This document shows positions 1-64,000 of a DNA stretch of 64,000 bases, piece by piece. The notes below the pieces were generated by a model. It was not told the origin of the DNA, made no database searches, and worked only from the letters and a program-made list of their open reading frames with translations. The position numbers and the translations under genes are program-made. Numbering within the stretch: position 1 is the first letter of the stretch; every line of letters starts with the position of its first letter. The stretch is taken from assembly GCF_014207845.1 (NCBI RefSeq), contig NZ_JACHLC010000001.1, positions 310,001-374,000 of the forward strand. Direction: 5' to 3'. Source of the stretch: Chryseobacterium shigense. GTDB lineage: Bacteria > Bacteroidota > Bacteroidia > Flavobacteriales > Weeksellaceae.

Positions 1-212
1 ATATCCACATTCACACCAAAGCCGGAACAATTACTGTAAAAATGGCGATCAGCAGGATAGAAGAAAGCCTGAATCCCGAAATGTTCGTGAGGATTCACAA
101 ATCCTATATTATTTCCAAACCGAAGATCGAAGTACGCTCTGCCGGCATGGTACAGGTAAACGGTAAAAAACTTCCGATTGGCAGGACCTATAAACCGTCT
201 ATTGAATTATAA
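1..212 (+). CDS. LytTR-family response regulator, C-terminal end (partial)
   Basis: The open frame enters from the left edge (first full codon at base 3) and ends at TAA 210-212, giving about 69 residues. They read as the second half of a LytTR DNA-binding domain: a VKMAISRIEESLNP stretch, then the typical FVRIHKSYIIS core and a final LPIGRTYK strand. LytTR regulators bind direct repeats upstream of target genes and are usually paired with a LytS-type membrane kinase. The receiver domain and any kinase lie outside the window. It is a different gene from the complete LytTR regulator at 55447-56157. The family call is secure; the target genes are unknown. Confidence 0.85.
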   Translation, partial: IHIHTKAGTITVKMAISRIEESLNPEMFVRIHKSYIISKPKIEVRSAGMVQVNGKKLPIGRTYKPSIEL

Positions 213-428
213 ACCTTCATAGACCAAAAGCCTTATTTGATAGCTGTTTCTTTTATCTTCATTTAATTTTAAGCAACTTTGGTTTGTTAAACATCAGTAC
301 ATAAAAATTTGAAAAAAGAATAACCGATTACGATAATTAGAATATATGTGGATGTTAGTATTCTGGCTGTAGAATACGGATTGGCTTAATGATCTTAAGC
401 CAGTTTTTGTTTAGTGTAATTCAGGAAA

Positions 429-462
429 AACCCTCTGAAATTATTAATTTCAGAGGGTTTTA
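429..462. terminator. Bidirectional intrinsic terminator downstream of lgt
   Basis: Perfect inverted repeat CCCTCTGAAATT / AATTTCAGAGGG with a 3-base loop, with T-rich tails on both strands. It lies just beyond the lgt stop codon. A closely similar CCTCTGAAA stem terminates the tRNA-Leu gene at 8002-8030. Confidence 0.8.
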
Positions 463-478
463 ATATTATTTTTTAGTG

Positions 479-1315
479 TCAGGAAACTTTTATTTCCCTT
501 TTGTCCCGGATACTTTTAATAATAAAGAACAGTCCCAGGAATAAAAACGGAATACTTAAGATCTGTCCCATGTTCAGGCTCATTCCCTGTTCAAAATCAA
601 CCTGGTCTACTTTTATAAATTCAACAAAAAAACGGACAATGAAGATCAGCAAAGTGGTAATCCCGAAATAAAAACCTTTTCCGGCTTTGAAGATATTTTT
701 CTTATAAATAGAATATACCAGAAAGAAAATGATCAGATAAGAGATTGCCTCATATAGTTGGGCCGGATGTCTTGGAATATCGTCAACATGCCTGAATATA
801 AATGCCCACGGAGCATCAGAAGGTGTTCCTATGATTTCAGAATTCATCAGATTGCCCAGCCTGATAAATGCTCCTGCCAAAGGTGTTGCAATAGCGATAA
901 CGTCCAGAACAGTCATGAATTTAATAGAGAATTTTCTGGCATAGATCAGAAGCATGATAATGAGCCCGATTCCGCCACCGTGGCTTGCCAGGCCCGCATA
1001 CCCTGAAAAATGATAGGCTCCGTCTGGCCCTTTCTGAATGGGAAGGAGTATTTCAATAGGATGCTGGGAATAATATTCAAAATCATAAAAAAGACAATGC
1101 CCCAATCTTGCACCCACTAAAATCCCAATGAAGGCATAAGAGAAAAGAGCTTCATGAGCCTGACTGCTCAGATTTTCTTTTTTATAAATAGATTTTAAGA
1201 TCGTGTAGCATAAAACCAGACCGGCAAGAAACAACATTCCGTAATATTTCAGGGGAAACCCGGCAATATTGAAAATTTCAGGACTTACGTCCCAGTTAAC
1301 ATATAATAAGTTCAT
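479..1315 (-). CDS. lgt: Prolipoprotein diacylglyceryl transferase
   Basis: Lgt transfers diacylglycerol from phosphatidylglycerol to the lipobox cysteine of prelipoproteins in the inner membrane, the first step of lipoprotein maturation. The 278 residues are strongly hydrophobic with about seven membrane segments. Family motifs are visible: YYG near 24-26, GARLGH at 68-73, SHGGG at 111-115 with the essential-type His, RLGNLMNSEIIG at 152-163 with the conserved Arg, Asn and Glu, RHPAQLYE at 182-189, and RFFVEF near 228-233. Length matches the family. The gene stands alone, with a terminator behind it. A TATATTTG element (minus strand) about 30 bases upstream of the ATG would fit a Bacteroidota -7 box. 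Confidence 0.96.
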   Translation of the reverse strand: MNLLYVNWDVSPEIFNIAGFPLKYYGMLFLAGLVLCYTILKSIYKKENLSSQAHEALFSYAFIGILVGARLGHCLFYDFEYYSQHPIEILLPIQKGPDGAYHFSGYAGLASHGGGIGLIIMLLIYARKFSIKFMTVLDVIAIATPLAGAFIRLGNLMNSEIIGTPSDAPWAFIFRHVDDIPRHPAQLYEAISYLIIFFLVYSIYKKNIFKAGKGFYFGITTLLIFIVRFFVEFIKVDQVDFEQGMSLNMGQILSIPFLFLGLFFIIKSIRDKREIKVS

Positions 1316-1529
1316 TGAAGATAATTAATCGAATTATTTTTTCAGGCAAATATAGCGGGATATAGCCGTTTTTAAGGAACAGAAGTGAAACTTTAGGATA
1401 TTTTAAGGGAATATATCATGTTTTGACATAATTTTCATTTTAAATCTGAATAAGGATAATGTGATAACTTTCGTAAATTGGGATAATTTTGTTCTGTACA
1501 ATTTTCCCGGAACAGTAATATGAAACATT

Positions 1530-2468
1530 ATGCAAACAATACTAGGCGCCAACGGACAGATTGGTGAAGAATTGGCAAGAGAACTTAAACGGAACTATAC
1601 ATCAGATATCAGGATAGTCAGCAGGAATGCTGCAAAAGTGAATGCTACGGATACTGTATTTTCAGCAGACCTTTCGGACAGGGAGAAGGCGATTGAGGCT
1701 GTAAAAGGGAGCGAAGTAGCTTATTTTACCTTAGGATTACCCATGAATTCGGATGTATGGGAGAAACGGTTTTCAGTAATTTTAAGGAATGTAATTGATG
1801 CCTGTAAGATCAACGGAACGAAGCTTGTGTTTTTTGACAATACTTATATGTATCCTCAGAACAGTACGGTTCTTACGGAACAAACTGCTTTTTCGCCTGT
1901 CGGAAGAAAGGGAAGGGTGAGACAGGAAATGGCAGATATGCTCCTGAAAGAAATGAAAACAGGACAACTGGAAGCCGTCATTTGCCGTGCCCCTGAATTC
2001 TACGGACCGGGCAAAACGCAAAGCATCACCAATACTTTGATCTTTAATAATATCAGGGATGGGAAAAAATTAAAAGTTCCCCTGAAAGATAACACACTGA
2101 GAAGCCTGATCTGGACACCTGATGCCAGCAGGGCAACTGCGTTGATCGGAAATACTCCTGATGCATTCGGGCAGACATGGCACCTGCCGGTAGATCAGGA
2201 TAAACTTACTTATAAACAATTCATTGCCTTAGCATCCCGGATTTATGGCAGGGAGCTAAAGTACTCTGTCATTCCGGAATTTATATTTAAGATAGGTGCT
2301 TTCTTTAATAAACAGGCAAAAGAACTTCAGGAACTGCTTCCAAGGTATGGCTATGATAATATTTTTGATGATTCTAAATTCAGAAAACGCTTTCCGGATT
2401 TTAAAGTCACATCTTACAGGCAGGGAATAGAGCAGATAAAAGAGGAACAGCGGGCAAAAATGCCATAA
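1530..2468 (+). CDS. NAD(P)-dependent epimerase/dehydratase family protein
   Basis: A 312-residue extended short-chain dehydrogenase-like protein. The N-terminus starts directly with a Rossmann beta-strand and a GANGQIG nucleotide loop (G6, G9, G12). DNTYMYP near 103-109 and a PEFYGPG segment near 165 are typical of atypical NDP-sugar epimerase relatives. The usual catalytic YxxxK is not obvious: its position reads VGRKGRVRQE. The substrate is therefore unclear, and a reductase or NmrA-like role is equally possible. It is a single gene; the hairpin at 2484-2511 follows it. No closer function can be read from the neighbours. Confidence 0.8.
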   Translation: MQTILGANGQIGEELARELKRNYTSDIRIVSRNAAKVNATDTVFSADLSDREKAIEAVKGSEVAYFTLGLPMNSDVWEKRFSVILRNVIDACKINGTKLVFFDNTYMYPQNSTVLTEQTAFSPVGRKGRVRQEMADMLLKEMKTGQLEAVICRAPEFYGPGKTQSITNTLIFNNIRDGKKLKVPLKDNTLRSLIWTPDASRATALIGNTPDAFGQTWHLPVDQDKLTYKQFIALASRIYGRELKYSVIPEFIFKIGAFFNKQAKELQELLPRYGYDNIFDDSKFRKRFPDFKVTSYRQGIEQIKEEQRAKMP

Positions 2469-2483
2469 TTTTATTATAAACAA

Positions 2484-2511
2484 AAACCTCTTACAACGGG
2501 GTAAGAGGTTT
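2484..2511. terminator. Terminator between convergent genes
   Basis: Inverted repeat AAACCTCTTAC / GTAAGAGGTTT with a 6-base loop. The T-run lies on the minus-strand side, so it best serves the cold-shock gene, but it sits between two convergent genes and may act on both. Confidence 0.75.
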
Positions 2512-2579
2512 AGCGGGTATCATCAAAAATAGAAAATTGTTCTGTTTAAATAAGTGCCCGTTTAAACGGTATATTCAAA

Positions 2580-2774
2580 TTATGCCAACTTTACGTTAAC
2601 TGCATTTAAACCTTTGTCGCTTTTTTGTACTTCGAAAACTACTTTATCGTTTTCACGGATAGATCTTGTGTCTAATCCTGAAGAGTGTACAAAAATATCT
2701 TTCCCTCCGTCTGCTGGAGAAATAAATCCGAAGCCTTTTGCTTCATTGAAAAATTTTACGGTGCCTTCTTGCAT
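2580..2774 (-). CDS. Cold-shock domain protein (CspA family)
   Basis: A 64-residue single cold-shock domain, the usual size for CspA proteins, which bind single-stranded RNA and melt secondary structure. RNP1 is visible as KGFGFI (13-18) and RNP2 as DIFVH (26-30); the protein starts with the typical GTVKFFNEAKGFGF. It lies 73 bases downstream of a truncated DEAD-box protein in the same direction, an RNA-helicase/RNA-chaperone pairing that suggests a joint role in RNA remodelling. The spacer is A/T-rich with no clear terminator, so co-transcription is possible. The family call is certain; cold induction is not shown. Confidence 0.95.
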   Translation of the reverse strand: MQEGTVKFFNEAKGFGFISPADGGKDIFVHSSGLDTRSIRENDKVVFEVQKSDKGLNAVNVKLA

Positions 2775-2847
2775 TGTAATAAGTATTAAAAATTATTGTA
2801 TTAATTATTGAGGATTTTTTCTGAATTTTTTTAGAGAAACAATCCGT

Positions 2848-3468
2848 CTATATGATTTCTATTGGGTTTTTCAACATGGTATCCGCAAACTTCCGTATGT
2901 TGAACGACATGGTTGCGGAAAAAAATAGAGTTTGTCTTTTTAGGGGAACCAGTTTTAAAATTTTTTTTACATCTTCTGAAAATCCCATATCAAGCATTTT
3001 GTCAGCCTCATCCAGAACCAGTATTTCTATTTTGGACAGGTCGATATGTCTTTGGCTTACTAGGTCCAGTAATCTTTCGGGGGTTGCGATAAGGATATCC
3101 ACTCTCTTTCTCAGGGCTGCCAGCTGGCTTCCCGATAATACGCCTCCAAAAATGGAAAGCTGCGATAATGGTAAATATTTACTGTAGATTTTAAAACTTG
3201 CTTCCAGTTCTAAAACAAGCTCCCGTGTTGGAGCTAATATTAAAATTCTTATTTCTTTATGATCTGATGTATTTCTTTTTAGAATCTGGAGTATGGGCAT
3301 TGCAAACGCCGCCGTTTTTCCTGTACCGGTTTGAGCGTATCCTACAATATCCCTTCCTGCTAAAATGTGTGAGACAGCCATGTACTGTATCTCCGTAGGT
3401 TTGGAATATCCGGCTTCTGTAACAGCCCGGACTATGGGATTTATTAAATTTAAATTTTTAAAACTCAT
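2848..3468 (-). CDS. DEAD-box RNA helicase, N-terminal RecA domain only
   Basis: 206 residues with all motifs of RecA domain 1 in order: Q-motif (GYSKPTEIQ, 20-28), motif I AQTGTGKT (45-52), Ia PTREL (80-84), Ib TPERLL (129-134), II DEAD (153-156) and III SAT (184-186). The frame then ends at NPIEII with TAG. The whole second RecA domain (motifs IV-VI, normally about 160 further residues) is missing, and only 73 bases separate the stop from the cold-shock gene, so no separated remnant exists there. Either an internal deletion left a helicase-dead fragment, or a one-domain protein has been kept. The reading frame is undamaged and its codon usage looks normal. Family members of this type resemble RhlE. 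Confidence 0.85.
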   Translation of the reverse strand: MSFKNLNLINPIVRAVTEAGYSKPTEIQYMAVSHILAGRDIVGYAQTGTGKTAAFAMPILQILKRNTSDHKEIRILILAPTRELVLELEASFKIYSKYLPLSQLSIFGGVLSGSQLAALRKRVDILIATPERLLDLVSQRHIDLSKIEILVLDEADKMLDMGFSEDVKKILKLVPLKRQTLFFSATMSFNIRKFADTMLKNPIEII

Positions 3469-4020
3469 TGTATTCTACCGGATATCCGGTTCTGAGTGGC
3501 CAAATCGGTTAGGATCTGAATTGTTGTCCTGTATTAAGAATAATGAATATCAATTCAGATAATCTCTATTTTTAATTTGTTATTTTACTTTGCATTAACC
3601 TGGACAATAAATTCAGCTGGGGAAAATATTTGCTGAGCTTTGCAATATCATATCGTTCTTGTTCTCAAGCAGGATCTTTACAAACCCATACCGTTTTTGA
3701 GCTTTATAATTACTTTTTTACCCTGAAAATCAGGAAAGTAGTACTAAAAAATATTTTAAAATAAATTTTAATCGGGTAGCTGGAAAAGCAAAACTGAAAG
3801 AGAAAAATGATGATTTTAAACTATGACAGAATAGCAAAAGGCAGAGACCTGTTTTTATAAATGCATTGCAAAGCTACAATAAAGAAACTGAATAATAATG
3901 GGTTTAAATTGTTGATTATCAAAAATTTATTCGTAAATACCGCACGCTTATTCATTTAATCAGCAGTTGTATCTGAAAATTAAAAGAGAACAGGTCTGTT
4001 AAAGGATAAAAATATATGAA
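3469..4020. other. Intergenic region, no gene seen
   Basis: About 550 bases between the DEAD-box start and the anti-sigma stop. It is A/T-rich, with frequent stops in all frames and no protein family recognised. A TTACTTTG element on the plus strand near 3590 resembles a -7 box but leads into nothing. The region may include the helicase 5' leader and a remnant of a lost gene. Confidence 0.5.
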
Positions 4021-4827
4021 CTAGATTTCGCCCATTACATACATGTTTTCCATGGTAGGAACTGCACTGCCGCCCTGTTTTTCCAGGGTTATGGCAAATG
4101 CCTGTGCTTTCGGAATACTCGCAAGGGCTGTTCTGCTGTCTTTTTCTTCCGTATACATTCCGGCACTTACAGGTTTTCCGTCTGCAATAGCCCATAACTG
4201 GTACTGCATGCCTTCCGGTGCTTTTGGTAAACTTTCGGCATTGAGATAAACTTCTTTTGTTTTTTTATTCCAGAAAACCATTGCTTTGGAATCCGTGTGC
4301 TTTTCCACACCTTTCAGCATCACCATCTGCATATCAGGATTGGAGAGCATACTGATTTTCTGATTCATTTTTTGAATAGCAAGTTCCTGTGAATTTTTAT
4401 CAGCCTGTATTTTTGCAATTTCTTCTTTCGTTTTTGCCTGACTATTCATCCAGAAAAGATTTCCGGCAGCACTTACAAGGAATAATACTGAAGCAGCAAC
4501 CGCATACGTTTTCCAGTTGCTTTTTCCTTCAGTCCTCATTTCTTCCTGAGGTCTTACGACAGGAATATCAGGAATAATTGGCTGTTTTACTTCGTCAGTC
4601 TGCTCCTTTTGGATCTTATCCCAGATCTTAGACTTTAAATCTGGTGGTGGTGCTACGGCCTGGCGTGATGCCAAATCTTCCAAAGTTTTTTGCGCTTCTT
4701 CAAAAGCTGCTTTTACCTCTGCATTGTTTTTCATCACACACTCCAAAATCCCTGCTTCTTCGGGAGAAGCAAGACCTAGAATATAAGATTCTATAATTCC
4801 GGATGATATGTATTCTTTTGTGTTCAA
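4021..4827 (-). CDS. RskA-like anti-sigma factor
   Basis: A 268-residue membrane protein. An N-terminal cytoplasmic zinc-finger-like helical region (1-100, SGIIESYILGLASPEE) would hold the sigma factor. A single membrane helix lies near 107-126, followed by a short coiled coil (130-160) and a C-terminal anti-sigma-K (RskA) domain with the typical KEVYLNAESLPKAPEGMQYQLWAIADGKP strand pattern, expected in the periplasm. It starts one base after the sigma-factor stop, so the two are translationally coupled. This fits the usual arrangement in which the membrane protein holds the ECF sigma factor until an envelope signal arrives. The call is confident; the signal is unknown. Confidence 0.9.
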   Translation of the reverse strand: MNTKEYISSGIIESYILGLASPEEAGILECVMKNNAEVKAAFEEAQKTLEDLASRQAVAPPPDLKSKIWDKIQKEQTDEVKQPIIPDIPVVRPQEEMRTEGKSNWKTYAVAASVLFLVSAAGNLFWMNSQAKTKEEIAKIQADKNSQELAIQKMNQKISMLSNPDMQMVMLKGVEKHTDSKAMVFWNKKTKEVYLNAESLPKAPEGMQYQLWAIADGKPVSAGMYTEEKDSRTALASIPKAQAFAITLEKQGGSAVPTMENMYVMGEI

Positions 4828-4828
4828 T

Positions 4829-5377
4829 TTATTGATAATCTTTTAACAAATCCTTTAATTTCATAAGTGCATTCCGCATTTTGGTTTTCACCGTTCCCAG
4901 GGGTATCTTCAGCTTTTCAGATATTTCATTCTGGGTATATCCCTGGTAATAAGCCAGGTTAATAAGTTCCTGTTTATCAGTTTCCAGACCTTCAAGCACA
5001 TTGTTGAATCCGATAAAGTCAGAAGAGTTATTGGTCGTTGAAAGTTCTGCAGAATTATATACGAAATCCGGAAGCGGCTGGTTTTTAAGTTCGTTTTGAA
5101 AACCTTTTGATTTTAAATAATCTATTGCCGTATTTCTGGCAATATTAATCATCCATGTGTAAAACCTGCCTTTTGATGAATCATACTGGTGAACAGCATT
5201 CCAGATTTTAACAAAAACATCCTGAATAATTTCTTCCGTATATTCTTTTGACTGTACAATTCGGAGGACTACACCATACAGTGCCCCTGCATAATGATCG
5301 TATAAATAATGAAAGCCTGATTCGTTTCTTTCTTTAAGTAATACGATAAGCTCTTCTTCCGAATAGGTTGTTTTAAT
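4829..5377 (-). CDS. ECF RNA polymerase sigma factor without a standard start codon
   Basis: The frame holds a full sigma-70 family ECF factor of about 182 residues. Region 2 (ESGFHYLYDHYAGALYG, then EYTEEIIQDVFVKIW) lies upstream of the first in-frame ATG, and region 4 (GYTQNEISEKLKIPLGTVK) is near the end. The first ATG (5150-5152) would delete region 2, so it cannot be the true start. No ATG, GTG or TTG exists between the upstream stop and region 2. The given start uses ATT at 5375-5377. An ATG at 5391-5393 is in another frame and reaches a stop after six codons (MKISRY), so losing one base would give a normal N-terminus. The choices are a rare ATT start, programmed shift, real frameshift or sequencing error. 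The anti-sigma gene follows. Confidence 0.8.
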   Translation of the reverse strand: MKTTYSEEELIVLLKERNESGFHYLYDHYAGALYGVVLRIVQSKEYTEEIIQDVFVKIWNAVHQYDSSKGRFYTWMINIARNTAIDYLKSKGFQNELKNQPLPDFVYNSAELSTTNNSSDFIGFNNVLEGLETDKQELINLAYYQGYTQNEISEKLKIPLGTVKTKMRNALMKLKDLLKDYQ

Positions 5378-5395
5378 AGCGTGATATTTTCATGT

Positions 5396-5425
5396 CAAAT
5401 GTAATAAAATAAAACATATTACAAA
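5396..5425 (-). promoter_or_regulatory. Bacteroidota-type promoter of the sigma/anti-sigma operon
   Basis: On the minus strand a TTTG box (5422-5425) is followed after 18 bases by TACATTTG (5396-5403), matching the TTTG / TAnnTTTG consensus. The -7 box ends only two bases before the out-of-frame ATG at 5391-5393. The transcript would therefore begin at or inside that ATG, which weakens it as a start and favours a start just downstream. Confidence 0.55.
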
Positions 5426-5652
5426 TAACATCCGAAAAATCTTTTATATCGTAAATGTTTTTATGGATTAAGTTAAAATTATCCAATACAAAAAGATCAT
5501 ACACTTTTTATGCGGTACTAAAATTCAAAACAAATGAGCGGTTTTAAAATATTTAATAAAAAAATCAAATTTTTAAATCTGAAACAAAACCAACCTCGTA
5601 AATGGTAGATAAGAACACAATTCAAATAGATATTAATTTAAAAAATCAACAC

Positions 5653-6222
5653 ATGGACACAAGATCAAAAATCGCAGTTCTGGCAATGATAACTTTATCA
5701 TTTGCTTTCAGCGGGAAGGTAACTGCACAAACGATGAAAGAAAAAACAGTGATGGTAGGCGGTGCAGCAATGTATCCCTCCAAAAATATTATTGAAAATG
5801 CGGTAAATTCTAAGGATCATAAGACTCTGGTAGCTGCTGTAAAAGCCGCAGGTTTGGTAGAAACCTTGCAGGGGGCAGGACCTTTTACCGTATTAGCTCC
5901 TACCGATGCAGCCTTTTCAAAACTTCCGAAAGGAACCGTTGAAACTCTGGTAAAGCCTGAAAATAAAGAAATGCTTACCAAAATCCTGACATATCACGTT
6001 CTTGCAGGAAAATACAGTGCAAAAGATATCTGGGCTGCTGTAAAAGCAGGAAACGGAAAAAGTATGATGAAGACTGTGGAAGGCGAAGGATTAACATTTT
6101 GGACCAAAGGAAAAGACCTTTATGTACAGGATGCCAAAGGAAAGAGTGCAAAAGTGACGATAGCTGATGTGAATCAGTCAAATGGTGTAATCCATGTGAT
6201 TGATACGGTGCTCATGCCGTAA
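5653..6222 (+). CDS. Secreted fasciclin (FAS1) domain protein
   Basis: The chosen start gives a clear signal peptide ([20 protein letters not shown], cleavage after TAQ); an upstream in-frame ATG at 5602 would put 17 hydrophilic residues before it. The mature part is one FAS1 domain: [19 protein letters not shown], the hallmark [17 protein letters not shown], a central YHVLAGKYS and the closing [16 protein letters not shown]1 proteins act in adhesion and at the cell surface. The gene is divergent from the ECF sigma operon. In Flavobacteriia, FAS1 genes are often placed next to such sigma/anti-sigma pairs and may be their target; that link is inferred here. Confidence 0.93.
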
Positions 6223-6236
6223 TGTTTTAGTTTTCA

Positions 6237-6266
6237 AACAGCATAAATCTTTATGCTGTTTTTTTT
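6237..6266 (+). terminator. Intrinsic terminator after the fasciclin gene
   Basis: AACAGCATAAA / TTTATGCTGTT stem followed by eight T residues. It separates the fasciclin gene from the ferritin-like pair. Confidence 0.85.
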
Positions 6267-6306
6267 CTCCTTTTTAAATAATCCTAACACTTAAATCTAT
6301 AGTATT

Positions 6307-7017
6307 ATGAAAAAAACTATTAGTGTTTCTAACCAGGGAGCAACCCTGGATACAAGCAGAAGAAATTTTTTGAAACTGGGAGGTATAGGCCTGGCTATGG
6401 CAGGGCTTACACTCATCGGTTGTGATGATGATAATGACTTCGAATTCATGGATGATAAGATTTTTGATCTTGGAGCGGGAGACGTAGGAGTTCTGAACTA
6501 CGCCTATGCACTGGAACAGCTGGAAGCTGATTTTTATACCAAAGTAGTCAATAATTTTTATTCCGGAATCTCGAGTGCTGAAAAGCAGGTCTTTACAGAT
6601 CTTTATCATCATGAAGTCATTCACCGGGACTTTTTTAAAGCAGCTATCGGCGGAGTAACCGCGAATATTTTGCCCACTCTTGAATTTCAATATCCCAGTG
6701 TGAATTTTAATGACAGAAATTCTGTTCTGGCTACAGCAAAAGCATTGGAAGATACAGGAGTAGCCGCATACAACGGTGCAGGAAAGTATATTACCAATCC
6801 GGCTTATCTGGTAATTGCCGGAAAGATTGTTTCTGTAGAGGCAAGACACGCTTCTGCAATCAGAAATATCATCAACCCGGGATCAACAGATTTTTCAGGT
6901 GATGATGTAATTGATGCCAACGGACTGGACCTTGCCAAAGAGCCTAAAGATATTGTTATGGCGGCAGGAGGGTTTATAAAAACTCCTTTCACATGGAAAG
7001 AAAGAGGAATCAGCTAA
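6307..7017 (+). CDS. Ferritin-like domain protein with Tat-type lipoprotein signal
   Basis: 236 residues. The N-terminus carries a twin-arginine motif (SRRNFLKLGG, 17-26), a hydrophobic stretch and a lipobox-like LIGC with Cys39, suggesting Tat export and possible lipid anchoring. The body fits the Ferritin_2-type fold: helices with NYAYALEQLEADFYTKV, a HHEVIHRDFF segment and EARHASAIRNI near 180, supplying Glu and His residues suited to a metal site. Iron or another metal is plausible, but activity is not shown. A paralogue begins 25 bases downstream in the same direction, so they form an operon. Proteins of this type in Flavobacteriia are usually of unknown function. Confidence 0.85.
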   Translation: MKKTISVSNQGATLDTSRRNFLKLGGIGLAMAGLTLIGCDDDNDFEFMDDKIFDLGAGDVGVLNYAYALEQLEADFYTKVVNNFYSGISSAEKQVFTDLYHHEVIHRDFFKAAIGGVTANILPTLEFQYPSVNFNDRNSVLATAKALEDTGVAAYNGAGKYITNPAYLVIAGKIVSVEARHASAIRNIINPGSTDFSGDDVIDANGLDLAKEPKDIVMAAGGFIKTPFTWKERGIS

Positions 7018-7042
7018 TTATTCATTTTCAAAATCTACAGTT

Positions 7043-7858
7043 ATGAACATTCTTAAATTACTCGATAAGCTTTCTAATGATAAATTTTTTACCAAAGAAG
7101 CAACAAGATTAGAAACCCTTACCAATATTTCAACATTTGGAAAAAAAACTGCCGTGGCTGCTATTCCGTTAGGATTGGGAGCGCTAATGACAACTCCCGC
7201 CAAAGCGGAAACTTTAGACAGTACAGTTTCCGGAAGCGTTTTTAAAAATGCCCTTACAGATGCCTTACAACTGGCATTGGTGCTGGAATATCTGGAAAAT
7301 GAATACTATGCAATGGGACTGGCAGCAGCAGGGTTGATTCCCAATTCAGACCGGCCTGTTTTCATGCAGATCTCTAAACACGAATCGGCTCATGTTGGAT
7401 TTCTGAAAAGTACACTGACTTCTTTAGGAGAAACTCCGGGAGCAAAACCAACCTTTGATTTTACCGCGGGCGGAAGTTTCATGCCTTTTACAGATTATAA
7501 TCAGTTCCTTATCCTTGCCCAGGCCTTTGAGGATACCGGCGTTCGTGCCTATAAAGGGCAGGCTGGAAATGTAATGGCTAACAAAGCTGTTTTGCAGGCA
7601 GCACTGCAGATACACTCGGTAGAGGCAAGACATGCTTCACAGGTAAGAAGAATGAGAGCAAATAAAGGCTGGATAGAATTGGCGGATGGAGGAAATATGC
7701 CCTCTGCAACCAATCCTGTGTATGCTGGTGAAGATAACGTAAATCAGGCCGGATTCAATACTGGAACTGCCTTTGGAGCAGCAGCAGGATCTGCGGCCTA
7801 TGATGAAATTTTAACAGGAAGTGAAGCTCAGGCAATTGCAGGCCTGTTTATTGTCTGA
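7043..7858 (+). CDS. Second exported ferritin-like domain protein
   Basis: 271 residues, paralogous to the preceding gene. The N-terminal 55 residues end in a hydrophobic stretch and a PAKAE cleavage-like site (KKTAVAAIPLGLGALMTTPAKA), with no RR motif, so export is likely but the route is unclear. The core repeats the family pattern: LVLEYLENEYYAMGL, SKHESAHVGFL, then AFEDTGVRAYKGQ and SVEARHASQVRRM. The Glu and His positions match those in the upstream paralogue. The two proteins may work together as a heteromeric metal-binding pair on the cell exterior. A strong terminator follows. Confidence 0.85.
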   Translation: MNILKLLDKLSNDKFFTKEATRLETLTNISTFGKKTAVAAIPLGLGALMTTPAKAETLDSTVSGSVFKNALTDALQLALVLEYLENEYYAMGLAAAGLIPNSDRPVFMQISKHESAHVGFLKSTLTSLGETPGAKPTFDFTAGGSFMPFTDYNQFLILAQAFEDTGVRAYKGQAGNVMANKAVLQAALQIHSVEARHASQVRRMRANKGWIELADGGNMPSATNPVYAGEDNVNQAGFNTGTAFGAAAGSAAYDEILTGSEAQAIAGLFIV

Positions 7859-7885
7859 AGTGATTTTTTTATTATTTTAGGTGTG

Positions 7886-7920
7886 AATCCTATCCTTAGA
7901 CTTTTTGAGGATAGGATTTT
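7886..7920 (+). terminator. Intrinsic terminator of the ferritin-like operon
   Basis: AATCCTATCC / GGATAGGATT stem with a 13-base loop followed by a T-run. Confidence 0.8.
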
Positions 7921-8000
7921 TAGGATACAGTGATTTTTAATCTAAGAATAGTGCCTAAAAGTTTATTTACAGAACAAACGATCTTTTGGATTAAATGAAA

Positions 8001-8035
8001 AACCTCTGAAAATCAAATGATTTCAGAGGTTTTTT
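8001..8035. terminator. Terminator directly behind tRNA-Leu
   Basis: ACCTCTGAAA / TTTCAGAGGT stem with T-runs on both strands. On the minus strand it begins six bases after the tRNA 3' end. Confidence 0.8.
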
Positions 8036-8036
8036 G

Positions 8037-8116
8037 TACCCGGAGCCGGGCTCGAACCGGCACGGTTTCCCACTGGTGTTTGAGACCAGCGCGTCTACCA
8101 ATTCCGCCATCCGGGC
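8037..8116 (-). tRNA. tRNA-Leu (anticodon CAA)
   Basis: Minus-strand cloverleaf. The acceptor stem GCCCGGA pairs with TCCGGGT. The anticodon stem CTGGT / ACCAG encloses the loop CTCAAAC with anticodon CAA. A T-arm with GTTCGAGC loop sequence is present, and a longer variable region fits a class II leucine tRNA. The CCA end is not encoded. It reads UUG codons. It is a single gene with its own terminator. Confidence 0.92.
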
Positions 8117-8183
8117 TGCTTTAAATTGGTGTGCAAATATAGAAACTTTTTTTAATGTTCAAAAGCTTTTTAAGAGAAAAATT

Positions 8184-8951
8184 TTAAAATTCTATCTCCA
8201 GACCGTCGTAAGCCAGATGCATTCCTTCCGGAAGATCCTTATCTTCAATATCATGCAGTCCGAGATGGTGACTGATGTGTGTTAAGAATAGTTTTTTAGG
8301 CTTAAGCTCTTTAAACAGGGCAATTACATCAGGAAGAACAAAATGGGCAGGATGCGGATCGAATTTTCTGATGCAGTTTAGAATCAATACATCCAGATTT
8401 TGGAGTTTTTCCTTTTCCGTATCCGAAATAAAATTGGCGTCCGTAATGTATGCCAGGTTTTTAAACTTATATCCGAAAACTGTAATTTTGTAATGAATCA
8501 CTTCAACAGGAGTGATTTCCGTATCTAAAACTTTAAAAGGTTTATTCTCAATTTCGTGAAGCTCAAAAGCGGGGGCTCCGGGATATCTTACATCAGTGAA
8601 GGCATAGGGAAAACGTTTCTTGATCTCTTGTCCGACTCTGTGATAGCAATAGATAGGCATGTCTTTTCCGCTTTTAAAGATCAGAGGGCGCATATCATCA
8701 AGCCCGATCACGTGATCATTATGTTCGTGGGTGAGAAGCGCAATATCAACATTATTTTCATGGTTGAGAAGCATCTGTTCCCTGAAATCAGGTCCGCAGT
8801 CGATCAGTATTTTCCGGCTTTCCTCTGTAGTAATCATTACTGAGGAGCGGAAGCGTTTGTCTTTGGGATTTTCGGAAGTACATACTTCACATGTACAGCC
8901 TATAACGGGCACACCCTGGGAAGTACCGGTTCCTAAAAATTTCAACTTCAT
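8184..8951 (-). CDS. MBL-fold metallo-hydrolase (PhnP/RNase Z-like)
   Basis: 255 residues of the metallo-beta-lactamase fold. The start MKLKFLGTGTSQGVPVIGC and the CxCxxC cluster (Cys19, Cys21, Cys24) are typical of PhnP-like phosphodiesterases with an extra structural zinc. The dinuclear metal motif is THEHNDH (74-80), followed by an Asp in YITDANF and late His residues in FLTHISHH. In other bacteria PhnP cleaves cyclic ribose phosphates; in Flavobacteriia this gene is not tied to a phosphonate operon, so its substrate is unknown. It is divergently placed from the following gene with a 54-base spacer. Confidence 0.88.
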   Translation of the reverse strand: MKLKFLGTGTSQGVPVIGCTCEVCTSENPKDKRFRSSVMITTEESRKILIDCGPDFREQMLLNHENNVDIALLTHEHNDHVIGLDDMRPLIFKSGKDMPIYCYHRVGQEIKKRFPYAFTDVRYPGAPAFELHEIENKPFKVLDTEITPVEVIHYKITVFGYKFKNLAYITDANFISDTEKEKLQNLDVLILNCIRKFDPHPAHFVLPDVIALFKELKPKKLFLTHISHHLGLHDIEDKDLPEGMHLAYDGLEIEF

Positions 8952-9005
8952 TTTCTTTTGAGGTTGGTTTAATTTTGGTAAATTTACGAAAAATTTTACG
9001 TCCTA

Positions 9006-10433
9006 ATGTATCAGAAACTTACTCCGAAACAAAAAGCATTGACAATTAATCTAGATCCTACTATTTATGGTACTTTCGCGGAAATTGGAGCAGGGCAGGA
9101 GACTGTTCGTCACTTTTTTAGAGCAGGAGGGGCTTCCGGTACAATTGCTAAGGCAATGTCTGCTTATGACAAAGATTTCAGTGATGCCATTTACGGGAAA
9201 GAAGCAAAAAACAGGTATGTTACCCAGAACCGTCTCCGTAAAATGCTTCGTTATGAAGTAGCATTGATCGAAGAAAGGATTTCAAGGGACAATAACCCGA
9301 ACAGAAAATTTTTCTCTTACGCGAATACGGTAACCACCATTAATTTTGATAAAACATTAAAGGGCCACGGCTGGGTAGGAATCCGTTTTCAGACAAAGGA
9401 AAATGAAGATTACAATGAGATCGTGATCCACGTAAAATTCAAAGAAAATGATGCTACCTTACAGCAGGAAACTTTAGGAAACCTTGGAGTAAACCTCATT
9501 TTCGGAGCTTTCCATTACTACGACAACCCAAGAAATTTAATTGAATCTTTATACGATGACATTGCAAAAGACGGTCTTGAAATTGACATGATCGATTTCA
9601 GCGGTCCTGCCTTTGACTATGTTGACAACAGGTTAATGTCTCTACAGCTTGTAAAGCATGGAATGACAGATGCAGTGATCTTTAATTCCCAGGGAAGCAA
9701 TATGCTGCCTGCCGATGTTTTATACAAAAAAAATATATTTGCGGTAAGAGGAAGCTTCAGGCCGGTAACGAAAGTGAATATCGACATGCTTAAAAATGGC
9801 CTTGAGATGTTCCAGAAAGATGCAACATGCACTCATGAAGAGACGGAAGTGCTTATTGAAATTACTATTTCAAACCTTAGGGCAGATGGAGATATTGATG
9901 AAAGGGACTTTATGGACAGGGTAGATATCCTTGGCAAACTTGGTTATACCGTAATAATTTCAAACTTCTCGGAATATTACAGGCTGATCGATTATTTTGC
10001 GTCCTATACAACCGAAGATATCGGTGTTGCTATGGGGGTGAATAACCTTTTGATGGTATTCGATGAAAAATATTACCAGGATCTTTCAGGCGGTATTCTT
10101 GAAGCATTCGGGAAATTTTTCAGAAACGGAATGAGAGTTTATCTTTATCCTTATAAAGATCCTGAGACCCATGAATTGCTGGATTCTTCAAATCTTAAAG
10201 TAGAAGAAAATTTAAAAGAGCTTTATAAATATTTCAAACACAATAACCGTATCGTAGACATTATCAACCATAATCCGGAGTTCCTGGAAATTTACTCAAG
10301 AGAAATCTTAAGAAAAATTGCAGGTTGCATTAAAGGTTGGGAAAATCAGGTTCCCGAAGGTGTTGCAGAAATGATAAAAGAACGTGGAATGTTCGGCTAT
10401 AAAGAAGAACTTTCCTTTAAACAATTCTCCTAA
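9006..10433 (+). CDS. Conserved cytoplasmic protein of unknown function (about 475 residues)
   Basis: A 475-residue soluble protein without signal peptide or membrane helix. It starts MYQKLTPKQKALTINLD, followed by GTFAEIGAGQETVRHFFRAG, a stretch I recall as highly conserved among Bacteroidota. Database entries for such proteins have sometimes carried unlikely names such as TonB-dependent receptor or nicotinate-nucleotide adenylyltransferase, and neither is supported here: there is no barrel, no plug and no HxGH motif. Alternating alpha/beta content with strings such as GDIDERDFMDRVDILGKLGY may point to a metabolic enzyme fold. The fRMsr gene follows 11 bases later, so they form an operon. 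Function unknown. Confidence 0.75.
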   Translation: MYQKLTPKQKALTINLDPTIYGTFAEIGAGQETVRHFFRAGGASGTIAKAMSAYDKDFSDAIYGKEAKNRYVTQNRLRKMLRYEVALIEERISRDNNPNRKFFSYANTVTTINFDKTLKGHGWVGIRFQTKENEDYNEIVIHVKFKENDATLQQETLGNLGVNLIFGAFHYYDNPRNLIESLYDDIAKDGLEIDMIDFSGPAFDYVDNRLMSLQLVKHGMTDAVIFNSQGSNMLPADVLYKKNIFAVRGSFRPVTKVNIDMLKNGLEMFQKDATCTHEETEVLIEITISNLRADGDIDERDFMDRVDILGKLGYTVIISNFSEYYRLIDYFASYTTEDIGVAMGVNNLLMVFDEKYYQDLSGGILEAFGKFFRNGMRVYLYPYKDPETHELLDSSNLKVEENLKELYKYFKHNNRIVDIINHNPEFLEIYSREILRKIAGCIKGWENQVPEGVAEMIKERGMFGYKEELSFKQFS

Positions 10434-10444
10434 AAATAAATAAA

Positions 10445-10894
10445 ATGTCAGAAATAAAGAAAAGACTTTCTTCCATCCTTGAAAGTCCAAAGCATAATAC
10501 AGAAGAGAAGCTTGAAAAAGTTTGTCACTTGCTGGATCAGGAAATCTCTTACTTCAACTGGACGGGTTTCTACTTTAAAAACGGAGACAAAGACGAGTTG
10601 ATCCTGGGCTCATATGCAGGAGCGCCTACAGATCATACCATTATCCCTTACGGAAAAGGAATCTGCGGGCAGGTGGCTGTTTCCAATGAAACATTCGTAG
10701 TTCCGGATGTTCATCAGGAGAGCAATTATTTAAGCTGTTCCATTGATACAAAGGCCGAAATTGTTGTGCCAATTTTCAAGGACGGTAAAAATATTGGCCA
10801 GATTGATATAGACTCCCATACTATAGATCCGTTTACGGCTGAAGACCGTGAATTGCTGGAGTGGCTTTGTAATGAGGTTTCTAAGATTTTATAA
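10445..10894 (+). CDS. Free methionine-R-sulfoxide reductase (GAF domain)
   Basis: 149 residues forming a single GAF domain of the fRMsr family, which reduces free L-methionine-(R)-sulfoxide in the cytoplasm. Family strings are visible: WTGFYF (39-44), GKGICG (70-75) with Cys74, and PDVHQESNYLSCS (87-99) with Cys98, followed by AEIVVPIF. Cys74 and Cys98 are 24 apart, the same spacing as the C94/C118 pair of the E. coli enzyme. The third cysteine of that enzyme seems to be absent, which is common in the family. It is the second gene of a two-gene operon and ends in a strong terminator. Confidence 0.9.
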   Translation: MSEIKKRLSSILESPKHNTEEKLEKVCHLLDQEISYFNWTGFYFKNGDKDELILGSYAGAPTDHTIIPYGKGICGQVAVSNETFVVPDVHQESNYLSCSIDTKAEIVVPIFKDGKNIGQIDIDSHTIDPFTAEDRELLEWLCNEVSKIL

Positions 10895-10924
10895 CTGAAT
10901 TTTCAGATTAAAATATAAAAAAAT

Positions 10925-10952
10925 AGCTCCGGTTTCAGACCGGGGCTTTTTA
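10925..10952 (+). terminator. Intrinsic terminator after fRMsr
   Basis: GC-rich stem AGCTCCGGT / ACCGGGGCT with a 5-base loop and a T-run. It is followed by a repeat-rich intergenic region. Confidence 0.85.
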
Positions 10953-10959
10953 TTTTAAT

Positions 10960-10988
10960 CTGGTGGCTGAGGCTCTCGAAGCCACCAG
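10960..10988. repeat. Inverted repeat, probable dispersed palindrome
   Basis: CTGGTGGCT / AGCCACCAG arms around an 11-base loop containing GAGGCTCTCG. It has no T-tail and follows a terminator that already does the job, so it looks like a scattered palindromic element rather than a gene signal. Confidence 0.6.
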
Positions 10989-11025
10989 TTGAGTGGGTTG
11001 AAGTGTTTTTTTTCAAAGTTGGGAT

Positions 11026-11088
11026 TTTTTTGACCACCCCGTCAAATCTTCGATTTGCCACCCCTCCACGGGAGGGGAATTCTGATCT
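11026..11088. repeat. REP-like element, copy 1
   Basis: A run of T followed by CACCCCG(T/C)CAAATC, a small hairpin (CAAATCttcGATTTG), then GCCACCCCTCC and a second hairpin (CCCCTCC / GGAGGGG), ending GAATTCTGAT. The same layout recurs at 37763-37822 in the same orientation, at about 80% identity by eye. Both copies are intergenic and near gene ends. Confidence 0.75.
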
Positions 11089-11158
11089 GCGAATGTATAT
11101 CGGTGTGAAAATCTTTGATTTTGGAAAAATTAAATACTCCTCTTCTCTTGCGGTAAAA

Positions 11159-11896
11159 TTATCGCTGCATGGCATGAATATCAGCCAATAATTCCCTAAA
11201 ATAATCTCCACATTTTGCAATATGTGTTCCGTACCATGAAAATGCTTCTCCATCCACGATTATGATTTTTTTGTCGGGATAAAAAGTTTTCATCTCTTCA
11301 ATATGTTTTTCTTTAAAAGGAAACGGTTCAGAAGAAAGCATAATAACATCTGCATCAGCAAGATCTCCCATCCGGATTTCAGGATAACGGGTTTTATCTT
11401 TACATATATTTTCAAAGCCTATTTCTGTTAAAATTCTATGAATAAAAGTATCCGAACCGATCGTCATATAGGGATTTTTCCAGATGAGGTAAGCTGCCTT
11501 TACTGTTGAATGAAGTTTAGCCTGCTCCAGAACATCATAAATTTTGAGGTTAAACTGTTGTGCTCTTTCTTCTTTGTTAAACAGATTTCCGAGTGCTTTA
11601 AGAAGGTAATAATTATCTTCAATGGTTTCAATATTGGTTACCAGAACTTTGAAATCTTCCATCAGCATTTCCACCTGCTCTTTGATGTTTTCCTCTTTAT
11701 TGGCCAGTATGAGATCCGGTTTTAATGCTTTGATCTTATCAATATTGATATTTTTTGTTCCGCCGATAACCGGTACGTTTTTTACTTTATTTTCGGGATG
11801 AATACAGAATTTTGTCCTGCCGATGACTTCATTTTCGGTAAGACCTAAATCGAATAAAGCTTCTGTAACAGATGGAACCAATGAAATAACCCTCAT
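11159..11896 (-). CDS. Helical-backbone metal-receptor-type (BtuF-like) protein
   Basis: 245 residues from the chosen ATG (11894-11896), which begins at MRVISLVPSVTEALFDLGL, the usual start of BtuF/FepB-type substrate-binding domains. An upstream ATG would add 21 residues that do not form a convincing signal peptide. The order VIGRTKFC, ALKPDLILANKEEN and the late TRYPEIRMGDLADADVIMLSSEPFPF match this type III periplasmic-binding fold. Without a leader it would stay in the cytoplasm, as is common for stand-alone flavobacterial members, so import of cobalamin or siderophore is not established. No ABC permease or ATPase is adjacent. Confidence 0.78.
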   Translation of the reverse strand: MRVISLVPSVTEALFDLGLTENEVIGRTKFCIHPENKVKNVPVIGGTKNINIDKIKALKPDLILANKEENIKEQVEMLMEDFKVLVTNIETIEDNYYLLKALGNLFNKEERAQQFNLKIYDVLEQAKLHSTVKAAYLIWKNPYMTIGSDTFIHRILTEIGFENICKDKTRYPEIRMGDLADADVIMLSSEPFPFKEKHIEEMKTFYPDKKIIIVDGEAFSWYGTHIAKCGDYFRELLADIHAMQR

Positions 11897-11983
11897 GTCA
11901 GATTTAGAATGTTTTGCTATGTATCCCAAATTTAAAAATAAAAAGATAAAACAATTCATTCATAGGTTAAATCTTTAGAATGA

Positions 11984-13180
11984 TTATTTGTTTTCTATAA
12001 TCGCAGGCTCATTCTTTTTATTAAAAATAAATTTTTCTCTAAGATTCGTTGTAGGTACTTCAAAGAATTTATAAAGGATGATTGAAAATGTAATCGTAAG
12101 TGCCCAATACAGAAAATAGAAAATAGGGGATATAATATTATAATTGGTTGTAAAATCTCTCCACGGGATATTTTTTAAAATAATTCCTTTTATAAGGGCC
12201 ATGTGCGTCAGGTACATTGAATAGGAAATAAGGCTGATAATGGTGATCAGATTTCCGATTTTGTACTTTGATTTTTTTAAATTGGAAAGGTAAGGAAGCA
12301 GCAGTAATGTAGCTATTGAAGTCAGGCTGTAATCAAAGACTACATTGTAAAGGTGTAGTGGTTCAGGGAATATTGCCGACAAAAAAATCCATTTTTGGAT
12401 CAGGAATATAGAAATACCGGATATTAATAAAATAATTGGGATGGATTTCCACAGTTTTGAATAATAATAACTTAAATACGCGCCGATAACTCCATACATA
12501 ATGCTGTCCAGTCTGAAAAGTACCTGGTGATTGAAAGTCAGCGCCTTTTGAAGATCTTTTTCAGCATGAATAGTATATCTTAAAAAAGTAATGAAAAACA
12601 GAACGGCCAAAGCCGTGATCAGTACTGAAGTTTTAGGTTTTAATTTAATGAAAATAGTCAGAATGAAAATTAAAAAAGGAACGGTAAGATAAAACCATTC
12701 TTCTACACTCAGGCTCCAGGATTCTGTAAAGTAACCGGGAGTAGGGTAATACAGGTTCTGACAGAAAATATAATAGCTTTTTATAGTCCCAAAAGAAAAT
12801 GCGGGATCTGTAAGGCTGTAGCAAACAGTGAGGATGCTTAAAATTAAAAAATAGGCAGGTAAAGTTCGGAACCATCTCTTTACCCAAAAATCCAGCAGTA
12901 ACGAAAATTTAGGGGTATTGTTTTCTAACTGTTTAATTAAAATACCGCCGATTAAAAAGCCGCTTAACACAAAGAAAATAGTAACACCGTCAAATACGAT
13001 ATAGTTAAGAAAACTGTCTGCCTTTTCAGAAAATATAAATCTGCCGTGAGAGATAATAACCGTAGTGATTGCAAAAAATCTGAGTATATCCAGTCCGAAA
13101 ATCCTGTTGTGATTGAGCTCTTTAGAGAATAGAGAATACAGTTTATCCAGTTTAATTGTGTTAAAAAAACTATTCATCAT
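11984..13180 (-). CDS. Membrane acyltransferase 3 family protein (OafA/YrhL-like)
   Basis: 398 residues with about ten membrane helices. The N-terminal region carries the family signature: IFGLDILRFFAITTVIISHGRF near 28-49 with the conserved His, then FFVLSGFLIGGIL. A later SWSLSVEEWFYL motif near 154 is also typical. These proteins transfer acyl groups, often acetyl, to surface glycans or lipids. It is followed by the BtuF-like gene in the same direction, without an obvious functional link. The substrate cannot be predicted. No glycan biosynthesis cluster lies nearby. Confidence 0.9.
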   Translation of the reverse strand: MMNSFFNTIKLDKLYSLFSKELNHNRIFGLDILRFFAITTVIISHGRFIFSEKADSFLNYIVFDGVTIFFVLSGFLIGGILIKQLENNTPKFSLLLDFWVKRWFRTLPAYFLILSILTVCYSLTDPAFSFGTIKSYYIFCQNLYYPTPGYFTESWSLSVEEWFYLTVPFLIFILTIFIKLKPKTSVLITALAVLFFITFLRYTIHAEKDLQKALTFNHQVLFRLDSIMYGVIGAYLSYYYSKLWKSIPIILLISGISIFLIQKWIFLSAIFPEPLHLYNVVFDYSLTSIATLLLLPYLSNLKKSKYKIGNLITIISLISYSMYLTHMALIKGIILKNIPWRDFTTNYNIISPIFYFLYWALTITFSIILYKFFEVPTTNLREKFIFNKKNEPAIIENK

Positions 13181-13368
13181 TCGTATTTGTGAGTTATTAG
13201 TAAATAAGTTACAAATTAACTAATTTTTTGATAAATATCTATTTAATTTTAATGAATATTAATTAATTGTAAATGTTTATTATTGTACCGGTTCCTACAG
13301 TTGCATATTATGATTGATTAATCATAAATTATTCAATTGATTGTGTAATAATTTAATAAAAATTAAAA

Positions 13369-14715
13369 TTATAAAAGTTTCCCGGTTAAGAAAAGCCCGG
13401 CAACGGAAAAATAAATAATAAGCCCGGTAACATCTACAAGGGTTGCTACAAACGGAGCAGAAGAAGTGGCAGGGTCCAGGTTTAGTTTTTTCAGAATAAA
13501 AGGAACCATAGAACCGGACAGTGTTCCCCAAAGAACGATCATCACAAGAGAAACGCCTACGCTTAAACCTACATAAGGCCAGTATTCTCCATAATTGAAA
13601 AAACCTGCCTCATGCCAGATCATAATTCTTAAAAAGCCGATAACTCCAAGAATACCACCGAGGAATAAACCGGTGAAAATTTCTTTTTTCATCACATACC
13701 ACCAGTCTTTAAGGCCAATTTCCTGAAGCGCCATAGCCCTGATGATAAGGGTTGCAGCCTGGGAACCGGAATTCCCTCCACTGGAAATAATAAGCGGTAC
13801 AAATAAAGCAAGTACCACAGCTTTCTGAATTTCATCTTCAAAATAGCCCATTGCAGAAGCGGTCAGCATTTCCGAGAAAAAGAGAATAATCAGCCATGTT
13901 CCTCTTTTTTTCACCATCTCCATCAGGGAAGTCTGCGTATAAGGATCATCCAATGCTTCAAGACCCCCGAATTTCTGGATATCTTCCGTATTCTGCTGTT
14001 CAATCTGGTCAAGGATATCGTCAATAGTCACAATACCTACAAGAACACCTGCTTCCGTAATAATGGGAAGGGCAGTTCTGTCGTATTTTTCGAAATAAGT
14101 TACCGCATCTTCTTTTGAGGTAGTGGTGGTTATGGCAACAAAATGATTGTCTGTTATATCTGATATCAATGTGTCTTCTTCAGCTAAAAGCAAGCTTCCC
14201 AAAGCAATATCATCAATCAGGCGGTTTCTTTCATCCACTACATAAAGGTGGTTCATGGTTTCCACTCTTTTACCAACCTTTTTGATCTGCTGGAGACACC
14301 TTTTTACCGTCCATTCCTTACGGATCTGGATATAATAAGGGGTCATCAGACGGGCAATAGAGTCAGAATCATACCCTAAAAGCTTCAGGGCGATCCTTCT
14401 TTCCTGCGGGTTAAGATGATTGATGGAATATTTAATCAGTTCATCCGGAAAATCTTCAAAAAGAGAAGTTCTGTCGTCCGGAGTCATTCCGTTCAGGATT
14501 TCAGAAACTTCCTCACTTCCGATACTTCTGATGGTATCTTCTTGAAAATCAGGATCAAGATGGGAAAAAACTTCCGCTTTGTATTCTTTCGGAACCTTTA
14601 AAAACGCCAGTAGCCTCTCGTCAGCAGGAAGGTTGCTAAGAGTTTCGGCAATATCGGCAGGATTAAAGATAAGTTCGTCTCTGGAATTCAAAACGTGAAA
14701 TTTTAGGATATGCAA
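13369..14715 (-). CDS. mgtE: Magnesium transporter MgtE
   Basis: 448 residues with the full MgtE order: a helical N-domain ([22 protein letters not shown] and [23 protein letters not shown]), two CBS domains (about 125-260; the second has [20 protein letters not shown] strand text), a plug helix, and five membrane helices at the C-terminus including the [23 protein letters not shown] filter segment. It forms a homodimeric Mg2+ channel gated by intracellular Mg2+ bound to the cytoplasmic domains. Length and order are normal. It stands alone; the 188 bases downstream are A/T-rich. Confidence 0.95.
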
Positions 14716-14803
14716 AAATAATCCAAAAATTTAAGACTGTAAAGGAAAGCGGTAAAATTAAGGATTAATTAAAGTCTGAAACAGGATATAATGTTCTCAT
14801 GAA

Positions 14804-14831
14804 ATAAAAAACACCCGCTGGTGCGGATGTT
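14804..14831 (-). terminator. Intrinsic terminator of the bacteriocin-like peptide genes
   Basis: On the minus strand the stem AACATCCGC / GCGGGTGTT with an ACCA loop is followed by a T-run. It lies 28 bases beyond the first peptide's stop codon. Confidence 0.8.
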
Positions 14832-14858
14832 CAAAAATTAAATTTAGTTCATAAATAC

Positions 14859-15014
14859 CTATAGCCGGACTGGCTCTAAACATTTAAATGGGGAGCATTT
14901 CCCATTACAACAAAATCCGACAGAACAAGGTCTTGTTGGTCCGCATTGGCTATAGTCAACTCCGCCATTGATCTGTCTTTGTTGCTCTCTGTTGAGTTTC
15001 TTCAAATTTTTCAT
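14859..15014 (-). CDS. Cysteine-rich bacteriocin-like peptide with double-glycine leader (copy 1)
   Basis: 51 residues, too short for usual gene finding. It starts MKNLKKLNREQQRQINGG, a leader of the kind cut after Gly-Gly by C39-peptidase ABC exporters. After it comes a core of about 33 residues with five cysteines (VDYSQCGPTRPC, then VGFCCNGKCSP and FKCLEP give six with the last). Such small LKKL-leader peptides occur in many Chryseobacterium genomes and are listed as bacteriocin-like without proven activity. The second copy lies just upstream, and both share leader and 5' leader RNA sequence (TCTACAA-TTAAAACT). No exporter is present in the window, so it would be supplied elsewhere. Confidence 0.75.
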   Translation of the reverse strand: MKNLKKLNREQQRQINGGVDYSQCGPTRPCSVGFCCNGKCSPFKCLEPVRL

Positions 15015-15072
15015 TATGTAGTTTTAAATTGTAGAATTAGGAAAGAACATTATTTATCATAAAGTACCTATA

Positions 15073-15237
15073 TTAATCTTGAATAGGTCCGCATAAAGGA
15101 TAGGGGGAAGGTAGACATGTTTTTCCTTCACAACATTCACCTGGCCAGCATTGTGATGAAGTGTCACATCTTCTTTCGATTCCACTTCCTTTGATTGTTT
15201 TCTGTTGCTTTCTGCTAAGCTTTTTTAAATTTTTCAT
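15073..15237 (-). CDS. Cysteine-rich bacteriocin-like peptide (copy 2)
   Basis: 54 residues, starting MKNLKKLSRKQQKTIKGS, so the leader is nearly identical to copy 1 but the double glycine has changed to Gly-Ser-Gly. The core has six cysteines (ERRCDTSSQCWPGECCEGKTC and a final LCGP), with spacing different from copy 1 apart from the shared CC pair. The leader region and untranslated stretch are conserved while the core has diverged, the usual sign of selection for export with a changing product. The two genes are separated by 58 bases and probably transcribed together towards 14804. Activity is unknown. Confidence 0.72.
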   Translation of the reverse strand: MKNLKKLSRKQQKTIKGSGIERRCDTSSQCWPGECCEGKTCLPSPYPLCGPIQD

Positions 15238-15572
15238 ATTATATAAGTTTTAATTTGTAGAACTAAAGTAATAAAATTAATTTAATTATTCACCAATTGA
15301 TGAAAATATTTATTCAATAATTACTACATTTTGAGTGAGTTACGTGAATAGAATGAAAAAATACAGTTAAATAAAGATTTGAATGAATGCTTTACACTTC
15401 TGGAATGCCGCAATCTTTTACACGACTAATTTCTTTTGATTATATTAAAAAAATAACCAAAATGTATTGAGAAAATGGGTCGTTAAAAACGGTTAATGTA
15501 AGCAGTGAAATGTGAATTGCCAATTTTATAAACAGCTATAAATTGGCTTGTAAGGCAAAATTAGTTCTTAAC
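15238..15572. other. Intergenic region with probable promoter of the peptide genes
   Basis: 335 A/T-rich bases without a coding frame. Near 15260-15290 the minus strand carries a TTG and a TTACTTTA element, close to a Bacteroidota promoter, upstream of peptide copy 2. Nothing else was recognised. Confidence 0.4.
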
Positions 15573-16124
15573 TTATAGTTCTGCCCCGGTTGAAGTCTTA
15601 AGCTTTCTGAGTTTTTTCAGAATATCTTTTATTGCACCCTCGGTTCCTATTTTAATGGAATTTTCAGTGGAGCCCAGAAGACGCATATTTTTCCGGTACG
15701 TATCATAATCTGCTTCTGTAATCAGGTTTCCTCCTGAATCAAAAAGCTTCATGCTTACCACCACCTGATTGGAAAACACATATTTGCCGATTCCTACCTT
15801 GAAATATCTTACTTTGGGAACAACGGCAAAATCTGCATCGTTATTCATGCAATAATCGGTAATGGTTTGTTTTTCAATACTGTCGAAAGGGATCTGTACT
15901 TCTGCTCTGAGCATTTTATTCTTTCTTCCGCTGAAATTATCCGAAACGGCAGTGAAAAAAGCAAGATTGGTAGGTTCCTTAATTTCTTCAATATCAGGTT
16001 CTACCTCAGGATTGAAGTATAGGATTTTTTTTGTTTTACTGTCTGCATTTTTCTGCGCTTTCACCGAAATAGCACCGATAAGTAAAAAAGTGCTGACAGT
16101 TGTAAAAAGTATAATTTTTCTCAT
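15573..16124 (-). CDS. Exported hypothetical protein
   Basis: 183 residues from the chosen ATG at 16122-16124, which begins a clean signal peptide (MRKIILFTTVSTFLLIGAIS, cleavage after VKAQ). The longer frame to 16208 would place 28 polar residues before it. The mature part has the order FNPEVEPDIEEIKEPTNLAFFTAV, IPFDSIEKQTITDYCMNNDADFAVVPKVRYFKVGIGKYVFSNQVVVSMKLFDSGG; alternating strands suggest a small periplasmic or outer-membrane-associated protein. I do not recognise the family. It is divergent from rpsO, with 175 bases between the starts. Confidence 0.7.
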   Translation of the reverse strand: MRKIILFTTVSTFLLIGAISVKAQKNADSKTKKILYFNPEVEPDIEEIKEPTNLAFFTAVSDNFSGRKNKMLRAEVQIPFDSIEKQTITDYCMNNDADFAVVPKVRYFKVGIGKYVFSNQVVVSMKLFDSGGNLITEADYDTYRKNMRLLGSTENSIKIGTEGAIKDILKKLRKLKTSTGAEL

Positions 16125-16233
16125 TGTGTAATTCGTATGCAAAATTACTGCCTTTTCACCGGATGACATACAATTTATTAAGAAATTTTTAACATTTTTT
16201 TCTATCAAATTTGATACATGGAATCAATAATGT

Positions 16234-16264
16234 TTTGCTGAATAAAAAAATAGTTGTAATTTTG
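16234..16264 (+). promoter_or_regulatory. Bacteroidota-type promoter of rpsO
   Basis: TTTG (16234-16237), 19 bases, then TAATTTTG (16257-16264), an exact fit to the TTTG / TAnnTTTG consensus and spacing, 35 bases upstream of the rpsO ATG. Confidence 0.8.
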
Positions 16265-16299
16265 CAGCCGTTACATAATAATCATTAAACAATATTGGA

Positions 16300-16569
16300 A
16301 TGTACTTAACAACAGAAAAAAAGCAGGAAATTTTCGCAAAACACGGAAAATCTGCAACAGACACAGGAAGTGCTGAAGGACAAGTTGCACTTTTCACTTA
16401 CAGAATTAACCACTTATCTCAACACCTGAAGGCTAATCGTCATGATTTCGCTACAGAAAGATCTTTGGTAAAATTGGTAGGTAAAAGAAAAAGTTTACTA
16501 GATTACCTTAAAAATAAGGATATCGCAAGATACAGAGCGATCATCGCTGAACTAGGTTTAAGAAAATAA
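16300..16569 (+). CDS. rpsO: 30S ribosomal protein S15
   Basis: 89 residues, the normal S15 length. S15 binds 16S rRNA helices 20-22 in early 30S assembly. Typical strings are DTGSAEGQVALFTYRINHLSQHL and LVGKRKSLLDYLKNKDIARYRAIIAELGLRK. Codon use is highly biased, and a strong promoter and terminator frame it as a single unit. In many bacteria rpsO and pnp are adjacent; here pnp lies 2.7 kb downstream, with two genes between them. Confidence 0.98.
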   Translation: MYLTTEKKQEIFAKHGKSATDTGSAEGQVALFTYRINHLSQHLKANRHDFATERSLVKLVGKRKSLLDYLKNKDIARYRAIIAELGLRK

Positions 16570-16590
16570 TCTACAAAGATTGTCAAGATA

Positions 16591-16620
16591 AAGCAGCTTC
16601 GAAAGAAGCTGCTTTTTTTT
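16591..16620 (+). terminator. Intrinsic terminator after rpsO
   Basis: AAGCAGCTTC / GAAGCTGCTT stem with a GAAA loop and eight T residues. Confidence 0.92.
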
Positions 16621-16661
16621 ATTTGGGGAAATCTTCTATATTGGAAAAAAAAATAATAACT

Positions 16662-17432
16662 ATGAAAATACGTTTTAAAGATGAAAAACGGACAATATCG
16701 GGAAAATTGCTCAAGGATGAATATAGAGTTGTAGCCAGAGAGGAAGATCTCGAAGGTGGCTATACCTATGTTTTCTTTGATGAAAACTTTCAGGACATGA
16801 GAGTTAAAGATATTGCGGTGGAAATTATCGATAATGATATGTCCGACATGGTTCAAAGAAATGATCTTTCATATGGAAGAGATCTGTATGTTAATGAATT
16901 TTTGGCAGAGCTCCTGGAACTGAAAAGAGGACATATTATCAGCGTACAACATATTCGGGCGGCAAGTAAAGCCTTCAGGTATTTTGAAAAATATAATTAT
17001 GAAATTCCCGATCATTATAAGAATACAGCCCTGAATGAAAACTATAAAATGAATCTGATTGAAGGCTTTCTGATGGCAGTAAACCCCTATATTGAAAGAA
17101 AGTTTATCGGCGGAAATTATTTTGAAAGCTTTGAGTTTTATAAAGGAAATGCAGTTTCAGAAATAGAGCTTAAGCCGGGGGAAACTATTACTGAGCTTGA
17201 TGTTACCGGATACAAAATGCTTTTGAAAGACTTTATTGAAAGTACTTTACATGATACAGATTCTAATGAAATAAACTCTAAAATGTTTTCGAATACACTT
17301 TTTGGTTTAATTGATTCTCTTTTTATATACGATATCAGCCGGATTTTTTCCTATAAAACTTTCTATAATAATTTTTTTGTGATAGAGCACAGAAACGAAT
17401 ATTATTACCTGAATCAATTTTGGTGGGGATAA
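16662..17432 (+). CDS. Hypothetical protein
   Basis: 256 residues from ATG 16662, which follows an A-rich leader; a TTG 39 bases earlier lies inside the rpsO terminator region and is rejected. The protein is acidic and soluble with no signal peptide. It has beta-rich N-terminal text (TISGKLLKDEYRVVAREEDLEGGYTYVFFDEN) and a C-terminus rich in Phe and Tyr ending in NQFWWG. I do not recognise a family. It is a single gene with its own terminator, between two unrelated genes. Confidence 0.65.
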   Translation: MKIRFKDEKRTISGKLLKDEYRVVAREEDLEGGYTYVFFDENFQDMRVKDIAVEIIDNDMSDMVQRNDLSYGRDLYVNEFLAELLELKRGHIISVQHIRAASKAFRYFEKYNYEIPDHYKNTALNENYKMNLIEGFLMAVNPYIERKFIGGNYFESFEFYKGNAVSEIELKPGETITELDVTGYKMLLKDFIESTLHDTDSNEINSKMFSNTLFGLIDSLFIYDISRIFSYKTFYNNFFVIEHRNEYYYLNQFWWG

Positions 17433-17437
17433 ACAAA

Positions 17438-17461
17438 AAACCTGTTAGAAATAACAGGTTT
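17438..17461. terminator. Terminator between convergent genes
   Basis: AAACCTGTTA / TAACAGGTTT stem with a GAAA loop, flanked by A and T runs, so usable from both sides. Confidence 0.85.
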
Positions 17462-17486
17462 TGTATTTTGTAAAGGTTAGCCGTAA

Positions 17487-18908
17487 TTAATGTCCTGATT
17501 TGGATTCAGTAGTTTCTACATGTCCTAAATACTTACTGCAGTAGGCCCCAAAAATCAGAATCACCAGATAGCAGAACACCGGAATGATAAACGAATGCTG
17601 TACCCCAAACTGGTCCGCCAGGTATCCCTGGAAAATAGGAACAATAGCGCCCCCTAAAATAGCCATTACAACCAAAGATGATCCCTGGCTGGTATATTTG
17701 CCCAAACCTGAAATAGCAAGTGTATAAATATTGGAAAACATAATAGAATTGAAGATCCCGATTCCCAGAATACTATACATCGCCAATTCACCATGATTAA
17801 CCATTGCAGAAATAAGAAGTACAACATTTACAGCTGCAAAAATAGATAATGTTCTTGCCGGAGCCGCTTTACCGATAAAGAAAGCAACAAAATTAAGCGC
17901 AATAAATACAAGGAAAAAACTGATCTGTGCAAAACTCAGATCTACAATACTGAAAATAACAAGGAAAACAGCTGTTGCTGCACCCAGCATATATATTGCC
18001 TTTTTCCCTTGGCTTAAGGACTGATTTAACGAAATAGCTCCAAGAAAACGCCCGATCATAGCGCCTCCCCAATATAGCGAAAGGTAGTTTTTACTGATCG
18101 CTTCATTAAAATTCATCGTTTCTTCAAGAAAACTGATGATAAAACTTCCCACTGCCACTTCGCCACCCACATAACAGAACATGGCAAAAACCCCGAATTT
18201 CAGATGATTGTACTTCAAAGCACCCCAGCCCTGTACAGTTTCTTCAGATTCCGTCTGGAATGACGGTAATTTCACTCTCGAGATTAATAAAGCTACCAAT
18301 AAAAGGATTCCGGCAAAAATAAGATAAGGAATTCTTGTTGCTACCGCGCTGAAAGTTCCGTCCGGCTCAGAGAAAAGCTCGAAGATCAGATGGCCTCCCA
18401 AAACCGGAGCTATTGTTGTTCCGAAAGCGTTGAAAGCCTGAGTCATATTAAGGCGGCTGGAGGCAGACTCTCCGCTGCCAAGCAATGAAACATAAGCATT
18501 GGCCGTAATTTGAAGAACTGTAAAGCCCAGTCCAAGAATAAATAAAGCACCTAAAAATAACGGATAATAAGAAAAAGTTGCTGCCGGATAAAACAAGACA
18601 CAGCCAAAAGCTGCAAGGAAAATACCGAACATGATTCCTTTTTTGTAACCTGCTTTATTAATAGGGTCTCCCTTTGAGATCGAGATCAGGAAATAAATAA
18701 GCGAACCTATAAAATACGCTCCGAAAAAACAGAACTGCACCAGCATTGACTCGAAAAAGGTGAGCTTAAAAAGCTGTTTCAGATAGGGGATCAGAATATC
18801 ATTCATACAGGTGATGAATCCCCACATAAAAAAGAGCAGTGTTATTGTCATTAAAGGAACCGTGTAATTCCTGCTCTGTGTTTTTACTTCTTTATTGATC
18901 ATAAACAT
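17487..18908 (-). CDS. Sugar MFS transporter (FucP/GluP-type)
   Basis: 473 residues with about twelve membrane helices of the major facilitator fold. The N-terminal text LFFMWGFITCMNDILIPYLKQLF is the signature of the FucP/glucose-galactose porter group (FHS family), proton-driven importers for fucose, glucose or galactose. The second signature region NAYVSLLGSGESASSRLNMTQAFNAFGTTIAP near 140 is also typical. Sugar specificity cannot be read. It stands alone without a sugar kinase or regulator beside it. Two in-frame Met codons lie at the start; the first is used here, and Met3 is equally possible. Confidence 0.88.
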   Translation of the reverse strand: MFMINKEVKTQSRNYTVPLMTITLLFFMWGFITCMNDILIPYLKQLFKLTFFESMLVQFCFFGAYFIGSLIYFLISISKGDPINKAGYKKGIMFGIFLAAFGCVLFYPAATFSYYPLFLGALFILGLGFTVLQITANAYVSLLGSGESASSRLNMTQAFNAFGTTIAPVLGGHLIFELFSEPDGTFSAVATRIPYLIFAGILLLVALLISRVKLPSFQTESEETVQGWGALKYNHLKFGVFAMFCYVGGEVAVGSFIISFLEETMNFNEAISKNYLSLYWGGAMIGRFLGAISLNQSLSQGKKAIYMLGAATAVFLVIFSIVDLSFAQISFFLVFIALNFVAFFIGKAAPARTLSIFAAVNVVLLISAMVNHGELAMYSILGIGIFNSIMFSNIYTLAISGLGKYTSQGSSLVVMAILGGAIVPIFQGYLADQFGVQHSFIIPVFCYLVILIFGAYCSKYLGHVETTESKSGH

Positions 18909-19327
18909 TTATTTATTTTGAAAAGAATTATTAAGCTCTTTCGGTTATTTTCGTGTGCTGTATCTGTAGTTTGAGAAGCAGGGCAAATAATAAGACAGCG
19001 ACCCGCTTTTCTGCAAACAGTATCCTTTATTTAGTATAAAGATTCTATTTTCACTTTTTGAGACAATAATACGAAAATGACCGGGTTCTTTGATGAATTT
19101 TCTTTGAAAATAATTTTTATCAGTAACGAAATTGGATAAATAAGAGGAATGTTCTGTAGATAATGTTTACATCTTTGATAATAAAGTGCCCGATCTCATC
19201 ATCCGGAATGCTATTTCTGAGGCTGAAAATTTAATATTTCATTATTATATATTACCTTTGCAGACGAAAATTTAAAGAGTTTAAATATTAATTCATACTC
19301 AATACGGAGTATTAAGACGACAAATTT
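18909..19327 (+). promoter_or_regulatory. Intergenic region with pnp promoter element
   Basis: 418 bases between divergent genes. A TACCTTTG box at 19253-19260 fits the -7 consensus and lies 67 bases before the pnp ATG; no clear TTTG was found at the proper distance. The remaining sequence is A/T-rich with no gene seen. The long leader might allow PNPase autocontrol, which is unproven here. Confidence 0.45.
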
Positions 19328-21571
19328 ATGAGTATACCTCAAGCGTTTACAGAAACGATTACTCTTGCAGACGGCAGAGAAATCACTATTGAAACGGGGA
19401 AATTGGCAAAACAGGCTGATGGATCTGTGGTAGTAAAAATGGGTGGAACAATGCTTTTAGCAACTGTTGTAGCCAATAAAGAAGCAAATCCTGGTGTAGA
19501 TTTTTTACCGTTAACGGTAGATTACAGAGAAAAATTCTATGCAGGTGGAAAAATTCCCGGAAACTTCTTCCGTAGAGAAGCAAGACCTTCCGATCAGGAA
19601 ATTTTAACAATGCGTTTGGTAGACAGAGTTCTGCGCCCGCTTTTCCCTGAAGACTTCCATGCTGAAGTTCAGGTAATGATCTCCCTTATCTCTTACGACG
19701 GAAAAGCAATTCCGGATGATTTAGCCGGTTTGGCTGCTTCTGCGGCAATTGCTATTACAGATATTCCTTTCAACGGACCAATGTCTGAAGTAAGAGTGGT
19801 AAGATTTGACGGTAAACTGGCAATCAATCCAACCTATGAGCAACTGAAAGATTCTGAGCTTGATATTATGGTAGGAGCTACCAAAGACTCTATTGTAATG
19901 GTAGAAGGAGAAATGAAGGAGATTTCTGAGCAGGAAATGCTGGAAGCCATCATCTTCGGTCATGCTGAAATCAAAAAACAGATTGAAGCTCAGGAAAGAT
20001 TAGCTGAAAAAGTAGGTAAAGCTTTCCCGAAAAGAGAATACAGCCACGAAGATCACGACGAAGCTATTCGTGAGAAAGTTTGGAAAGAAACGTACGATAA
20101 AGTATACGAAGTAGCAAAAACTCCATCCGGAAAAGATGAAAGAGGAGAAAAATTCAAAGCGGTTCGTGAAGAATTCCTTGCACAGTATGCAGATGATGCA
20201 GAAGAACTGGAAAGAGTAACCCCTTTCGTAAAAGTATATTATCATGATGTAGAAAAAGAAGCAATGCGTCAGATGATCCTTGAAGACAATATCCGTCTTG
20301 ATGGCCGTGATCCTCAGACGATCCGTCCGATCTGGTCTGAAATTGACTATCTTCCGGGAGCTCACGGTTCTGCAGTATTTACAAGAGGTGAAACCCAGTC
20401 CCTGACTGCCGTAACACTTGGTTCCGTAAAAGATGCAAACATGGTGGACAGCGTTATCTCTCAGCACGACGAAAAATTCTTCCTGCATTATAACTTCCCT
20501 CCATTCTCAACCGGTGAAGCAAGACCTTTAAGAGGAACTTCAAGAAGAGAAGTAGGACACGGAAACTTGGCTCAAAGAGCATTACAGGCAGTTATTCCTG
20601 AAGAAAACCCATATACCATCAGAATTGTTTCCGATATCCTTGAATCAAACGGTTCATCTTCAATGGCAACAGTTTGTGCAGGAACACTGGCATTAATGGA
20701 TGCAGGTGTACAGATTACAAAACCGGTTTCAGGTATTGCAATGGGGCTTATTACAGATACAAAATCAGGTAAATTTACCGTACTTTCCGATATTTTAGGA
20801 GACGAAGATCACCTTGGAGATATGGACTTCAAAGTTACAGGTACTGCAGACGGTATCACAGCTTGTCAGATGGATATCAAAATCCAGGGACTTTCTATGG
20901 ATATCATGGAAAAAGCTTTGATGCAGGCTAAAGACGGAAGATTACACATCCTGAATAAAATCACCGAAACTATTGCTGAGCCAAGAGCAGATGTGAAACC
21001 TCACGCTCCGAAAATGGTAGTAATGGAGATCTCTAAAGACTTCATTGGTGCAGTAATCGGACCTGGTGGAAAGATCATTCAGCAAATGCAGAAAGATACG
21101 GATACCATTATCGCTATTGAAGAAATCGGAGAGATCGGACGTATCGAGATTGCAGGAACAGACAGAGAGAAAATCAATGCTGCTGTTGCTAAAATCAACG
21201 AAATTACCTTCGTTCCTGTAGTAGGAGAGGTTTACAAAGGAAAAGTAGTGAAAGTAATGGATTTCGGAGCTTTCGTAGCCATTGCGAAAGGTACTGAAGG
21301 ACTTCTTCACATCTCTGAAATTGAGTGGGCCCGTCTTGATAAAGTTCCTTATGCAGAAGGGGATGAGGTAGAAGTGAAATTCATGGGTTATGATGACCGT
21401 AAGAAAATGAAGCTTTCAAGAAAAGTACTTTTACCAAGACCTCCAAGACCGGAAGGAAAACCAAGACCGGAAGGCCAGGGAAGACCTGACAGACCGGCAA
21501 GAAATGAAGGAAATGCACAGCCGGAAGGTGAAAAACCTGCCGTAGATCAGCAACCATCAAATGAAGCTTAA
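19328..21571 (+). CDS. pnp: Polyribonucleotide nucleotidyltransferase (PNPase)
   Basis: 747 residues. PNPase degrades RNA 3' to 5' using phosphate, in the cytoplasm. The order is standard: two RNase PH domains (about 10-230 and 330-550) joined by an alpha-helical linker, a KH domain ([23 protein letters not shown], about 565-625) and an S1 domain ([35 protein letters not shown], about 635-705). [10 protein letters not shown] and RGETQSL are catalytic-domain landmarks. The C-terminal 40 residues form a Pro/Arg/Glu-rich low-complexity tail ([19 protein letters not shown]), common in Bacteroidota PNPases. It ends in a strong terminator. Confidence 0.98.
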
Positions 21572-21591
21572 GATTAATTCTTATATATAAT

Positions 21592-21620
21592 AAAATCCCT
21601 CAAATTGAGGGATTTTTTTT
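21592..21620 (+). terminator. Intrinsic terminator after pnp
   Basis: AAATCCCTC / GAGGGATTT stem with a 5-base loop and eight T residues. A short GTCAGGCTGAGCGGAGCC string follows at 21621, resembling a scattered flavobacterial repeat fragment. Confidence 0.9.
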
Positions 21621-21660
21621 GTCAGGCTGAGCGGAGCCGAAGCCTTTTCAGTAGTATTAT

Positions 21661-23727
21661 TTACCAGATTTTTACCCTTTCTTCAGGTTTCTTATAAAGC
21701 TTATCACCGGCCTTTAAGTCAAAAGCTTTATAGAACGCTTCCGTATTCACTAAAGGTGCAAAAGCTCTGTACATCCCTGGTGTATGCTCATTAGTTTTGA
21801 TCTGGTTTACCAAAGCTGCTTCCGTATAAAGCGATCTCCAAACCGTTGCCCAGCTCAGGAAAAATCTCTGATCCTGACTGTAACCACTTATCTTTCCAGG
21901 GTTTCCTTTATCCTTTAAATACATCTGCAAAGCATCATATGCTATGTTTACACCTCCCAGATCAGCAATATTTTCCCCGTTGGTAAAGGTTCCGTTTACA
22001 AAAGTTCCTTTTACAGGCTCATACTTGTCATATTGTGCTGCAAGAGATTTTGTAGCTTTTTCAAAGTTGGCTTTATCCTCGGGAGTCCACCAGTCCGTAA
22101 GATTTCCCTCTGCATCAAACTGTGCTCCGGAATCATCAAAGCCGTGGGTCATCTCATGTCCTATTGCCCCTCCGATACCTCCAAAATTCACCGCAGGATC
22201 CGCTTTTGGGTTAAAGAATGGCGGCTGAAGAATAGCGGCAGGGAAAACAATCTCGTTGTTTTGTGGGTTGTAATAAGCATTTACCGTTTGCGGAGACATA
22301 CCCCATCTGGATTTATCAACCGGCTTTCCTACTTTGTCAAGAGCCTGCTGGTACTGCCATTCGGAAATATTCTGAAGGTTTTTATATAAACTTCCGCCCT
22401 GTGCTTCAGATAAGATAGTAAGCTTGGAATAATCTTTCCATTTGTCCGGATAAGCTACTTTTACAGTGAACTTATTAAGTTTCGTCAATGCTTTTTCCTT
22501 TGTGGTGGAAGACATCCATGTTAAATTATTGATATGCTGGGTAAAACTTTTCTTCAAATAATCAATCAGTTCCACCATCTGTGCTTTGGCTTCGGCAGGG
22601 AAATATTTTTCAACATATAACTTCCCGAATGCTTCTCCCAAGCTTCCATTAATTAGTTCATAGCCTCTTTTGTTTAAAGCTCTCTGCTCTTTCTGGCCAC
22701 GAAGATATTTGCCATAGAAACCGAATCTCATTTCATCCAGCTGCTGTGTCAGGGAAGCTGCATTTCCGGATAAGAGATTGAATTTTAAGTAATCTTTGAT
22801 TACATTGATGTTCTGTGGTACAAGAATGTTGTCAAGATTTTTATAATAATTAAGTTCCTCAATAATTACTTTATCTGTCTGTACCCCGACTTTTTTAAGG
22901 TAAGCAGGAAGGTCTGCATTTTTAACCAAAGCAGAAAGTTCAGCCATTGTTCTCGGATTGTTCTGAAGATTGATATCGCGGATCTGTTCGTTAGTGAGCA
23001 GAGTTTTGGCAATGGATTTTTCAAAATCAACGATTTTTCCGGCGGCTTCCTGGGAATTTTTATACCCCAGAACATTCAGCATTGAAGCTATATATATTGT
23101 ATATTCTTTAATGGCTTCCGTATTCTTTTCATTGACTTTCTGATAATAGTCACGGCCCATTCCCAGGGCACCGCCACCAAGATATACAGCATTCATTTTA
23201 GAGTCTGCAAGATCTGCGCTCACTCCCCAGCCGTAAAAAGGATTGTCACCCTGTTTTGTAGCTGCTGTAAGATATTGGTTCAGATCTGCAACAGTTTTAA
23301 TGGCATCTATTTTAGAAAGATTCTCTTTTAAAGGAGAGATTCCGTCCTTATTTCTTTTATCCATATCCATATAGGTCAGATACAGATTCTGTATCTTTTT
23401 GCCTTCACTTCCATCTGCAAACTTATCTTTCAGAAGCGAATTTAAAATAGAGATTGCATTATTGTCCGTACTTTCTCTAACCTGGTCGAAACTTCCCCAT
23501 CTGGAACGGTCGGAAGGAATTTTGGCTGTTTTCATCCACTTTCCGTTTACAAAATTATAGAAATCGTCCTGCGGACGTACCGATGTATCCATAAAGGATA
23601 TGTCCAGTCCCGGATCATTTCCGGCAGAGGCTACCGATGTTGCATTAGGCCCGGATTTTTGAGCCTGAACTGTTTCAAAGGCTAATAAAGAGGCAATAGC
23701 CAATAAGGTGATGTTAAGTTTTTTCAT
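21661..23727 (-). CDS. M13-family zinc metallopeptidase (PepO/neprilysin-like), exported
   Basis: 688 residues with a signal peptide (MKKLNITLLAIASLLAFETV, cleavage after QAQ). The N-terminal PDDFYNFVNGKW-type text and the C-terminal catalytic domain are typical of M13 peptidases. The zinc motif HEMTHGFDD (HExxH) and the downstream ENIADLGG (third ligand Glu) are intact, and NAYYNPQNNEIVFPAAILQPPFF precedes them. The usual C-terminal VKIW tail is present. It would degrade oligopeptides in the periplasm or outside. It is monocistronic, followed upstream by a TonB-dependent receptor in the same direction. Confidence 0.95.
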   Translation of the reverse strand: MKKLNITLLAIASLLAFETVQAQKSGPNATSVASAGNDPGLDISFMDTSVRPQDDFYNFVNGKWMKTAKIPSDRSRWGSFDQVRESTDNNAISILNSLLKDKFADGSEGKKIQNLYLTYMDMDKRNKDGISPLKENLSKIDAIKTVADLNQYLTAATKQGDNPFYGWGVSADLADSKMNAVYLGGGALGMGRDYYQKVNEKNTEAIKEYTIYIASMLNVLGYKNSQEAAGKIVDFEKSIAKTLLTNEQIRDINLQNNPRTMAELSALVKNADLPAYLKKVGVQTDKVIIEELNYYKNLDNILVPQNINVIKDYLKFNLLSGNAASLTQQLDEMRFGFYGKYLRGQKEQRALNKRGYELINGSLGEAFGKLYVEKYFPAEAKAQMVELIDYLKKSFTQHINNLTWMSSTTKEKALTKLNKFTVKVAYPDKWKDYSKLTILSEAQGGSLYKNLQNISEWQYQQALDKVGKPVDKSRWGMSPQTVNAYYNPQNNEIVFPAAILQPPFFNPKADPAVNFGGIGGAIGHEMTHGFDDSGAQFDAEGNLTDWWTPEDKANFEKATKSLAAQYDKYEPVKGTFVNGTFTNGENIADLGGVNIAYDALQMYLKDKGNPGKISGYSQDQRFFLSWATVWRSLYTEAALVNQIKTNEHTPGMYRAFAPLVNTEAFYKAFDLKAGDKLYKKPEERVKIW

Positions 23728-23780
23728 AATGCTGTTCTTTATTGTTAATTTTTATTTTTCCTGAGCGATTTTATTATCAA

Positions 23781-26195
23781 TTATGCTCCGATTCTCTGTT
23801 TCAGATCATCTGCGCCACCGGTTTTTCTTGGCTGCCCGTTTTTAGAAGAACCGAAATTGTAGGTATAAGAAATGGTTGCTACACGGGAATCCCTTTTCAC
23901 CACAAAGTTTTCCACATAATTATTGAAGGTTGTCTGTGCCTTCGGATTGCTTGTGAAGAAAATATCATTGAAAGAGAATTTCAGTGTGCTGTTATTTTTA
24001 AATTTCTTCTGAGCCCCGATGTTCAGGTACCAGTTCGGTTTTACATCCATATAAGCATATATTTCCCTTGCCTGGTAATTTCCGGTAAGCTCTGCGCTGA
24101 AACCGTTTCCAAGTTTAAAAGAATTGATGCTGTTAAGGCTAAAAGTAAAATTCCCTTTATTGTTGATCTGTGTTCCCGAAACATTTCCTGTATAAGACCC
24201 GTAGTAAAAATTGGCGCTGTTGTTCATATCCCACCACCTGGCCACTTTTACCGGAGCAATCAGGTAAAGCCCGAAATACGATGCAGAATTTAAGTTTTCA
24301 TTCGTCTGAACTGTGATATTTTCCCCGTTTTCCGTAACGGGTTTAATCACGTCTGTAATGTTGTTTTTCGTTTTACTGTAGCTTAATGTCGCAAAATATT
24401 TACTGTTCATGCTGTAGGTCAGCTCATAATTCATTGTTGTCTGCGGGTTCAGATCAGGATTTCCTGCCTTATAGGTGGTAGGGTCCAGGTAAAATTTGAA
24501 AGGATTCAGCTGATTGTAGCTTGGCCTTGTAATTCTCCTGCTGAAATTGATTTCCAGGTTGCTTTTATCAGTTACATCATAAGAGAAAACTGCACTTGGA
24601 AACAGTTGCGTGTAATTCTTTTTGTTCACCTGGCTGGTGGTGAGCTGTGTTCCCGTTACATTGGTATTTTCAGCCCTTAAGCCGAATGTAGCACTGAACT
24701 TTTCCCATTTTTTAGAAACATTTCCGTACAAAGCATTAATATTTTCCTCGTAGATAAAATGATTGGTTTTGTTAAGATCCAGTTCCGGAACGCCTGAACT
24801 TGCATTGAAGAATTTCAGGTCATTATCTGCTTTTACAAAACTCGTTTTGATGCCGGCTTCCAGTTTCCATTTGTCTTTAAGATTTTTCGTTAAATCAGAT
24901 TTTAAAGAATAAATATTCAGGTTTCCATCAATATCACCCTGCAGAATATCAAGGGTCTTCAGATTTGCGGATTTTTCATAATTCCTTGTTTCAAAATTCT
25001 GAAGTGAAGCATTTGAGTAGTTGATATAGTCAAAATCCGTGGTGATTTCTGATCCCAGAGAATCAATTGTATATTTATGATTCAGGTTGAATGAAATATT
25101 CTTCCAATGGTCATGAGAACGGTTCTTTGTGGTAAAACTGCCGTCAGGAAGATGATCATTCCCCAATATTAAGCTTGAATTATCACCTTTCGGATCAAAT
25201 TTATTGCTTACAAAACCTATGGAAAAGCCTAAGACATTTTTATCATTCATATAATAATCCATTCCTGTTTTGGCAATGTGATTCCTGAAATTGAATTTTA
25301 AAAAGTTATCCTGCAGATAGGCTTTGTCGAAAGTATCACCGGTATAAAAATTCCTGTCCAGAACAAGATGATTATAAAATTCCCTGTACGCAAAACTGTA
25401 ATTTGCAAAAATGTTCACCTTTTTATTTCGGTGGTTAATGCTGAAACTGTTATTATTTTTGATGAATTTTCCCGTTCCCAGGGAAGTTGAGATACTTCCG
25501 TTTGTTCCTTTCCGCTGGTCTTTTTTTAATTTGATGTTAATGATGGAAGTTCCGGCCGCATCATATTTTGAAGACGGATTGGTGATGAATTCTATTTTTT
25601 CTACGGTTGATGAAGGAATTCCGCGCAGATACGCTGCCAGATCAGTTCCCGTCATCGGTGTGTTTTTTCCATCGATCTGTACCAGAAGGTTTCCTTTTCC
25701 CCTGAGGCTGATGTTATCATTGCTGTCCACATTAACTCCCGGGGCTTTCTCAAGTACCTCAAAGGCAGAGTTTCCGGTACTGGCAATGCTGTTTTCAACG
25801 TTAAGGATCATTTTGCCTTCCTGACGTTCAATATAAGGCTTTGTTTTTGTGATGGTTACTCCTTCAATAGATTTTACATTAAGATCAATAGGAGCGAGCG
25901 TTTTGTTTTCCGCTATCTGGATATTATCCGATTGATAGACTTCGGTTCCGTTTTTACTGATCTTTAAACGATAGCTTCCTTCTTTAAGATCATTAAAGGT
26001 GAATTTTCCATTCTGTTCCGCAATTTCTGTTTTTACCAGTGCATTTCCGGAATCAAACAGGTTGATTTCCATTTGCTCGGTTTTTTCTCCGTTAATATTT
26101 CCCGACAGTGAAAAATTTTGTGTACCCTGTGCTGAGAACAGGCTGCTGAAAAAAGTCAGTGTCAATGTTAGTAAAAGTAAAAATATTCTGACCAT
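23781..26195 (-). CDS. TonB-dependent receptor, OMP_b-brl_3 type
   Basis: 804 residues. A signal peptide (MVRIFLLLLTLTLTFFSSLF, then SAQ) is followed by a carboxypeptidase-regulatory-like beta-sandwich (about 25-105), a plug domain (GKMILNVENSIASTGNSAFEVLEKAPGV, SLRGKGNLLVQIDGKNTPM) and a long C-terminal barrel of the outer membrane beta-barrel family 3. The C-terminus lacks an aromatic last residue. Members of this group in Bacteroidota often lack a clear TonB box, so energised import is not certain. A MarR regulator lies upstream by 5 bases in the same direction, so they form an operon and the regulator probably controls it. The ligand is unknown. Confidence 0.92.
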   Translation of the reverse strand: MVRIFLLLLTLTLTFFSSLFSAQGTQNFSLSGNINGEKTEQMEINLFDSGNALVKTEIAEQNGKFTFNDLKEGSYRLKISKNGTEVYQSDNIQIAENKTLAPIDLNVKSIEGVTITKTKPYIERQEGKMILNVENSIASTGNSAFEVLEKAPGVNVDSNDNISLRGKGNLLVQIDGKNTPMTGTDLAAYLRGIPSSTVEKIEFITNPSSKYDAAGTSIINIKLKKDQRKGTNGSISTSLGTGKFIKNNNSFSINHRNKKVNIFANYSFAYREFYNHLVLDRNFYTGDTFDKAYLQDNFLKFNFRNHIAKTGMDYYMNDKNVLGFSIGFVSNKFDPKGDNSSLILGNDHLPDGSFTTKNRSHDHWKNISFNLNHKYTIDSLGSEITTDFDYINYSNASLQNFETRNYEKSANLKTLDILQGDIDGNLNIYSLKSDLTKNLKDKWKLEAGIKTSFVKADNDLKFFNASSGVPELDLNKTNHFIYEENINALYGNVSKKWEKFSATFGLRAENTNVTGTQLTTSQVNKKNYTQLFPSAVFSYDVTDKSNLEINFSRRITRPSYNQLNPFKFYLDPTTYKAGNPDLNPQTTMNYELTYSMNSKYFATLSYSKTKNNITDVIKPVTENGENITVQTNENLNSASYFGLYLIAPVKVARWWDMNNSANFYYGSYTGNVSGTQINNKGNFTFSLNSINSFKLGNGFSAELTGNYQAREIYAYMDVKPNWYLNIGAQKKFKNNSTLKFSFNDIFFTSNPKAQTTFNNYVENFVVKRDSRVATISYTYNFGSSKNGQPRKTGGADDLKQRIGA

Positions 26196-26200
26196 TGTGT

Positions 26201-26641
26201 TTATTTTTTAGGGTTGATACAGTTTTCGGATATTTTGAGCAAGGCATTATTCATAATTTCCAGCTCTTCTTTTGTTATGTTGTCTAAGGCTTTTTTTCTG
26301 TTGCCTTCTACAATTTTTTGCACATCTTTAATGATCTTTACTCCGGATTCTGTTACCTCGAGATTGGTTTTCCTCCGGTCTTCAGTATGGGTTTTACGGA
26401 TCACATATTGCGATTTCACCATGATGTCAATAATCCTTGTCACCGAAGCATTATCCTTAAAAACCAGATCTCCTATCTCATTCTGAGTAATCCCCGGGTT
26501 TTCCAAAATTGCTTTGATGATCAGCCATTGGTCAATTGTAATAGTAAAACCGTTAGCTTTAAGCTGGCGCTGTGCATAATTTCTGTATGATCTGATTGCT
26601 TTATCTATATTGTAGAATATGATTGAATTTAATTTCTCCAT
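26201..26641 (-). CDS. MarR-family transcriptional regulator
   Basis: 146 residues from the chosen ATG (MEKLNSIIFYNIDKAIRSY); a longer frame adds 15 residues unlike the family. The winged helix-turn-helix is clear: ITIDQWLIIKAILENPGITQNEIGDLVFKDNASVTRIIDIM, then the wing KTHTEDRRKTNLEVTESG. MarR proteins are homodimers that bind palindromes and respond to small phenolic or oxidant ligands. It is the first gene of a two-gene operon with the TonB-dependent receptor, 5 bases apart, and probably represses it. The leader carries the A/T palindrome-rich region 26642-26760. Confidence 0.92.
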   Translation of the reverse strand: MEKLNSIIFYNIDKAIRSYRNYAQRQLKANGFTITIDQWLIIKAILENPGITQNEIGDLVFKDNASVTRIIDIMVKSQYVIRKTHTEDRRKTNLEVTESGVKIIKDVQKIVEGNRKKALDNITKEELEIMNNALLKISENCINPKK

Positions 26642-26791
26642 TTTTTTATTTAAATTAAAATGATTAATCAATAATTGATGTATCAACTAATTTGTAATAG
26701 ATTTTTTTACTTTGTTACAGATTATTAAAAATATTTTTTTGAAAAGCAGAAAAAACTTGAAGCCGCTCAGCTTGAATAGTAGAAAAAAGAA

Positions 26792-26859
26792 ATCTGCTCC
26801 ATCTGCTTAATCCGCGAGGAAATATTTAACCTTTCGCAGATTAAGCAGATGGAGCAGAT
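26792..26859. repeat. Large palindrome (MITE-like)
   Basis: Perfect 21-base arms starting ATCTGCTCCATCTGCTTAAT, at 26792-26812 and 26839-26859. After one mismatch they extend by another four to six pairs, leaving a loop of about 10-14 bases. GC content and the internal near-direct repeat CTGCTCC / CTGCTTA stand out from the flanks. It is intergenic, and no transposase is nearby. Confidence 0.8.
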
Positions 26860-26901
26860 GTTTGTGTAGAATTTATTTGAATGATTTTATTGATGAATCA
26901 T

Positions 26902-29900
26902 CTATATTGTTTTAAACAATATATCAACCTGTTTTCTTGTATTCTCATCAGGGCAGACTTTATAAAATTCTTTAAGAAGATCCAATGAGGATGGTTTTTT
27001 AGGATACTGATTGTTTTGGAGAAAATTTTTCAAAGCTTCATTCACTTTTTCTTCCCCAATCAGTTCGCTTAATTTTACCATAGCCACAGCTCCTTTGGAA
27101 TAGGAAATATGAGGGGTATCCCCTATAGCTTTATAGATCGGGCGGTTCTCAGAAAGTCCTTTTTCGTTATCATAAATCTGTTGGTGTACTTTTATTCTTT
27201 CCATCATTTTTTCCTTGCTGTGCATTTTTTTGTACAGCATCATTTCAGTGTACATAGCAAGAGTTTCTGTAAGCATTACGGCACCTTCTCTGTCATCAGG
27301 ATTAATCTGACTGTTTCCCCACCACAGGTGAGAAAGCTCGTGCCCCGCAAGCTCATTAATTACATCCTGTTTCTTATCTGCATGAATATTGGCATGGAAA
27401 ACCATATCTTCAGGCATAAAAACCGCAGATGGGTAGGCCGTTGCAGCAAATCCCCTGGTAAAAGATGAGATTTCAGCAAAATTGACGGTTTTAAATGGAT
27501 ATTTTCCAAAATTCTGAGTACAGTAATCCAGTGTGATTTTTGCATTTTCAAGCAGGTGGTTTACATTTTCAAAGTGCTTTTTGTGATAAAATACATTCAC
27601 TGCAATGCCTTTGTAGAGAACACTTTTTACCTCATAATCTGCCGAAGAAACTGCAAACCGGAATGGGATGCTTTCTGCTTTATACTGAAAATAATTACGT
27701 CCTGATTTGGTCCATTTTTTAACCAGATCTCCGGTGCCTATGGCGGTTTGGCTTCCTTCTGTGGAAACAGTCATGTCTAAATTGATAAAATCTTTTCTGA
27801 AAACTTCCGGGGCTTCCGGTTTTTTCAACTTTTCCAATATTCTGATGTGATTGTCTTTACGCAATTTTTCATCCTGAATTTCTTCATCTTTCTGATATCC
27901 TATTACCGGATAATACCTGCTGATCCTCATAAAAGAACCATTTTCTATAATAGCATTAAAAGACTGGTGCCCGTTTACAGCATACCATTTATATGATAGT
28001 TTGAAATCAAGATAAGCGGTACCGTTGGGTTGCATGGGTTGCCTTAGTTTAATTTCTGACACATCTTTACTTATTTTTATTGTTTCAGAATTAGCTTGCA
28101 GAGAAGCGGATTCCATCTTAAGGTCAGGATTGAAATGAACCAGGATTTTATCAATCGGCTGATCTGTAACATTGGTCAGCATATATTTCCCGGTAATCTC
28201 ATATGAGTTTTTGGAAGGGTATAACCTGATTTCGGTAACAACATCTGAAATTTCAGGGTGAGGCATATTTTCATATTCCTTAAAATTCTTTTCGTACCGA
28301 ACAGCTTCTATGACTGCTTTTTCTTCATTCTTCGGAATATATCCTTTCATAAAGAAAGTTCCGGCAAAAACTCCTGAAAGAAGTAAAAAAAAGCTGGAAA
28401 TAAGTAAAATAGGATTTCGTTTTTTTGTTCTGAAAATTTTATGAATCATCCATAAAAATGTAATGATTCCGGAACCAAACAGAAGTCTTTCCACGAAAGC
28501 AAAAGCATATGGTCCATATCCATTAAAATCACTGTAGGAGCCTTTGAAATCTGAAAAAATTCTTAACAGCGGATAGGGAAGTATTTTCCCCGAAGCGGGA
28601 CCTGTCAGAAGAAATACGGCTAAAACGGAAACTCCCAGAGCGATAAATTTATTTCTGATATTATGATTGACCAGCAGGATAAACCCTGAGAAAAGCATCA
28701 GCGGAAAAGTATTAAAAAGGAAAACGGGCAGATAAGCTTTCCAGTCGATATGAAAATATTGGTAAACTGCCTGAAATATAATGCCTTCAGTAATTAGAAT
28801 TCCGGTAAAGAAAAAAAGAAGGATACTAATGGAAATAAAATGTCCGGTAAGTTTACTTTTCGAAAAAAAAGTGGTGTTTTCGATCATGGAAAATCCTGAT
28901 GAGTGACTTCTCCAGTAAAGATCATTAATAAAATATGCCACAAGCAAAAAGCCGAACAGAGGGAAATTTTCTGAAATTGTAGTGGCCATAAGACCTGACC
29001 CTGCATATTTCTGGGGAAGCCGGATTCCCTTCTCTATCTCAGCAAACATTTCCATCCCGATGAAAAAGAGTAACAGTATAGAAACCGCAGGAATAGTAAT
29101 GCTTCTGAAAAGATAAATAAGATCAACCCTTGCAAAGGATAAGATGGATCTGAGTATGTTTTTCCAGCCAAAATCTGTCTGCGATACCCTATAAGTAAAA
29201 GTTGGAATACGGATAACTTCAGATTCTGGGATGGCTTTTTTGCTCTTTCGCTTTGAAATATCGGAGAAAGAAAACAAACGATAGGTAAATAGCAGAAATA
29301 CTGCAGAAATGATCAGGAAAATAATACGGTTAAGCAATAAATAACCTGAAAGAGGTATAATTAAAGTGTTTTTTTGTTGAACAGAAAACGCTCTTGCCTC
29401 AAAAAAATAAGCTGATAACCCGAACGGATCCAAAACAGAAGAAATATGCTGTGTTTCTACTGATTGTGGTAAGCTTCCGGCCATAAACGGTGAATTGGAA
29501 AAAACCAAAACCACCATATACAGAACATACAAAAGCAATCCGCCTACTACAACCATAAGCTTTTTCTTAACAGCCAGCGAAACGAAAAACAGGAAACTGC
29601 ATACAAAAAGGCAGTTGATAAACCCAAAAATCAGCATTGGATACAAATAGTATCCTATATTGAAGTAAGACTGCATTTCACTTCCTGTCCGTAAAATCTG
29701 ACCAACAAGAAATCCTGTCATTAAAAGGGAAAAGCTTAAAAAAGTCTGCAGGAAATAAGTAATGAATTTCCCGCTTAGATAAGTCCATGTAGAAAAGGGA
29801 AATGAGAATAGAATAAGATCAAATTTTGAATCCTGATCCTTAAAAAGCAACTGTACAGCAAAAATTACAGCAATAAACAGGATTGAAAGACTTAACATTC

Positions 29901-30069
29901 CTGTCATAAAACCGATGGTATAGGGAGAGTTCAGGTAAATACCATCTCCTGCCGTAAGATTGAACTGATTACCGCAGAAAACACCGATGCTTACTAAGAT
30001 AAAAGCAATAAGATAAGCAGGCCAGCGCTTGGAAATGCGTCCGGCTTCAAATAAAAATATAGCGTTCAT
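26902..30069 (-). CDS. ABC-2 type permease fused to M1-family aminopeptidase
   Basis: 1055 residues. The first about 570 residues hold roughly twelve membrane helices in two ABC-2-type permease-like halves (for example AYLIAFILVSIGVFCGNQFN, later FARVDLIYLFRSITIPAVSIL). The C-terminal about 470 residues are an M1 zinc aminopeptidase with HELSHLWWGN (HExxH) and the third ligand in LTETLAMYTEMML; a GxMEN-type motif is not obvious, but GFAATAYPSAVF near 850 occupies that place. It follows the ATPase gene by 2 bases, so the transporter and peptidase are made together. The role may be lantibiotic or peptide export coupled to processing; this is inferred. Confidence 0.9.
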   Translation of the reverse strand: MNAIFLFEAGRISKRWPAYLIAFILVSIGVFCGNQFNLTAGDGIYLNSPYTIGFMTGMLSLSILFIAVIFAVQLLFKDQDSKFDLILFSFPFSTWTYLSGKFITYFLQTFLSFSLLMTGFLVGQILRTGSEMQSYFNIGYYLYPMLIFGFINCLFVCSFLFFVSLAVKKKLMVVVGGLLLYVLYMVVLVFSNSPFMAGSLPQSVETQHISSVLDPFGLSAYFFEARAFSVQQKNTLIIPLSGYLLLNRIIFLIISAVFLLFTYRLFSFSDISKRKSKKAIPESEVIRIPTFTYRVSQTDFGWKNILRSILSFARVDLIYLFRSITIPAVSILLLFFIGMEMFAEIEKGIRLPQKYAGSGLMATTISENFPLFGFLLVAYFINDLYWRSHSSGFSMIENTTFFSKSKLTGHFISISILLFFFTGILITEGIIFQAVYQYFHIDWKAYLPVFLFNTFPLMLFSGFILLVNHNIRNKFIALGVSVLAVFLLTGPASGKILPYPLLRIFSDFKGSYSDFNGYGPYAFAFVERLLFGSGIITFLWMIHKIFRTKKRNPILLISSFFLLLSGVFAGTFFMKGYIPKNEEKAVIEAVRYEKNFKEYENMPHPEISDVVTEIRLYPSKNSYEITGKYMLTNVTDQPIDKILVHFNPDLKMESASLQANSETIKISKDVSEIKLRQPMQPNGTAYLDFKLSYKWYAVNGHQSFNAIIENGSFMRISRYYPVIGYQKDEEIQDEKLRKDNHIRILEKLKKPEAPEVFRKDFINLDMTVSTEGSQTAIGTGDLVKKWTKSGRNYFQYKAESIPFRFAVSSADYEVKSVLYKGIAVNVFYHKKHFENVNHLLENAKITLDYCTQNFGKYPFKTVNFAEISSFTRGFAATAYPSAVFMPEDMVFHANIHADKKQDVINELAGHELSHLWWGNSQINPDDREGAVMLTETLAMYTEMMLYKKMHSKEKMMERIKVHQQIYDNEKGLSENRPIYKAIGDTPHISYSKGAVAMVKLSELIGEEKVNEALKNFLQNNQYPKKPSSLDLLKEFYKVCPDENTRKQVDILFKTI

Positions 30070-30071
30070 GA

Positions 30072-30944
30072 TTAAGGTTTTTGTGTGAGAGTATGGAAAT
30101 AAACGTGCTCCAGAAGTGGATTTACAGCATCAAAACCCTCAGGCTTTTCTTTTGAAAATACCGTAATGTTAAGCTCTCTTTCAATCAGTTGCCGGCTGAT
30201 GATCTCGTGGCTGGACTGATAATTTTCCAGTTCACTTTTATCTATCGGTTTTGACCATATTCTGTTTTCCAGTTCAGAAATCAATTCTGCCGGTTTTCCT
30301 TTTCTGAGGATCTGCCCTTTATTCATAACTGCCATTTCTGAACATAGATTTCTGACATCTTCCACCAAATGGGTGGAAAGGATAACAATAACGTCCTGAC
30401 TGATTTCGTTCAAAAGGGAATTGAAGCGGTTACGTTCCTCAGGATCGAGGCCGGCAGTAGGTTCATCCACAATAATGATCTTGGGATTTCCCAGCAAGGC
30501 CTGAGCGACACCAAAGCGTTGTTTCATTCCCCCGGAAAAAGTATGGACCTCTTTTTTCCTGAATTCTGAAAGATTGACTTTTTCAAGCAGGTTGAGAATC
30601 TGATTTTTACGCTCGGTTTTATTGGTAATTCCTTTTAATATGGCAATATGCTCCAGAAGATCATAGGCTGAAACTTTAGGATAGACCCCGAAATCCTGTG
30701 GAAGAAAACCCAGATTCCGCTTGATGTGGTCAGGATCTTTTGAAACGTCTGTCCTGTTAAAAATAATATTTCCGGAAGTCGGTTTTTGCAGTCCTACAAT
30801 GGTTTTCATTAATGAGGATTTTCCGGCACCATTCGGACCAAGCAGGCCGAACATACCGTTTGTGATATCAAGCGATATATCTTTAACCGCCTGATAACCA
30901 TTTCTGTAAGTGAGGCTGAGGTTGTTGATTGTTAAGGTATTCAT
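30072..30944 (-). CDS. ABC transporter ATP-binding protein
   Basis: 290 residues. The nucleotide-binding domain is complete: Walker A GPNGAGKSS (about 36-44), Q-loop LPQDFG, signature FSGGMKQR (about 139-146), Walker B IIIVDEPTAGLD and the switch His in STHLVED. A C-terminal extension of about 80 residues, as in ABC-2/drug exporters of the CcmA type, follows. It is the first gene of a two-gene operon with the permease-M1 fusion, 2 bases apart. The complex probably exports a substrate across the inner membrane. The substrate is unknown. Confidence 0.95.
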   Translation of the reverse strand: MNTLTINNLSLTYRNGYQAVKDISLDITNGMFGLLGPNGAGKSSLMKTIVGLQKPTSGNIIFNRTDVSKDPDHIKRNLGFLPQDFGVYPKVSAYDLLEHIAILKGITNKTERKNQILNLLEKVNLSEFRKKEVHTFSGGMKQRFGVAQALLGNPKIIIVDEPTAGLDPEERNRFNSLLNEISQDVIVILSTHLVEDVRNLCSEMAVMNKGQILRKGKPAELISELENRIWSKPIDKSELENYQSSHEIISRQLIERELNITVFSKEKPEGFDAVNPLLEHVYFHTLTQKP

Positions 30945-31118
30945 ATGATGAGGTTTGGATAATAGATGGATAAGGCAGACCTGTATGGCTGCTTAAAAGA
31001 AGGAAGTTGGAAGAAGGAGGATGAAAGTTATTGAGGAGGAATCAGGATTTTAGATTGAGGTTAAGATTGATATGTTTTCAAATTTTAGACCTCGAAACCG
31101 TATCCCGTAACTCAAAAA

Positions 31119-31322
31119 CTATTCCCGGTACTCAAGAATATCACCCGGCTGGCATTCCAGGATTTTGCAGATGGCTTCAAGGGTATCGAAGCGCACTCCT
31201 TTGGCTTTGCCGGTTTTAAGAATAGAGAGGTTAACGGGTGTAATTCCCAGTTTTTCTGCCAATTCTTTACTCTGCATTTTTCGTTTGGCCAGCATGACAT
31301 CTAAGTTGACTATAATTGGCAT
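31119..31322 (-). CDS. XRE-family small DNA-binding regulator (YozG-type)
   Basis: 67 residues from ATG 31320-31322. It starts MPIIVNLDVMLAKRKMQSKE and reads as a complete Cro/C1 helix-turn-helix: LAEKLGITPVNLSILKTGKAKGVRFDTLEAICKILECQPGDILEY. A longer frame adds 44 residues that overlap the upstream DUF2975 gene and are rejected. It lies one base behind the DUF2975 stop, so the two are translationally coupled. This regulator-membrane protein pairing is widespread in Firmicutes and Bacteroidota, and may sense a membrane state. Confidence 0.92.
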   Translation of the reverse strand: MPIIVNLDVMLAKRKMQSKELAEKLGITPVNLSILKTGKAKGVRFDTLEAICKILECQPGDILEYRE

Positions 31323-31323
31323 G

Positions 31324-31839
31324 TTATATAAATAGGTCTTGTTCGTTTTGCAAATGTAGTCCTTGCTTGAAGATATTCGCAAGAAACAGACAGAAAATTC
31401 CAAGCATGAAATGGATAAAAACCAGTCCCCAGATAATACTTTCAACTTCCACAAAAAAGCTTGCTGTAACTACCACAGGCAATGGAATGAAAATATTATA
31501 CATGTAAAATCTCTTAAGCTGAAGTATATTTTCTGTTGTAAACAGTTTTGACTGAAAAAATACTTTGAAAACTAACGCCGAAAGCCAGAAAAAAATTCCA
31601 TAGGAAATTAAAACCAGTAAGAATGAGAAAATGATATACGGATAATTATTTTCAATGTTCAAAAATGGTTGCTCCGTAAAAGGATAATTGATGTGAAGAA
31701 ACTGACCGTTCTTGTAAGGTGTAACAGCAAAACCTGTAATCAAAGAGAACATGGAGTACGCTAAAGTAATCAGGTAACCTGCTGATAATACGATGCAGAT
31801 ATAGTACAGGATTCTCGAAATAATTTTGGTCTGGTTCAT
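31324..31839 (-). CDS. DUF2975 membrane protein
   Basis: 171 residues with four hydrophobic helices (about 7-33, 67-90, 110-130, 137-160). DUF2975 proteins are almost always found beside a small XRE regulator of the YozG type, as here, where the regulator starts one base after this stop. A membrane sensor or anti-regulator role has been suggested from context only. Its single promoter would lie in the 250-base A/T-rich region before the divergent T9SS gene. Confidence 0.85.
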   Translation of the reverse strand: MNQTKIISRILYYICIVLSAGYLITLAYSMFSLITGFAVTPYKNGQFLHINYPFTEQPFLNIENNYPYIIFSFLLVLISYGIFFWLSALVFKVFFQSKLFTTENILQLKRFYMYNIFIPLPVVVTASFFVEVESIIWGLVFIHFMLGIFCLFLANIFKQGLHLQNEQDLFI

Positions 31840-32090
31840 GGCAATAATTATTTAACTATTGCAAATGTATAATTAATTATCGTAAAACAATAATTATTTT
31901 AAATAAAATTTTATTTTTGATATAGTTTCAGAAGAAATTAAATCTCTCGAGAATTGGCATTTCCAGTTAAATTTAGTGATAAAATAAGGAAACATTTGTG
32001 TTTCAACTTATTGCTGTACAGTTTCTTGATAAACATTCGGTTACAAAAGATGCATTTTATTATATTTACCATTATAAAACTGAACTTTTC

Positions 32091-33641
32091 ATGAAAAAAA
32101 TACTTTACTTTTTATTATTTACACTATATTATACAAGTCTTCACTCCCAGGCGCCTTCCATTCAGTGGGGAAAATCATTGGGAGGAAGCCTTGGTGATTG
32201 GGCTTATTCTGTAGAACAGACTTCAGACGGCGGTTATATTGTTGCCGGAATGTCTAACTCCGTAAATGGAGATGTTACAGGCAATCATGGAGGTTCCGAT
32301 TATTGGGTTGTAAAGCTTGATGCTTCGGGAAATATGCAATGGCAGAAGTCTCTGGGTGGAAGCGGTGCTGATACAGCACAATCTGTCCGGCAAACTTCAG
32401 ACGGCGGATATATCGTAGCCGGATATTCTCTGTCTGCAGATGGGGATATTACAGGAAATCACGGAAATTTTGATTATTGGATTGTAAAGCTTGATACTTC
32501 AGGAAATATACAATGGCAGAAATCGCTGGGTGGAAGCAGTAATGATTCAGCACAATCTATCCAGCAAACTTCAGATGGCGGATATGTTGTAGCCGGATAT
32601 TCTATGTCTGCAAACGGAGATGTTACGGGAAATCATGGAGGCTCTGATTACTGGATTGTAAAGCTTGATATTTCGGGAAATATACAATGGGAAAAATCAT
32701 TTGGAGGAAGTGGTGAAGATGAAGCCATGTCTATTCAGCAAACTGGTGATGGCGGATATATTGTTGCCGGCTCGTCTGTTAATTCTACAGATGGAGATGT
32801 TACAGTTAACCATGGGAATTATGACTACTGGATTGTAAAACTGGATACTTCAGGGAATATACAATGGCAGAAATCATTAGGCGGAATAGGCAATGATATT
32901 GCACGTTCTATTCGGCAGACCTTTGATGGAGGCTATATTGTTGCCGGAATCTCTTCTGATTCAATAATTGGAGAAACTCCCACTTATCCGGGCATTCCTG
33001 ATTACTGGGTTGTAAAATTAGACGGAGCAGGGAATGTACAGTGGCACAAACTTTTCGGCGGAAGCGGGCACGATAATGCAGAGGCTGTCCGGGAGACGGT
33101 GGATGGAGGATATATTGTTGCAGGCTGGTCAGTGTCTACAGACGGACATGTTACCGGAAATCATGGTAATCGTGATTACTGGATTGCAAAAATTGATAAT
33201 CTGGGCAATCTTCAGTGGCAAAAATGTCTGGGAGGGTCCAATGTTGAATATTTAAGCTCTATTGAGCAGACTAATGATGATGGTTATATTATTTCAGGAG
33301 GTTCTTTTTCTACCAACGGAGATGTTTCGGGAAACCACGGATCGCTTGACTTCTGGATAGTAAAATTACATCCGGCTCAACTGGGAGTTTCTGAAAATAC
33401 TCTGATTGATAAACCTCTTCTGTACCCGAACCCGGCAAAAGATCATGTGTTTCTTGACCGCCTTCCGGGTGAAACCGTTGTAAGTATTACCGATAGGTCC
33501 GGAAGAAAACTTTTCAGTCAAAAATACAATGATGAAAAGATAACTGTGCATACTGCGCAATTTATAAACGGAGTTTATTTTGTTCAGGTTCAGCATAAGG
33601 GAGAAATCATTCTGTCTGAAAAAATAATTATAGAGAGATAA
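32091..33641 (+). CDS. T9SS-secreted repeat protein with type A sorting domain
   Basis: 516 residues from ATG 32091, which begins a signal peptide (MKKILYFLLFTLYYTSLHSQ). Seven tandem repeats of about 57 residues follow, with the pattern LGGSgxDxaxSixQTsDGGYIVAGxS, GDVTGNHG, DYWIVKLDtsGNiQWqK. This resembles beta-propeller-like repeats. The C-terminal 80 residues (LLYPNPAKDHVFL, VSITDRSGRKL, GVYFVQVQHKGEIILSEKII) are a type A sorting domain for the type IX secretion system. The protein is expected at the cell surface or outside. The repeats differ slightly, most in number five (THYPGIP-like insert). Confidence 0.93.
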   Translation: MKKILYFLLFTLYYTSLHSQAPSIQWGKSLGGSLGDWAYSVEQTSDGGYIVAGMSNSVNGDVTGNHGGSDYWVVKLDASGNMQWQKSLGGSGADTAQSVRQTSDGGYIVAGYSLSADGDITGNHGNFDYWIVKLDTSGNIQWQKSLGGSSNDSAQSIQQTSDGGYVVAGYSMSANGDVTGNHGGSDYWIVKLDISGNIQWEKSFGGSGEDEAMSIQQTGDGGYIVAGSSVNSTDGDVTVNHGNYDYWIVKLDTSGNIQWQKSLGGIGNDIARSIRQTFDGGYIVAGISSDSIIGETPTYPGIPDYWVVKLDGAGNVQWHKLFGGSGHDNAEAVRETVDGGYIVAGWSVSTDGHVTGNHGNRDYWIAKIDNLGNLQWQKCLGGSNVEYLSSIEQTNDDGYIISGGSFSTNGDVSGNHGSLDFWIVKLHPAQLGVSENTLIDKPLLYPNPAKDHVFLDRLPGETVVSITDRSGRKLFSQKYNDEKITVHTAQFINGVYFVQVQHKGEIILSEKIIIER

Positions 33642-33682
33642 TCTCAATACATCAGGTTACATTTATAAACAAAAGCACTACA

Positions 33683-34027
33683 ATGGCTTATAGTATTGAA
33701 CTGGCGGACAGGATTTGTGAACGGCTTTCAGAGGTTTCTGGTATTGATATTCAGGAAAAGAAAATGTTCAGCGGATTGTCCTTTTTGGTTAATGGCAAAA
33801 TGTGCATCAACGTAAGCCATGATAACATGATGTGCCGTTACCATCCCGATCTGGAAGAGGAGGTTTCAGAGAAAACAGGATTTCTTCCGATGATGATGAA
33901 AAGGAAACAGCTTAAAGGATACTGCTATGTGGAACCTGCGGGATTTCAAAAACGGGATGATTTCGAATACTGGATTAAAATATGCCTGGATTATAATATA
34001 GTTGCCAAAGCTTCAAAGAAAAAATAA
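33683..34027 (+). CDS. TfoX/Sxy N-terminal domain protein
   Basis: 114 residues of the TfoX N-terminal domain type: RICERLSEVSGIDIQEKKMFSGLSFLVNGKMCINVSHDNMMCRYHP, then KGYCYVEPAGFQKRDDFEYWIKICLDYN. In gammaproteobacteria TfoX promotes competence, but most single-domain members such as this have no known role. The longer C-terminal domain is absent. It follows the T9SS gene by 41 bases in the same direction and may be read with it. Confidence 0.88.
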   Translation: MAYSIELADRICERLSEVSGIDIQEKKMFSGLSFLVNGKMCINVSHDNMMCRYHPDLEEEVSEKTGFLPMMMKRKQLKGYCYVEPAGFQKRDDFEYWIKICLDYNIVAKASKKK

Positions 34028-34104
34028 TCTTACTATTCTTAACTAACTTCTGATATTTTGAAATGTAACCATTAAGGTCAGTTGAGTTGTTAAGAATACT
34101 AAGA

Positions 34105-35163
34105 TTAACTGTACAATTTTTCCCGTATTTCTATTAAGATTTTCTCTGTCTTTTCTGCATCCGGATAATCGGGAAGAGTAGAAATGGAATGATAATATTC
34201 TATAGATGCTATCAAATCCTCTGCTTTTTGCATAACGGATTCATAAGACCAGTTTCCGGCTTTGATTTCCAATAGTTCATCCCTGTTATCTACACGGATC
34301 TGCAAAGAATTTGTTTTGAATATCTGTTCACAGGACTGCAGTAAACGGATGGTATGCATCATGTTTTTACTGTCATAGTTCTGTCCGTGCTCCTGATTGA
34401 CATTGTAACGGTCTTCATTACGTTCGGAAACCCATTTCCAGTATTCCCTGTAGTCTTTGCAGTAAGTGGAGTAGGCATCCAGATTGCAGAAGAGATACGC
34501 TGCCGGCTTTTCGTCTTTCGGAACGGATGATACGGAAACCTGGTTGGCTTCTTCATGCTGTATAATTCCTTTATAACCAAAATTTCCGGATTCATCATAA
34601 AACAGGGCATACATTCCTTTGGTATTCCCGATATTGGTGAGTCCACATTTTTCCTGTATTTTACCATTCTCTGAAAGCCATTTTTTCAATGAAACCGAAC
34701 CCTGATCTTCAAGAATATAGCAGAAATCAAGCACAGATTTTCTTTCTTTTTCTATTGGATTAAGGATCTTTTTGTTGAGTCCTTTGGCTTTCCTGATCTG
34801 TGAAACAGCGTATCCGGCAAAGGTATCTTTACATAATTTTGATAAGAAATCTTCAGTCCGGAGAAGATTCATCAGGGGATTTTTATAAATAATACAGTCT
34901 TCCGTACTCGCCAGCACTTCCAGGATATTAGGATTGTTTTTTTGTAACAGTTCCACAAATCTTCCGATCTCGTAATAAGTAATATCATTCGTTTCATTGG
35001 AGATCTGAGGAATATAATTCAGTCCGAAAAACTGATCTTTGGGAAGATAATAAACCCCACGTATATCCGTGTCGGAATTTTCCGTTGCAAGTCCGAAAGA
35101 TCTGCTTCCAGAAATGGTTTCGAGGAGGATGAGGTTATTGTTTTTTAGAAATTCAATAGTCAT
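34105..35163 (-). CDS. RlaP-type (PF10127-like) nucleotidyltransferase, long form
   Basis: 352 residues. The DNA polymerase beta-like nucleotidyltransferase core is visible as ISGSRSFGLATENSDTDIRG (G19-S-R at 19-21; D31 and D33 metal ligands). A long helical region follows, with strings such as SQIRKAKGLNKKILNPIEKER and GQNYDSKNMMHTIRLLQSCEQI, which match the RNA-repair-associated polymerase-beta group RlaP. Such enzymes are thought to repair or add nucleotides to RNA ends. It is the last gene of a four-gene operon, 10 bases after the ATP-grasp gene, and rtcB lies 4.4 kb away. The role in RNA repair is inferred from family and context. Confidence 0.85.
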   Translation of the reverse strand: MTIEFLKNNNLILLETISGSRSFGLATENSDTDIRGVYYLPKDQFFGLNYIPQISNETNDITYYEIGRFVELLQKNNPNILEVLASTEDCIIYKNPLMNLLRTEDFLSKLCKDTFAGYAVSQIRKAKGLNKKILNPIEKERKSVLDFCYILEDQGSVSLKKWLSENGKIQEKCGLTNIGNTKGMYALFYDESGNFGYKGIIQHEEANQVSVSSVPKDEKPAAYLFCNLDAYSTYCKDYREYWKWVSERNEDRYNVNQEHGQNYDSKNMMHTIRLLQSCEQIFKTNSLQIRVDNRDELLEIKAGNWSYESVMQKAEDLIASIEYYHSISTLPDYPDAEKTEKILIEIREKLYS

Positions 35164-35173
35164 AGTTTCATTT

Positions 35174-35908
35174 TTATAGATTCTTCACACAACTTTCCAC
35201 AATCACTTCCAAAGCCTTCTCCGCATCACAGGCATATAAACCTGAACACCATGCCGGATTCGCTTCAATTAAAGCCCAGCCTTTTCCTTTGATCATTCCA
35301 AAATCAAGAACGATGGCTTTTGGAAGAGTTTCAGAATATTGCTTAATGAAATTATTGAAAAATTCAGACAAATCTTTTTGCTCGGTTTCAGAGAGCGGAC
35401 CTGTGTTGAAACTGTTGTTTCGCCAATATGAAGAATGGGTCTTTATTTCATTGTTTAAAACAAAGCATCTTACTTCCAGTTCCCATTCCACAATTTCTGA
35501 TGTGAAGACCATGCTGTTCAGATCCAGGGAATCAAATCCTTTGATATCCGTTATTTTTTCATAGACACCGGCTTTGAAGCTTTTAAAATCAGAACACTTG
35601 ATAAAAATATTTTCCTGATCGATATTTTGCTTCAACTGACCATAAGAAATTTTGCGTTTTGTAAATGTTTCAGAAATTAAGGAAAGCCAGTTGTCATCAG
35701 GTTTCAAAAGCGTCAGTCCACACTGGTCCGAAACAATTTCCGCATAAATATCTTCGCCATACACAGCAATAACATCATCCCGGAACTCTTCCGGAACATT
35801 CCATTTGGCATTGAAACGATTCAGCTCGTAGGGCGAATTAATCGATGCTTTTTTCAGGTTATTGCTGTCTTCCGTATACATAGGCGAAAGCGCTATTATA
35901 TTTTTCAT
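35174..35908 (-). CDS. ATP-grasp domain protein (R2K clade-like)
   Basis: 244 residues. The second half shows ATP-grasp features: VEWELEVRCFVLNNEIKTHSSYW (strand and nucleotide-site residues), then LPKAIVLDFGMIKGKGWALIEANPAWCSGLYACD with the Asp and Glu-x-Asn metal ligands near the end. I recall ATP-grasp proteins of the R2K clade next to RlaP and RtcB in bacterial RNA-repair and conflict gene groups. ATP-grasp enzymes form carboxylate-amine type bonds, so it may modify a protein, peptide or RNA end. It lies between an SMI1-like gene (11 bases) and an RlaP gene (10 bases), so they are co-transcribed. The substrate is unknown. Confidence 0.8.
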   Translation of the reverse strand: MKNIIALSPMYTEDSNNLKKASINSPYELNRFNAKWNVPEEFRDDVIAVYGEDIYAEIVSDQCGLTLLKPDDNWLSLISETFTKRKISYGQLKQNIDQENIFIKCSDFKSFKAGVYEKITDIKGFDSLDLNSMVFTSEIVEWELEVRCFVLNNEIKTHSSYWRNNSFNTGPLSETEQKDLSEFFNNFIKQYSETLPKAIVLDFGMIKGKGWALIEANPAWCSGLYACDAEKALEVIVESCVKNL

Positions 35909-35919
35909 TGGATGTGTTT

Positions 35920-36561
35920 TTACATGGTATGTTTTTTTAGTATCAGTTCACTTACCAAACGGTAATGATTTAATATTTTATATTGTATTTCCGCTCCGTT
36001 GAATACTATTTTTTCACTCATTCCATGATAGCATCCTCCGGAATATCCCTTTTTATCGCTGGTAAGAATCAGGTATTCTGCGCCTCCGCAATCAGAATAA
36101 ACATCCATTACGATCATGAGTTCCTCCTGATTTCTGCCGCGTTCTTCATAACATTGATCAAGGAATGACAAATCTATATGTTTGGCTTCGAATTTATTTT
36201 CTTTAATCATAAACTCGCATTCTCCTTCTTCCATTATTTTCTGAAGCCATTCATAATCTGCTTCTTCTCCGAATGTCTCATAGAATCTTTTGACTATATA
36301 ATTCACAAAATCTTTTGTATAAAAGATGATTTCATAAAGATAATCATGTCTTTCTTCCCAGAAAACCCGGTAATAAAAATTAGTTTCAGGAACCTTGTAT
36401 TTGGTGAAAAACTCTTTATAAACGTCAGGCACAATCAGTCCGTATTCTTCCTTAAGATATTCACATCTTTTGATGAAAGGATGATTTGAAAAATCTGGAA
36501 CAGTAATTTTTCGCTCAGGGATTGAAGTGTTTTTCTTTTTTAAAAAGTTAAATAGTTTCAT
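35920..36561 (-). CDS. Hypothetical protein, possibly SMI1/KNR4-like
   Basis: 213 residues, acidic and without signal peptide. The start KLFNFLKKKNTSIPERKI is followed by PFIKRCEYLKEEYGLIVPDVYKEFFTKYK, a helix-rich pattern resembling SMI1/KNR4 domains, which often serve as immunity or binding modules. The latter half has many aromatic and acidic residues (YSDCGGAEYLILTSDKKGYSGGCYHGMSEK). The match is by eye only and weak. It is the second gene of the operon, 5 bases after one nucleotidyltransferase gene and 11 before the ATP-grasp gene. Confidence 0.55.
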   Translation of the reverse strand: MKLFNFLKKKNTSIPERKITVPDFSNHPFIKRCEYLKEEYGLIVPDVYKEFFTKYKVPETNFYYRVFWEERHDYLYEIIFYTKDFVNYIVKRFYETFGEEADYEWLQKIMEEGECEFMIKENKFEAKHIDLSFLDQCYEERGRNQEELMIVMDVYSDCGGAEYLILTSDKKGYSGGCYHGMSEKIVFNGAEIQYKILNHYRLVSELILKKHTM

Positions 36562-36566
36562 CTTTT

Positions 36567-37319
<753 letters not shown>

Positions 37320-37455
37320 TTAATTTTAATGCAAAGTAAGAGGGTAAGTGCGTAGTCTTTTTGCGTAGAAAAATAAGCTGTGGAGATTTTAGGATTGAAG
37401 AATATCGAAACTTAAAATAAAAGCTATAGATGAACAACAAAAGCAATTATATATA

Positions 37456-37490
37456 AAAAGAGACTGCACATATCTATGACAGTCTCTTTT
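37456..37490. terminator. Terminator downstream of the 45-residue peptide gene
   Basis: AAAAGAGACTG / CAGTCTCTTTT stem with a 13-base loop and flanking A and T runs on both strands. It lies 32 bases beyond the peptide stop, which supports the small gene as a transcribed unit. Confidence 0.75.
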
Positions 37491-37521
37491 CAATAAAATT
37501 AAATTCTAACTACTTCTACGT

Positions 37522-37659
37522 TTAAGCAGTAATCTGCTTGGGTTCTTTTCCTTTATCTTCTTCTTTTTTATCTAATTTCTCAGATATTTTTTTTACAATG
37601 TATTCTATTGCAATAGGTGCTATAATGGCAATCAATGCTTTAAATATTCTTGATTTCAT
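37522..37659 (-). CDS. Small amphipathic membrane peptide (45 residues)
   Basis: The frame starts MKSRIFKALIAIIAPIAIEY and continues IVKKISEKLDKKEEDKGKEPKQITA. The first 22 residues would form a hydrophobic helix and the rest is highly charged, a form found in small membrane-associated or toxin-like peptides. An ATG with an A/T-rich leader and a terminator behind it support expression. I do not recognise a family, and a type I toxin or a small regulatory membrane peptide are both possible. It lies between the RlaP operon and a REP-like repeat, near the WYL regulator. Confidence 0.55.
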   Translation of the reverse strand: MKSRIFKALIAIIAPIAIEYIVKKISEKLDKKEEDKGKEPKQITA

Positions 37660-37762
37660 AGTATGATTTTTTTAATGTCATAATTAATACAATTTCCAAG
37701 CCATTTTGAAAATACTGCTGGTGGTGGGTGTTGCAGAGGGCAGGAATGATGAGGTTTGATTT

Positions 37763-37822
37763 TTTTATCACCCCGCCAAATCTGCGATTTGCCACCCCTC
37801 CTGAGGAGGGTAATTCCGATTC
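37763..37822. repeat. REP-like element, copy 2
   Basis: Same layout as 11026-11088: T-run, CACCCCGCCAAATCTGCGATTTG with a small hairpin, GCCACCCCTCC, then a CCTCC / GGAGG hairpin and TAATTCCGAT. The two hairpin loops and some stem bases differ between the copies, while the single-stranded joins are conserved. Confidence 0.75.
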
Positions 37823-37947
37823 TATTGCTTTTAATCATTATGGAAATCAGAAATCTTCACAAAACTTATATGATCTTCTTTTCACAAATTTTGTCACTTA
37901 AAATAACTTAAGTGCTAAAAACTTTTGTGCCTTTTGTGGTTAAAAAA

Positions 37948-38967
37948 TCAGTTTTCATCCGGAACAATTAAATTCTCATAGTTCCTGTGTCCTGCCTTGA
38001 ATTTATCCTGCAGCCTCAATCTCAGATTTTTAGGCTTATGAACAATCAGGCAGTCTCCAAAGCCCAGAAACAGTCTTTCCAGTTCAAAATTAATTTGAAC
38101 GCAGATTTTAAACAGGGTACCTTCTTCACTTTCGCTTATAATTTCCTGGCTTTTGTGAAGCGGTTTTGTTTTTACATAGGGTGCATTTGAGGAATCTACA
38201 AAAAAGACAACATTCCTCGGAGCCATAGTTTCGGAAACTGTAACACCAACAATATCTTTAAAATATTCATCGCCATCCAGGTCTTTGTCAATATACTGGA
38301 TATTTTCCTCTACATCAATCTTTTCCATCCTGTCCAGGGCTAAATTATACATTTTACCCTTATGCAGGCAGATCAGGAACCATCTGTTATTAAATTCCTT
38401 CAAAAGCTGCGGATGAACAATATAATTACTGGATTCTCTGGCGGTAAAACTGCGGTAAATAATATTCAGCACCTTTTTATTTGAAATGCTTTCATACAGG
38501 ATATCAATATGTTCAAGTCCCTTCAGCTGCTCATTTTTATCCAGATGAATGATAGATTTCTGTCCTGTGGAATGGATGGAATCTTCCAGTTTCTGAATCA
38601 CTCCGTTCATCTCTTTGAACATGGAGAAATCTTTAAACTGCTTCAGGATCTGAACTGCATTATTCATGGCTTTCAGGTCGCTTTCGTTCACAGAGATATT
38701 ATGAATGCTGTATTCCGGGTCGCTGTATCGGTAATATTTTCTTTCATATACCTCAATGGGAGCTTCATAGCCGAATTTTTCACTCCGCATATTCTGCAGG
38801 TCGAGCTGAACTGTTCTCCTGCTTACATAAGATTCTTTGCCTTCAAATTCAAACAGGGCATCGGAACATGCATCGATGAGATCTTCCAGGGTATATTTCC
38901 GGTATTTGTTCTTAAGACATTTATCTAATGTTTTGTAGCGGATCAGGGCATTTTTATTGGATGACAT
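37948..38967 (-). CDS. WYL-domain transcriptional regulator
   Basis: 339 residues. An N-terminal winged-helix region (ALIRYKTLDKCLKNKYRKYTLEDLIDACSDAL, SRRTVQLDLQNMR) is followed by a WYL domain (about 155-230: IIYRSFTARESSNYIVHPQLLKEFNNRWFLICLHKGKMYNLALDRME) and the C-terminal WCX extension. WYL domains often sense nucleic-acid fragments or nucleotides and regulate DNA-damage, phage-defence or RNA-repair genes. It is placed between the RlaP operon and rtcB, so it may sense broken RNA and control both; that link is inferred from location. The HopJ-type gene lies 71 bases upstream in the same direction. Confidence 0.9.
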   Translation of the reverse strand: MSSNKNALIRYKTLDKCLKNKYRKYTLEDLIDACSDALFEFEGKESYVSRRTVQLDLQNMRSEKFGYEAPIEVYERKYYRYSDPEYSIHNISVNESDLKAMNNAVQILKQFKDFSMFKEMNGVIQKLEDSIHSTGQKSIIHLDKNEQLKGLEHIDILYESISNKKVLNIIYRSFTARESSNYIVHPQLLKEFNNRWFLICLHKGKMYNLALDRMEKIDVEENIQYIDKDLDGDEYFKDIVGVTVSETMAPRNVVFFVDSSNAPYVKTKPLHKSQEIISESEEGTLFKICVQINFELERLFLGFGDCLIVHKPKNLRLRLQDKFKAGHRNYENLIVPDEN

Positions 38968-39038
38968 GGCGTTTGTGTTTTGGATAAAGTGAATGGTGAG
39001 TAGTCACTTGCGCAGCAAAAATTCACCATCGATTTATA

Positions 39039-39371
39039 TTATTTCTCTTTCAATGCTTCTCCTTCAAAGGAAATTCCTTCCCATCCGTATGTTATAAAAT
39101 TTCTGATATTCTGATGGTCTGTTCCTTCAGGATTATTTAAAACATCTTCCCTGTAAAATTCTCCAAAAAGAGAAAGCGCCTCTTCTTTTGATAATTCCTT
39201 AAGTTTTGCAAAACTGAAAACCTTACATGAACCGTTATTCTGACCAGCTTCATTTACTGTATCTCCATTTTTAAATGAAGTTGGTTCAAAATCATAATGT
39301 TCATCAATATAACTAATAACTTCTTTGAATTGAATAGTTTCAGGATTGCTTTTTAATTGTTCTAATAACAT
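39039..39371 (-). CDS. HopJ type III effector-like family protein
   Basis: 110 residues matching the small HopJ family: MLLEQLKSNPETIQFKEVISYIDEHYDFEPTSFKNGD, then GSCKVFSFAKLKELSKEEALSLFGEFYREDVLNNPEGTDHQNIRNFITYGWEGI. The family is named after a Pseudomonas effector but occurs widely in bacteria without type III secretion, as here, so a cytoplasmic housekeeping role is more likely. It is divergent from rtcB, about 185 bases away, and in the same direction as the WYL regulator. Confidence 0.85.
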   Translation of the reverse strand: MLLEQLKSNPETIQFKEVISYIDEHYDFEPTSFKNGDTVNEAGQNNGSCKVFSFAKLKELSKEEALSLFGEFYREDVLNNPEGTDHQNIRNFITYGWEGISFEGEALKEK

Positions 39372-39502
39372 ATTTTTTTAGTTTAAATAATTGTGTTATA
39401 AAATAAATAGGGTTAATTCTGCTGGAAATCAAATGAATAAGTCGGTTTGTGCGTTTCGGCTTCCTTCATTTTTCCACTTTTTTACAAAAATAATTAAAAT
39501 AA

Positions 39503-40951
<1,449 letters not shown>

Positions 40952-41016
40952 TTTTTAATTTAATATAAATCTTGAAGGCATAAAACCTGAAAGATTATCA
41001 AAAAAACTAATAACCC

Positions 41017-41046
41017 AACCTTACAGGTACAAAAGCCTGTAAGGTT
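41017..41046 (+). other. Stable hairpin between rtcB and the tRNA-like RNA
   Basis: AACCTTACAGG / CCTGTAAGGTT arms of 11 pairs with a short loop. No T-run follows on the plus strand, so it may be a processing or stability element rather than a terminator. Confidence 0.55.
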
Positions 41047-41070
41047 AATGAAAACTATTTCATAACGGAA

Positions 41071-41177
41071 GGGGCAGTAGCTCAGATGGTAGAGCAACAG
41101 AATTACTTTTCGCTGCAGGCAAATAAAGTTCCTATGAATCCCAATTGTGTGTCACAGGTTCGAGTCCTGTCTGCTCC
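41071..41177 (+). ncRNA. tRNA-like RNA with expanded anticodon arm
   Basis: 107 bases. The acceptor stem GGGGCAG / CTGCTCC has seven pairs including one G-T, a D-arm GCTC / GAGC with a GG-containing loop, and a T-arm ACAGG TTCGAGT CCTGT. All invariant residues are kept: T8, A14, G18G19, A21, G53, T54T55C56, A58 and C61. In place of a normal anticodon arm stands a rod: ACA-G-AATT (41097-41104) pairs with AATT-G-TGT (41143-41150), then ACTTT / AAAGT (41105-41109 / 41125-41129) around a 15-base loop. No 7-base loop or anticodon is seen, and CCA is not encoded. It is likely a tRNA mimic, comparable in principle to Y RNAs, or an intron-containing tRNA. It lies on the strand of rtcB. Confidence 0.75.
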
Positions 41178-41237
41178 TCAAAACAAAGAAAATGCTTATA
41201 TTCACGTATCAGTCATTTTCATATATTAAAAAATTAA

Positions 41238-41400
41238 AGGCAAAGAAAATTCCTATAATTTAGAATTACTTTCCGCCTTTTCACAAATTATAAGGCAAAG
41301 GGAGTTCCTATATTTTTTGGATAAATTACTCCCCGCTTTTTATAAACTATAGGTAAAAGGAGTTCCTGTATCCTTCACTTTTAATGATTTTACTCCTCAC
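41238..41400 (+). repeat. Three imperfect hairpin repeats with compensatory changes
   Basis: Each unit has a 19-base B-motif (AGGCAAAGGGAGTTCCTAT in unit 2; starts at 41238, 41293, 41351) and a following A-motif (AATTACTCCCCGC in unit 2; starts at 41264, 41324, 41387). The pairing segments vary together: GAAAAT with ACTTTC (one mismatch), GGGAGT with ACTCCC, AGGAGT with ACTCCT. The connecting bases are not conserved. A further pair occurs in the order A then B within the tRNA-like RNA (41101-41113 and 41117-41135; TAAAGT with ACTTTT). This implies conserved RNA hairpins rather than DNA sites. The third unit ends 21 bases before the next start codon. Confidence 0.75.
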
Positions 41401-41421
41401 TTATTTTTTAAACTTAAAACA

Positions 41422-43176
41422 ATGAAAACACTACAATTATTCAATGCTGTAATAGCCAGAAAATCCGGTGAAAAGCCATTCATCTCTAATGAAGGTTTTA
41501 TCATTGAACCAGATGCTGTATGGGCGAAAAATGAGATCATATCTTATTATGCAAAGGAAAAATTAAACGGAAATGATCTGAACAAAACCTTTCATAAATC
41601 CTGGGAGAAAATAAAGAATACCTCCAGAATTGAGTTGCTTTTTGAACAGATCAGACATTATATTTCAACGTATGGAAGCAATTTCCAAAGTGAAATCTAT
41701 ATTCCTGATGAAATACTGAATGTTCCTGATATGAAGCTGGTTTTTAAAGTTATAAAAGCCTATTCTGCAGAAGAAATGCAGGAAAAGTGCCTTTCTCTTT
41801 TGAGATCAGGAATTGCCTTAAAAGAAGAAACCATTGATGAACTGCTTTATATTTTACATACAGAGCTGGAATACGATTTTACAGGAAAAGAAAACATCAG
41901 AAATAAAGAAGCTGTTATAAAAATAGCCGATCTGTACGATATCTACCCTGAAAATCCTGTTGAGTTTTTCCGTTACGTTATTTATAAAACGACCAATACT
42001 ACACTTTTAATCAAAAGTGATGATCTGATTGATTTGATCAGGCAAAGTAAATTTAACCCAACCTATCTGTTCGAAAGCTTCGGAATGGAAAAGATGGCGG
42101 AAATTTTTAACAGATTCAAGCCGTTATTCCTTGCTTACAAAAACAGGGCGCCTAAAGCGATCAATAAAATTTCAAAGCTGTCTAAAGTACATCATAAACC
42201 ATTGATTTCAAATCCGTTGAATGATGCTACGAATACACTATTGGAAAACAGCGATTGGCACTGGCTGGACAATGCGACACCGTTTGCATTATTCAAAGCA
42301 CTGTCAGCATGTTATTCAAGAATGTATGGCCAGGATACGTTTGTTTACAGGGTGAGAAATGGAAAGTCATGGGTTAAAAAAGGTAAGGAAACTTACGTGA
42401 ATCAGTTCAACTATGATTTTATTCTGGATTATCTGAAGCTGAAATATGAAAACCTGTCCGGAAAGAAATTCTATTTCCCTGAGAATGTAGAATTTGCATT
42501 GCCAACTTCTGAAAAAATGTTCGTTGGAAATATTCCTACCGGAACCCGTTTTTATGGTGAAAGACTGGCTGTAGGTATTTATTGGGAAGATCAGTGGGGT
42601 GCCCGTGACCTTGACCTTTCAGGATTGAATATTGCCGGAAAAATAGGCTGGAATGCAGCCTATAATTATGGTGACGGACAATTGATGTACTCCGGAGATA
42701 TGACTTCCGCTCCTAACGGTGCCGTTGAATATCTTTATGCCAATAAAGGACTGTCTACACCAACCCTTATCATGAATAACGTTTTCAGCGGAGATGCAAA
42801 CTGTGGATATAAAATCGTAATTGGAAAAGGAGATAATATTTCCTATGATTATATGATGAACCCTAACAGTCTCTTTGCCGAGGCCAGATGTAACTCCGTC
42901 CAGAAGCAAATGATCCTGGGAATGCTGGTGGCAAAAAACGAAAAGCAATGTTTCGTACTGTTGAATTTTGGGGCCGGACATTCTCATGTGTCAGGAAATA
43001 GCCAGGTTTCCATGATGGCAACAAGTGCATTGTATCAGCAATGGTACGAAGCCATGTCGTTCAATAACCTTATAAAAGAGCTTGGAGCGGAGATTACAAC
43101 GGAAAAAACAGAAGCCGATTTCGATTTCTCACTGGAAAGCCTTGAAAAAGATAGTTTCACAAAGGCTTTTAAGTAG
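41422..43176 (+). CDS. RtcB-associated protein with TerD-like C-terminal part
   Basis: 584 residues, cytoplasmic. Residues 1-300 are almost entirely helical (EFFRYVIYKTTNTTLLIKSDDLIDLIRQ, FNRFKPLFLAYKNRAPKAINKISKLSKVHHKPLI) and end in ALFKALSACYSRMYGQDTFVYRVRNGKSWVKK. The last 230 residues read GIYWEDQWGARDLDLSGLNIAGKIGWNAAY, QLMYSGDMTSAPNGAVEYLY and PTLIMNNVFSGD, a pattern like TerD domains and, as I recall, MXAN_6230/SCO0854-type proteins. Its place behind rtcB and a tRNA-like RNA parallels the TROVE protein Rsr, but I see no TROVE or MIDAS motif. Function unknown; an RNA-binding role is inferred. Confidence 0.7.
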   Translation: MKTLQLFNAVIARKSGEKPFISNEGFIIEPDAVWAKNEIISYYAKEKLNGNDLNKTFHKSWEKIKNTSRIELLFEQIRHYISTYGSNFQSEIYIPDEILNVPDMKLVFKVIKAYSAEEMQEKCLSLLRSGIALKEETIDELLYILHTELEYDFTGKENIRNKEAVIKIADLYDIYPENPVEFFRYVIYKTTNTTLLIKSDDLIDLIRQSKFNPTYLFESFGMEKMAEIFNRFKPLFLAYKNRAPKAINKISKLSKVHHKPLISNPLNDATNTLLENSDWHWLDNATPFALFKALSACYSRMYGQDTFVYRVRNGKSWVKKGKETYVNQFNYDFILDYLKLKYENLSGKKFYFPENVEFALPTSEKMFVGNIPTGTRFYGERLAVGIYWEDQWGARDLDLSGLNIAGKIGWNAAYNYGDGQLMYSGDMTSAPNGAVEYLYANKGLSTPTLIMNNVFSGDANCGYKIVIGKGDNISYDYMMNPNSLFAEARCNSVQKQMILGMLVAKNEKQCFVLLNFGAGHSHVSGNSQVSMMATSALYQQWYEAMSFNNLIKELGAEITTEKTEADFDFSLESLEKDSFTKAFK

Positions 43177-43304
43177 AATAAAATATGAAATAAATAGTAT
43201 AATGATATCTACTTAAACAAGCATTTAATTTTTATATGAATTAACATATTGATATTCATCAATTTATAAAACTTCTAAGTGTTAAAATCAAATAAAATGC
43301 TTCT

Positions 43305-43321
43305 CTTGGCACGATTTTTAC
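43305..43321 (+). promoter_or_regulatory. Sigma-54-like promoter
   Basis: CTTGGCACGATTTTTAC matches the -24/-12 consensus TTGGCACG-N4-TTGC with correct spacing; only the last element departs (TTTAC for TTTGC). The predicted start of transcription, about 12 bases on, leaves a leader of roughly 24 bases before the ATG at 43357. Confidence 0.6.
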
Positions 43322-43356
43322 AGCCTATTGCATTAGTAAAATTTAAAATTAGAGTT

Positions 43357-43920
43357 ATGAAAATGTTAAAACAAGCAATATTACTGGCTGGAATCTTAAC
43401 AGCAGGTATCGCAAGTGCACAGAGCTCAAAGATGAATAATATGATCAAGGTAGGTGCAAATGCTGGTTTGGCAGTTCCTGCGGATAATCTTTCTGCAGCT
43501 GTAGGGGTAGATGTATCTTATCAGAATTTGATCACTCCGGGATTTGGGTTAGGTATTGCAACAGGATATACTCATTATTTTGGGAAAAGTAACAACGGTT
43601 ATGATAACAATGATGTAGGAGTAGTTCCTGTAGGAGCTTTAATAAGAATTTATCCTAAGCAAACCGGTTTCTATTTTGGAACAGACCTTGGTTACGGGTT
43701 CCTTGTAGGAGACGATAAAGTGGCTTCCAACAGTTCTGTCGCCAGACCGGACGGAGGTTTCTACATCAAGCCGGAAATCGGGTACCACAACAGGGATTGG
43801 AATTTCTTTGTACAGTATCAGAAGGTTTTCGTAGGTGATAAAGGAGATCTTGCCGGACAAGACTATAATGTGGGGAACATCGGAGTAGGATTCGGGTACA
43901 ATATACCATTAGGAAAGTAG
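43357..43920 (+). CDS. Outer-membrane beta-barrel (porin-like) protein
   Basis: 187 residues from ATG 43357, which starts a signal peptide (MKMLKQAILLAGILTAGIAS, then AQ). The longer frame to 43279 would include the promoter and is rejected. The mature part alternates amphipathic strands and Gly/aromatic turns (IKVGANAGLAVPADNLSAAVGVDVSYQN, GIATGYTHYFGKSNNG, GFYFGTDLGYGFLVG, GYHNRDWNFFVQYQKVF) and ends GVGFGYNIPLGK, so an eight-stranded barrel of the OmpW/OmpA-like size is expected. Role unknown. It appears to have a sigma-54-like promoter and ends in a terminator. Confidence 0.8.
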   Translation: MKMLKQAILLAGILTAGIASAQSSKMNNMIKVGANAGLAVPADNLSAAVGVDVSYQNLITPGFGLGIATGYTHYFGKSNNGYDNNDVGVVPVGALIRIYPKQTGFYFGTDLGYGFLVGDDKVASNSSVARPDGGFYIKPEIGYHNRDWNFFVQYQKVFVGDKGDLAGQDYNVGNIGVGFGYNIPLGK

Positions 43921-43950
43921 TTAGATTTATATATAAACAATTATTAACCA

Positions 43951-43980
43951 AACCTTTTTATGAAAATAAAAAGGTTTTTT
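43951..43980 (+). terminator. Intrinsic terminator after the porin-like gene
   Basis: AACCTTTTTAT / ATAAAAAGGTT stem followed by a T-run. It lies inside the long upstream extension of the glucokinase frame, which supports the later glk start at 44035. Confidence 0.85.
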
Positions 43981-44034
43981 GCTTCCCTGCAGGATTTACG
44001 AAAACTATTATTATATTTGATAAAATTTGAGGTT

Positions 44035-45084
44035 ATGATTTTGAATCCAAAATTTCCGCTTTATTTACCAGGAGTAGAGAATACCAGTAATGATAATGTT
44101 ACGATTATTGGTGCGAGTCTCCGTGAAGATATAACAATCTTAGGCTATTTTGTTTCCGGTAGCGGAGGCCTGGAGATAAAAACTCAGAATGAATATGTTA
44201 CCAAAGAGTACACTTCATTTTCTGAAATATTGAGAAAATTCATTCAGGATAATCAGCTTGCCGGTGTGAAGCGCCTGGCTGTGGCTGTTCCCGGACCTGT
44301 AATTGATGGTAAAAGTAGTCCTGCAAGATTAGGCTGGGACTTAGATATTGAAGAATATACCAGAGAGTTTGGATTTGAGAAAGGAGATATGCTGAATGAC
44401 CTTGAAGCATCCGCTTACGGAATGGCGCTTCTTGAAGACAGTGATCTGGACCCGATCTATACCAGCGGGCATCTTGAAAAAGGAAATGTAGCGATCCTGG
44501 CTCCCGGAAACGGACTGGGTGAAGCAGGATATTTCTTTGACGGTAAAAACCTGAGGCCTTTCGCAACAGAAGGAGGGCATTCGGAATTCTCACCGAGAAC
44601 GAATGTTGAAGTAGAATTTTATCAGTTCCTGAACAATATTTACGGTATTGTGAGCTGGGAAAATGTACTTTCCAAAACAGGACTTTTCAATATTTACCGA
44701 TTCCTGAGAGATGTGAAAAGGCATCCGGAGCCGGAATGGCTTGCAGAACGTTTTGCAGGAGGAAACTTCGTTGAAGAGCTTTACAAGGCTGCTGTAGAAG
44801 AAGATGTACTCATCTGTAAAATTGCTTTGGATACCTTCCTGGAATTCCTTGCAAGAGAAGCAAACAACCTTGTGCTGAAGCTTAAAGCTACCGGAGGGCT
44901 ATTGATTGCGGGAGATATTCCGCAGGCAATCAGGGAATATATAGACAAAGGAAAATTCTACGACAAGTTCAAGATCAGCGACAAGATGGAAGGACTGCTG
45001 AAAAGCACACCGATTTATCTGATTAAACAGAACCACACCGCATTAAAAGGTGCCGCACTGTACACCGCTTACTATCAGAATTAA
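44035..45084 (+). CDS. glk: Glucokinase
   Basis: 349 residues from ATG 44035 (MILNPKFPLYLPGVENTSND). The ATP-binding glucokinase fold (PF02685-like) is seen in AVAVPGPVIDGKSSPARLGWDLD, LNDLEASAYGM with the Asn-Asp and Glu pair, and the glucose/ATP region ILAPGNGLGEAGYFF, then ATEGGHSEFSPR. It phosphorylates glucose to glucose-6-phosphate in the cytoplasm. The TATATTTG box at 44012-44020 region is a candidate -7 element. A terminator follows. The gene is single, and no sugar transporter is adjacent (the FucP-like porter lies 25 kb away). Confidence 0.92.
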   Translation: MILNPKFPLYLPGVENTSNDNVTIIGASLREDITILGYFVSGSGGLEIKTQNEYVTKEYTSFSEILRKFIQDNQLAGVKRLAVAVPGPVIDGKSSPARLGWDLDIEEYTREFGFEKGDMLNDLEASAYGMALLEDSDLDPIYTSGHLEKGNVAILAPGNGLGEAGYFFDGKNLRPFATEGGHSEFSPRTNVEVEFYQFLNNIYGIVSWENVLSKTGLFNIYRFLRDVKRHPEPEWLAERFAGGNFVEELYKAAVEEDVLICKIALDTFLEFLAREANNLVLKLKATGGLLIAGDIPQAIREYIDKGKFYDKFKISDKMEGLLKSTPIYLIKQNHTALKGAALYTAYYQN

Positions 45085-45091
45085 AATACAG

Positions 45092-45117
45092 AACTCCGGA
45101 ACTCCGGAGTTTTTTTA
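45092..45117 (+). terminator. Intrinsic terminator after glk
   Basis: AACTCCGG / CCGGAGTT stem with a 4-base loop and seven T residues. Confidence 0.88.
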
Positions 45118-45228
45118 TAGGATGATATTATTCATGAAAATAATTGGTTTTATTGATATACATCAATGAAATCTATCAGATAAGTTGGCTACATTTGCAC
45201 CATTAAACAAGTAAATAACTTTATTCAA

Positions 45229-45795
45229 ATGAAAAAAATATTCTTATTAGCAGTTTTAGCTGGTGGTCTTGCATTCGGACAGTCAAAAAAAGTAGTGGCA
45301 TCTGATGTTCACTGGTGGGGATATAAAGTGGCAAAATCTGAGGCCAGCTCTCACGACGGAACAGTGAAAGTAAAGTCCGGAGACATGGTGATGAAAGGAA
45401 ACAACCTGGTAGGGGGAAGCTTTGTACTGGATATGACTTCTATCAACTCAACTGACCTTTCAGGAGAATATCAGCAGAAACTGAACGGGCACCTTAAGAA
45501 CGGTGACTTCTTTGAAGTTGAAAAATTCCCGACTGCTTCTTTCAAAATCACTTCTGTAAAGAAAAACAGCGATAAGATCTATAATTCTTTAGTAACAGGA
45601 AACCTTACCGTAAAAGGAAAAACAAACACAATTACTTTCCCTGCGAAAATTGCTTACAGCAAAGGTGTAGTAAGTCTGGTTTCAGATAAATTCTCTTTCG
45701 ACAGACAGAAATTTGATGTTGCTTACAAGTCTACAATGCAGGATGTTTTTGTGAAAGATGACATCGAAATGCTTGTAAAGGTAACTGCTAAATAA
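45229..45795 (+). CDS. YceI-family exported protein (copy 1)
   Basis: 188 residues with a signal peptide (MKKIFLLAVLAGGLAFGQ). The YceI lipocalin-like barrel is recognisable: VHWWGYKVAKSEASSHDGTVKVKSGDM, GGSFVLDMTSINSTDL, FFEVEKFPTASFKITSV, GNLTVKGKTNTITFPAKI. YceI proteins bind isoprenoid-type lipids in the periplasm; the native ligand is unknown. A TACATTTG box at 45190-45197 lies 31 bases upstream. The paralogue begins 78 bases downstream, after a terminator. The two are about 40% identical by eye, so they are an old tandem duplication. Confidence 0.92.
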   Translation: MKKIFLLAVLAGGLAFGQSKKVVASDVHWWGYKVAKSEASSHDGTVKVKSGDMVMKGNNLVGGSFVLDMTSINSTDLSGEYQQKLNGHLKNGDFFEVEKFPTASFKITSVKKNSDKIYNSLVTGNLTVKGKTNTITFPAKIAYSKGVVSLVSDKFSFDRQKFDVAYKSTMQDVFVKDDIEMLVKVTAK

Positions 45796-45816
45796 TTTAA
45801 TCAAAAAAAGATTATT

Positions 45817-45845
45817 AAAAGTGTAGAAGTTCTACACTTTTTTTT
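45817..45845 (+). terminator. Terminator between the two YceI genes
   Basis: AAAAGTGTAGAA / TTCTACACTTTT stem with almost no loop and a long T-run. It probably allows separate expression of the second copy. Confidence 0.85.
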
Positions 45846-45873
45846 ATTTTTGTTGAATTGTAAATAAAAAAGA

Positions 45874-46503
45874 ATGAAAAGATTACTATTGTTTGCTATG
45901 ATGTGCGTAAGCATATCATTTGTTTCTGCACAGAAGAAATTTGATAAGGTTTCAAAAGTCACTTCATCAGAGATCAGGTGGTGGGGATATAAAGTTGTAA
46001 AAACTGAATCTTCTTCACATTCAGGGACGGTAAAGCTGAAAAGTGGAAAGTTCAATTTTGATAAAACGGTTCTGGTAGACGGAGAATTTGTTATTGATAT
46101 GAGAAGCATGATGGCAGGAGATGTTTCAGATGAAGATCAGGTAAAGCTTACCAATGATCTGAAAAGTACCAATTTCTTTGAAGTTAAAAAATTCCCGATT
46201 GCGAAATTTCACCTGACTAAAATTATTCCTTTAGCAAACAGTGAGTATAATTCAACGGTATACGGTGATGTAACTATCAAAGGCGTAAGAAAAACAATCA
46301 CTTTCCCGGCGAATGTATACGTAACTCAATTTACAGTAGTGGTAGAATCTGCCAAGTTCTCACTGAACAGAAGAGACTTTAAGGTATTCTACCAGTCTTC
46401 CCTGAAAGATTACTTTATCAAGAATGAAATGGATATCCAGTTCAAAGTTTCTACAGAAAAGCTGGATAACGATAACAGAGTTCCTGTAAAGAAAAAGAAA
46501 TAA
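45874..46503 (+). CDS. YceI-family exported protein (copy 2)
   Basis: 209 residues with a signal peptide (MKRLLLFAMMCVSISFVS, then AQ). It keeps the same landmarks as copy 1 (SSEIRWWGYKVVKTESSSHSGTVKLKSG, FVIDMRSMMAGDVSDEDQVKL, FFEVKKFPIAKFHLTKI, DVTIKGVRKTITFPANV). It has a longer basic C-terminal tail (DNDNRVPVKKKK-like ending) not seen in copy 1. The tail may reach membrane or nucleic-acid surfaces, but this is a guess. It ends in a terminator. Confidence 0.91.
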   Translation: MKRLLLFAMMCVSISFVSAQKKFDKVSKVTSSEIRWWGYKVVKTESSSHSGTVKLKSGKFNFDKTVLVDGEFVIDMRSMMAGDVSDEDQVKLTNDLKSTNFFEVKKFPIAKFHLTKIIPLANSEYNSTVYGDVTIKGVRKTITFPANVYVTQFTVVVESAKFSLNRRDFKVFYQSSLKDYFIKNEMDIQFKVSTEKLDNDNRVPVKKKK

Positions 46504-46525
46504 GTAAAATATACTTTAAAATATG

Positions 46526-46557
46526 ATGGACGGTTTTTATAAATCGTCCATTTTTTA
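46526..46557 (+). terminator. Terminator after the second YceI gene
   Basis: ATGGACG / CGTCCAT stem with a 12-base A/T loop and a T-run. Confidence 0.8.
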
Positions 46558-46591
46558 TGAACGAATACCAGGTTTTTTATAAATTAGTACT

Positions 46592-47233
46592 ATGAAAATT
46601 TATGTAGTAAGCGGTCTCGGAGCAGACTTTAAAGTATTGGAAAGACTGGAATTTCCCGAGAACTGTGAATTAATTTTTATAGACTGGCTCATTCCTGAAA
46701 AAAACGAGCCCTTTCATTCCTATGTTGAAAGAATGGCTGAGAAGGTAGATATTTCCGAGCCGTTCAGTCTGCTGGGGTATTCCTTTGGCGGTATTATGGT
46801 ACAGGAAATCAATAAGCTGAAACCTGCACAAAAAGTGGTGATCATGGGAAGCATCAAATCAGATAAAGAAAAATCTAAATTTATCAAGACCGGTGAGATC
46901 ACAAAAATACCCAGAATATTTCCTGTAGGGATGTTCAACGATAAGGCTGCAAACGTATATTCCGTGGTCAGAAAGCTCTTTGACCCTAAAAATCCTAAGA
47001 TTCTCCAATACTTCAGGGTAAGAGATCCTTATTACCTGAAATGGTCCGTAGAAAAGGTTTCAGAGTGGAAATTTGAAGAAACGCCGGAAGTCATCCAGAT
47101 ATTGGGAGATAAGGATATTGTTTTTCCTATTAAATATTCAAAGCCCGATTATGTGATCAAAGGGGGTACCCATCTTTTTCCTGCCACAAAATATAAAGAA
47201 GTATCCAAAATATTGAAAGAAGTATTTGTTTAA
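46592..47233 (+). CDS. Small alpha/beta-hydrolase
   Basis: 213 residues without signal peptide. The nucleophile elbow is LLGYSFGGIMVQE (GxSxG, Ser near 67), and the C-terminus has QILGDKDIVFPI (acid-type Asp) and GGTHLFPA with the probable catalytic His. The fold lacks a large lid. Substrates for this size group range from esters to peptides and cannot be predicted. It lies alone between the YceI pair and amt. The nearest family name would be a serine hydrolase of the general alpha/beta superfamily. Confidence 0.85.
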   Translation: MKIYVVSGLGADFKVLERLEFPENCELIFIDWLIPEKNEPFHSYVERMAEKVDISEPFSLLGYSFGGIMVQEINKLKPAQKVVIMGSIKSDKEKSKFIKTGEITKIPRIFPVGMFNDKAANVYSVVRKLFDPKNPKILQYFRVRDPYYLKWSVEKVSEWKFEETPEVIQILGDKDIVFPIKYSKPDYVIKGGTHLFPATKYKEVSKILKEVFV

Positions 47234-47338
47234 AGTGGTAAATTTGCATTTTGATATAATTTTTTAAGGGGTATTTTGTAAAATTATACGTTTTTATAAA
47301 ATTTATATTTAATTTTGATAGGGTTAAATGTAAATTAT

Positions 47339-48685
47339 ATGAAAGTTGGTTTAAAATGGGTCGTTTCATTCTCCGTTATTACCCTTGTGGCATTTGGAGG
47401 ATTATTCTGGAGTCCTATTGCAGATTTTCCCAATACGGGAGAATTTCTCAGTGAAGATAAAATCGTAGGTGCAGATGTAGCATGGATTCTTGCCGCAGCT
47501 GGCCTTGTACTTCTGATGACACCCGGACTGTCATTCTTCTACGGAGGAATGGTGGGGAAGAAAAATGTGATCTCTACCATGTTGCAGAGCTTTATTGCAC
47601 TCGGGGTTATTTCTATTTTGTGGGTTGTTATTGGGTTTTCCCTGTCATTTGGAGATTCATTAGGCTTTGAGATCAATGGAGTACACTACGGAATTATCGG
47701 AAATCCTTTGAGTTATCCGTTTTTTAGCCGTGTGGGTGTACTGCCTCATAAAATGATGGCCTCTACTATTCCTTTCGTGCTTTTTGCCCTTTTTCAGATG
47801 AAATTTGCCGTTATTACCCCTGCGCTTATCACCGGTTCTTTTGCTGAGCGGGTACGCTTCATCTCTTATCTGCTGTTCATGGTACTTTTCAGCCTGTTCA
47901 TTTACACGCCGCTCTGTCATATGGTATGGCATCCGGACGGTCTTTTGAATAAATATTTTGGCGTAAAGGATTTTGCCGGAGGAACAGTAGTTCACATGAG
48001 TGCAGGCTTTGCTGCTTTGGCAGGAGCTTTAGTCCTTGGAAACAGGAAAAATCCGCATCATGAGCCTTCCAATATTCCTTATGTTCTTCTTGGAACCGGA
48101 ATGCTTTGGTTTGGATGGTTCGGGTTTAATGCAGGATCTGCTTTAAGTGCCAATGCCTCCGCGGCTGTAGCTTTCGGAACTACTACCATTGCTTCCGCCT
48201 CTGCCATGATGACCTGGATATTCTTTGACCGTATCAACGGAAGAAGCGTCTCTGCACTGGGAGCCTGTATCGGAGCTGTAGTAGGGCTTGTAGCCATTAC
48301 TCCCGGCTGTGGTTTTGTAAGCATACCGGAAAGCCTTTTTATTGGTTTTATAACCGCTATAGTTTCCAACCTGATGGTCAACTGGAAAGCCCTGAAAAAA
48401 ATAGATGATACCCTTGACGTCTTTGCCTGCCACGGAGTAGGAGGAATTATGGGAATGATTCTCACCGCCATTTTTGCCCATGGTGAAAATGCCAGCCTTC
48501 TGCATGGAGGAATTGAAGTTTTTGCCCATCATATGGCTGCCCTGGTACTTGTTTCAGCTTTTACATTCTTTGGCTCGCTGCTTTTATATAAAATTACAGA
48601 TTCAATGATCACTCTCAGAGTTTCGGAAGAGTCTGAAAATAAAGGGCTTGATATTTCCCAACACGAAGAAAGCTTAAAATGGTAA
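47339..48685 (+). CDS. amt: Ammonium transporter (Amt family)
   Basis: 448 residues from ATG 47339; a TTG 24 bases earlier is not used. Eleven membrane helices can be followed. Family text is clear: DVAWILAAAGLVLLMTPGLSFFYGGMVGKKNVISTMLQSF, then FAGGTVVHMSAGFAAL (His pair region), WFGWFGFNAGSAL and FACHGVGGIMGMI with the second pore His. The first helix is a signal-like segment. It conducts ammonium under nitrogen limitation; the usual GlnB/GlnK partner gene is not adjacent. It is monocistronic and may be regulated by the nitrogen state. Confidence 0.95.
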   Translation: MKVGLKWVVSFSVITLVAFGGLFWSPIADFPNTGEFLSEDKIVGADVAWILAAAGLVLLMTPGLSFFYGGMVGKKNVISTMLQSFIALGVISILWVVIGFSLSFGDSLGFEINGVHYGIIGNPLSYPFFSRVGVLPHKMMASTIPFVLFALFQMKFAVITPALITGSFAERVRFISYLLFMVLFSLFIYTPLCHMVWHPDGLLNKYFGVKDFAGGTVVHMSAGFAALAGALVLGNRKNPHHEPSNIPYVLLGTGMLWFGWFGFNAGSALSANASAAVAFGTTTIASASAMMTWIFFDRINGRSVSALGACIGAVVGLVAITPGCGFVSIPESLFIGFITAIVSNLMVNWKALKKIDDTLDVFACHGVGGIMGMILTAIFAHGENASLLHGGIEVFAHHMAALVLVSAFTFFGSLLLYKITDSMITLRVSEESENKGLDISQHEESLKW

Positions 48686-48783
48686 ATACCAATCATTAAA
48701 TAAATGATAAACCTGATTCCAGACTGGTCCTATTAATATTTTATCACGTATCTTTGTTAATAGAGGAAAATGTGCTATGATTT

Positions 48784-50202
48784 ATGGAATCAATATCGGT
48801 TTTTGAGATTATTAAAGTAGGAATAGGTCCATCCAGTTCACACACGATGGGGCCCTGGAATGCGGCTTCTGCATTTATCAGAATTATAAAAAGAGAAAGA
48901 TCAATCGCAGAAGTAAAGGAGGTTTTCCTTGAATTTTTCGGTTCTTTAGCTAAAACCGGAATTGGTCATGGGACGGATATTGCCGGAATGCTGGGACTGA
49001 ATGGTGAGGATTTTAAGACCATCAATACTTCAAAAATTGATGAGAAAATAGAAAAGATAAAAAAAGACCAGACCATTAATCTTGGCGGAGAAAAAGAAAT
49101 CCCTTTTATCTATGGATACCATTTGGTTCTCAATATGCAGAAATCCCTTGATTTTCATCCTAACGGAATGATTTTTAAGGCTGTTTTTGAAGACGGAACT
49201 GAGCTGGTTCAGGATTTTTATTCTGTGGGAGGAGGTTTTATTGCAAGCCAGGAAAAAAACTCCATACAAAAGCAATGTGTACGAACGTTGTATCCATGCC
49301 ACCACGGTTCGGATATTATAAAATACTGTGAAAAATTAGGAATTAAAAGGTTTTCGGATCTGATCCTGATTAATGAAGAAAGCTGGAGATCCCAGGAAGA
49401 AACCAAACAGGAAGCACTGAATATCTGGCAGAATATCAAAGAATGCATCTACAAAGGTGTTAATAAGGAAGGAATTCTTCCAGGAGGCCTGAATGTAACC
49501 CGAAGAGCAGCTGGAATCAACAGGAAGCTTCTGGGAGACAAGATCTATAAAAATATGGATGAATGGTTTCAGCTCGTTGTGGACGCTGAGGAAAACTTCA
49601 CCAATATCAATAAATGGATTGCCTGTTTTGCACTGGCAGTCAATGAAGAGAATGCAAGCTTCGGAAGAATTATCACAGCGCCTACCAATGGGGCCAGCGG
49701 TGTGATTCCGGCAGTTTTAATGTATTCCCAGGCATTTACAGAGTTTACCAATGAGGACGATATTGTAAGATTTTTATTGGTAGCCGGTGAAATTGGTACA
49801 CTGTTTAAGAAAAATGCAACCATTTCTGCTGCAATGGGCGGATGTCAGGCTGAAATAGGAGTTTCATCGGCAATGGCGGCGGCAGGGCTTACGGAAATTT
49901 TGGGCGGAAGCATCGGTCAGGTACTGATGGCGGCAGAAATTGCTATGGAACATCATTTGGGACTTACCTGTGATCCGATCAAAGGACTTGTGCAGATCCC
50001 ATGCATTGAAAGAAATACAATGGGAGCCATGAAAGCAATTACAGCGGCCAATATCGCTCTGGAAAGTGATCCTGCAAAAGCAAAGGTAACACTGGACGAG
50101 GTGATCCAGACGATGTGGGAAACCGCTTTGTCAATGAGCGACCGCTTCAAGGAAACTTCAGAAGGAGGACTGGCGATTGCGGTAAACGTTCCTGAATGTT
50201 AA
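48784..50202 (+). CDS. sdaA: L-serine ammonia-lyase (iron-sulfur type)
   Basis: 472 residues, the single-chain form with beta and alpha domains joined. It deaminates L-serine to pyruvate and ammonia. The N-terminus ISVFEIIKVGIGPSSSHTMGPWNAA is diagnostic, and the cluster-binding cysteines appear in GGCQAEIGVSS, LTCDPIKGLVQIPCIERN. EENASFGRIITAPTNGASGVIP near 297-318 is the family active-site region. A TATCTTTG box (48749-48756) lies 28 bases before the ATG. It follows amt by 98 bases; both deal with ammonium, but joint control is not shown. Confidence 0.96.
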   Translation: MESISVFEIIKVGIGPSSSHTMGPWNAASAFIRIIKRERSIAEVKEVFLEFFGSLAKTGIGHGTDIAGMLGLNGEDFKTINTSKIDEKIEKIKKDQTINLGGEKEIPFIYGYHLVLNMQKSLDFHPNGMIFKAVFEDGTELVQDFYSVGGGFIASQEKNSIQKQCVRTLYPCHHGSDIIKYCEKLGIKRFSDLILINEESWRSQEETKQEALNIWQNIKECIYKGVNKEGILPGGLNVTRRAAGINRKLLGDKIYKNMDEWFQLVVDAEENFTNINKWIACFALAVNEENASFGRIITAPTNGASGVIPAVLMYSQAFTEFTNEDDIVRFLLVAGEIGTLFKKNATISAAMGGCQAEIGVSSAMAAAGLTEILGGSIGQVLMAAEIAMEHHLGLTCDPIKGLVQIPCIERNTMGAMKAITAANIALESDPAKAKVTLDEVIQTMWETALSMSDRFKETSEGGLAIAVNVPEC

Positions 50203-50372
50203 AATAAGAACATACTTTTTAAAATAAAAAATCCTTAGATGTAAGTCTGGGGATTTTGTATTGAAAACCATTAAGATTTGAAGAAAATAAAGCTTCTCTG
50301 GTTATTATTTCGGGTAAAATAATATTTGAAGTGTCAATAAAAACAGATATTTTTACCAAAAAAATAAATACC

Positions 50373-51047
50373 ATGAAAAAAATTATTACACTATTGTGTA
50401 TAGCTGCTTCTTTAGCGGTCTATTCACAAGTCAGTATTCCGGAAACTTCACAGAAAGGAACAATCACTACTCAAAACGGAATGACTATACAGTATAAAGA
50501 TCTGAAATTCAGTAAAGGAAAGGTTACCTATAAAAATGTTGAAAATGGAGCTGAGGAATTTCTATATGAAAATTCTGTAAAAGCAGTTCAGGAAGTCCAT
50601 GCAGGTGAAATTTCAGAAACTCCGGCTGAAACCCCGGTGATATCAACTGCTGAACCGGAAAAAGAAAACCTAAAGTTTACCGATAAACATGATATCAAAA
50701 ATTATCTTCTGCAACAGAAAGATTCTGAATATATGAAAGGAAGAGCAACCAACAATCTGGGAACAGCATTTGTAGCGGGAGGAGCAGCATGTTTCCTTGT
50801 AGGCGGACTTTTAAATCTTTCCCAAGCAAACAGTACCAGCGTAAAAAACGGCGAATCAAAAGGCTCTCCGGTTCCACTGATTATTGGCCTTGTTGGAGCA
50901 GGAGTGGGGGTAACCTTAAAACTGGCAGGGCACTCTCAAATGAAAAATGCGGTCAATAATTACAGAAATGCAAACAATTCAAAATTCACTCCAAGCTATT
51001 ACGTGCTAAATGACAGTAATGGGGTAGGGCTGATGATGAAGTTTTAA
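50373..51047 (+). CDS. Exported hypothetical protein
   Basis: 224 residues from ATG 50373, which starts a signal peptide (MKKIITLLCIAASLAVYS). An earlier frame start adds 14 polar residues. The N-half has beta-type text (GMTIQYKDLKFSKGKVTYKNVENG); the C-half contains two Gly/Ala-rich hydrophobic helices (GTAFVAGGAACFLVGGLLNLS and PLIIGLVGAGVGVTLKLAGH), so it may sit in the membrane. A similar two-helix C-terminus occurs in other Flavobacteriia proteins of unknown function. No family is recognised. It ends in the palindromic terminator 51072-51115. Confidence 0.7.
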   Translation: MKKIITLLCIAASLAVYSQVSIPETSQKGTITTQNGMTIQYKDLKFSKGKVTYKNVENGAEEFLYENSVKAVQEVHAGEISETPAETPVISTAEPEKENLKFTDKHDIKNYLLQQKDSEYMKGRATNNLGTAFVAGGAACFLVGGLLNLSQANSTSVKNGESKGSPVPLIIGLVGAGVGVTLKLAGHSQMKNAVNNYRNANNSKFTPSYYVLNDSNGVGLMMKF

Positions 51048-51071
51048 TATACCAGTAAAAAGTTGAGATAA

Positions 51072-51115
51072 AAACTACGAACCGGCAAAACGATTGTTTT
51101 GCCGGTTCGTAGTTT
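51072..51115. terminator. Long bidirectional terminator between convergent genes
   Basis: Perfect 20-base arms beginning AAACTACGAACCGGCAAAAC with a 4-base loop (GATT). It lies between the plus-strand hypothetical gene and minus-strand tyrA and can serve both. Confidence 0.9.
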
Positions 51116-51124
51116 ATTCCTGAT

Positions 51125-51967
51125 CTATCTTAATATTCCCCTGATCCTGTTCGCATTACTGATCAGTTCTTCAAGGTATTCATAGTTTTCTTTTTCCAAT
51201 GCAGCCTTGAATTTTCTGAGCTGGGTAATGTGCTCATTCAGAACATCAAGCACATTCTCCTTGTTTTGCTTAAATATGGGTACCCACATTTCCGGATGCG
51301 ATTTGGCAAGACGTACAGTACTGGAAAAACCGGAACTGGCAAGCTGGAAAATAGTTTCCTCTTCACGCTCTTTTTCCAGAACGGTATTGGCCAGCGCATA
51401 TGATGTAATGTGGGAAATATGTGAAATATAGGCGGTATGAATATCATGCTGCTCGGCATTCATATAAATCAGGTGCATATCGAGGCTTTCCGCCACTTTT
51501 TCTACCAATTGAAGAGCGTCTGCAGCAGACTCTTCCTTATTGCAGATGACTCCTGCTTTTCCTGAAAAACTGTCTGAAACGGCAGATCCGGGACCATTGT
51601 TTTCCGTACCCCACATCGGGTGGAATGCTACAAATCTGGAACGGTTTGGGTGACCTTTTACAGCGTTTACAATTCCTGCTTTGGTAGATCCGGCATCCAT
51701 TACTGTCTGCTTATCAGTTATAAGGTCCAGAACACTTGGTAATAGCTTTCTGGCTGCATCCACAGGTACGGCAATAATGATGAAATCAGCATTTTTAACG
51801 CCGTATTCAAGATCTGTACCTGCATCAATAATATTTAAATTCAGTGCTTCAGCAATGTGCTGCTGATTATTATCGATTCCGTAGATGAAATCTGCAATGC
51901 CTTTCTGTCTTAGTTTTAAAGCCATTGAACCCCCGATTAAACCTGTACCAATAATACTTATTTTCAT
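51125..51967 (-). CDS. tyrA: Prephenate dehydrogenase
   Basis: 280 residues. It oxidatively decarboxylates prephenate to 4-hydroxyphenylpyruvate in tyrosine synthesis, with NAD+. The Rossmann start is ISIIGTGLIGGSMALKL (G7, G9, G12); a catalytic-type His lies in AFHPMWGTENNGPGSA, and DIHTAYISHISH is another family string. No C-terminal ACT domain or chorismate mutase domain is seen, so the enzyme is monofunctional. Feedback control would therefore rest on transcription, matching the candidate attenuator directly upstream. It is monocistronic. Confidence 0.93.
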   Translation of the reverse strand: MKISIIGTGLIGGSMALKLRQKGIADFIYGIDNNQQHIAEALNLNIIDAGTDLEYGVKNADFIIIAVPVDAARKLLPSVLDLITDKQTVMDAGSTKAGIVNAVKGHPNRSRFVAFHPMWGTENNGPGSAVSDSFSGKAGVICNKEESAADALQLVEKVAESLDMHLIYMNAEQHDIHTAYISHISHITSYALANTVLEKEREEETIFQLASSGFSSTVRLAKSHPEMWVPIFKQNKENVLDVLNEHITQLRKFKAALEKENYEYLEELISNANRIRGILR

Positions 51968-51983
51968 CTTTTTAAATTTTTAA

Positions 51984-52010
51984 AATAAAAAACCCCGTCC
52001 CAGGACGAGG
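51984..52010 (-). promoter_or_regulatory. Attenuator terminator of tyrA
   Basis: On the minus strand the stem CCTCGTCC / GGACGGGG with a TGG loop, flanked by AAAA and TTTT, is followed by a T-run ending 17-25 bases before the tyrA ATG. Its 5' arm CCTCGTCC (52003-52010) could instead pair with GGGCTAGG (52035-52042), which overlaps the stop codon of the leader ORF; seven of eight pairs form. This provides the terminator/antiterminator switch expected for attenuation. Confidence 0.65.
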
Positions 52011-52035
52011 TTTTAAGTTATGTTCATAAGAATCC

Positions 52036-52092
52036 CTAGCCCAGATCTGAGTTAAAAATTCCGTAATAATATGTTCCGTTATTGAAATTCAC
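52036..52092 (-). CDS. Candidate tyrA leader peptide with three Tyr codons
   Basis: An 18-codon ORF, VNFNNGTYYYGIFNSDLG, starting at GTG 52090-52092 and ending in TAG 52036-52038. It contains three consecutive Tyr codons and two Phe codons. The Tyr codons end 21 bases before the antiterminator segment, so a ribosome stalled for lack of Tyr-tRNA would leave that segment free, and one that reaches the stop would cover it. A TACCTTCG box just upstream may be the -7 element. The start codon is uncertain. Confidence 0.55.
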   Translation of the reverse strand: MNFNNGTYYYGIFNSDLG

Positions 52093-52174
52093 GAAGCGAA
52101 GGTATAAAATATTTTTTAAACTCAGGATATTTTCGGGTTAAATTATCGTTTGAATCCACATATGGCTTTCATTA

Positions 52175-52654
52175 CTAATCTGCACTGTGGATGATTATTC
52201 TTTTTACATCTTTATCCGTTTGTTCCAGGCTTAAAGTTGTAACTCCGCCTGCAAACAGGAATTCAATTACAGTTTTTTGTGGAGAAACGGTGTAATCTAT
52301 GGATATTAGACCGTTTTTATTTATTTCTTTTGTAATGTTTTCTTTTGGAAGATCAGTTAGCAGAAGTTCTGATTGTTCTATTTCCTTGTCTTTTATTGTT
52401 CTCTGGTAAACTTCGTCAATATCAGCATTTTTAAAGGTGCAGATCTGCTCCGTTTCATATTCAATTTGCTTTTCAGTACATTCTTTAGATGCTGAAGTTT
52501 TTTTTGCGTTTGAAGATGTGTTTGCTGTTACAGCTTTTTTTGTTGGAATGCTGTCCTTTTTAATTATCAGGGCTTCATTCACTGTTTTTTCTGATTTGTT
52601 TTTACAGCTGGCAAGCATAAGAAGACTGAGGCAGACGAAACTTACTTTTTTCAT
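52175..52654 (-). CDS. Hypothetical lipoprotein
   Basis: 159 residues. The N-terminus MKKVSFVCLSLLMLASCKNK has a lipobox (LASC) and Cys17, so it should be diacylated by Lgt and anchored in a membrane. A Lys/Thr/Ser-rich linker follows (residues 20-60), then a mostly acidic soluble domain (ADIDEVYQRTIKDKEIEQSELLLTDLP, GVTTLSLEQTDKDVKRIIIHS). The family is not recognised. It lies between the antiporter gene and the tyrA leader in the same direction; a GC-richer block (52744-52840) precedes it. Confidence 0.75.
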   Translation of the reverse strand: MKKVSFVCLSLLMLASCKNKSEKTVNEALIIKKDSIPTKKAVTANTSSNAKKTSASKECTEKQIEYETEQICTFKNADIDEVYQRTIKDKEIEQSELLLTDLPKENITKEINKNGLISIDYTVSPQKTVIEFLFAGGVTTLSLEQTDKDVKRIIIHSAD

Positions 52655-52743
52655 AGATGAGATGTCGAATTTATTTTTAAATTACTTTTAAGATTGAAAG
52701 AATGCTTTAAAAATAATGAATATTCCTTTGGATTGATAAATTA

Positions 52744-52840
52744 TTCTGCAGATTCTCCGGCAGTGTCACCCTATGCAGGAAGGTTCAACCGCCGGTTCTA
52801 CAGTTCCATCCCGTTACTGGTTATGCGTGTATTGAGTTGG
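52744..52840. other. GC-richer intergenic block, unassigned
   Basis: About 97 bases with clearly higher GC than the flanks, holding short complementary segments (CCGGC and GCCGG, AACC and GGTT). No convincing ORF and no riboswitch, SRP, tmRNA or tRNA match was recognised on either strand. It may be a small RNA or a remnant of mobile DNA. Confidence 0.35.
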
Positions 52841-52892
52841 AGTTTTTAACCAATACGGAAATGAAAGTTAATATGGACTGTGTGGACTGTTT

Positions 52893-55175
52893 TTATGGGT
52901 TAGAGATAATAAGGGTCGAGGGAATATCAGATAACCACAGGCTTTTGGTGTCGATAAGGTTTTTCCAGCTTTTGCTGCTGACCAGCATCAGATCCTGTGA
53001 ATTCAGGAATTCCTTTTCTATTTTTTTCTCGTTGTATAAAGTGATATGGTTAGGGGCTACCTGCTCAATACTTCTGATAAGTTCCTTTACCTCAATATTG
53101 TTACGGATCTGTCCCGCAGCATCCAGAATAATGATCTGTGAATTGTTATTGTTGATCAGTCTTTTGGCATATTCAAGCAGGTAAAAATCGCTCAGGTTAA
53201 AAATAGGAACAAAAACTCTGTCTGCAGATTTGAAGTCCTTTTCTACCAGAACTCCCACCGGAATATTGGTTTTATCAAGAATCTGAAGGGTGAAATCATC
53301 AAAAGGAGAATTGTTGAAAATATTTCCTTTGCCTTTTACCGTATTCAGAAGCTTTTCCGGGTTAATGATCTTGGTGGTGAATCCTAGCAGTCTTCCAAGC
53401 AAACTTCCTTCGTACATAGATTTTCCCAACATGATGAGAAGTAGATCGTAATTTCCTTTATTTGAAATACCGGCAAGATCATTCTGAATATCTGTAGAAG
53501 CTTTGAAAAGGGTCGTGACTTCCAGTTTCAGGTCGTGAGAAGTTTCAATAACGTTTTTAAATTGTGCATCTTCATATTCATTGATGTCATAGGCATGCAT
53601 TTCATCTACCGGAGCAATATTCATCGCAGTAATGCTTTTATTGCCGTTCATTTTGTTAGTGAAATCATGGGCTAGTTTCAGAAGTGTACTTCCGGATTCA
53701 GGTTTGTCAAAAGAAAGAAGGACCCGGTATTTTGAATCATTATTGTCGTGAACTTCTTCATCGGAACCTTTTTTGGATTTAAAAACAAAATTGATAAAGT
53801 CTAAAGCAGGCCCTGTCATAAAAGTAGTGAACAAAGCCATAATAACCAGCATGGCAAATATTTCCGGACTTAATACTCCCAGATCATATCCGATATTCAG
53901 TACAATAAGTTCCATTAAGCCTCTTGTATTCATCAAAGCGCCAATTGTTAAGCTTTCTTTCCAGTTGATGCCGACGAAGCGTGCAGTAAGGGCACTTCCT
54001 GCAAATTTTCCTGCTACAGCTGTTATTATAATTAAACCTGCGGTCATCCATAAATGCCCGTCATTCAACAGTCCGATCTGTGTACGGAGCCCTGTAAATA
54101 CAAAGAACAGCGGAAGAAGAAGAACCAGGGCCACATCTTCTACTTTATCGATGAAAAGGGTACGAAATTTTGCATTTTCCGGCATGATTGCTCCGGCCAT
54201 AAACGCACCGAATAAAGCATGAATACCAATTACTTCGGTTGCATAGGCGGAAAGAATAAGCGTCAGGAAGAAAATAGCTACCATTGGTTTACTGATGGTA
54301 TTTTTTCCTGCCTGCAAATCCCCGATTCTTTTCAGAAAAGGTCTTACGATTTTGATCATGAAAAATACATAAGCTATTGCCATAATGATCACATAGATAG
54401 AACTTGTGAATGATCCTGCTTTTACAATGGCGATAACCGCTGCAAGGATACACCAGGCTGTGATGTCGTCTGCTGCGGCACATGTAATCACAATTGTTCC
54501 CAGCTTGGTCTTCTGGAGGTTTCTTTCCTGCACAATTCTTGCGAGTACCGGGAATGCCGTAATACTCATTGAAATAGCAATAAACAGGGCAAATGATGTA
54601 AACTGAATACCTTCCGGTGCAAATTCCTGATACACGAAATAAGAAAGTCCTATTCCCAATGCAAAAGGAATAATGATACTGGCATGGCTGATGACCACTG
54701 CATCATGGGCTTTTTTTCTTAAAACACTGAGATCCAGCTCCATTCCTACGATATACATAAAGAGGATAAGACCTATCTGGCTCAGAAACTGTAAGTTACC
54801 CAACGATTCTTTAGGGAAAAGAAAAGCTGAGAATTCAGGGAAATACATGCCTACCAACGATGGACCCAAAACAATCCCGGCAATCATTTCACCAATTACT
54901 GTAGGCTGTTTGATCTTCATACAAACCCATCCGAAAAGCCTCGCAACAAGGATAATGGTGACAATCTGTGCAAGAAGAAGTGCGAGGGGATGATGAAGAT
55001 TTGTTTTAAAGGATTCCTGGAAATTTTCCCATGTGGAACCTGTATTGGTTTTCGTTACAATATTTTCCTTGATTTCCAATGTTTGACCTTCTATGATGAA
55101 GAAGTACATCAGGCAGGAAAAAAAGGCTATGGTTGCTATGTAAAAAATTAAATTTCTGTATTTTCCCCAGTTCAT
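52893..55175 (-). CDS. Kef-type cation:proton antiporter with USP-like C-terminal domain
   Basis: 760 residues. A CPA2-type membrane domain of about twelve helices (about 80-470) includes PTVIGEMIAGIVLGPSLVG, an AADDITAWCILA helix with the two membrane Asp residues expected for cation/proton exchange, and MNTRGLMELIVLNIGYDLGVLSPEIFAMLVIMALFTTFMTGPALD. The last about 280 residues resemble two universal-stress-like domains (YRVLLSFDKPESGSTLLKLA, FVPIFNLSDFYLLEYAKRL), with no TrkA-N motif visible. Na+ or K+ extrusion is likely, but specificity is unclear. It is monocistronic. Confidence 0.9.
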   Translation of the reverse strand: MNWGKYRNLIFYIATIAFFSCLMYFFIIEGQTLEIKENIVTKTNTGSTWENFQESFKTNLHHPLALLLAQIVTIILVARLFGWVCMKIKQPTVIGEMIAGIVLGPSLVGMYFPEFSAFLFPKESLGNLQFLSQIGLILFMYIVGMELDLSVLRKKAHDAVVISHASIIIPFALGIGLSYFVYQEFAPEGIQFTSFALFIAISMSITAFPVLARIVQERNLQKTKLGTIVITCAAADDITAWCILAAVIAIVKAGSFTSSIYVIIMAIAYVFFMIKIVRPFLKRIGDLQAGKNTISKPMVAIFFLTLILSAYATEVIGIHALFGAFMAGAIMPENAKFRTLFIDKVEDVALVLLLPLFFVFTGLRTQIGLLNDGHLWMTAGLIIITAVAGKFAGSALTARFVGINWKESLTIGALMNTRGLMELIVLNIGYDLGVLSPEIFAMLVIMALFTTFMTGPALDFINFVFKSKKGSDEEVHDNNDSKYRVLLSFDKPESGSTLLKLAHDFTNKMNGNKSITAMNIAPVDEMHAYDINEYEDAQFKNVIETSHDLKLEVTTLFKASTDIQNDLAGISNKGNYDLLLIMLGKSMYEGSLLGRLLGFTTKIINPEKLLNTVKGKGNIFNNSPFDDFTLQILDKTNIPVGVLVEKDFKSADRVFVPIFNLSDFYLLEYAKRLINNNNSQIIILDAAGQIRNNIEVKELIRSIEQVAPNHITLYNEKKIEKEFLNSQDLMLVSSKSWKNLIDTKSLWLSDIPSTLIISNP

Positions 55176-55446
55176 GATTCCTAATATTTTAAATGCAAAG
55201 TTGATAAGAATATATGAATGTTAAATACTATTCTTTCTAAAATGTAATAAATGTTCTGAAAAATGTAATAAAAAACTGATGGAAGAATAATCCGGTCCGG
55301 ATTTGAAAATTCCTGCTGCATACAAAACGTTTTTCATGATAAAATCATTTAATCGGCAACAAAAACAGGCTGTATAATTAATGCAAAAAGATCAGGTATA
55401 ATGAAACTGGCACATTCTGCAGTGAAACCGTAAATGTCTGAAAGAT

Positions 55447-56157
55447 TTACTTTCCGAACAGTTCCATTAATGAATGTTTATAAGCTTCTCCAATCTGAAG
55501 CTTTAGAAAATGATCCCCTTCCGCCTGAATGGTAGTAATAATTTCATTGGTTGAAAATATTTTGATAGAAGACAGGGCAATAATTTCCTTTTTGTTTACC
55601 TGTGCGAAGTCTTTTTGGGGAAGCATTTCAAGAAGATTCTTAAAGCTGAGGTTTTTCAGGACAATTGTAGTTCCGTCATTCAGGATAATATCTTTGTCGC
55701 GGCTGTCGATTTCCGATGTTTTAATGTAGGCAATCTGTTCTGTGAAAATCACAGTTCTTCCGATATTGGTGTTCCATTCAATCAGATCCTTTTTATGGGG
55801 AATGTCTACGAGTTCTTTTGCTTTTTCGAAGGCTTGGATGAGTCTTTCCTTTTTGATGGGTTTTCTCACATAATCTACCACATTCAGGTCGAAGGCTTCT
55901 GCTGCATATTCTTTGTAAGCGGTGGTAAAAATGATCTTTTTGGAACCGGAAATAAGTTCTGCCACCTGAAGCCCTGTCATTCCGGGCATTTCGATATCAA
56001 GAATACAGAGATTACAGTCGATATCATCTATTTCATTCAGGAAAACTTTGGGATCATTGAATGCTTTTACCACTTCTACACTGTCAATCTGTTCGCATAG
56101 AAGCTTTAAGTAACTGATTGCCAATAGTTCATCATCAAGAATAACGCATTTTATCAT
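55447..56157 (-). CDS. LytTR-family response regulator
   Basis: 236 residues. The receiver domain (1-120) has the phosphorylation site Asp54 in LCILDIEMPGMTGLQ, the acidic pair DD at 8-9 and the conserved Lys in YVRKPIKKERL. The C-terminal LytTR domain (about 135-236) carries IKTSEIDSRDKDIILNDGTTIVLKNLSFKNLLEMLP and AQVNKKEIIALSSI. It overlaps the kinase gene upstream by 23 bases, so both are translated from one message. Together they probably form a LytS/LytR-like two-component system; the signal is unknown. Confidence 0.93.
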   Translation of the reverse strand: MIKCVILDDELLAISYLKLLCEQIDSVEVVKAFNDPKVFLNEIDDIDCNLCILDIEMPGMTGLQVAELISGSKKIIFTTAYKEYAAEAFDLNVVDYVRKPIKKERLIQAFEKAKELVDIPHKKDLIEWNTNIGRTVIFTEQIAYIKTSEIDSRDKDIILNDGTTIVLKNLSFKNLLEMLPQKDFAQVNKKEIIALSSIKIFSTNEIITTIQAEGDHFLKLQIGEAYKHSLMELFGK

Positions 56158-56905
56158 AGAATTCTCCTAAATTGATTTTTAATTCTGCTGTGAAAATACC
56201 GTTTTTAGAGCTTTTTTCAAGCTGATAATGATTGCTGTAGATCATCTTAAGCCTTTGATCCAAAGATTGGCTCCCGAAACCGCTGTTTTCCTTTTCAAGA
56301 ATATTTTTTAATGATGCCTTGTTGCTGACTTTCATGATGAATATTCCGTTTTCAAGCTCCATATGGATTGAGATGAAAGAATCCTGTGCCAGAAAATCGG
56401 TATGTTTAAAGGCATTTTCAATAAGGTCAACAGAAATCAGTGGGGCAAAGACTTTTTCTTCATACACTGCGTCAGATTTATTGATCCTTGATTTAATCCT
56501 GAAATCAAAAAGAGGGTTGATCTTTATTTTATTAATTTCTATTAGGCTTAAAGCGAAATTCAGTTCTTCTTTCGGGCTTACGAATTTATTGTTGCTTTCA
56601 TACAGGATATAATCCAGAACATTTGCAAGTTTATCCAGGGACATATAAGTCTGGTAAGCATGAGACTGTACGGAGTTCAGTATATTTTTAAAAAGGTGGG
56701 GATTCAGTTTTGTACCGATATGTTCCAGCTGAACTTCATTCAGTTTCTGTTCGATGATTTTATTTGCTTCGGAAAGTCTGGTATTTCTCTGCCTGATCCT
56801 GCTGTTCTGGCTGAACAGGTAAATGCTGACCGTAAGCAGAAAGAAAATAGCAAAAACTCCAATAAAGATCAGGTAATCGTGGATCATGTAGTAATTGCCT
56901 CCCAT
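56135..56905 (-). CDS. LytS-type sensor histidine kinase
   Basis: 256 residues. One N-terminal membrane helix (YLIFIGVFAIFFLLTVSIYLF) is followed by a coiled coil and a His_kinase-type domain with LEHIGTKLNPHLFKNILNSVQSHAYQTYMSL, where His69 is the likely phosphorylation site, and an ATP-binding region with VDLIENAFKHTDF and NSGFGSQSLDQRLKMIY. The extracytoplasmic part is almost absent, so the stimulus is probably perceived in the membrane or through a partner. It is the first gene of a two-gene operon, overlapping the regulator by 23 bases. Confidence 0.92.
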   Translation of the reverse strand: MGGNYYMIHDYLIFIGVFAIFFLLTVSIYLFSQNSRIRQRNTRLSEANKIIEQKLNEVQLEHIGTKLNPHLFKNILNSVQSHAYQTYMSLDKLANVLDYILYESNNKFVSPKEELNFALSLIEINKIKINPLFDFRIKSRINKSDAVYEEKVFAPLISVDLIENAFKHTDFLAQDSFISIHMELENGIFIMKVSNKASLKNILEKENSGFGSQSLDQRLKMIYSNHYQLEKSSKNGIFTAELKINLGEFYDKMRYS

Positions 56906-56956
56906 AAAAATAGCTTTTAATGATCTTTATATAAATTTAGCAAAAGATCTCCAGGA

Positions 56957-57328
56957 TCATTTAAGTTTTTTAATACTGTTTAAAGTTGCTGTTTCCTCAC
57001 ATTTCTCAAAGGTGATCTCGTAAGAAGGATTCTTCTCAGGATAGGTCAGAACATAGTCAGGACAAGGTTTTTTCTGTGCATGACTTTTATCGAAATCTAC
57101 TTTTCCTTTGGTAATGATACTGTCTTTTACAAACTTTTCATCAATCTTATAAGTACTTATTCCGTTTTTGAAGTCTTCCGAATATTTGAATTCTTTAGAC
57201 AGGGTTTCGGCTATTACACGGCTGTTGGGAAGATATCCGCTGCAGCTTGCCCCTTTTTTGTTTAAGATAAAAAATACGAGGAGGAGTCCCGGAACAAGGC
57301 CTATTAAATAGAATTTAAGTTTTTTCAT
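56957..57328 (-). CDS. Membrane-anchored hypothetical protein (DUF4258-like)
   Basis: 123 residues. The N-terminus is a membrane helix (KLKFYLIGLVPGLLLVFFIL); the body carries Cys and Lys-rich text (ASCSGYLPNSRVIAETLSKEFKYSEDFK) and ends in a basic tail. I recall similar flavobacterial proteins as DUF4258 members, placed behind alanine dehydrogenase. Its first base is the last base of the ald stop codon, so the two are translationally coupled. Function is unknown; the ald partnership may be only positional. Confidence 0.65.
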   Translation of the reverse strand: MKKLKFYLIGLVPGLLLVFFILNKKGASCSGYLPNSRVIAETLSKEFKYSEDFKNGISTYKIDEKFVKDSIITKGKVDFDKSHAQKKPCPDYVLTYPEKNPSYEITFEKCEETATLNSIKKLK

Positions 57329-58521
57329 TAGAAAATTAAAAGATTGATATCGTGGTAAGTAAGTCCGAAACGGTCACAGATCACTTTTTTAGTATGCCTT
57401 CCTTTGTACATATATAAACTCTGTTTCATTTCATTTTTGCGGATCAGCATATTTTCAAAGCCGCCTTCTTCATCGTAATTCAGGATATAGGACAGGAAGA
57501 AATTGGAAATGGCTTTTGTTGTGGTTCTTGGCATTCTTGACGTAAGGTTGGGAAGTCCGCAGTGGATCACGCCATGTTTGATAACATACGGGTTATCCAT
57601 GGTTGTAAGTTCGGAGGTTTCAATGACCTTGCCGTTGTCTATCGTAATATCAATGATGACACTGCCTTTTTTCATTTTCGAAACCATTTCTTCGGTAACA
57701 ATCGGGGTCATATTCAATCTTGGAAGCGCACCTATCACAACATCTGCACGCCTTAATGCTTTGCTTAATTCTTTAGGATCGATAATGGAAGTAGGAACAC
57801 GGCTGTCTACAAGGGTATGAAGCCTTCTCAGCTTTGAAAGTGAATTATCGAAAACCCTCACGCTGGCTCCAAGTCCGATGGCTGCTTTTGTGGCAAATTC
57901 TCCCACGATTCCCGCTCCTAAAATAACAACTTCCGCAGGTCTGACTCCTGTAATGCCGCCCAGCATCAAACCGTTTGATAAAGCAAGAAGTTCTGATGCA
58001 TATAAAATAGAAACGGTACCTGCAATTTCACCTATCAATCTTACCAGAGCAAGCTGCTTGTATTCATCCACGATAAATTCAAAAGCGATGGCATTGATCT
58101 TTCTTTCGGCGAGCTTCAGGAAATAATCTTTGTCTCTCAGGTTGATCTGAAGTGCTGAAACCAGGTAAGTATTAGGTTTCATGTACTCAATTTCTTCTTC
58201 TGTGGGAGGGTTGACCTTTAAGATAAGATCCTGTCCGAAAGCCTCTTTGGGATCATTGGTGATCTTTGCCCCGGATTCGGAGTACTGAAGATCTGTAAAA
58301 AAAGAACCTTCTCCGGCCCCTGCTTCTATGATAAGCTCATGGCCATGTTCTACCAGTACCTGTACTGCATCCGGAGTAATGCATGTTCTCCTTTCGTTAA
58401 GACAGGTTTCCTTTGGAATTCCAATACTGAACTGTTTTCCTTTCTTGATCACTTCCAATTTTTCTTCCTTCGGCATCAATTCTTCTTCAGTGAAAGGAGT
58501 AAAAATATTTGTAGTACTCAT
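57328..58521 (-). CDS. ald: Alanine dehydrogenase
   Basis: 397 residues. The enzyme interconverts L-alanine and pyruvate plus ammonia with NAD+. The start EKLEVIKKGKQFSIGIPKETCLNERRTCITPDAVQVLVEHGHELIIEAGAGEGSFF is the AlaDh/PNT N-domain; the Rossmann loop is VVILGAGIVGEFATKAAIGLGASV. Conserved ligand residues in RRTCITP (catalytic-type Arg) and the His region of HGVIHCGLPN are present. A TATCTTTG box at 58574-58581 lies 53 bases upstream. It is co-transcribed with the DUF4258-like gene downstream, with tsaE 68 bases upstream. Confidence 0.93.
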   Translation of the reverse strand: MSTTNIFTPFTEEELMPKEEKLEVIKKGKQFSIGIPKETCLNERRTCITPDAVQVLVEHGHELIIEAGAGEGSFFTDLQYSESGAKITNDPKEAFGQDLILKVNPPTEEEIEYMKPNTYLVSALQINLRDKDYFLKLAERKINAIAFEFIVDEYKQLALVRLIGEIAGTVSILYASELLALSNGLMLGGITGVRPAEVVILGAGIVGEFATKAAIGLGASVRVFDNSLSKLRRLHTLVDSRVPTSIIDPKELSKALRRADVVIGALPRLNMTPIVTEEMVSKMKKGSVIIDITIDNGKVIETSELTTMDNPYVIKHGVIHCGLPNLTSRMPRTTTKAISNFFLSYILNYDEEGGFENMLIRKNEMKQSLYMYKGRHTKKVICDRFGLTYHDINLLIF

Positions 58522-58573
58522 TCTTTAATTAAATTAGGTCTTACAGGTGGTTATTTTACTATGAATTAATAAG

Positions 58574-58581
58574 CAAAGATA
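58574..58581 (-). promoter_or_regulatory. -7 promoter element of ald
   Basis: TATCTTTG on the minus strand fits TAnnTTTG. No good TTTG box was found at the usual distance, and the site lies just beyond the tsaE stop, so it is tentative. Confidence 0.4.
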
Positions 58582-58589
58582 CATAATAT

Positions 58590-58997
58590 TTACTCGAATG
58601 ACACTTCTCTTTCATCTCCTGTATTCACGATGCTCATTGTGTGGTAGTTAAGCCCGTAGAGCTCTTCCTCATACACTTCCGGCCATTCTATGATGCATAA
58701 AAAAGCATTATCGAGGTATTCTTCGATGCCAATGTCATATACTTCTTCAATATTTTTTAGGCGGTAGAGGTCAAAATGATAGATTTTTCCCTTCGGTGTA
58801 TTGTATTCGTTCACAATAGAGTAAGTAGGTGAGTTCACTTCATCATCACTTCCGAGATTTTTAAGGAGAAACTGCGTGAAAGTGGTTTTCCCTGCACCAA
58901 GGTTTCCTTTTAAAAGAAGGATATTATGTTTTAAGCCCGGAAGTATGTTATTGACAATTTCCTGCCAGTCTTCAATCCTGTTAATAATGAATTGCAT
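58590..58997 (-). CDS. tsaE: tRNA threonylcarbamoyladenosine biosynthesis ATPase TsaE
   Basis: 135 residues, the normal length of TsaE, the ATPase that drives t6A modification of tRNA at position 37 together with TsaB and TsaD. The P-loop KGNLGAGKTTF (30-40), FLLKNLGSDDEVNSPTYSIVNEY and the DLYRL / FLCIIEWPE strings are typical of the family. It is divergent from dnaG, with 102 bases between the starts; the minus strand carries a TATTTTTG box near 59010-59020. Single gene. Confidence 0.93.
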   Translation of the reverse strand: MQFIINRIEDWQEIVNNILPGLKHNILLLKGNLGAGKTTFTQFLLKNLGSDDEVNSPTYSIVNEYNTPKGKIYHFDLYRLKNIEEVYDIGIEEYLDNAFLCIIEWPEVYEEELYGLNYHTMSIVNTGDEREVSFE

Positions 58998-59099
58998 AAA
59001 AGTAATTTGTGCAAAAATAGTAATAAAAATACTTGAAATATATAAGTAAACATTATATGATTGTAGTTTTTAAAGTTTGAAATTTCTTATTTTTACATC

Positions 59100-61082
59100 A
59101 TGATTTCCAAGCAGACCATAGATAAGATTTTCTCAACGATACGGGTAGAAGAAATTGTAGGAGAGTACGTTCAGCTTAAAAGAGCAGGGTCTAATTTCAA
59201 AGGGCTCAGTCCTTTTCATGAAGAAAAATCTCCGAGTTTTGTCGTTTCACCAAGCAAGCAGATCTGGAAAGATTTCTCAACAGGAAAAGGAGGTACCGCC
59301 ATTTCTTTTTTAATGGAGATCGAAAATTTTACTTATCCGGAAGCCCTTCGTCATGCTGCCAAAAAATACGGAATCGAGATTGAAGAAGATCAGCGTGAAT
59401 TTTCTGAAGAAGCAAAACATGCCCAGACCGAAAAAGACCAGCTGTATAAAATTCATGAGGTTGCCAACTCTTATTATCAGGATATTCTTTGGGATTCGGA
59501 AGAGGGGAAAAGCATTGGTCTGGCTTATTTCCGGGAACGTGAGCTTAAGGATGATATCATAAAGAAATTCCAGCTGGGATATTCGGCGGAAAAGAAAAAT
59601 GCCTTTACTGTTTATGCCGAAGAAAAAGGATATTCCAAGGAAATTCTTGAAAAATCCGGCCTTTCCATATTCCCTGAAAATACACCCGCCGGTATAGACC
59701 GTTTCCGTGAAAGGGTTATTTTCCCGATCCACAGTTTTTCAGGAAGGGTTTTGGGTTTCGGGGCCAGGATTCTTAAAAATAATGTAAAGACCGCCAAATA
59801 CCTGAACTCTCCGGAAACGGAAATTTATCATAAATCTAATGTACTTTACGGTTTAAACCAGAGTAAGCAGGCCATTTCCAGAAAAAATATCTGTCTTCTT
59901 GTGGAAGGTTATATGGATGTTATAGCACTTCATATGGCCGGAATCGAAAATGTGGTAGCCAGTTCCGGAACATCCTTGACAACAGAGCAGATCAAATTGA
60001 TCAAAAGACTTACAGAAAATGTAACGATTCTTTTCGATGGTGATAATGCAGGAATCAAAGCCAGTTTCAGAAGTATCGACATGCTTCTGACCGAAGGAAT
60101 GAATATCCGTGTCCTGCTGTTTCCTGATGGTGACGACCCGGATTCCTTTTCCAGGAAACATCCGCAGGAATATGTTGAAAAATTCATTGAAAATGAGGCA
60201 AAAGATTTCATTGATTTTAAGGCTGAAATTCTTTTAAGGGAAGTTGGAAACGACCCGATTAAAAAAGCTGAAGCCATCCGGGATATTGTAAAATCCGTAG
60301 GTTTTGTTCAGAATGCCTTGAAGAGGGAAGTTTACCTGAAAGAGGTTTCCAATAAATTCGGCTTATCCGAGCAGAGTCTTTTCAATGAGCTTGATGTTCA
60401 GAAGCAGATCACACAGAATCAGCATCAACATGTTCAGCAGCAGAAAGAAAAAGTTCAGCCAAAACTTGAAATCGTACCGTTAGATGAGGAGAAAGAAGAT
60501 CCTTACCTGTATGATGTGCTGTTCATGGAGAGCAAACTTGTGGATCATATGCTGATGTTTGGAGATATCGTGCTGAAAAGAACAAATGAAAAGAACGAAG
60601 AATACCAGATCACAGTTATTGAAGAAATCCTGCTGCATTTTGAAGAAGAGCAGTACAGCTTTTTGGTAAAAGGCAATGAGATTATCATTAACCAGGTGAA
60701 AGAAGGCATTCAAAAAGAAGAGCTGAGAAGCGGGAATTTCTTTGTGACTTTTATGGATGAAGAGATCAGTTCGAAGGTTGTAGATGCTTTAATGCCTCTG
60801 GACGAACTGGAAAACTGGGGTTCCCGAAATATTTATCCTCCCAATTACGGCGATAAAATAGCAGAACAGGTACAGGGTGACGTACTTTTGCATAAATACA
60901 GATATATTGATTACCTGATTAAGGAAACAGCAAGACAGCTGGATCAATACAGTGGCACTGATGAGGTAAAATATTATGAACTGATCAAAAAGATCACCCT
61001 ATTGAAACAGGCTTCCATCAGACTGAGCGATATTATTGAATATTCACCGATCAAAGGGATCTATATCGACAGGAAAAGATAA
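59100..61082 (+). CDS. dnaG: DNA primase DnaG without zinc-binding cysteines
   Basis: 660 residues. It makes RNA primers for replication. The N-terminal CHC2-type domain (1-100) reads VQLKRAGSNFKGLSPFHEEKSPSFVVSPSKQIWKDFSTGKGGTAISF: the His at 40 is kept, but the three zinc cysteines of standard primases are Ser37, Asp58 and Thr61. The catalytic TOPRIM core has VEGYMDVIALHMAG and TILFDGDNAGIKA with the acidic metal ligands. The C-terminal helicase-binding domain is normal in length. A zinc-free form is also what I recall from other Flavobacteriia. Confidence 0.95.
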   Translation: MISKQTIDKIFSTIRVEEIVGEYVQLKRAGSNFKGLSPFHEEKSPSFVVSPSKQIWKDFSTGKGGTAISFLMEIENFTYPEALRHAAKKYGIEIEEDQREFSEEAKHAQTEKDQLYKIHEVANSYYQDILWDSEEGKSIGLAYFRERELKDDIIKKFQLGYSAEKKNAFTVYAEEKGYSKEILEKSGLSIFPENTPAGIDRFRERVIFPIHSFSGRVLGFGARILKNNVKTAKYLNSPETEIYHKSNVLYGLNQSKQAISRKNICLLVEGYMDVIALHMAGIENVVASSGTSLTTEQIKLIKRLTENVTILFDGDNAGIKASFRSIDMLLTEGMNIRVLLFPDGDDPDSFSRKHPQEYVEKFIENEAKDFIDFKAEILLREVGNDPIKKAEAIRDIVKSVGFVQNALKREVYLKEVSNKFGLSEQSLFNELDVQKQITQNQHQHVQQQKEKVQPKLEIVPLDEEKEDPYLYDVLFMESKLVDHMLMFGDIVLKRTNEKNEEYQITVIEEILLHFEEEQYSFLVKGNEIIINQVKEGIQKEELRSGNFFVTFMDEEISSKVVDALMPLDELENWGSRNIYPPNYGDKIAEQVQGDVLLHKYRYIDYLIKETARQLDQYSGTDEVKYYELIKKITLLKQASIRLSDIIEYSPIKGIYIDRKR

Positions 61083-61204
61083 GTTTGCAGACATACGGCT
61101 GATCATCAGGCAGGTATTCTGTGACAAAAAGTCCTATAAAATTTTAGGAATAAAAGTTGTAATTTAAACTTCGAAAAAAATATTTAATAATACATAATAG
61201 AAAT

Positions 61205-61891
61205 ATGGACATTAAAAAAGACTTCAGAGATTTCTCTGTAAAACATTTAGGAAACAGCGGTCTGGCTACCGATCAGTATATGGGAATGTACGGCCCAACA
61301 AACCTTACACCATATATCATGGAAGAAAGAAGATTGAACGTTGCACAGATGGACGTATTTTCACGTCTGATGATGGACAGGATTATCTTCTTAGGAACAG
61401 GAATCGACGATCAGGTTGCCAATATCGTAACAGCACAGCTTTTATTCCTGGAAAGTGCTGATCCTTCTAAAGATATCCAGATCTACATCAACTCTCCAGG
61501 AGGTAGCGTTTATGCAGGCTTAGGGATCTATGACACTATGCAGATCATCAAGCCGGACGTAGCAACCATTTGTACTGGTATTGCAGCTTCAATGGGAGCA
61601 GTTCTACTGGTAGCAGGAGAAAAAGGAAAACGTTCTGCACTTAAGCATTCAAGAGTAATGATTCACCAGCCTTCAGGAGGTGCTCAAGGGGTTGCTTCTG
61701 ATATGGAGATCAACCTGAGAGAGATGTTAAAGCTTAAAAAAGAGCTGTATGACATTATTGCCCAGCATTCAGGCCAAACCTACGACTGGGTTGAGAAAGC
61801 TTCAGACAGAGATTACTGGATGACTTCTGAAGAAGCAAAAGGCTACGGAATGGTAGACGAAGTTTTACAGAGATCCACAGAGAAAAAATAA
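61205..61891 (+). CDS. clpP: ATP-dependent Clp protease proteolytic subunit
   Basis: 228 residues. ClpP forms double heptamers that degrade unfolded proteins with ClpX or ClpA/C. The catalytic Ser is in GIAASMGAVLL (about 127), His in HSRVMIHQPSGGAQG (about 152), and the third residue in a later helix (DRDYWMTSEEAKGYGMVDEVL). The N-terminal 25 residues are longer than the E. coli form and probably processed. It is monocistronic, between dnaG and a terminator; no clpX follows. Confidence 0.96.
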   Translation: MDIKKDFRDFSVKHLGNSGLATDQYMGMYGPTNLTPYIMEERRLNVAQMDVFSRLMMDRIIFLGTGIDDQVANIVTAQLLFLESADPSKDIQIYINSPGGSVYAGLGIYDTMQIIKPDVATICTGIAASMGAVLLVAGEKGKRSALKHSRVMIHQPSGGAQGVASDMEINLREMLKLKKELYDIIAQHSGQTYDWVEKASDRDYWMTSEEAKGYGMVDEVLQRSTEKK

Positions 61892-61910
61892 TTTCATTTT
61901 GGAATATTGA

Positions 61911-61938
61911 AAAACGCACCGGTAAGGTGCGTTTTTTT
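61911..61938 (+). terminator. Intrinsic terminator after clpP
   Basis: AAACGCACC / GGTGCGTTT stem with a 5-base loop followed by T residues. Confidence 0.88.
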
Positions 61939-62034
61939 ATTTTAACCACAAAAGAAACAAAAATTCTGAAAAAAAGAAAGTTGCTTAAGCTTAATGAAAA
62001 CCTTAATCGATATTCAATAATTAGATTGTTAGAG

Positions 62035-62066
62035 AAACCGGCGGCCTCGAAGAGGCCGCCGGTTTT
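62035..62066. repeat. 14-bp GC-rich palindrome
   Basis: AAACCGGCGGCCTC / GAGGCCGCCGGTTT with a GAA loop, far richer in GC than its surroundings. T-tails are weak on both strands, so it reads as a scattered palindrome; a tpiA terminator role is not excluded. Confidence 0.7.
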
Positions 62067-62096
62067 GATTGTATATTGTTTGCTAAATTCAATAAG

Positions 62097-62151
62097 AATG
62101 GGCTTTAGCCCATTTACTGAAAATAATATTCCCCCATTGGCTTTAGCCGAA
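62097..62151. repeat. GGCTTTAGCC-type REP-like palindromes
   Basis: Two palindromes with the same heart, AATGGGCTTTAGCCCATT (62097-62114) and TTGGCTTTAGCCGAA (62137-62151), 22 bases apart, between clpP and tpiA. GGCTTTAGCC cores recur in my memory of flavobacterial genomes as dispersed REP-like repeats. The second ends three bases before the tpiA stop codon. Confidence 0.65.
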
Positions 62152-62153
62152 AT

Positions 62154-62915
62154 CTATGAATTGAATCCCTCAATAATTTTAGAAAAATCCTCCAGTTTTA
62201 AAGCTGCACCTCCGATCAGTCCACCGTCAATATCAAGCTGGGAGAAAATCTCTTTGGCATTATCCGGCTTCACAGAACCTCCGTAAAGGATAGAAACTTC
62301 GTCAGCCACTTCCTGTCCGTATTTTGCAGCAATGATGCTTCTGATATGTGCATGAATCTCCTGAGCCTGTTCCGGAGTAGCCGTTTCCCCTGTTCCGATG
62401 GCCCAAACCGGCTCATAAGCAATAACCACTTTCTTGATTTCTTCAGCAGAAAGGGTGAAAAGAGCCACCTCAGTCTGGTTTTTCACTACTTCAAAATGCT
62501 GCCCTGCTTTTCTCTGCTCAAGGGTTTCGCCGTTACAGTAAACAGGGATCAGGCCTTTATCAAGAGCTAATTTGATCTTTCTGTTGCAGTGAGAATCCGT
62601 TTCACCGTGATACTGTCTTCTTTCCGAATGCCCGATCAGTGAACCGGTAGCATCAATAGACTCAAGCATATCGGCTGAAATTTCACCGGTATAGGCACCG
62701 CTTTCATGCTCGCTCATGTCCTGGGAAAATACACCGATTTCATCTTTTTCGAAGATATCTTTAGCCATCATTAAATATAAAGAAGGCGGTGCAATCCATA
62801 CTTCGCAGTTAGTGGTGTTGCTATTTTTATAGCTTAGTAATTGAATCATCAACTGTTGTGCGTCAATGACATTTTTATTCATTTTCCAGTTTCCTGCAAC
62901 TATTTTTCTTCTCAT
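62154..62915 (-). CDS. tpiA: Triosephosphate isomerase
   Basis: 253 residues, the usual length. It interconverts glyceraldehyde-3-phosphate and dihydroxyacetone phosphate in glycolysis. RKIVAGNWKMNKN (Lys13 region), LIGHSERRQYHGE (His and Arg of the active-site loop), VIAYEPVWAIGTGETATPEQAQEIH (Glu and the mobile loop) and ILYGGSVKPDNAKEIFSQLDIDGGLIGGAAL (phosphate-binding) are all present. It is a single gene with REP-like palindromes behind it. The TerB-like gene lies upstream in the same direction, 84 bases away. Confidence 0.98.
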   Translation of the reverse strand: MRRKIVAGNWKMNKNVIDAQQLMIQLLSYKNSNTTNCEVWIAPPSLYLMMAKDIFEKDEIGVFSQDMSEHESGAYTGEISADMLESIDATGSLIGHSERRQYHGETDSHCNRKIKLALDKGLIPVYCNGETLEQRKAGQHFEVVKNQTEVALFTLSAEEIKKVVIAYEPVWAIGTGETATPEQAQEIHAHIRSIIAAKYGQEVADEVSILYGGSVKPDNAKEIFSQLDIDGGLIGGAALKLEDFSKIIEGFNS

Positions 62916-62999
62916 AGTTTATGTAAAAATATTTATTGATTTTATTGATCACTGTGAACTTTTCCGGAAGCCTTCTTGCTTCTCTGCGGTTGGCCCTTT

Positions 63000-63350
63000 T
63001 TATGCCAGATTCCACAGATTTTTCAAAAGCTTGTAGAAAGTATGTTCCTCATCAGTCACCTTATTATCAGCTTTAATTAATGTTTTAGCGAATTCTGCAA
63101 ACTTCACACGTTCATCCTCCGTAGAATCATCGTGGAAGCATCTCGCATGAAATTCAAAATGATCCTTCCATTCCTCGGCCTGTAAAAGAGCCAGGGTTTC
63201 CAGCTCATTGTCAAGATTCATTCTGAAAGGAAATTCATCAGCCATATATTGTTGAACCAGCATTCCTTCCTCAGGAGCAAACTCTCCGTCTACGGAAGAA
63301 AGAATCATTAAAAGATGATAACCGGCGATTGATTTATTTGATTTTTGCAT
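63000..63350 (-). CDS. TerB-like family protein
   Basis: 116 residues, all helical and acidic. It matches the TerB-like fold used in tellurite-resistance and related proteins: SIAGYHLLMILSSVDGEFAPEEGMLVQQYM, then EWKDHFEFHARCFHDDSTEDERVKFAEFAKTLIKADNKVTDEEHTFYKLL. Acidic pairs at conserved positions (SVDGEFAPEE and KADNKVTDEE) suggest metal binding. No other ter genes are near, so a general stress role rather than tellurite resistance is likely. It lies between tpiA and a partial BT_3928-type gene. Confidence 0.82.
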   Translation of the reverse strand: MQKSNKSIAGYHLLMILSSVDGEFAPEEGMLVQQYMADEFPFRMNLDNELETLALLQAEEWKDHFEFHARCFHDDSTEDERVKFAEFAKTLIKADNKVTDEEHTFYKLLKNLWNLA

Positions 63351-63459
63351 TTGTAAATGTATGTTTAAGTTTAGTGTTTAAATTTGATAGTTGATAATTG
63401 CGGGTTCCGTGTTTCGGGATTGATGGTTTTTTACAATCTACCTGTTCACAGTATCTATT

Positions 63460-64000
63460 CTAATCGATATAGTCCTTCGCAGGCTGTTTGTCCACAATTT
63501 TTCCCTTTTCCAATACCAGCACAAACGGATTGCTTCTCGCTATCGTTTTGATTGCAGTTCCGTCCATCATAGCATTTTTAATGGTTTTAAAAGTATTCGG
63601 ATCCGTAGAAACACCATAAATAACAGCTCCTTTCTGAGCATTAACCTTGGCTTCAACTTTCTGAAAAAGATCAGCGGAAACTTCTTTCGGATGATAAGAG
63701 AAAACCAGGATTGCTTTGGGTGCATTGATAATTTCATCTGTAAGTTCCAGCCCTGTAGGATCTTCAATTTTGAATTTTACGATCTCGGATTTATAACCTT
63801 CTTTCGTAAGGACAGATTCATTCTTTCCTTCCTCTATTTTCCATGGGGAACCTTCTGACCAGTATTTTGTTTCCTTAATATAATCATCCTGGTTCACCTT
63901 TAAAACTTCTCCTGTTTTCTGATTTTTAAGCGAATAAAAAGTCTTGTACTCAGAAGGATTTTTATTGATCTTTTCCTTTTCAGCCTTTATATTGGTCCCG
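63460..64000 (-). CDS. BT_3928-family (DoxX/thioredoxin-like) protein, C-terminal part
   Basis: The frame stays open to the right edge, so only the last 180 residues are seen. An internal GTG at 63895-63897 is not the real start. The text APKAILVFSYHPKEVSADLFQKVEAKVNAQKGAVIYGVSTDPNTF and GTAIKTIARSNPFVLVLEKGKIVDKQPAKDYID fits a C-terminal soluble, thioredoxin-like part of BT_3928-type proteins, which begin with DoxX-like membrane helices. The upstream portion would lie outside the window. Role unclear, perhaps redox handling at the membrane. Confidence 0.7.
   Translation of the reverse strand, partial: GTNIKAEKEKINKNPSEYKTFYSLKNQKTGEVLKVNQDDYIKETKYWSEGSPWKIEEGKNESVLTKEGYKSEIVKFKIEDPTGLELTDEIINAPKAILVFSYHPKEVSADLFQKVEAKVNAQKGAVIYGVSTDPNTFKTIKNAMMDGTAIKTIARSNPFVLVLEKGKIVDKQPAKDYID

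Follow-up and report, generated by a model that had tools for sequence, protein, structure and literature searches.

How does a bacterium use an RNA that has the body of a tRNA without the loop that reads codons, and which protein does this RNA work with? The question is raised by a 64,000-nt stretch of Chryseobacterium shigense DNA (hereafter the window; the host genome measures 4.15 Mb), where the gene order is RlaP cluster (34105-37313, minus strand), WYL regulator, HopJ-family gene, rtcB, tRNA-like RNA, three hairpins and a gene for a 584-aa protein. Named relatives of this locus are mostly Chryseobacterium. A preliminary description of the RNA took it for a tRNA mimic directly behind an RNA ligase gene, and proposed that it could be a Y-RNA analogue, a substrate or sensor of RtcB, or a bacterial intron-type tRNA. 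We consider it probable, from a computational analysis of the window and its relatives, that this 107-nt RNA is a Y-RNA-type tRNA mimic and the partner of the 584-aa protein encoded behind it.

The main features of the locus are as follows.
34105-35163, minus-strand cluster: second, more distant RlaP (PF10127, E=8.9e-23)
36567..37313, minus strand: RlaP nucleotidyltransferase of RNA repair (PF10127, E=1.4e-68)
37349..37367, plus strand: second operator-like site, before the RlaP operon
37948..38967, minus strand: WYL-domain protein between two operators, candidate regulator (PF13280, E=1.2e-10)
39510..39528, plus strand: operator-like palindrome TGCGCA-N7-TGCGTA with a TACTTTGCA box downstream, before rtcB
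39560..40951, plus strand: RtcB RNA ligase (PF01139, E=9.8e-35)
41071..41177, plus strand: tRNA-like RNA, 107 nt (RF00005 match; 48 homologues aligned, pairs counted)
41422..43176, plus strand: 584-aa protein with a helical N-terminal part, putative RNA-binding partner

A tRNA body with a grafted hairpin

The tRNA-like RNA is real and constrained, and it consists of the following parts.
41071-41077/41171-41177, plus strand: acceptor stem
41080-41095, plus strand: D arm
41097-41101/41144-41148, plus strand: anticodon stem
41105..41136, plus strand: hairpin grafted where the anticodon loop would be, ACTTT-TC-GC-TGCA-GGC-AAAT-AAAGT-TCCTATG (its segments are retained by 44-48 of 48 copies)
41154-41170, plus strand: T arm

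The Rfam tRNA model RF00005 matches positions 41071-41178 with 46.6 bits (gathering 29), the acceptor, D and T arms are intact, as first claimed, and the tertiary residues listed at that time (T8, A14, G18, G19, A21, G53, T54, T55, C56, A58 and C61) are kept in 47-48 of 48 distinct homologues. Fold and tertiary residues are thus those of an RF00005 tRNA, but 34-47 nt separate stem positions 31 and 39 in 48/48 aligned copies, in place of a 7-nt anticodon loop, and the preliminary description was right on this point too. It had also drawn the anticodon arm as a long interrupted rod, the outer part of which (ACA-G-AATT/AATT-G-TGT) does not hold in homologues; these keep an ordinary anticodon stem instead (27-30/40-43), with a normal 5-nt variable region and a fifth pair that forms in just 12 of 39 copies. 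The inner ACTTT/AAAGT helix, on the other hand, is paired in every one of the 48. ARAGORN makes no tRNA call on the window copy, and in 4 of 63 homologous intergenic regions it calls a tRNA-Arg(CCG) or an undetermined tRNA of ~99 nt; since the CCG letters fall within the conserved graft, we take this call as a misfit.

Comparison carries the case for this structure, because single-sequence folding is uninformative (the folding energy is unremarkable, z = -1.06, and the anticodon stem is absent from that fold). In the alignment of 48 distinct copies, which leaves out five identical copies and one with an interrupted T loop (L051), 97.4% of the cells pair under the tRNA structure with its grafted hairpin, a structure that was preset from the tRNA fold. 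Eight pairs change on both sides (three in the acceptor stem, four in the anticodon stem and one in the T stem), and these changes occupy 41 cells versus 11.9 in shuffles that ignore kinship among copies, 0/500 of which score as high. The weakest measure on the same shuffles, further pair types, gives 23 versus 20.4 and is reached by 23 of 500, while sliding the partner by 1-3 columns makes pairing fall to 31-50%.

The graft behaves differently. Its consensus over homologues is ACTTT-YC-GC-N4-GGC-ANAN-AAAGT followed by TCCTAT, with GGC and TCCT kept in 48 of the 48 copies, ACTTT in 47, GC in 46 and AAAGT in 44, and none of its pairs shows changes on both sides in this alignment; being conserved in sequence, the graft alone tells little by covariation.

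The leader hairpins and the 584-aa protein

The graft motif is repeated downstream, at 41239-41401, in the 5′ leader of the 584-aa gene, a repeat that the preliminary description had overlooked. It is the same motif with its strand order permuted.
41239..41277, plus strand: leader hairpin 1, GGC-AAA-GAAAAT ... ACTTTC-C-GCC (one helix pair broken, compared with GAAAGT in relatives)
41294..41337, plus strand: leader hairpin 2, GGC-AAA-GGGAGT ... ACTCCC-C-GCT
41352..41401, plus strand: leader hairpin 3, GGT-AAA-AGGAGT ... ACTCCT-C-ACT

The unit consensus is GGC-AAA-RRRAGT-TCCTATA ... ACTYYY-C-GCC, and the motif is usually present two or three times per leader: a unit finder run on 63 genus leaders, which missed window hairpin 1 (GAAAAT instead of GAAAGT), returned three units in 43, two in 18, one in one and none in one. 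Six perfect Watson-Crick pairs are formed in 151 of the resulting 166 units when the best-pairing candidate is taken as segment s2, a choice that favours the motif; when s2 is picked blind to s1, pairing within the unit (G-U allowed) is complete in 136/166, versus 71/294 for any cross-unit pairing within the same leader. An alternative in which s2 pairs with the s1 of the following unit does less well, with 38/104 fully paired, and was rejected. The units covary as paralogues, as seen in the compensating inner helices GAAAGT/ACTTTC, GGGAGT/ACTCCC, AGGAGT/ACTCCT and, with five pairs, CAGAGT/ACTCTC, and in the outer helix variants GGC/GCC, GGC/GCT and GGT/ACT. The last unit is AGGAGT/ACTCCT in 62/62 leaders with units found. 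Across 98 genus genomes, the motif pattern matches in 65, that is, in 62 of the 63 with the 584-aa gene and in three without it (G017, G034 and G064), and at least 12 of the matches listed lie off the 584-aa locus; the reversed pattern, used as a control, gives 13 matches in the 98 genomes.

The 584-aa protein has no match in Pfam, NCBIfam or PADLOC. Residues about 370-532 probably form a TerD-like C-terminal domain, and the N-terminal part, considered for the HEAT-ring fold of Ro60/Rsr, is helical in a predicted model of uneven and on the whole low confidence (mean pLDDT 67). Homology to TROVE proteins was considered and finds no support by sequence: the protein has no match to PF05731 up to E=10 (the single genome-wide match being the rsr gene on contig C5), profile comparisons of the family with TROVE give E values of 0.37-0.5, and a TROVE hmmsearch of 46 family members at maximum sensitivity yields at best 7.0 bits (L188), with an E value of 0.0043 that applies to that small set. 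By eye, residues 284-345 resemble the stretch that precedes the vWA domain in Ro proteins, a resemblance with which no tool agreed. VIA-align showed no Ro structure among the 50 matches listed, in an alignment that is uninformative for the N-terminal part and excludes nothing. The family is narrowly spread, since profile A1 finds it in 7 of 345 phylum genomes and 16 of 148 family genomes, and a search for plasmid relatives gave no plasmid match. A 692-aa protein from another genus of the family (L078 1018-3096) has a C-terminal part that resembles the TerD-like domain, matching the 584-aa profile at 378-439 (E=2.1e-6).

The company the RNA keeps

Gene content tells with which gene the RNA belongs, and it is the 584-aa gene rather than rtcB. 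A match to the 584-aa protein was found in 63 of 98 genus genomes, a few of the genes being broken (G012, G021, G033, G063 and G093) or reduced to a fragment (G035). The tRNA-like RNA lies upstream of the gene in 54 of these 63 loci: under strict filters, and with matches listed down to about 61 bits, the RNA model R1 reaches at least 90 bits in 53 of the 98 genomes, all with the 584-aa gene, and a broken copy (L051 in G019, with an insertion of ~50 nt in its T loop) makes 54. No copy of at least 90 bits occurs in the 35 genomes without the gene, 32 of which have a full-length rtcB orthologue (at least 83% identity; that of G076 has a stop in frame), the others having an rtcB fragment (G039), a distant paralogue only (G064) or none (G079). 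At the nine gene-bearing loci without the RNA, no D-arm or T-arm core (AGCTCA or GGTTCRA) is left, and the tRNA-like RNA must be dispensable, since eight of the loci keep gene and leader intact.

The named relatives, which are the best 80 of 115 and overlap with the genus genomes, concur. A GTTCCT core is found at least twice in the 450 nt 5′ of the 584-aa gene in 80/80, and at least three times where the tRNA-like RNA is present (a count of the core irrespective of hairpin pairing). The tRNA-like RNA (at least 71 bits) is present in 65 of the 80, and rtcB lies within 1.3 kb upstream of the gene in 65 as well; of the 15 relatives in which it does not, a count that includes two contigs starting only about 1.2 kb upstream of the gene (L190 and L192), 11 keep the RNA, and two of these 11 (L191 and L198) have rtcB 2.6-3.3 kb upstream. 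Together, the 35 genomes without the gene and the 15 relatives without an adjoining rtcB speak against RtcB as the partner of the RNA, a reading that was rejected on these grounds.

What the locus shares with rtcB is an operator-like sequence. The pattern TRCGYA-N7-TGCGYA occurs at five sites genome-wide (none for the reversed control), before rtcB, RlaP, rsr, a Y-RNA array and one further locus, and this putative operator links rtcB, RlaP, rsr and the Y-RNA array. In the 3.5 kb that precede the 584-aa gene, it is found in its strict form in 58/80 relatives and, with one mismatch and a TTTG box, in 77/80 (reversed control 0/80). Judging by its neighbourhood, the WYL protein may be the reader of these sites.

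Y RNAs, phages and rival explanations

The closest known system is the rsr-yrlBA-rtcBA operon of Salmonella, in which, according to two papers, the Y RNA YrlA goes with Rsr, an orthologue of Ro60 (PMC7790460, PMC8394870). The window RNA shares with YrlA/Rsr the mimicry of a tRNA by D arm, T arm and acceptor, a stem that replaces the anticodon arm (observed here, its protein binding being putative and suggested by co-occurrence), an rtcB neighbour and a gene for a partner protein, putative in our case, in the operon. It differs in that it is unpermuted, with free acceptor ends and normal tRNA order rather than the YrlA order (T arm, closed acceptor, D arm), that its stem motif is another one, that its proposed partner is not detectably a TROVE protein and that the motif is also arrayed in the mRNA leader of this partner. 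The YrlA model RF02553 finds nothing in 40940-41440 up to E=5. According to a review (PMC4030889), Ro60 primarily recognises a bulged cytosine of the stem, and bacterial Y RNAs have kept this cytosine; the single C opposite a 3-nt A-rich loop in the window motif bears a likeness, and only a likeness, to it.

Other tRNA-like RNAs have been linked to RNA repair. Burroughs and Aravind reportedly described in 2016 a 'novel tRNA-like molecule' that, like the window RNA, belongs to RtcB/RlaP repair loci, and that is said to be tied to SPFH/Band-7 cofactors. A TROVE protein and its 'tRNA-like partner' are described as a platform for RNA repair (PMC7824862); this partner, too, is a tRNA-like RNA of repair loci with RtcB and RlaP, but it is tied to TROVE. 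No description of the window RNA was found in the titles, abstract beginnings and passages that our literature search covered, and a prior description is possible.

C. shigense itself has a Ro-type system, at L081 6377-9800 on contig C5, which comprises an Rsr/TROVE gene (TROVE E=8.2e-31; vWA_Ro60 27.1 bits, just below the cut-off of 27.7) and YrlA-like permuted tRNAs. At least two of these lie behind rsr (36.5 and 35.8 bits, below gathering), more are visible by eye, and by eye their stem sequence is unlike the window motif. TROVE was found in 19 of 247 phylum genomes. A second class of tRNA-like RNA, of 126-132 nt and 61-70 bits, occurs in at least ten genus genomes among the matches listed, and in nine fetched loci (L114-L122; e.g. 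L115, G022 C4:741639-741770) it directly precedes a 458-aa gene, which Pfam identified as TROVE in the single case tested (L118, E=1.7e-11). This class resembles the window RNA in its tRNA body, the hairpin graft in its anticodon arm, the leader hairpin (by eye, the leader of the 458-aa gene repeats the graft motif) and the operator, which lies at about -50 in 9/9; it differs in length, in its graft (GGTGTGA...TTACTTCG) and in its TROVE partner gene. Two different proteins thus stand behind the same RNA architecture. The second-class RNAs sit in RlaP clusters, and in some of these Thg1 and a kinase-like AAA_33 gene are present as well.

Further afield, the arrangement becomes more varied. Some Flavobacteriaceae loci have tRNA-likes in tandem (L067, L186, L191, which is the same stretch as L106, and L198). 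Among 18 distant loci, 12 have a leader unit with a T-arm sequence inside it, and the predicted folds of these units show a T arm with a further stem in six (L188, L192, L194, L197, L202 and L206), no more than the T arm in L191 and different pairings in five. By tblastn, homologues of the 584-aa protein are present in five phage records, from the Synechococcus phages S-CRM01 (34.9% identity) and S-CBWM1 (33.5%), with two records each, and from the gut phage Phass-1 (27.8%, partial). In both Synechococcus phages the homologue genes sit inside large tRNA gene clusters. The S-CRM01 gene is preceded by five motif units and followed by one, and the S-CBWM1 gene is preceded by one, in the stretch to which the scan was limited. 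In all seven units the outer helix is complete and the C is present, with six inner pairs in six and five in one, s2 again being the best-pairing candidate, which favours the motif; in Phass-1, two short stretches (33 and 26 nt) contain no motif. In one S-CRM01 unit (L236 4615-4732), the T arm is followed by an acceptor that a UUCG loop closes and then by the D arm, which is the YrlA order, and RF02553 matches this permuted tRNA with 35.9 bits (E=2.8e-6), below its gathering threshold of 69; the permuted structure does not appear in a free-energy fold of the unit alone. In this phage, the window's motif would thus provide the basal stem for a Y-RNA-like molecule. This unit, together with the Rsr gene and YrlA-like RNAs of the C. 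shigense genome, speaks for the Y-RNA half of the earlier proposal, the RtcB half of which is not supported. Two annotated pseudo-tRNAs lie behind the S-CBWM1 homologue gene.

What else could the RNA be? It might be purely cis-acting, tRNA-like and hairpins together forming one regulatory 5′ UTR of the 584-aa gene that senses tRNA-handling proteins or uncharged or cut tRNAs, with no free RNA. The units do sit between the upstream gene and the start codon, and the motif core is found in all 80 relatives, including the 15 without a tRNA-like; this is nevertheless an unlikely explanation, since a full tRNA elbow and a covarying acceptor stem suit a tRNA-shaped product, and the tandem tRNA-likes, the Y-RNA array under its separate operator at the rsr locus and the S-CRM01 unit behind the gene all argue against it. 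Far less probable is that RtcB uses the RNA directly, as a substrate, decoy or sensor, in spite of the proximity of rtcB in 65 of the 80 relatives and of the shared operator, because 32 genus genomes keep rtcB with no strong copy of the RNA and 11 relatives keep the RNA with no rtcB next door.

In archaea and animals, tRNA exons are ligated by RtcB, and this lends some appeal to an intron-containing tRNA, the arm insert of which would be spliced out before RtcB joins the halves into a decoding tRNA. It is precisely the insert that is conserved, however, and an mRNA leader contains it again; an uninterrupted version did not turn up at this locus either, the nine RNA-less loci having no D-arm or T-arm core, all of which makes this reading hard to credit. 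We give as little credence to a decayed tRNA invaded by a repeat element, to which the broken L051 copy and the motif matches away from the locus might point: covariation in the acceptor, anticodon and T stems over 48 copies contradicts decay, and the leader units covary among themselves.

A Y-RNA-type partner of the 584-aa protein is the reading that we favour. Some observations count against it: the protein is not detectably TROVE and its model is of low confidence, the RNA is dispensable, the two Phass-1 stretches contain no motif, the YrlA-like RNAs of the C. shigense genome have another stem sequence by eye, and no pair of the graft changes on both sides. Binding, processing, recruitment and regulation by this putative RNA/protein pair may be pictured as follows. 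Damage would turn on a small RNA-repair regulon via the operator, perhaps through the WYL protein, and RNase P and tRNA 3′ nucleases would excise the tRNA-like RNA. The graft at the anticodon-arm site would be the protein-binding site and the intact tRNA body, with its elbow and acceptor, the 'effector' module, so that the RNA bound by the 584-aa protein could offer a handle of tRNA shape, by which enzymes that handle tRNAs are either recruited to the side of RtcB or excluded from it. The same site in opposite strand order in the 584-aa mRNA leader might serve autoregulation or provide further Y-RNA modules. The tRNA-shaped RNA and the leader hairpins suggest a little-known family of RNA-protein particles that resemble the Ro/Y-RNA particles of animals and bacteria. 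On balance, we lean towards a second, TROVE-independent lineage of Y-RNA particles, in which a helical and TerD-like protein family of Bacteroidota and tRNA-rich cyanophages would recognise one particular stem, made up of a 3-bp helix, an AAA/C internal loop, a 6-bp helix and UCCUAUA. In this reading the stem is joined to normal tRNAs, at their anticodon arm, as well as to permuted YrlA-type tRNAs, and is also arrayed in the family's own mRNA leader, host and phage versions competing or cooperating in tRNA repair. If true, this would mean that (i) tRNA mimicry and a tethering stem have been combined with a protein that is not Ro60, (ii) what is essential for Y-RNA function may be the tRNA-shaped module and not the Ro ring, (iii) the two strand orders of the motif are a natural permutation experiment and (iv) the phage copies in tRNA clusters link these particles with the conflict in which tRNAs are cleaved and repaired.

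A few minor features complete the picture. The fifth operator site (L125, C5:124234-124252) precedes an uncharacterised open reading frame of 142 aa. A perfect 11-bp inverted repeat (AACCTTACAGG/CCTGTAAGGTT) is found at 41017-41046, just 5′ of the tRNA-like RNA, and hairpins resembling it are seen by eye at the same place in a number of relatives. Elsewhere in the window, 16257-16302 is an ordinary S15 ribosomal protein leader of Flavobacteria (RF03161).
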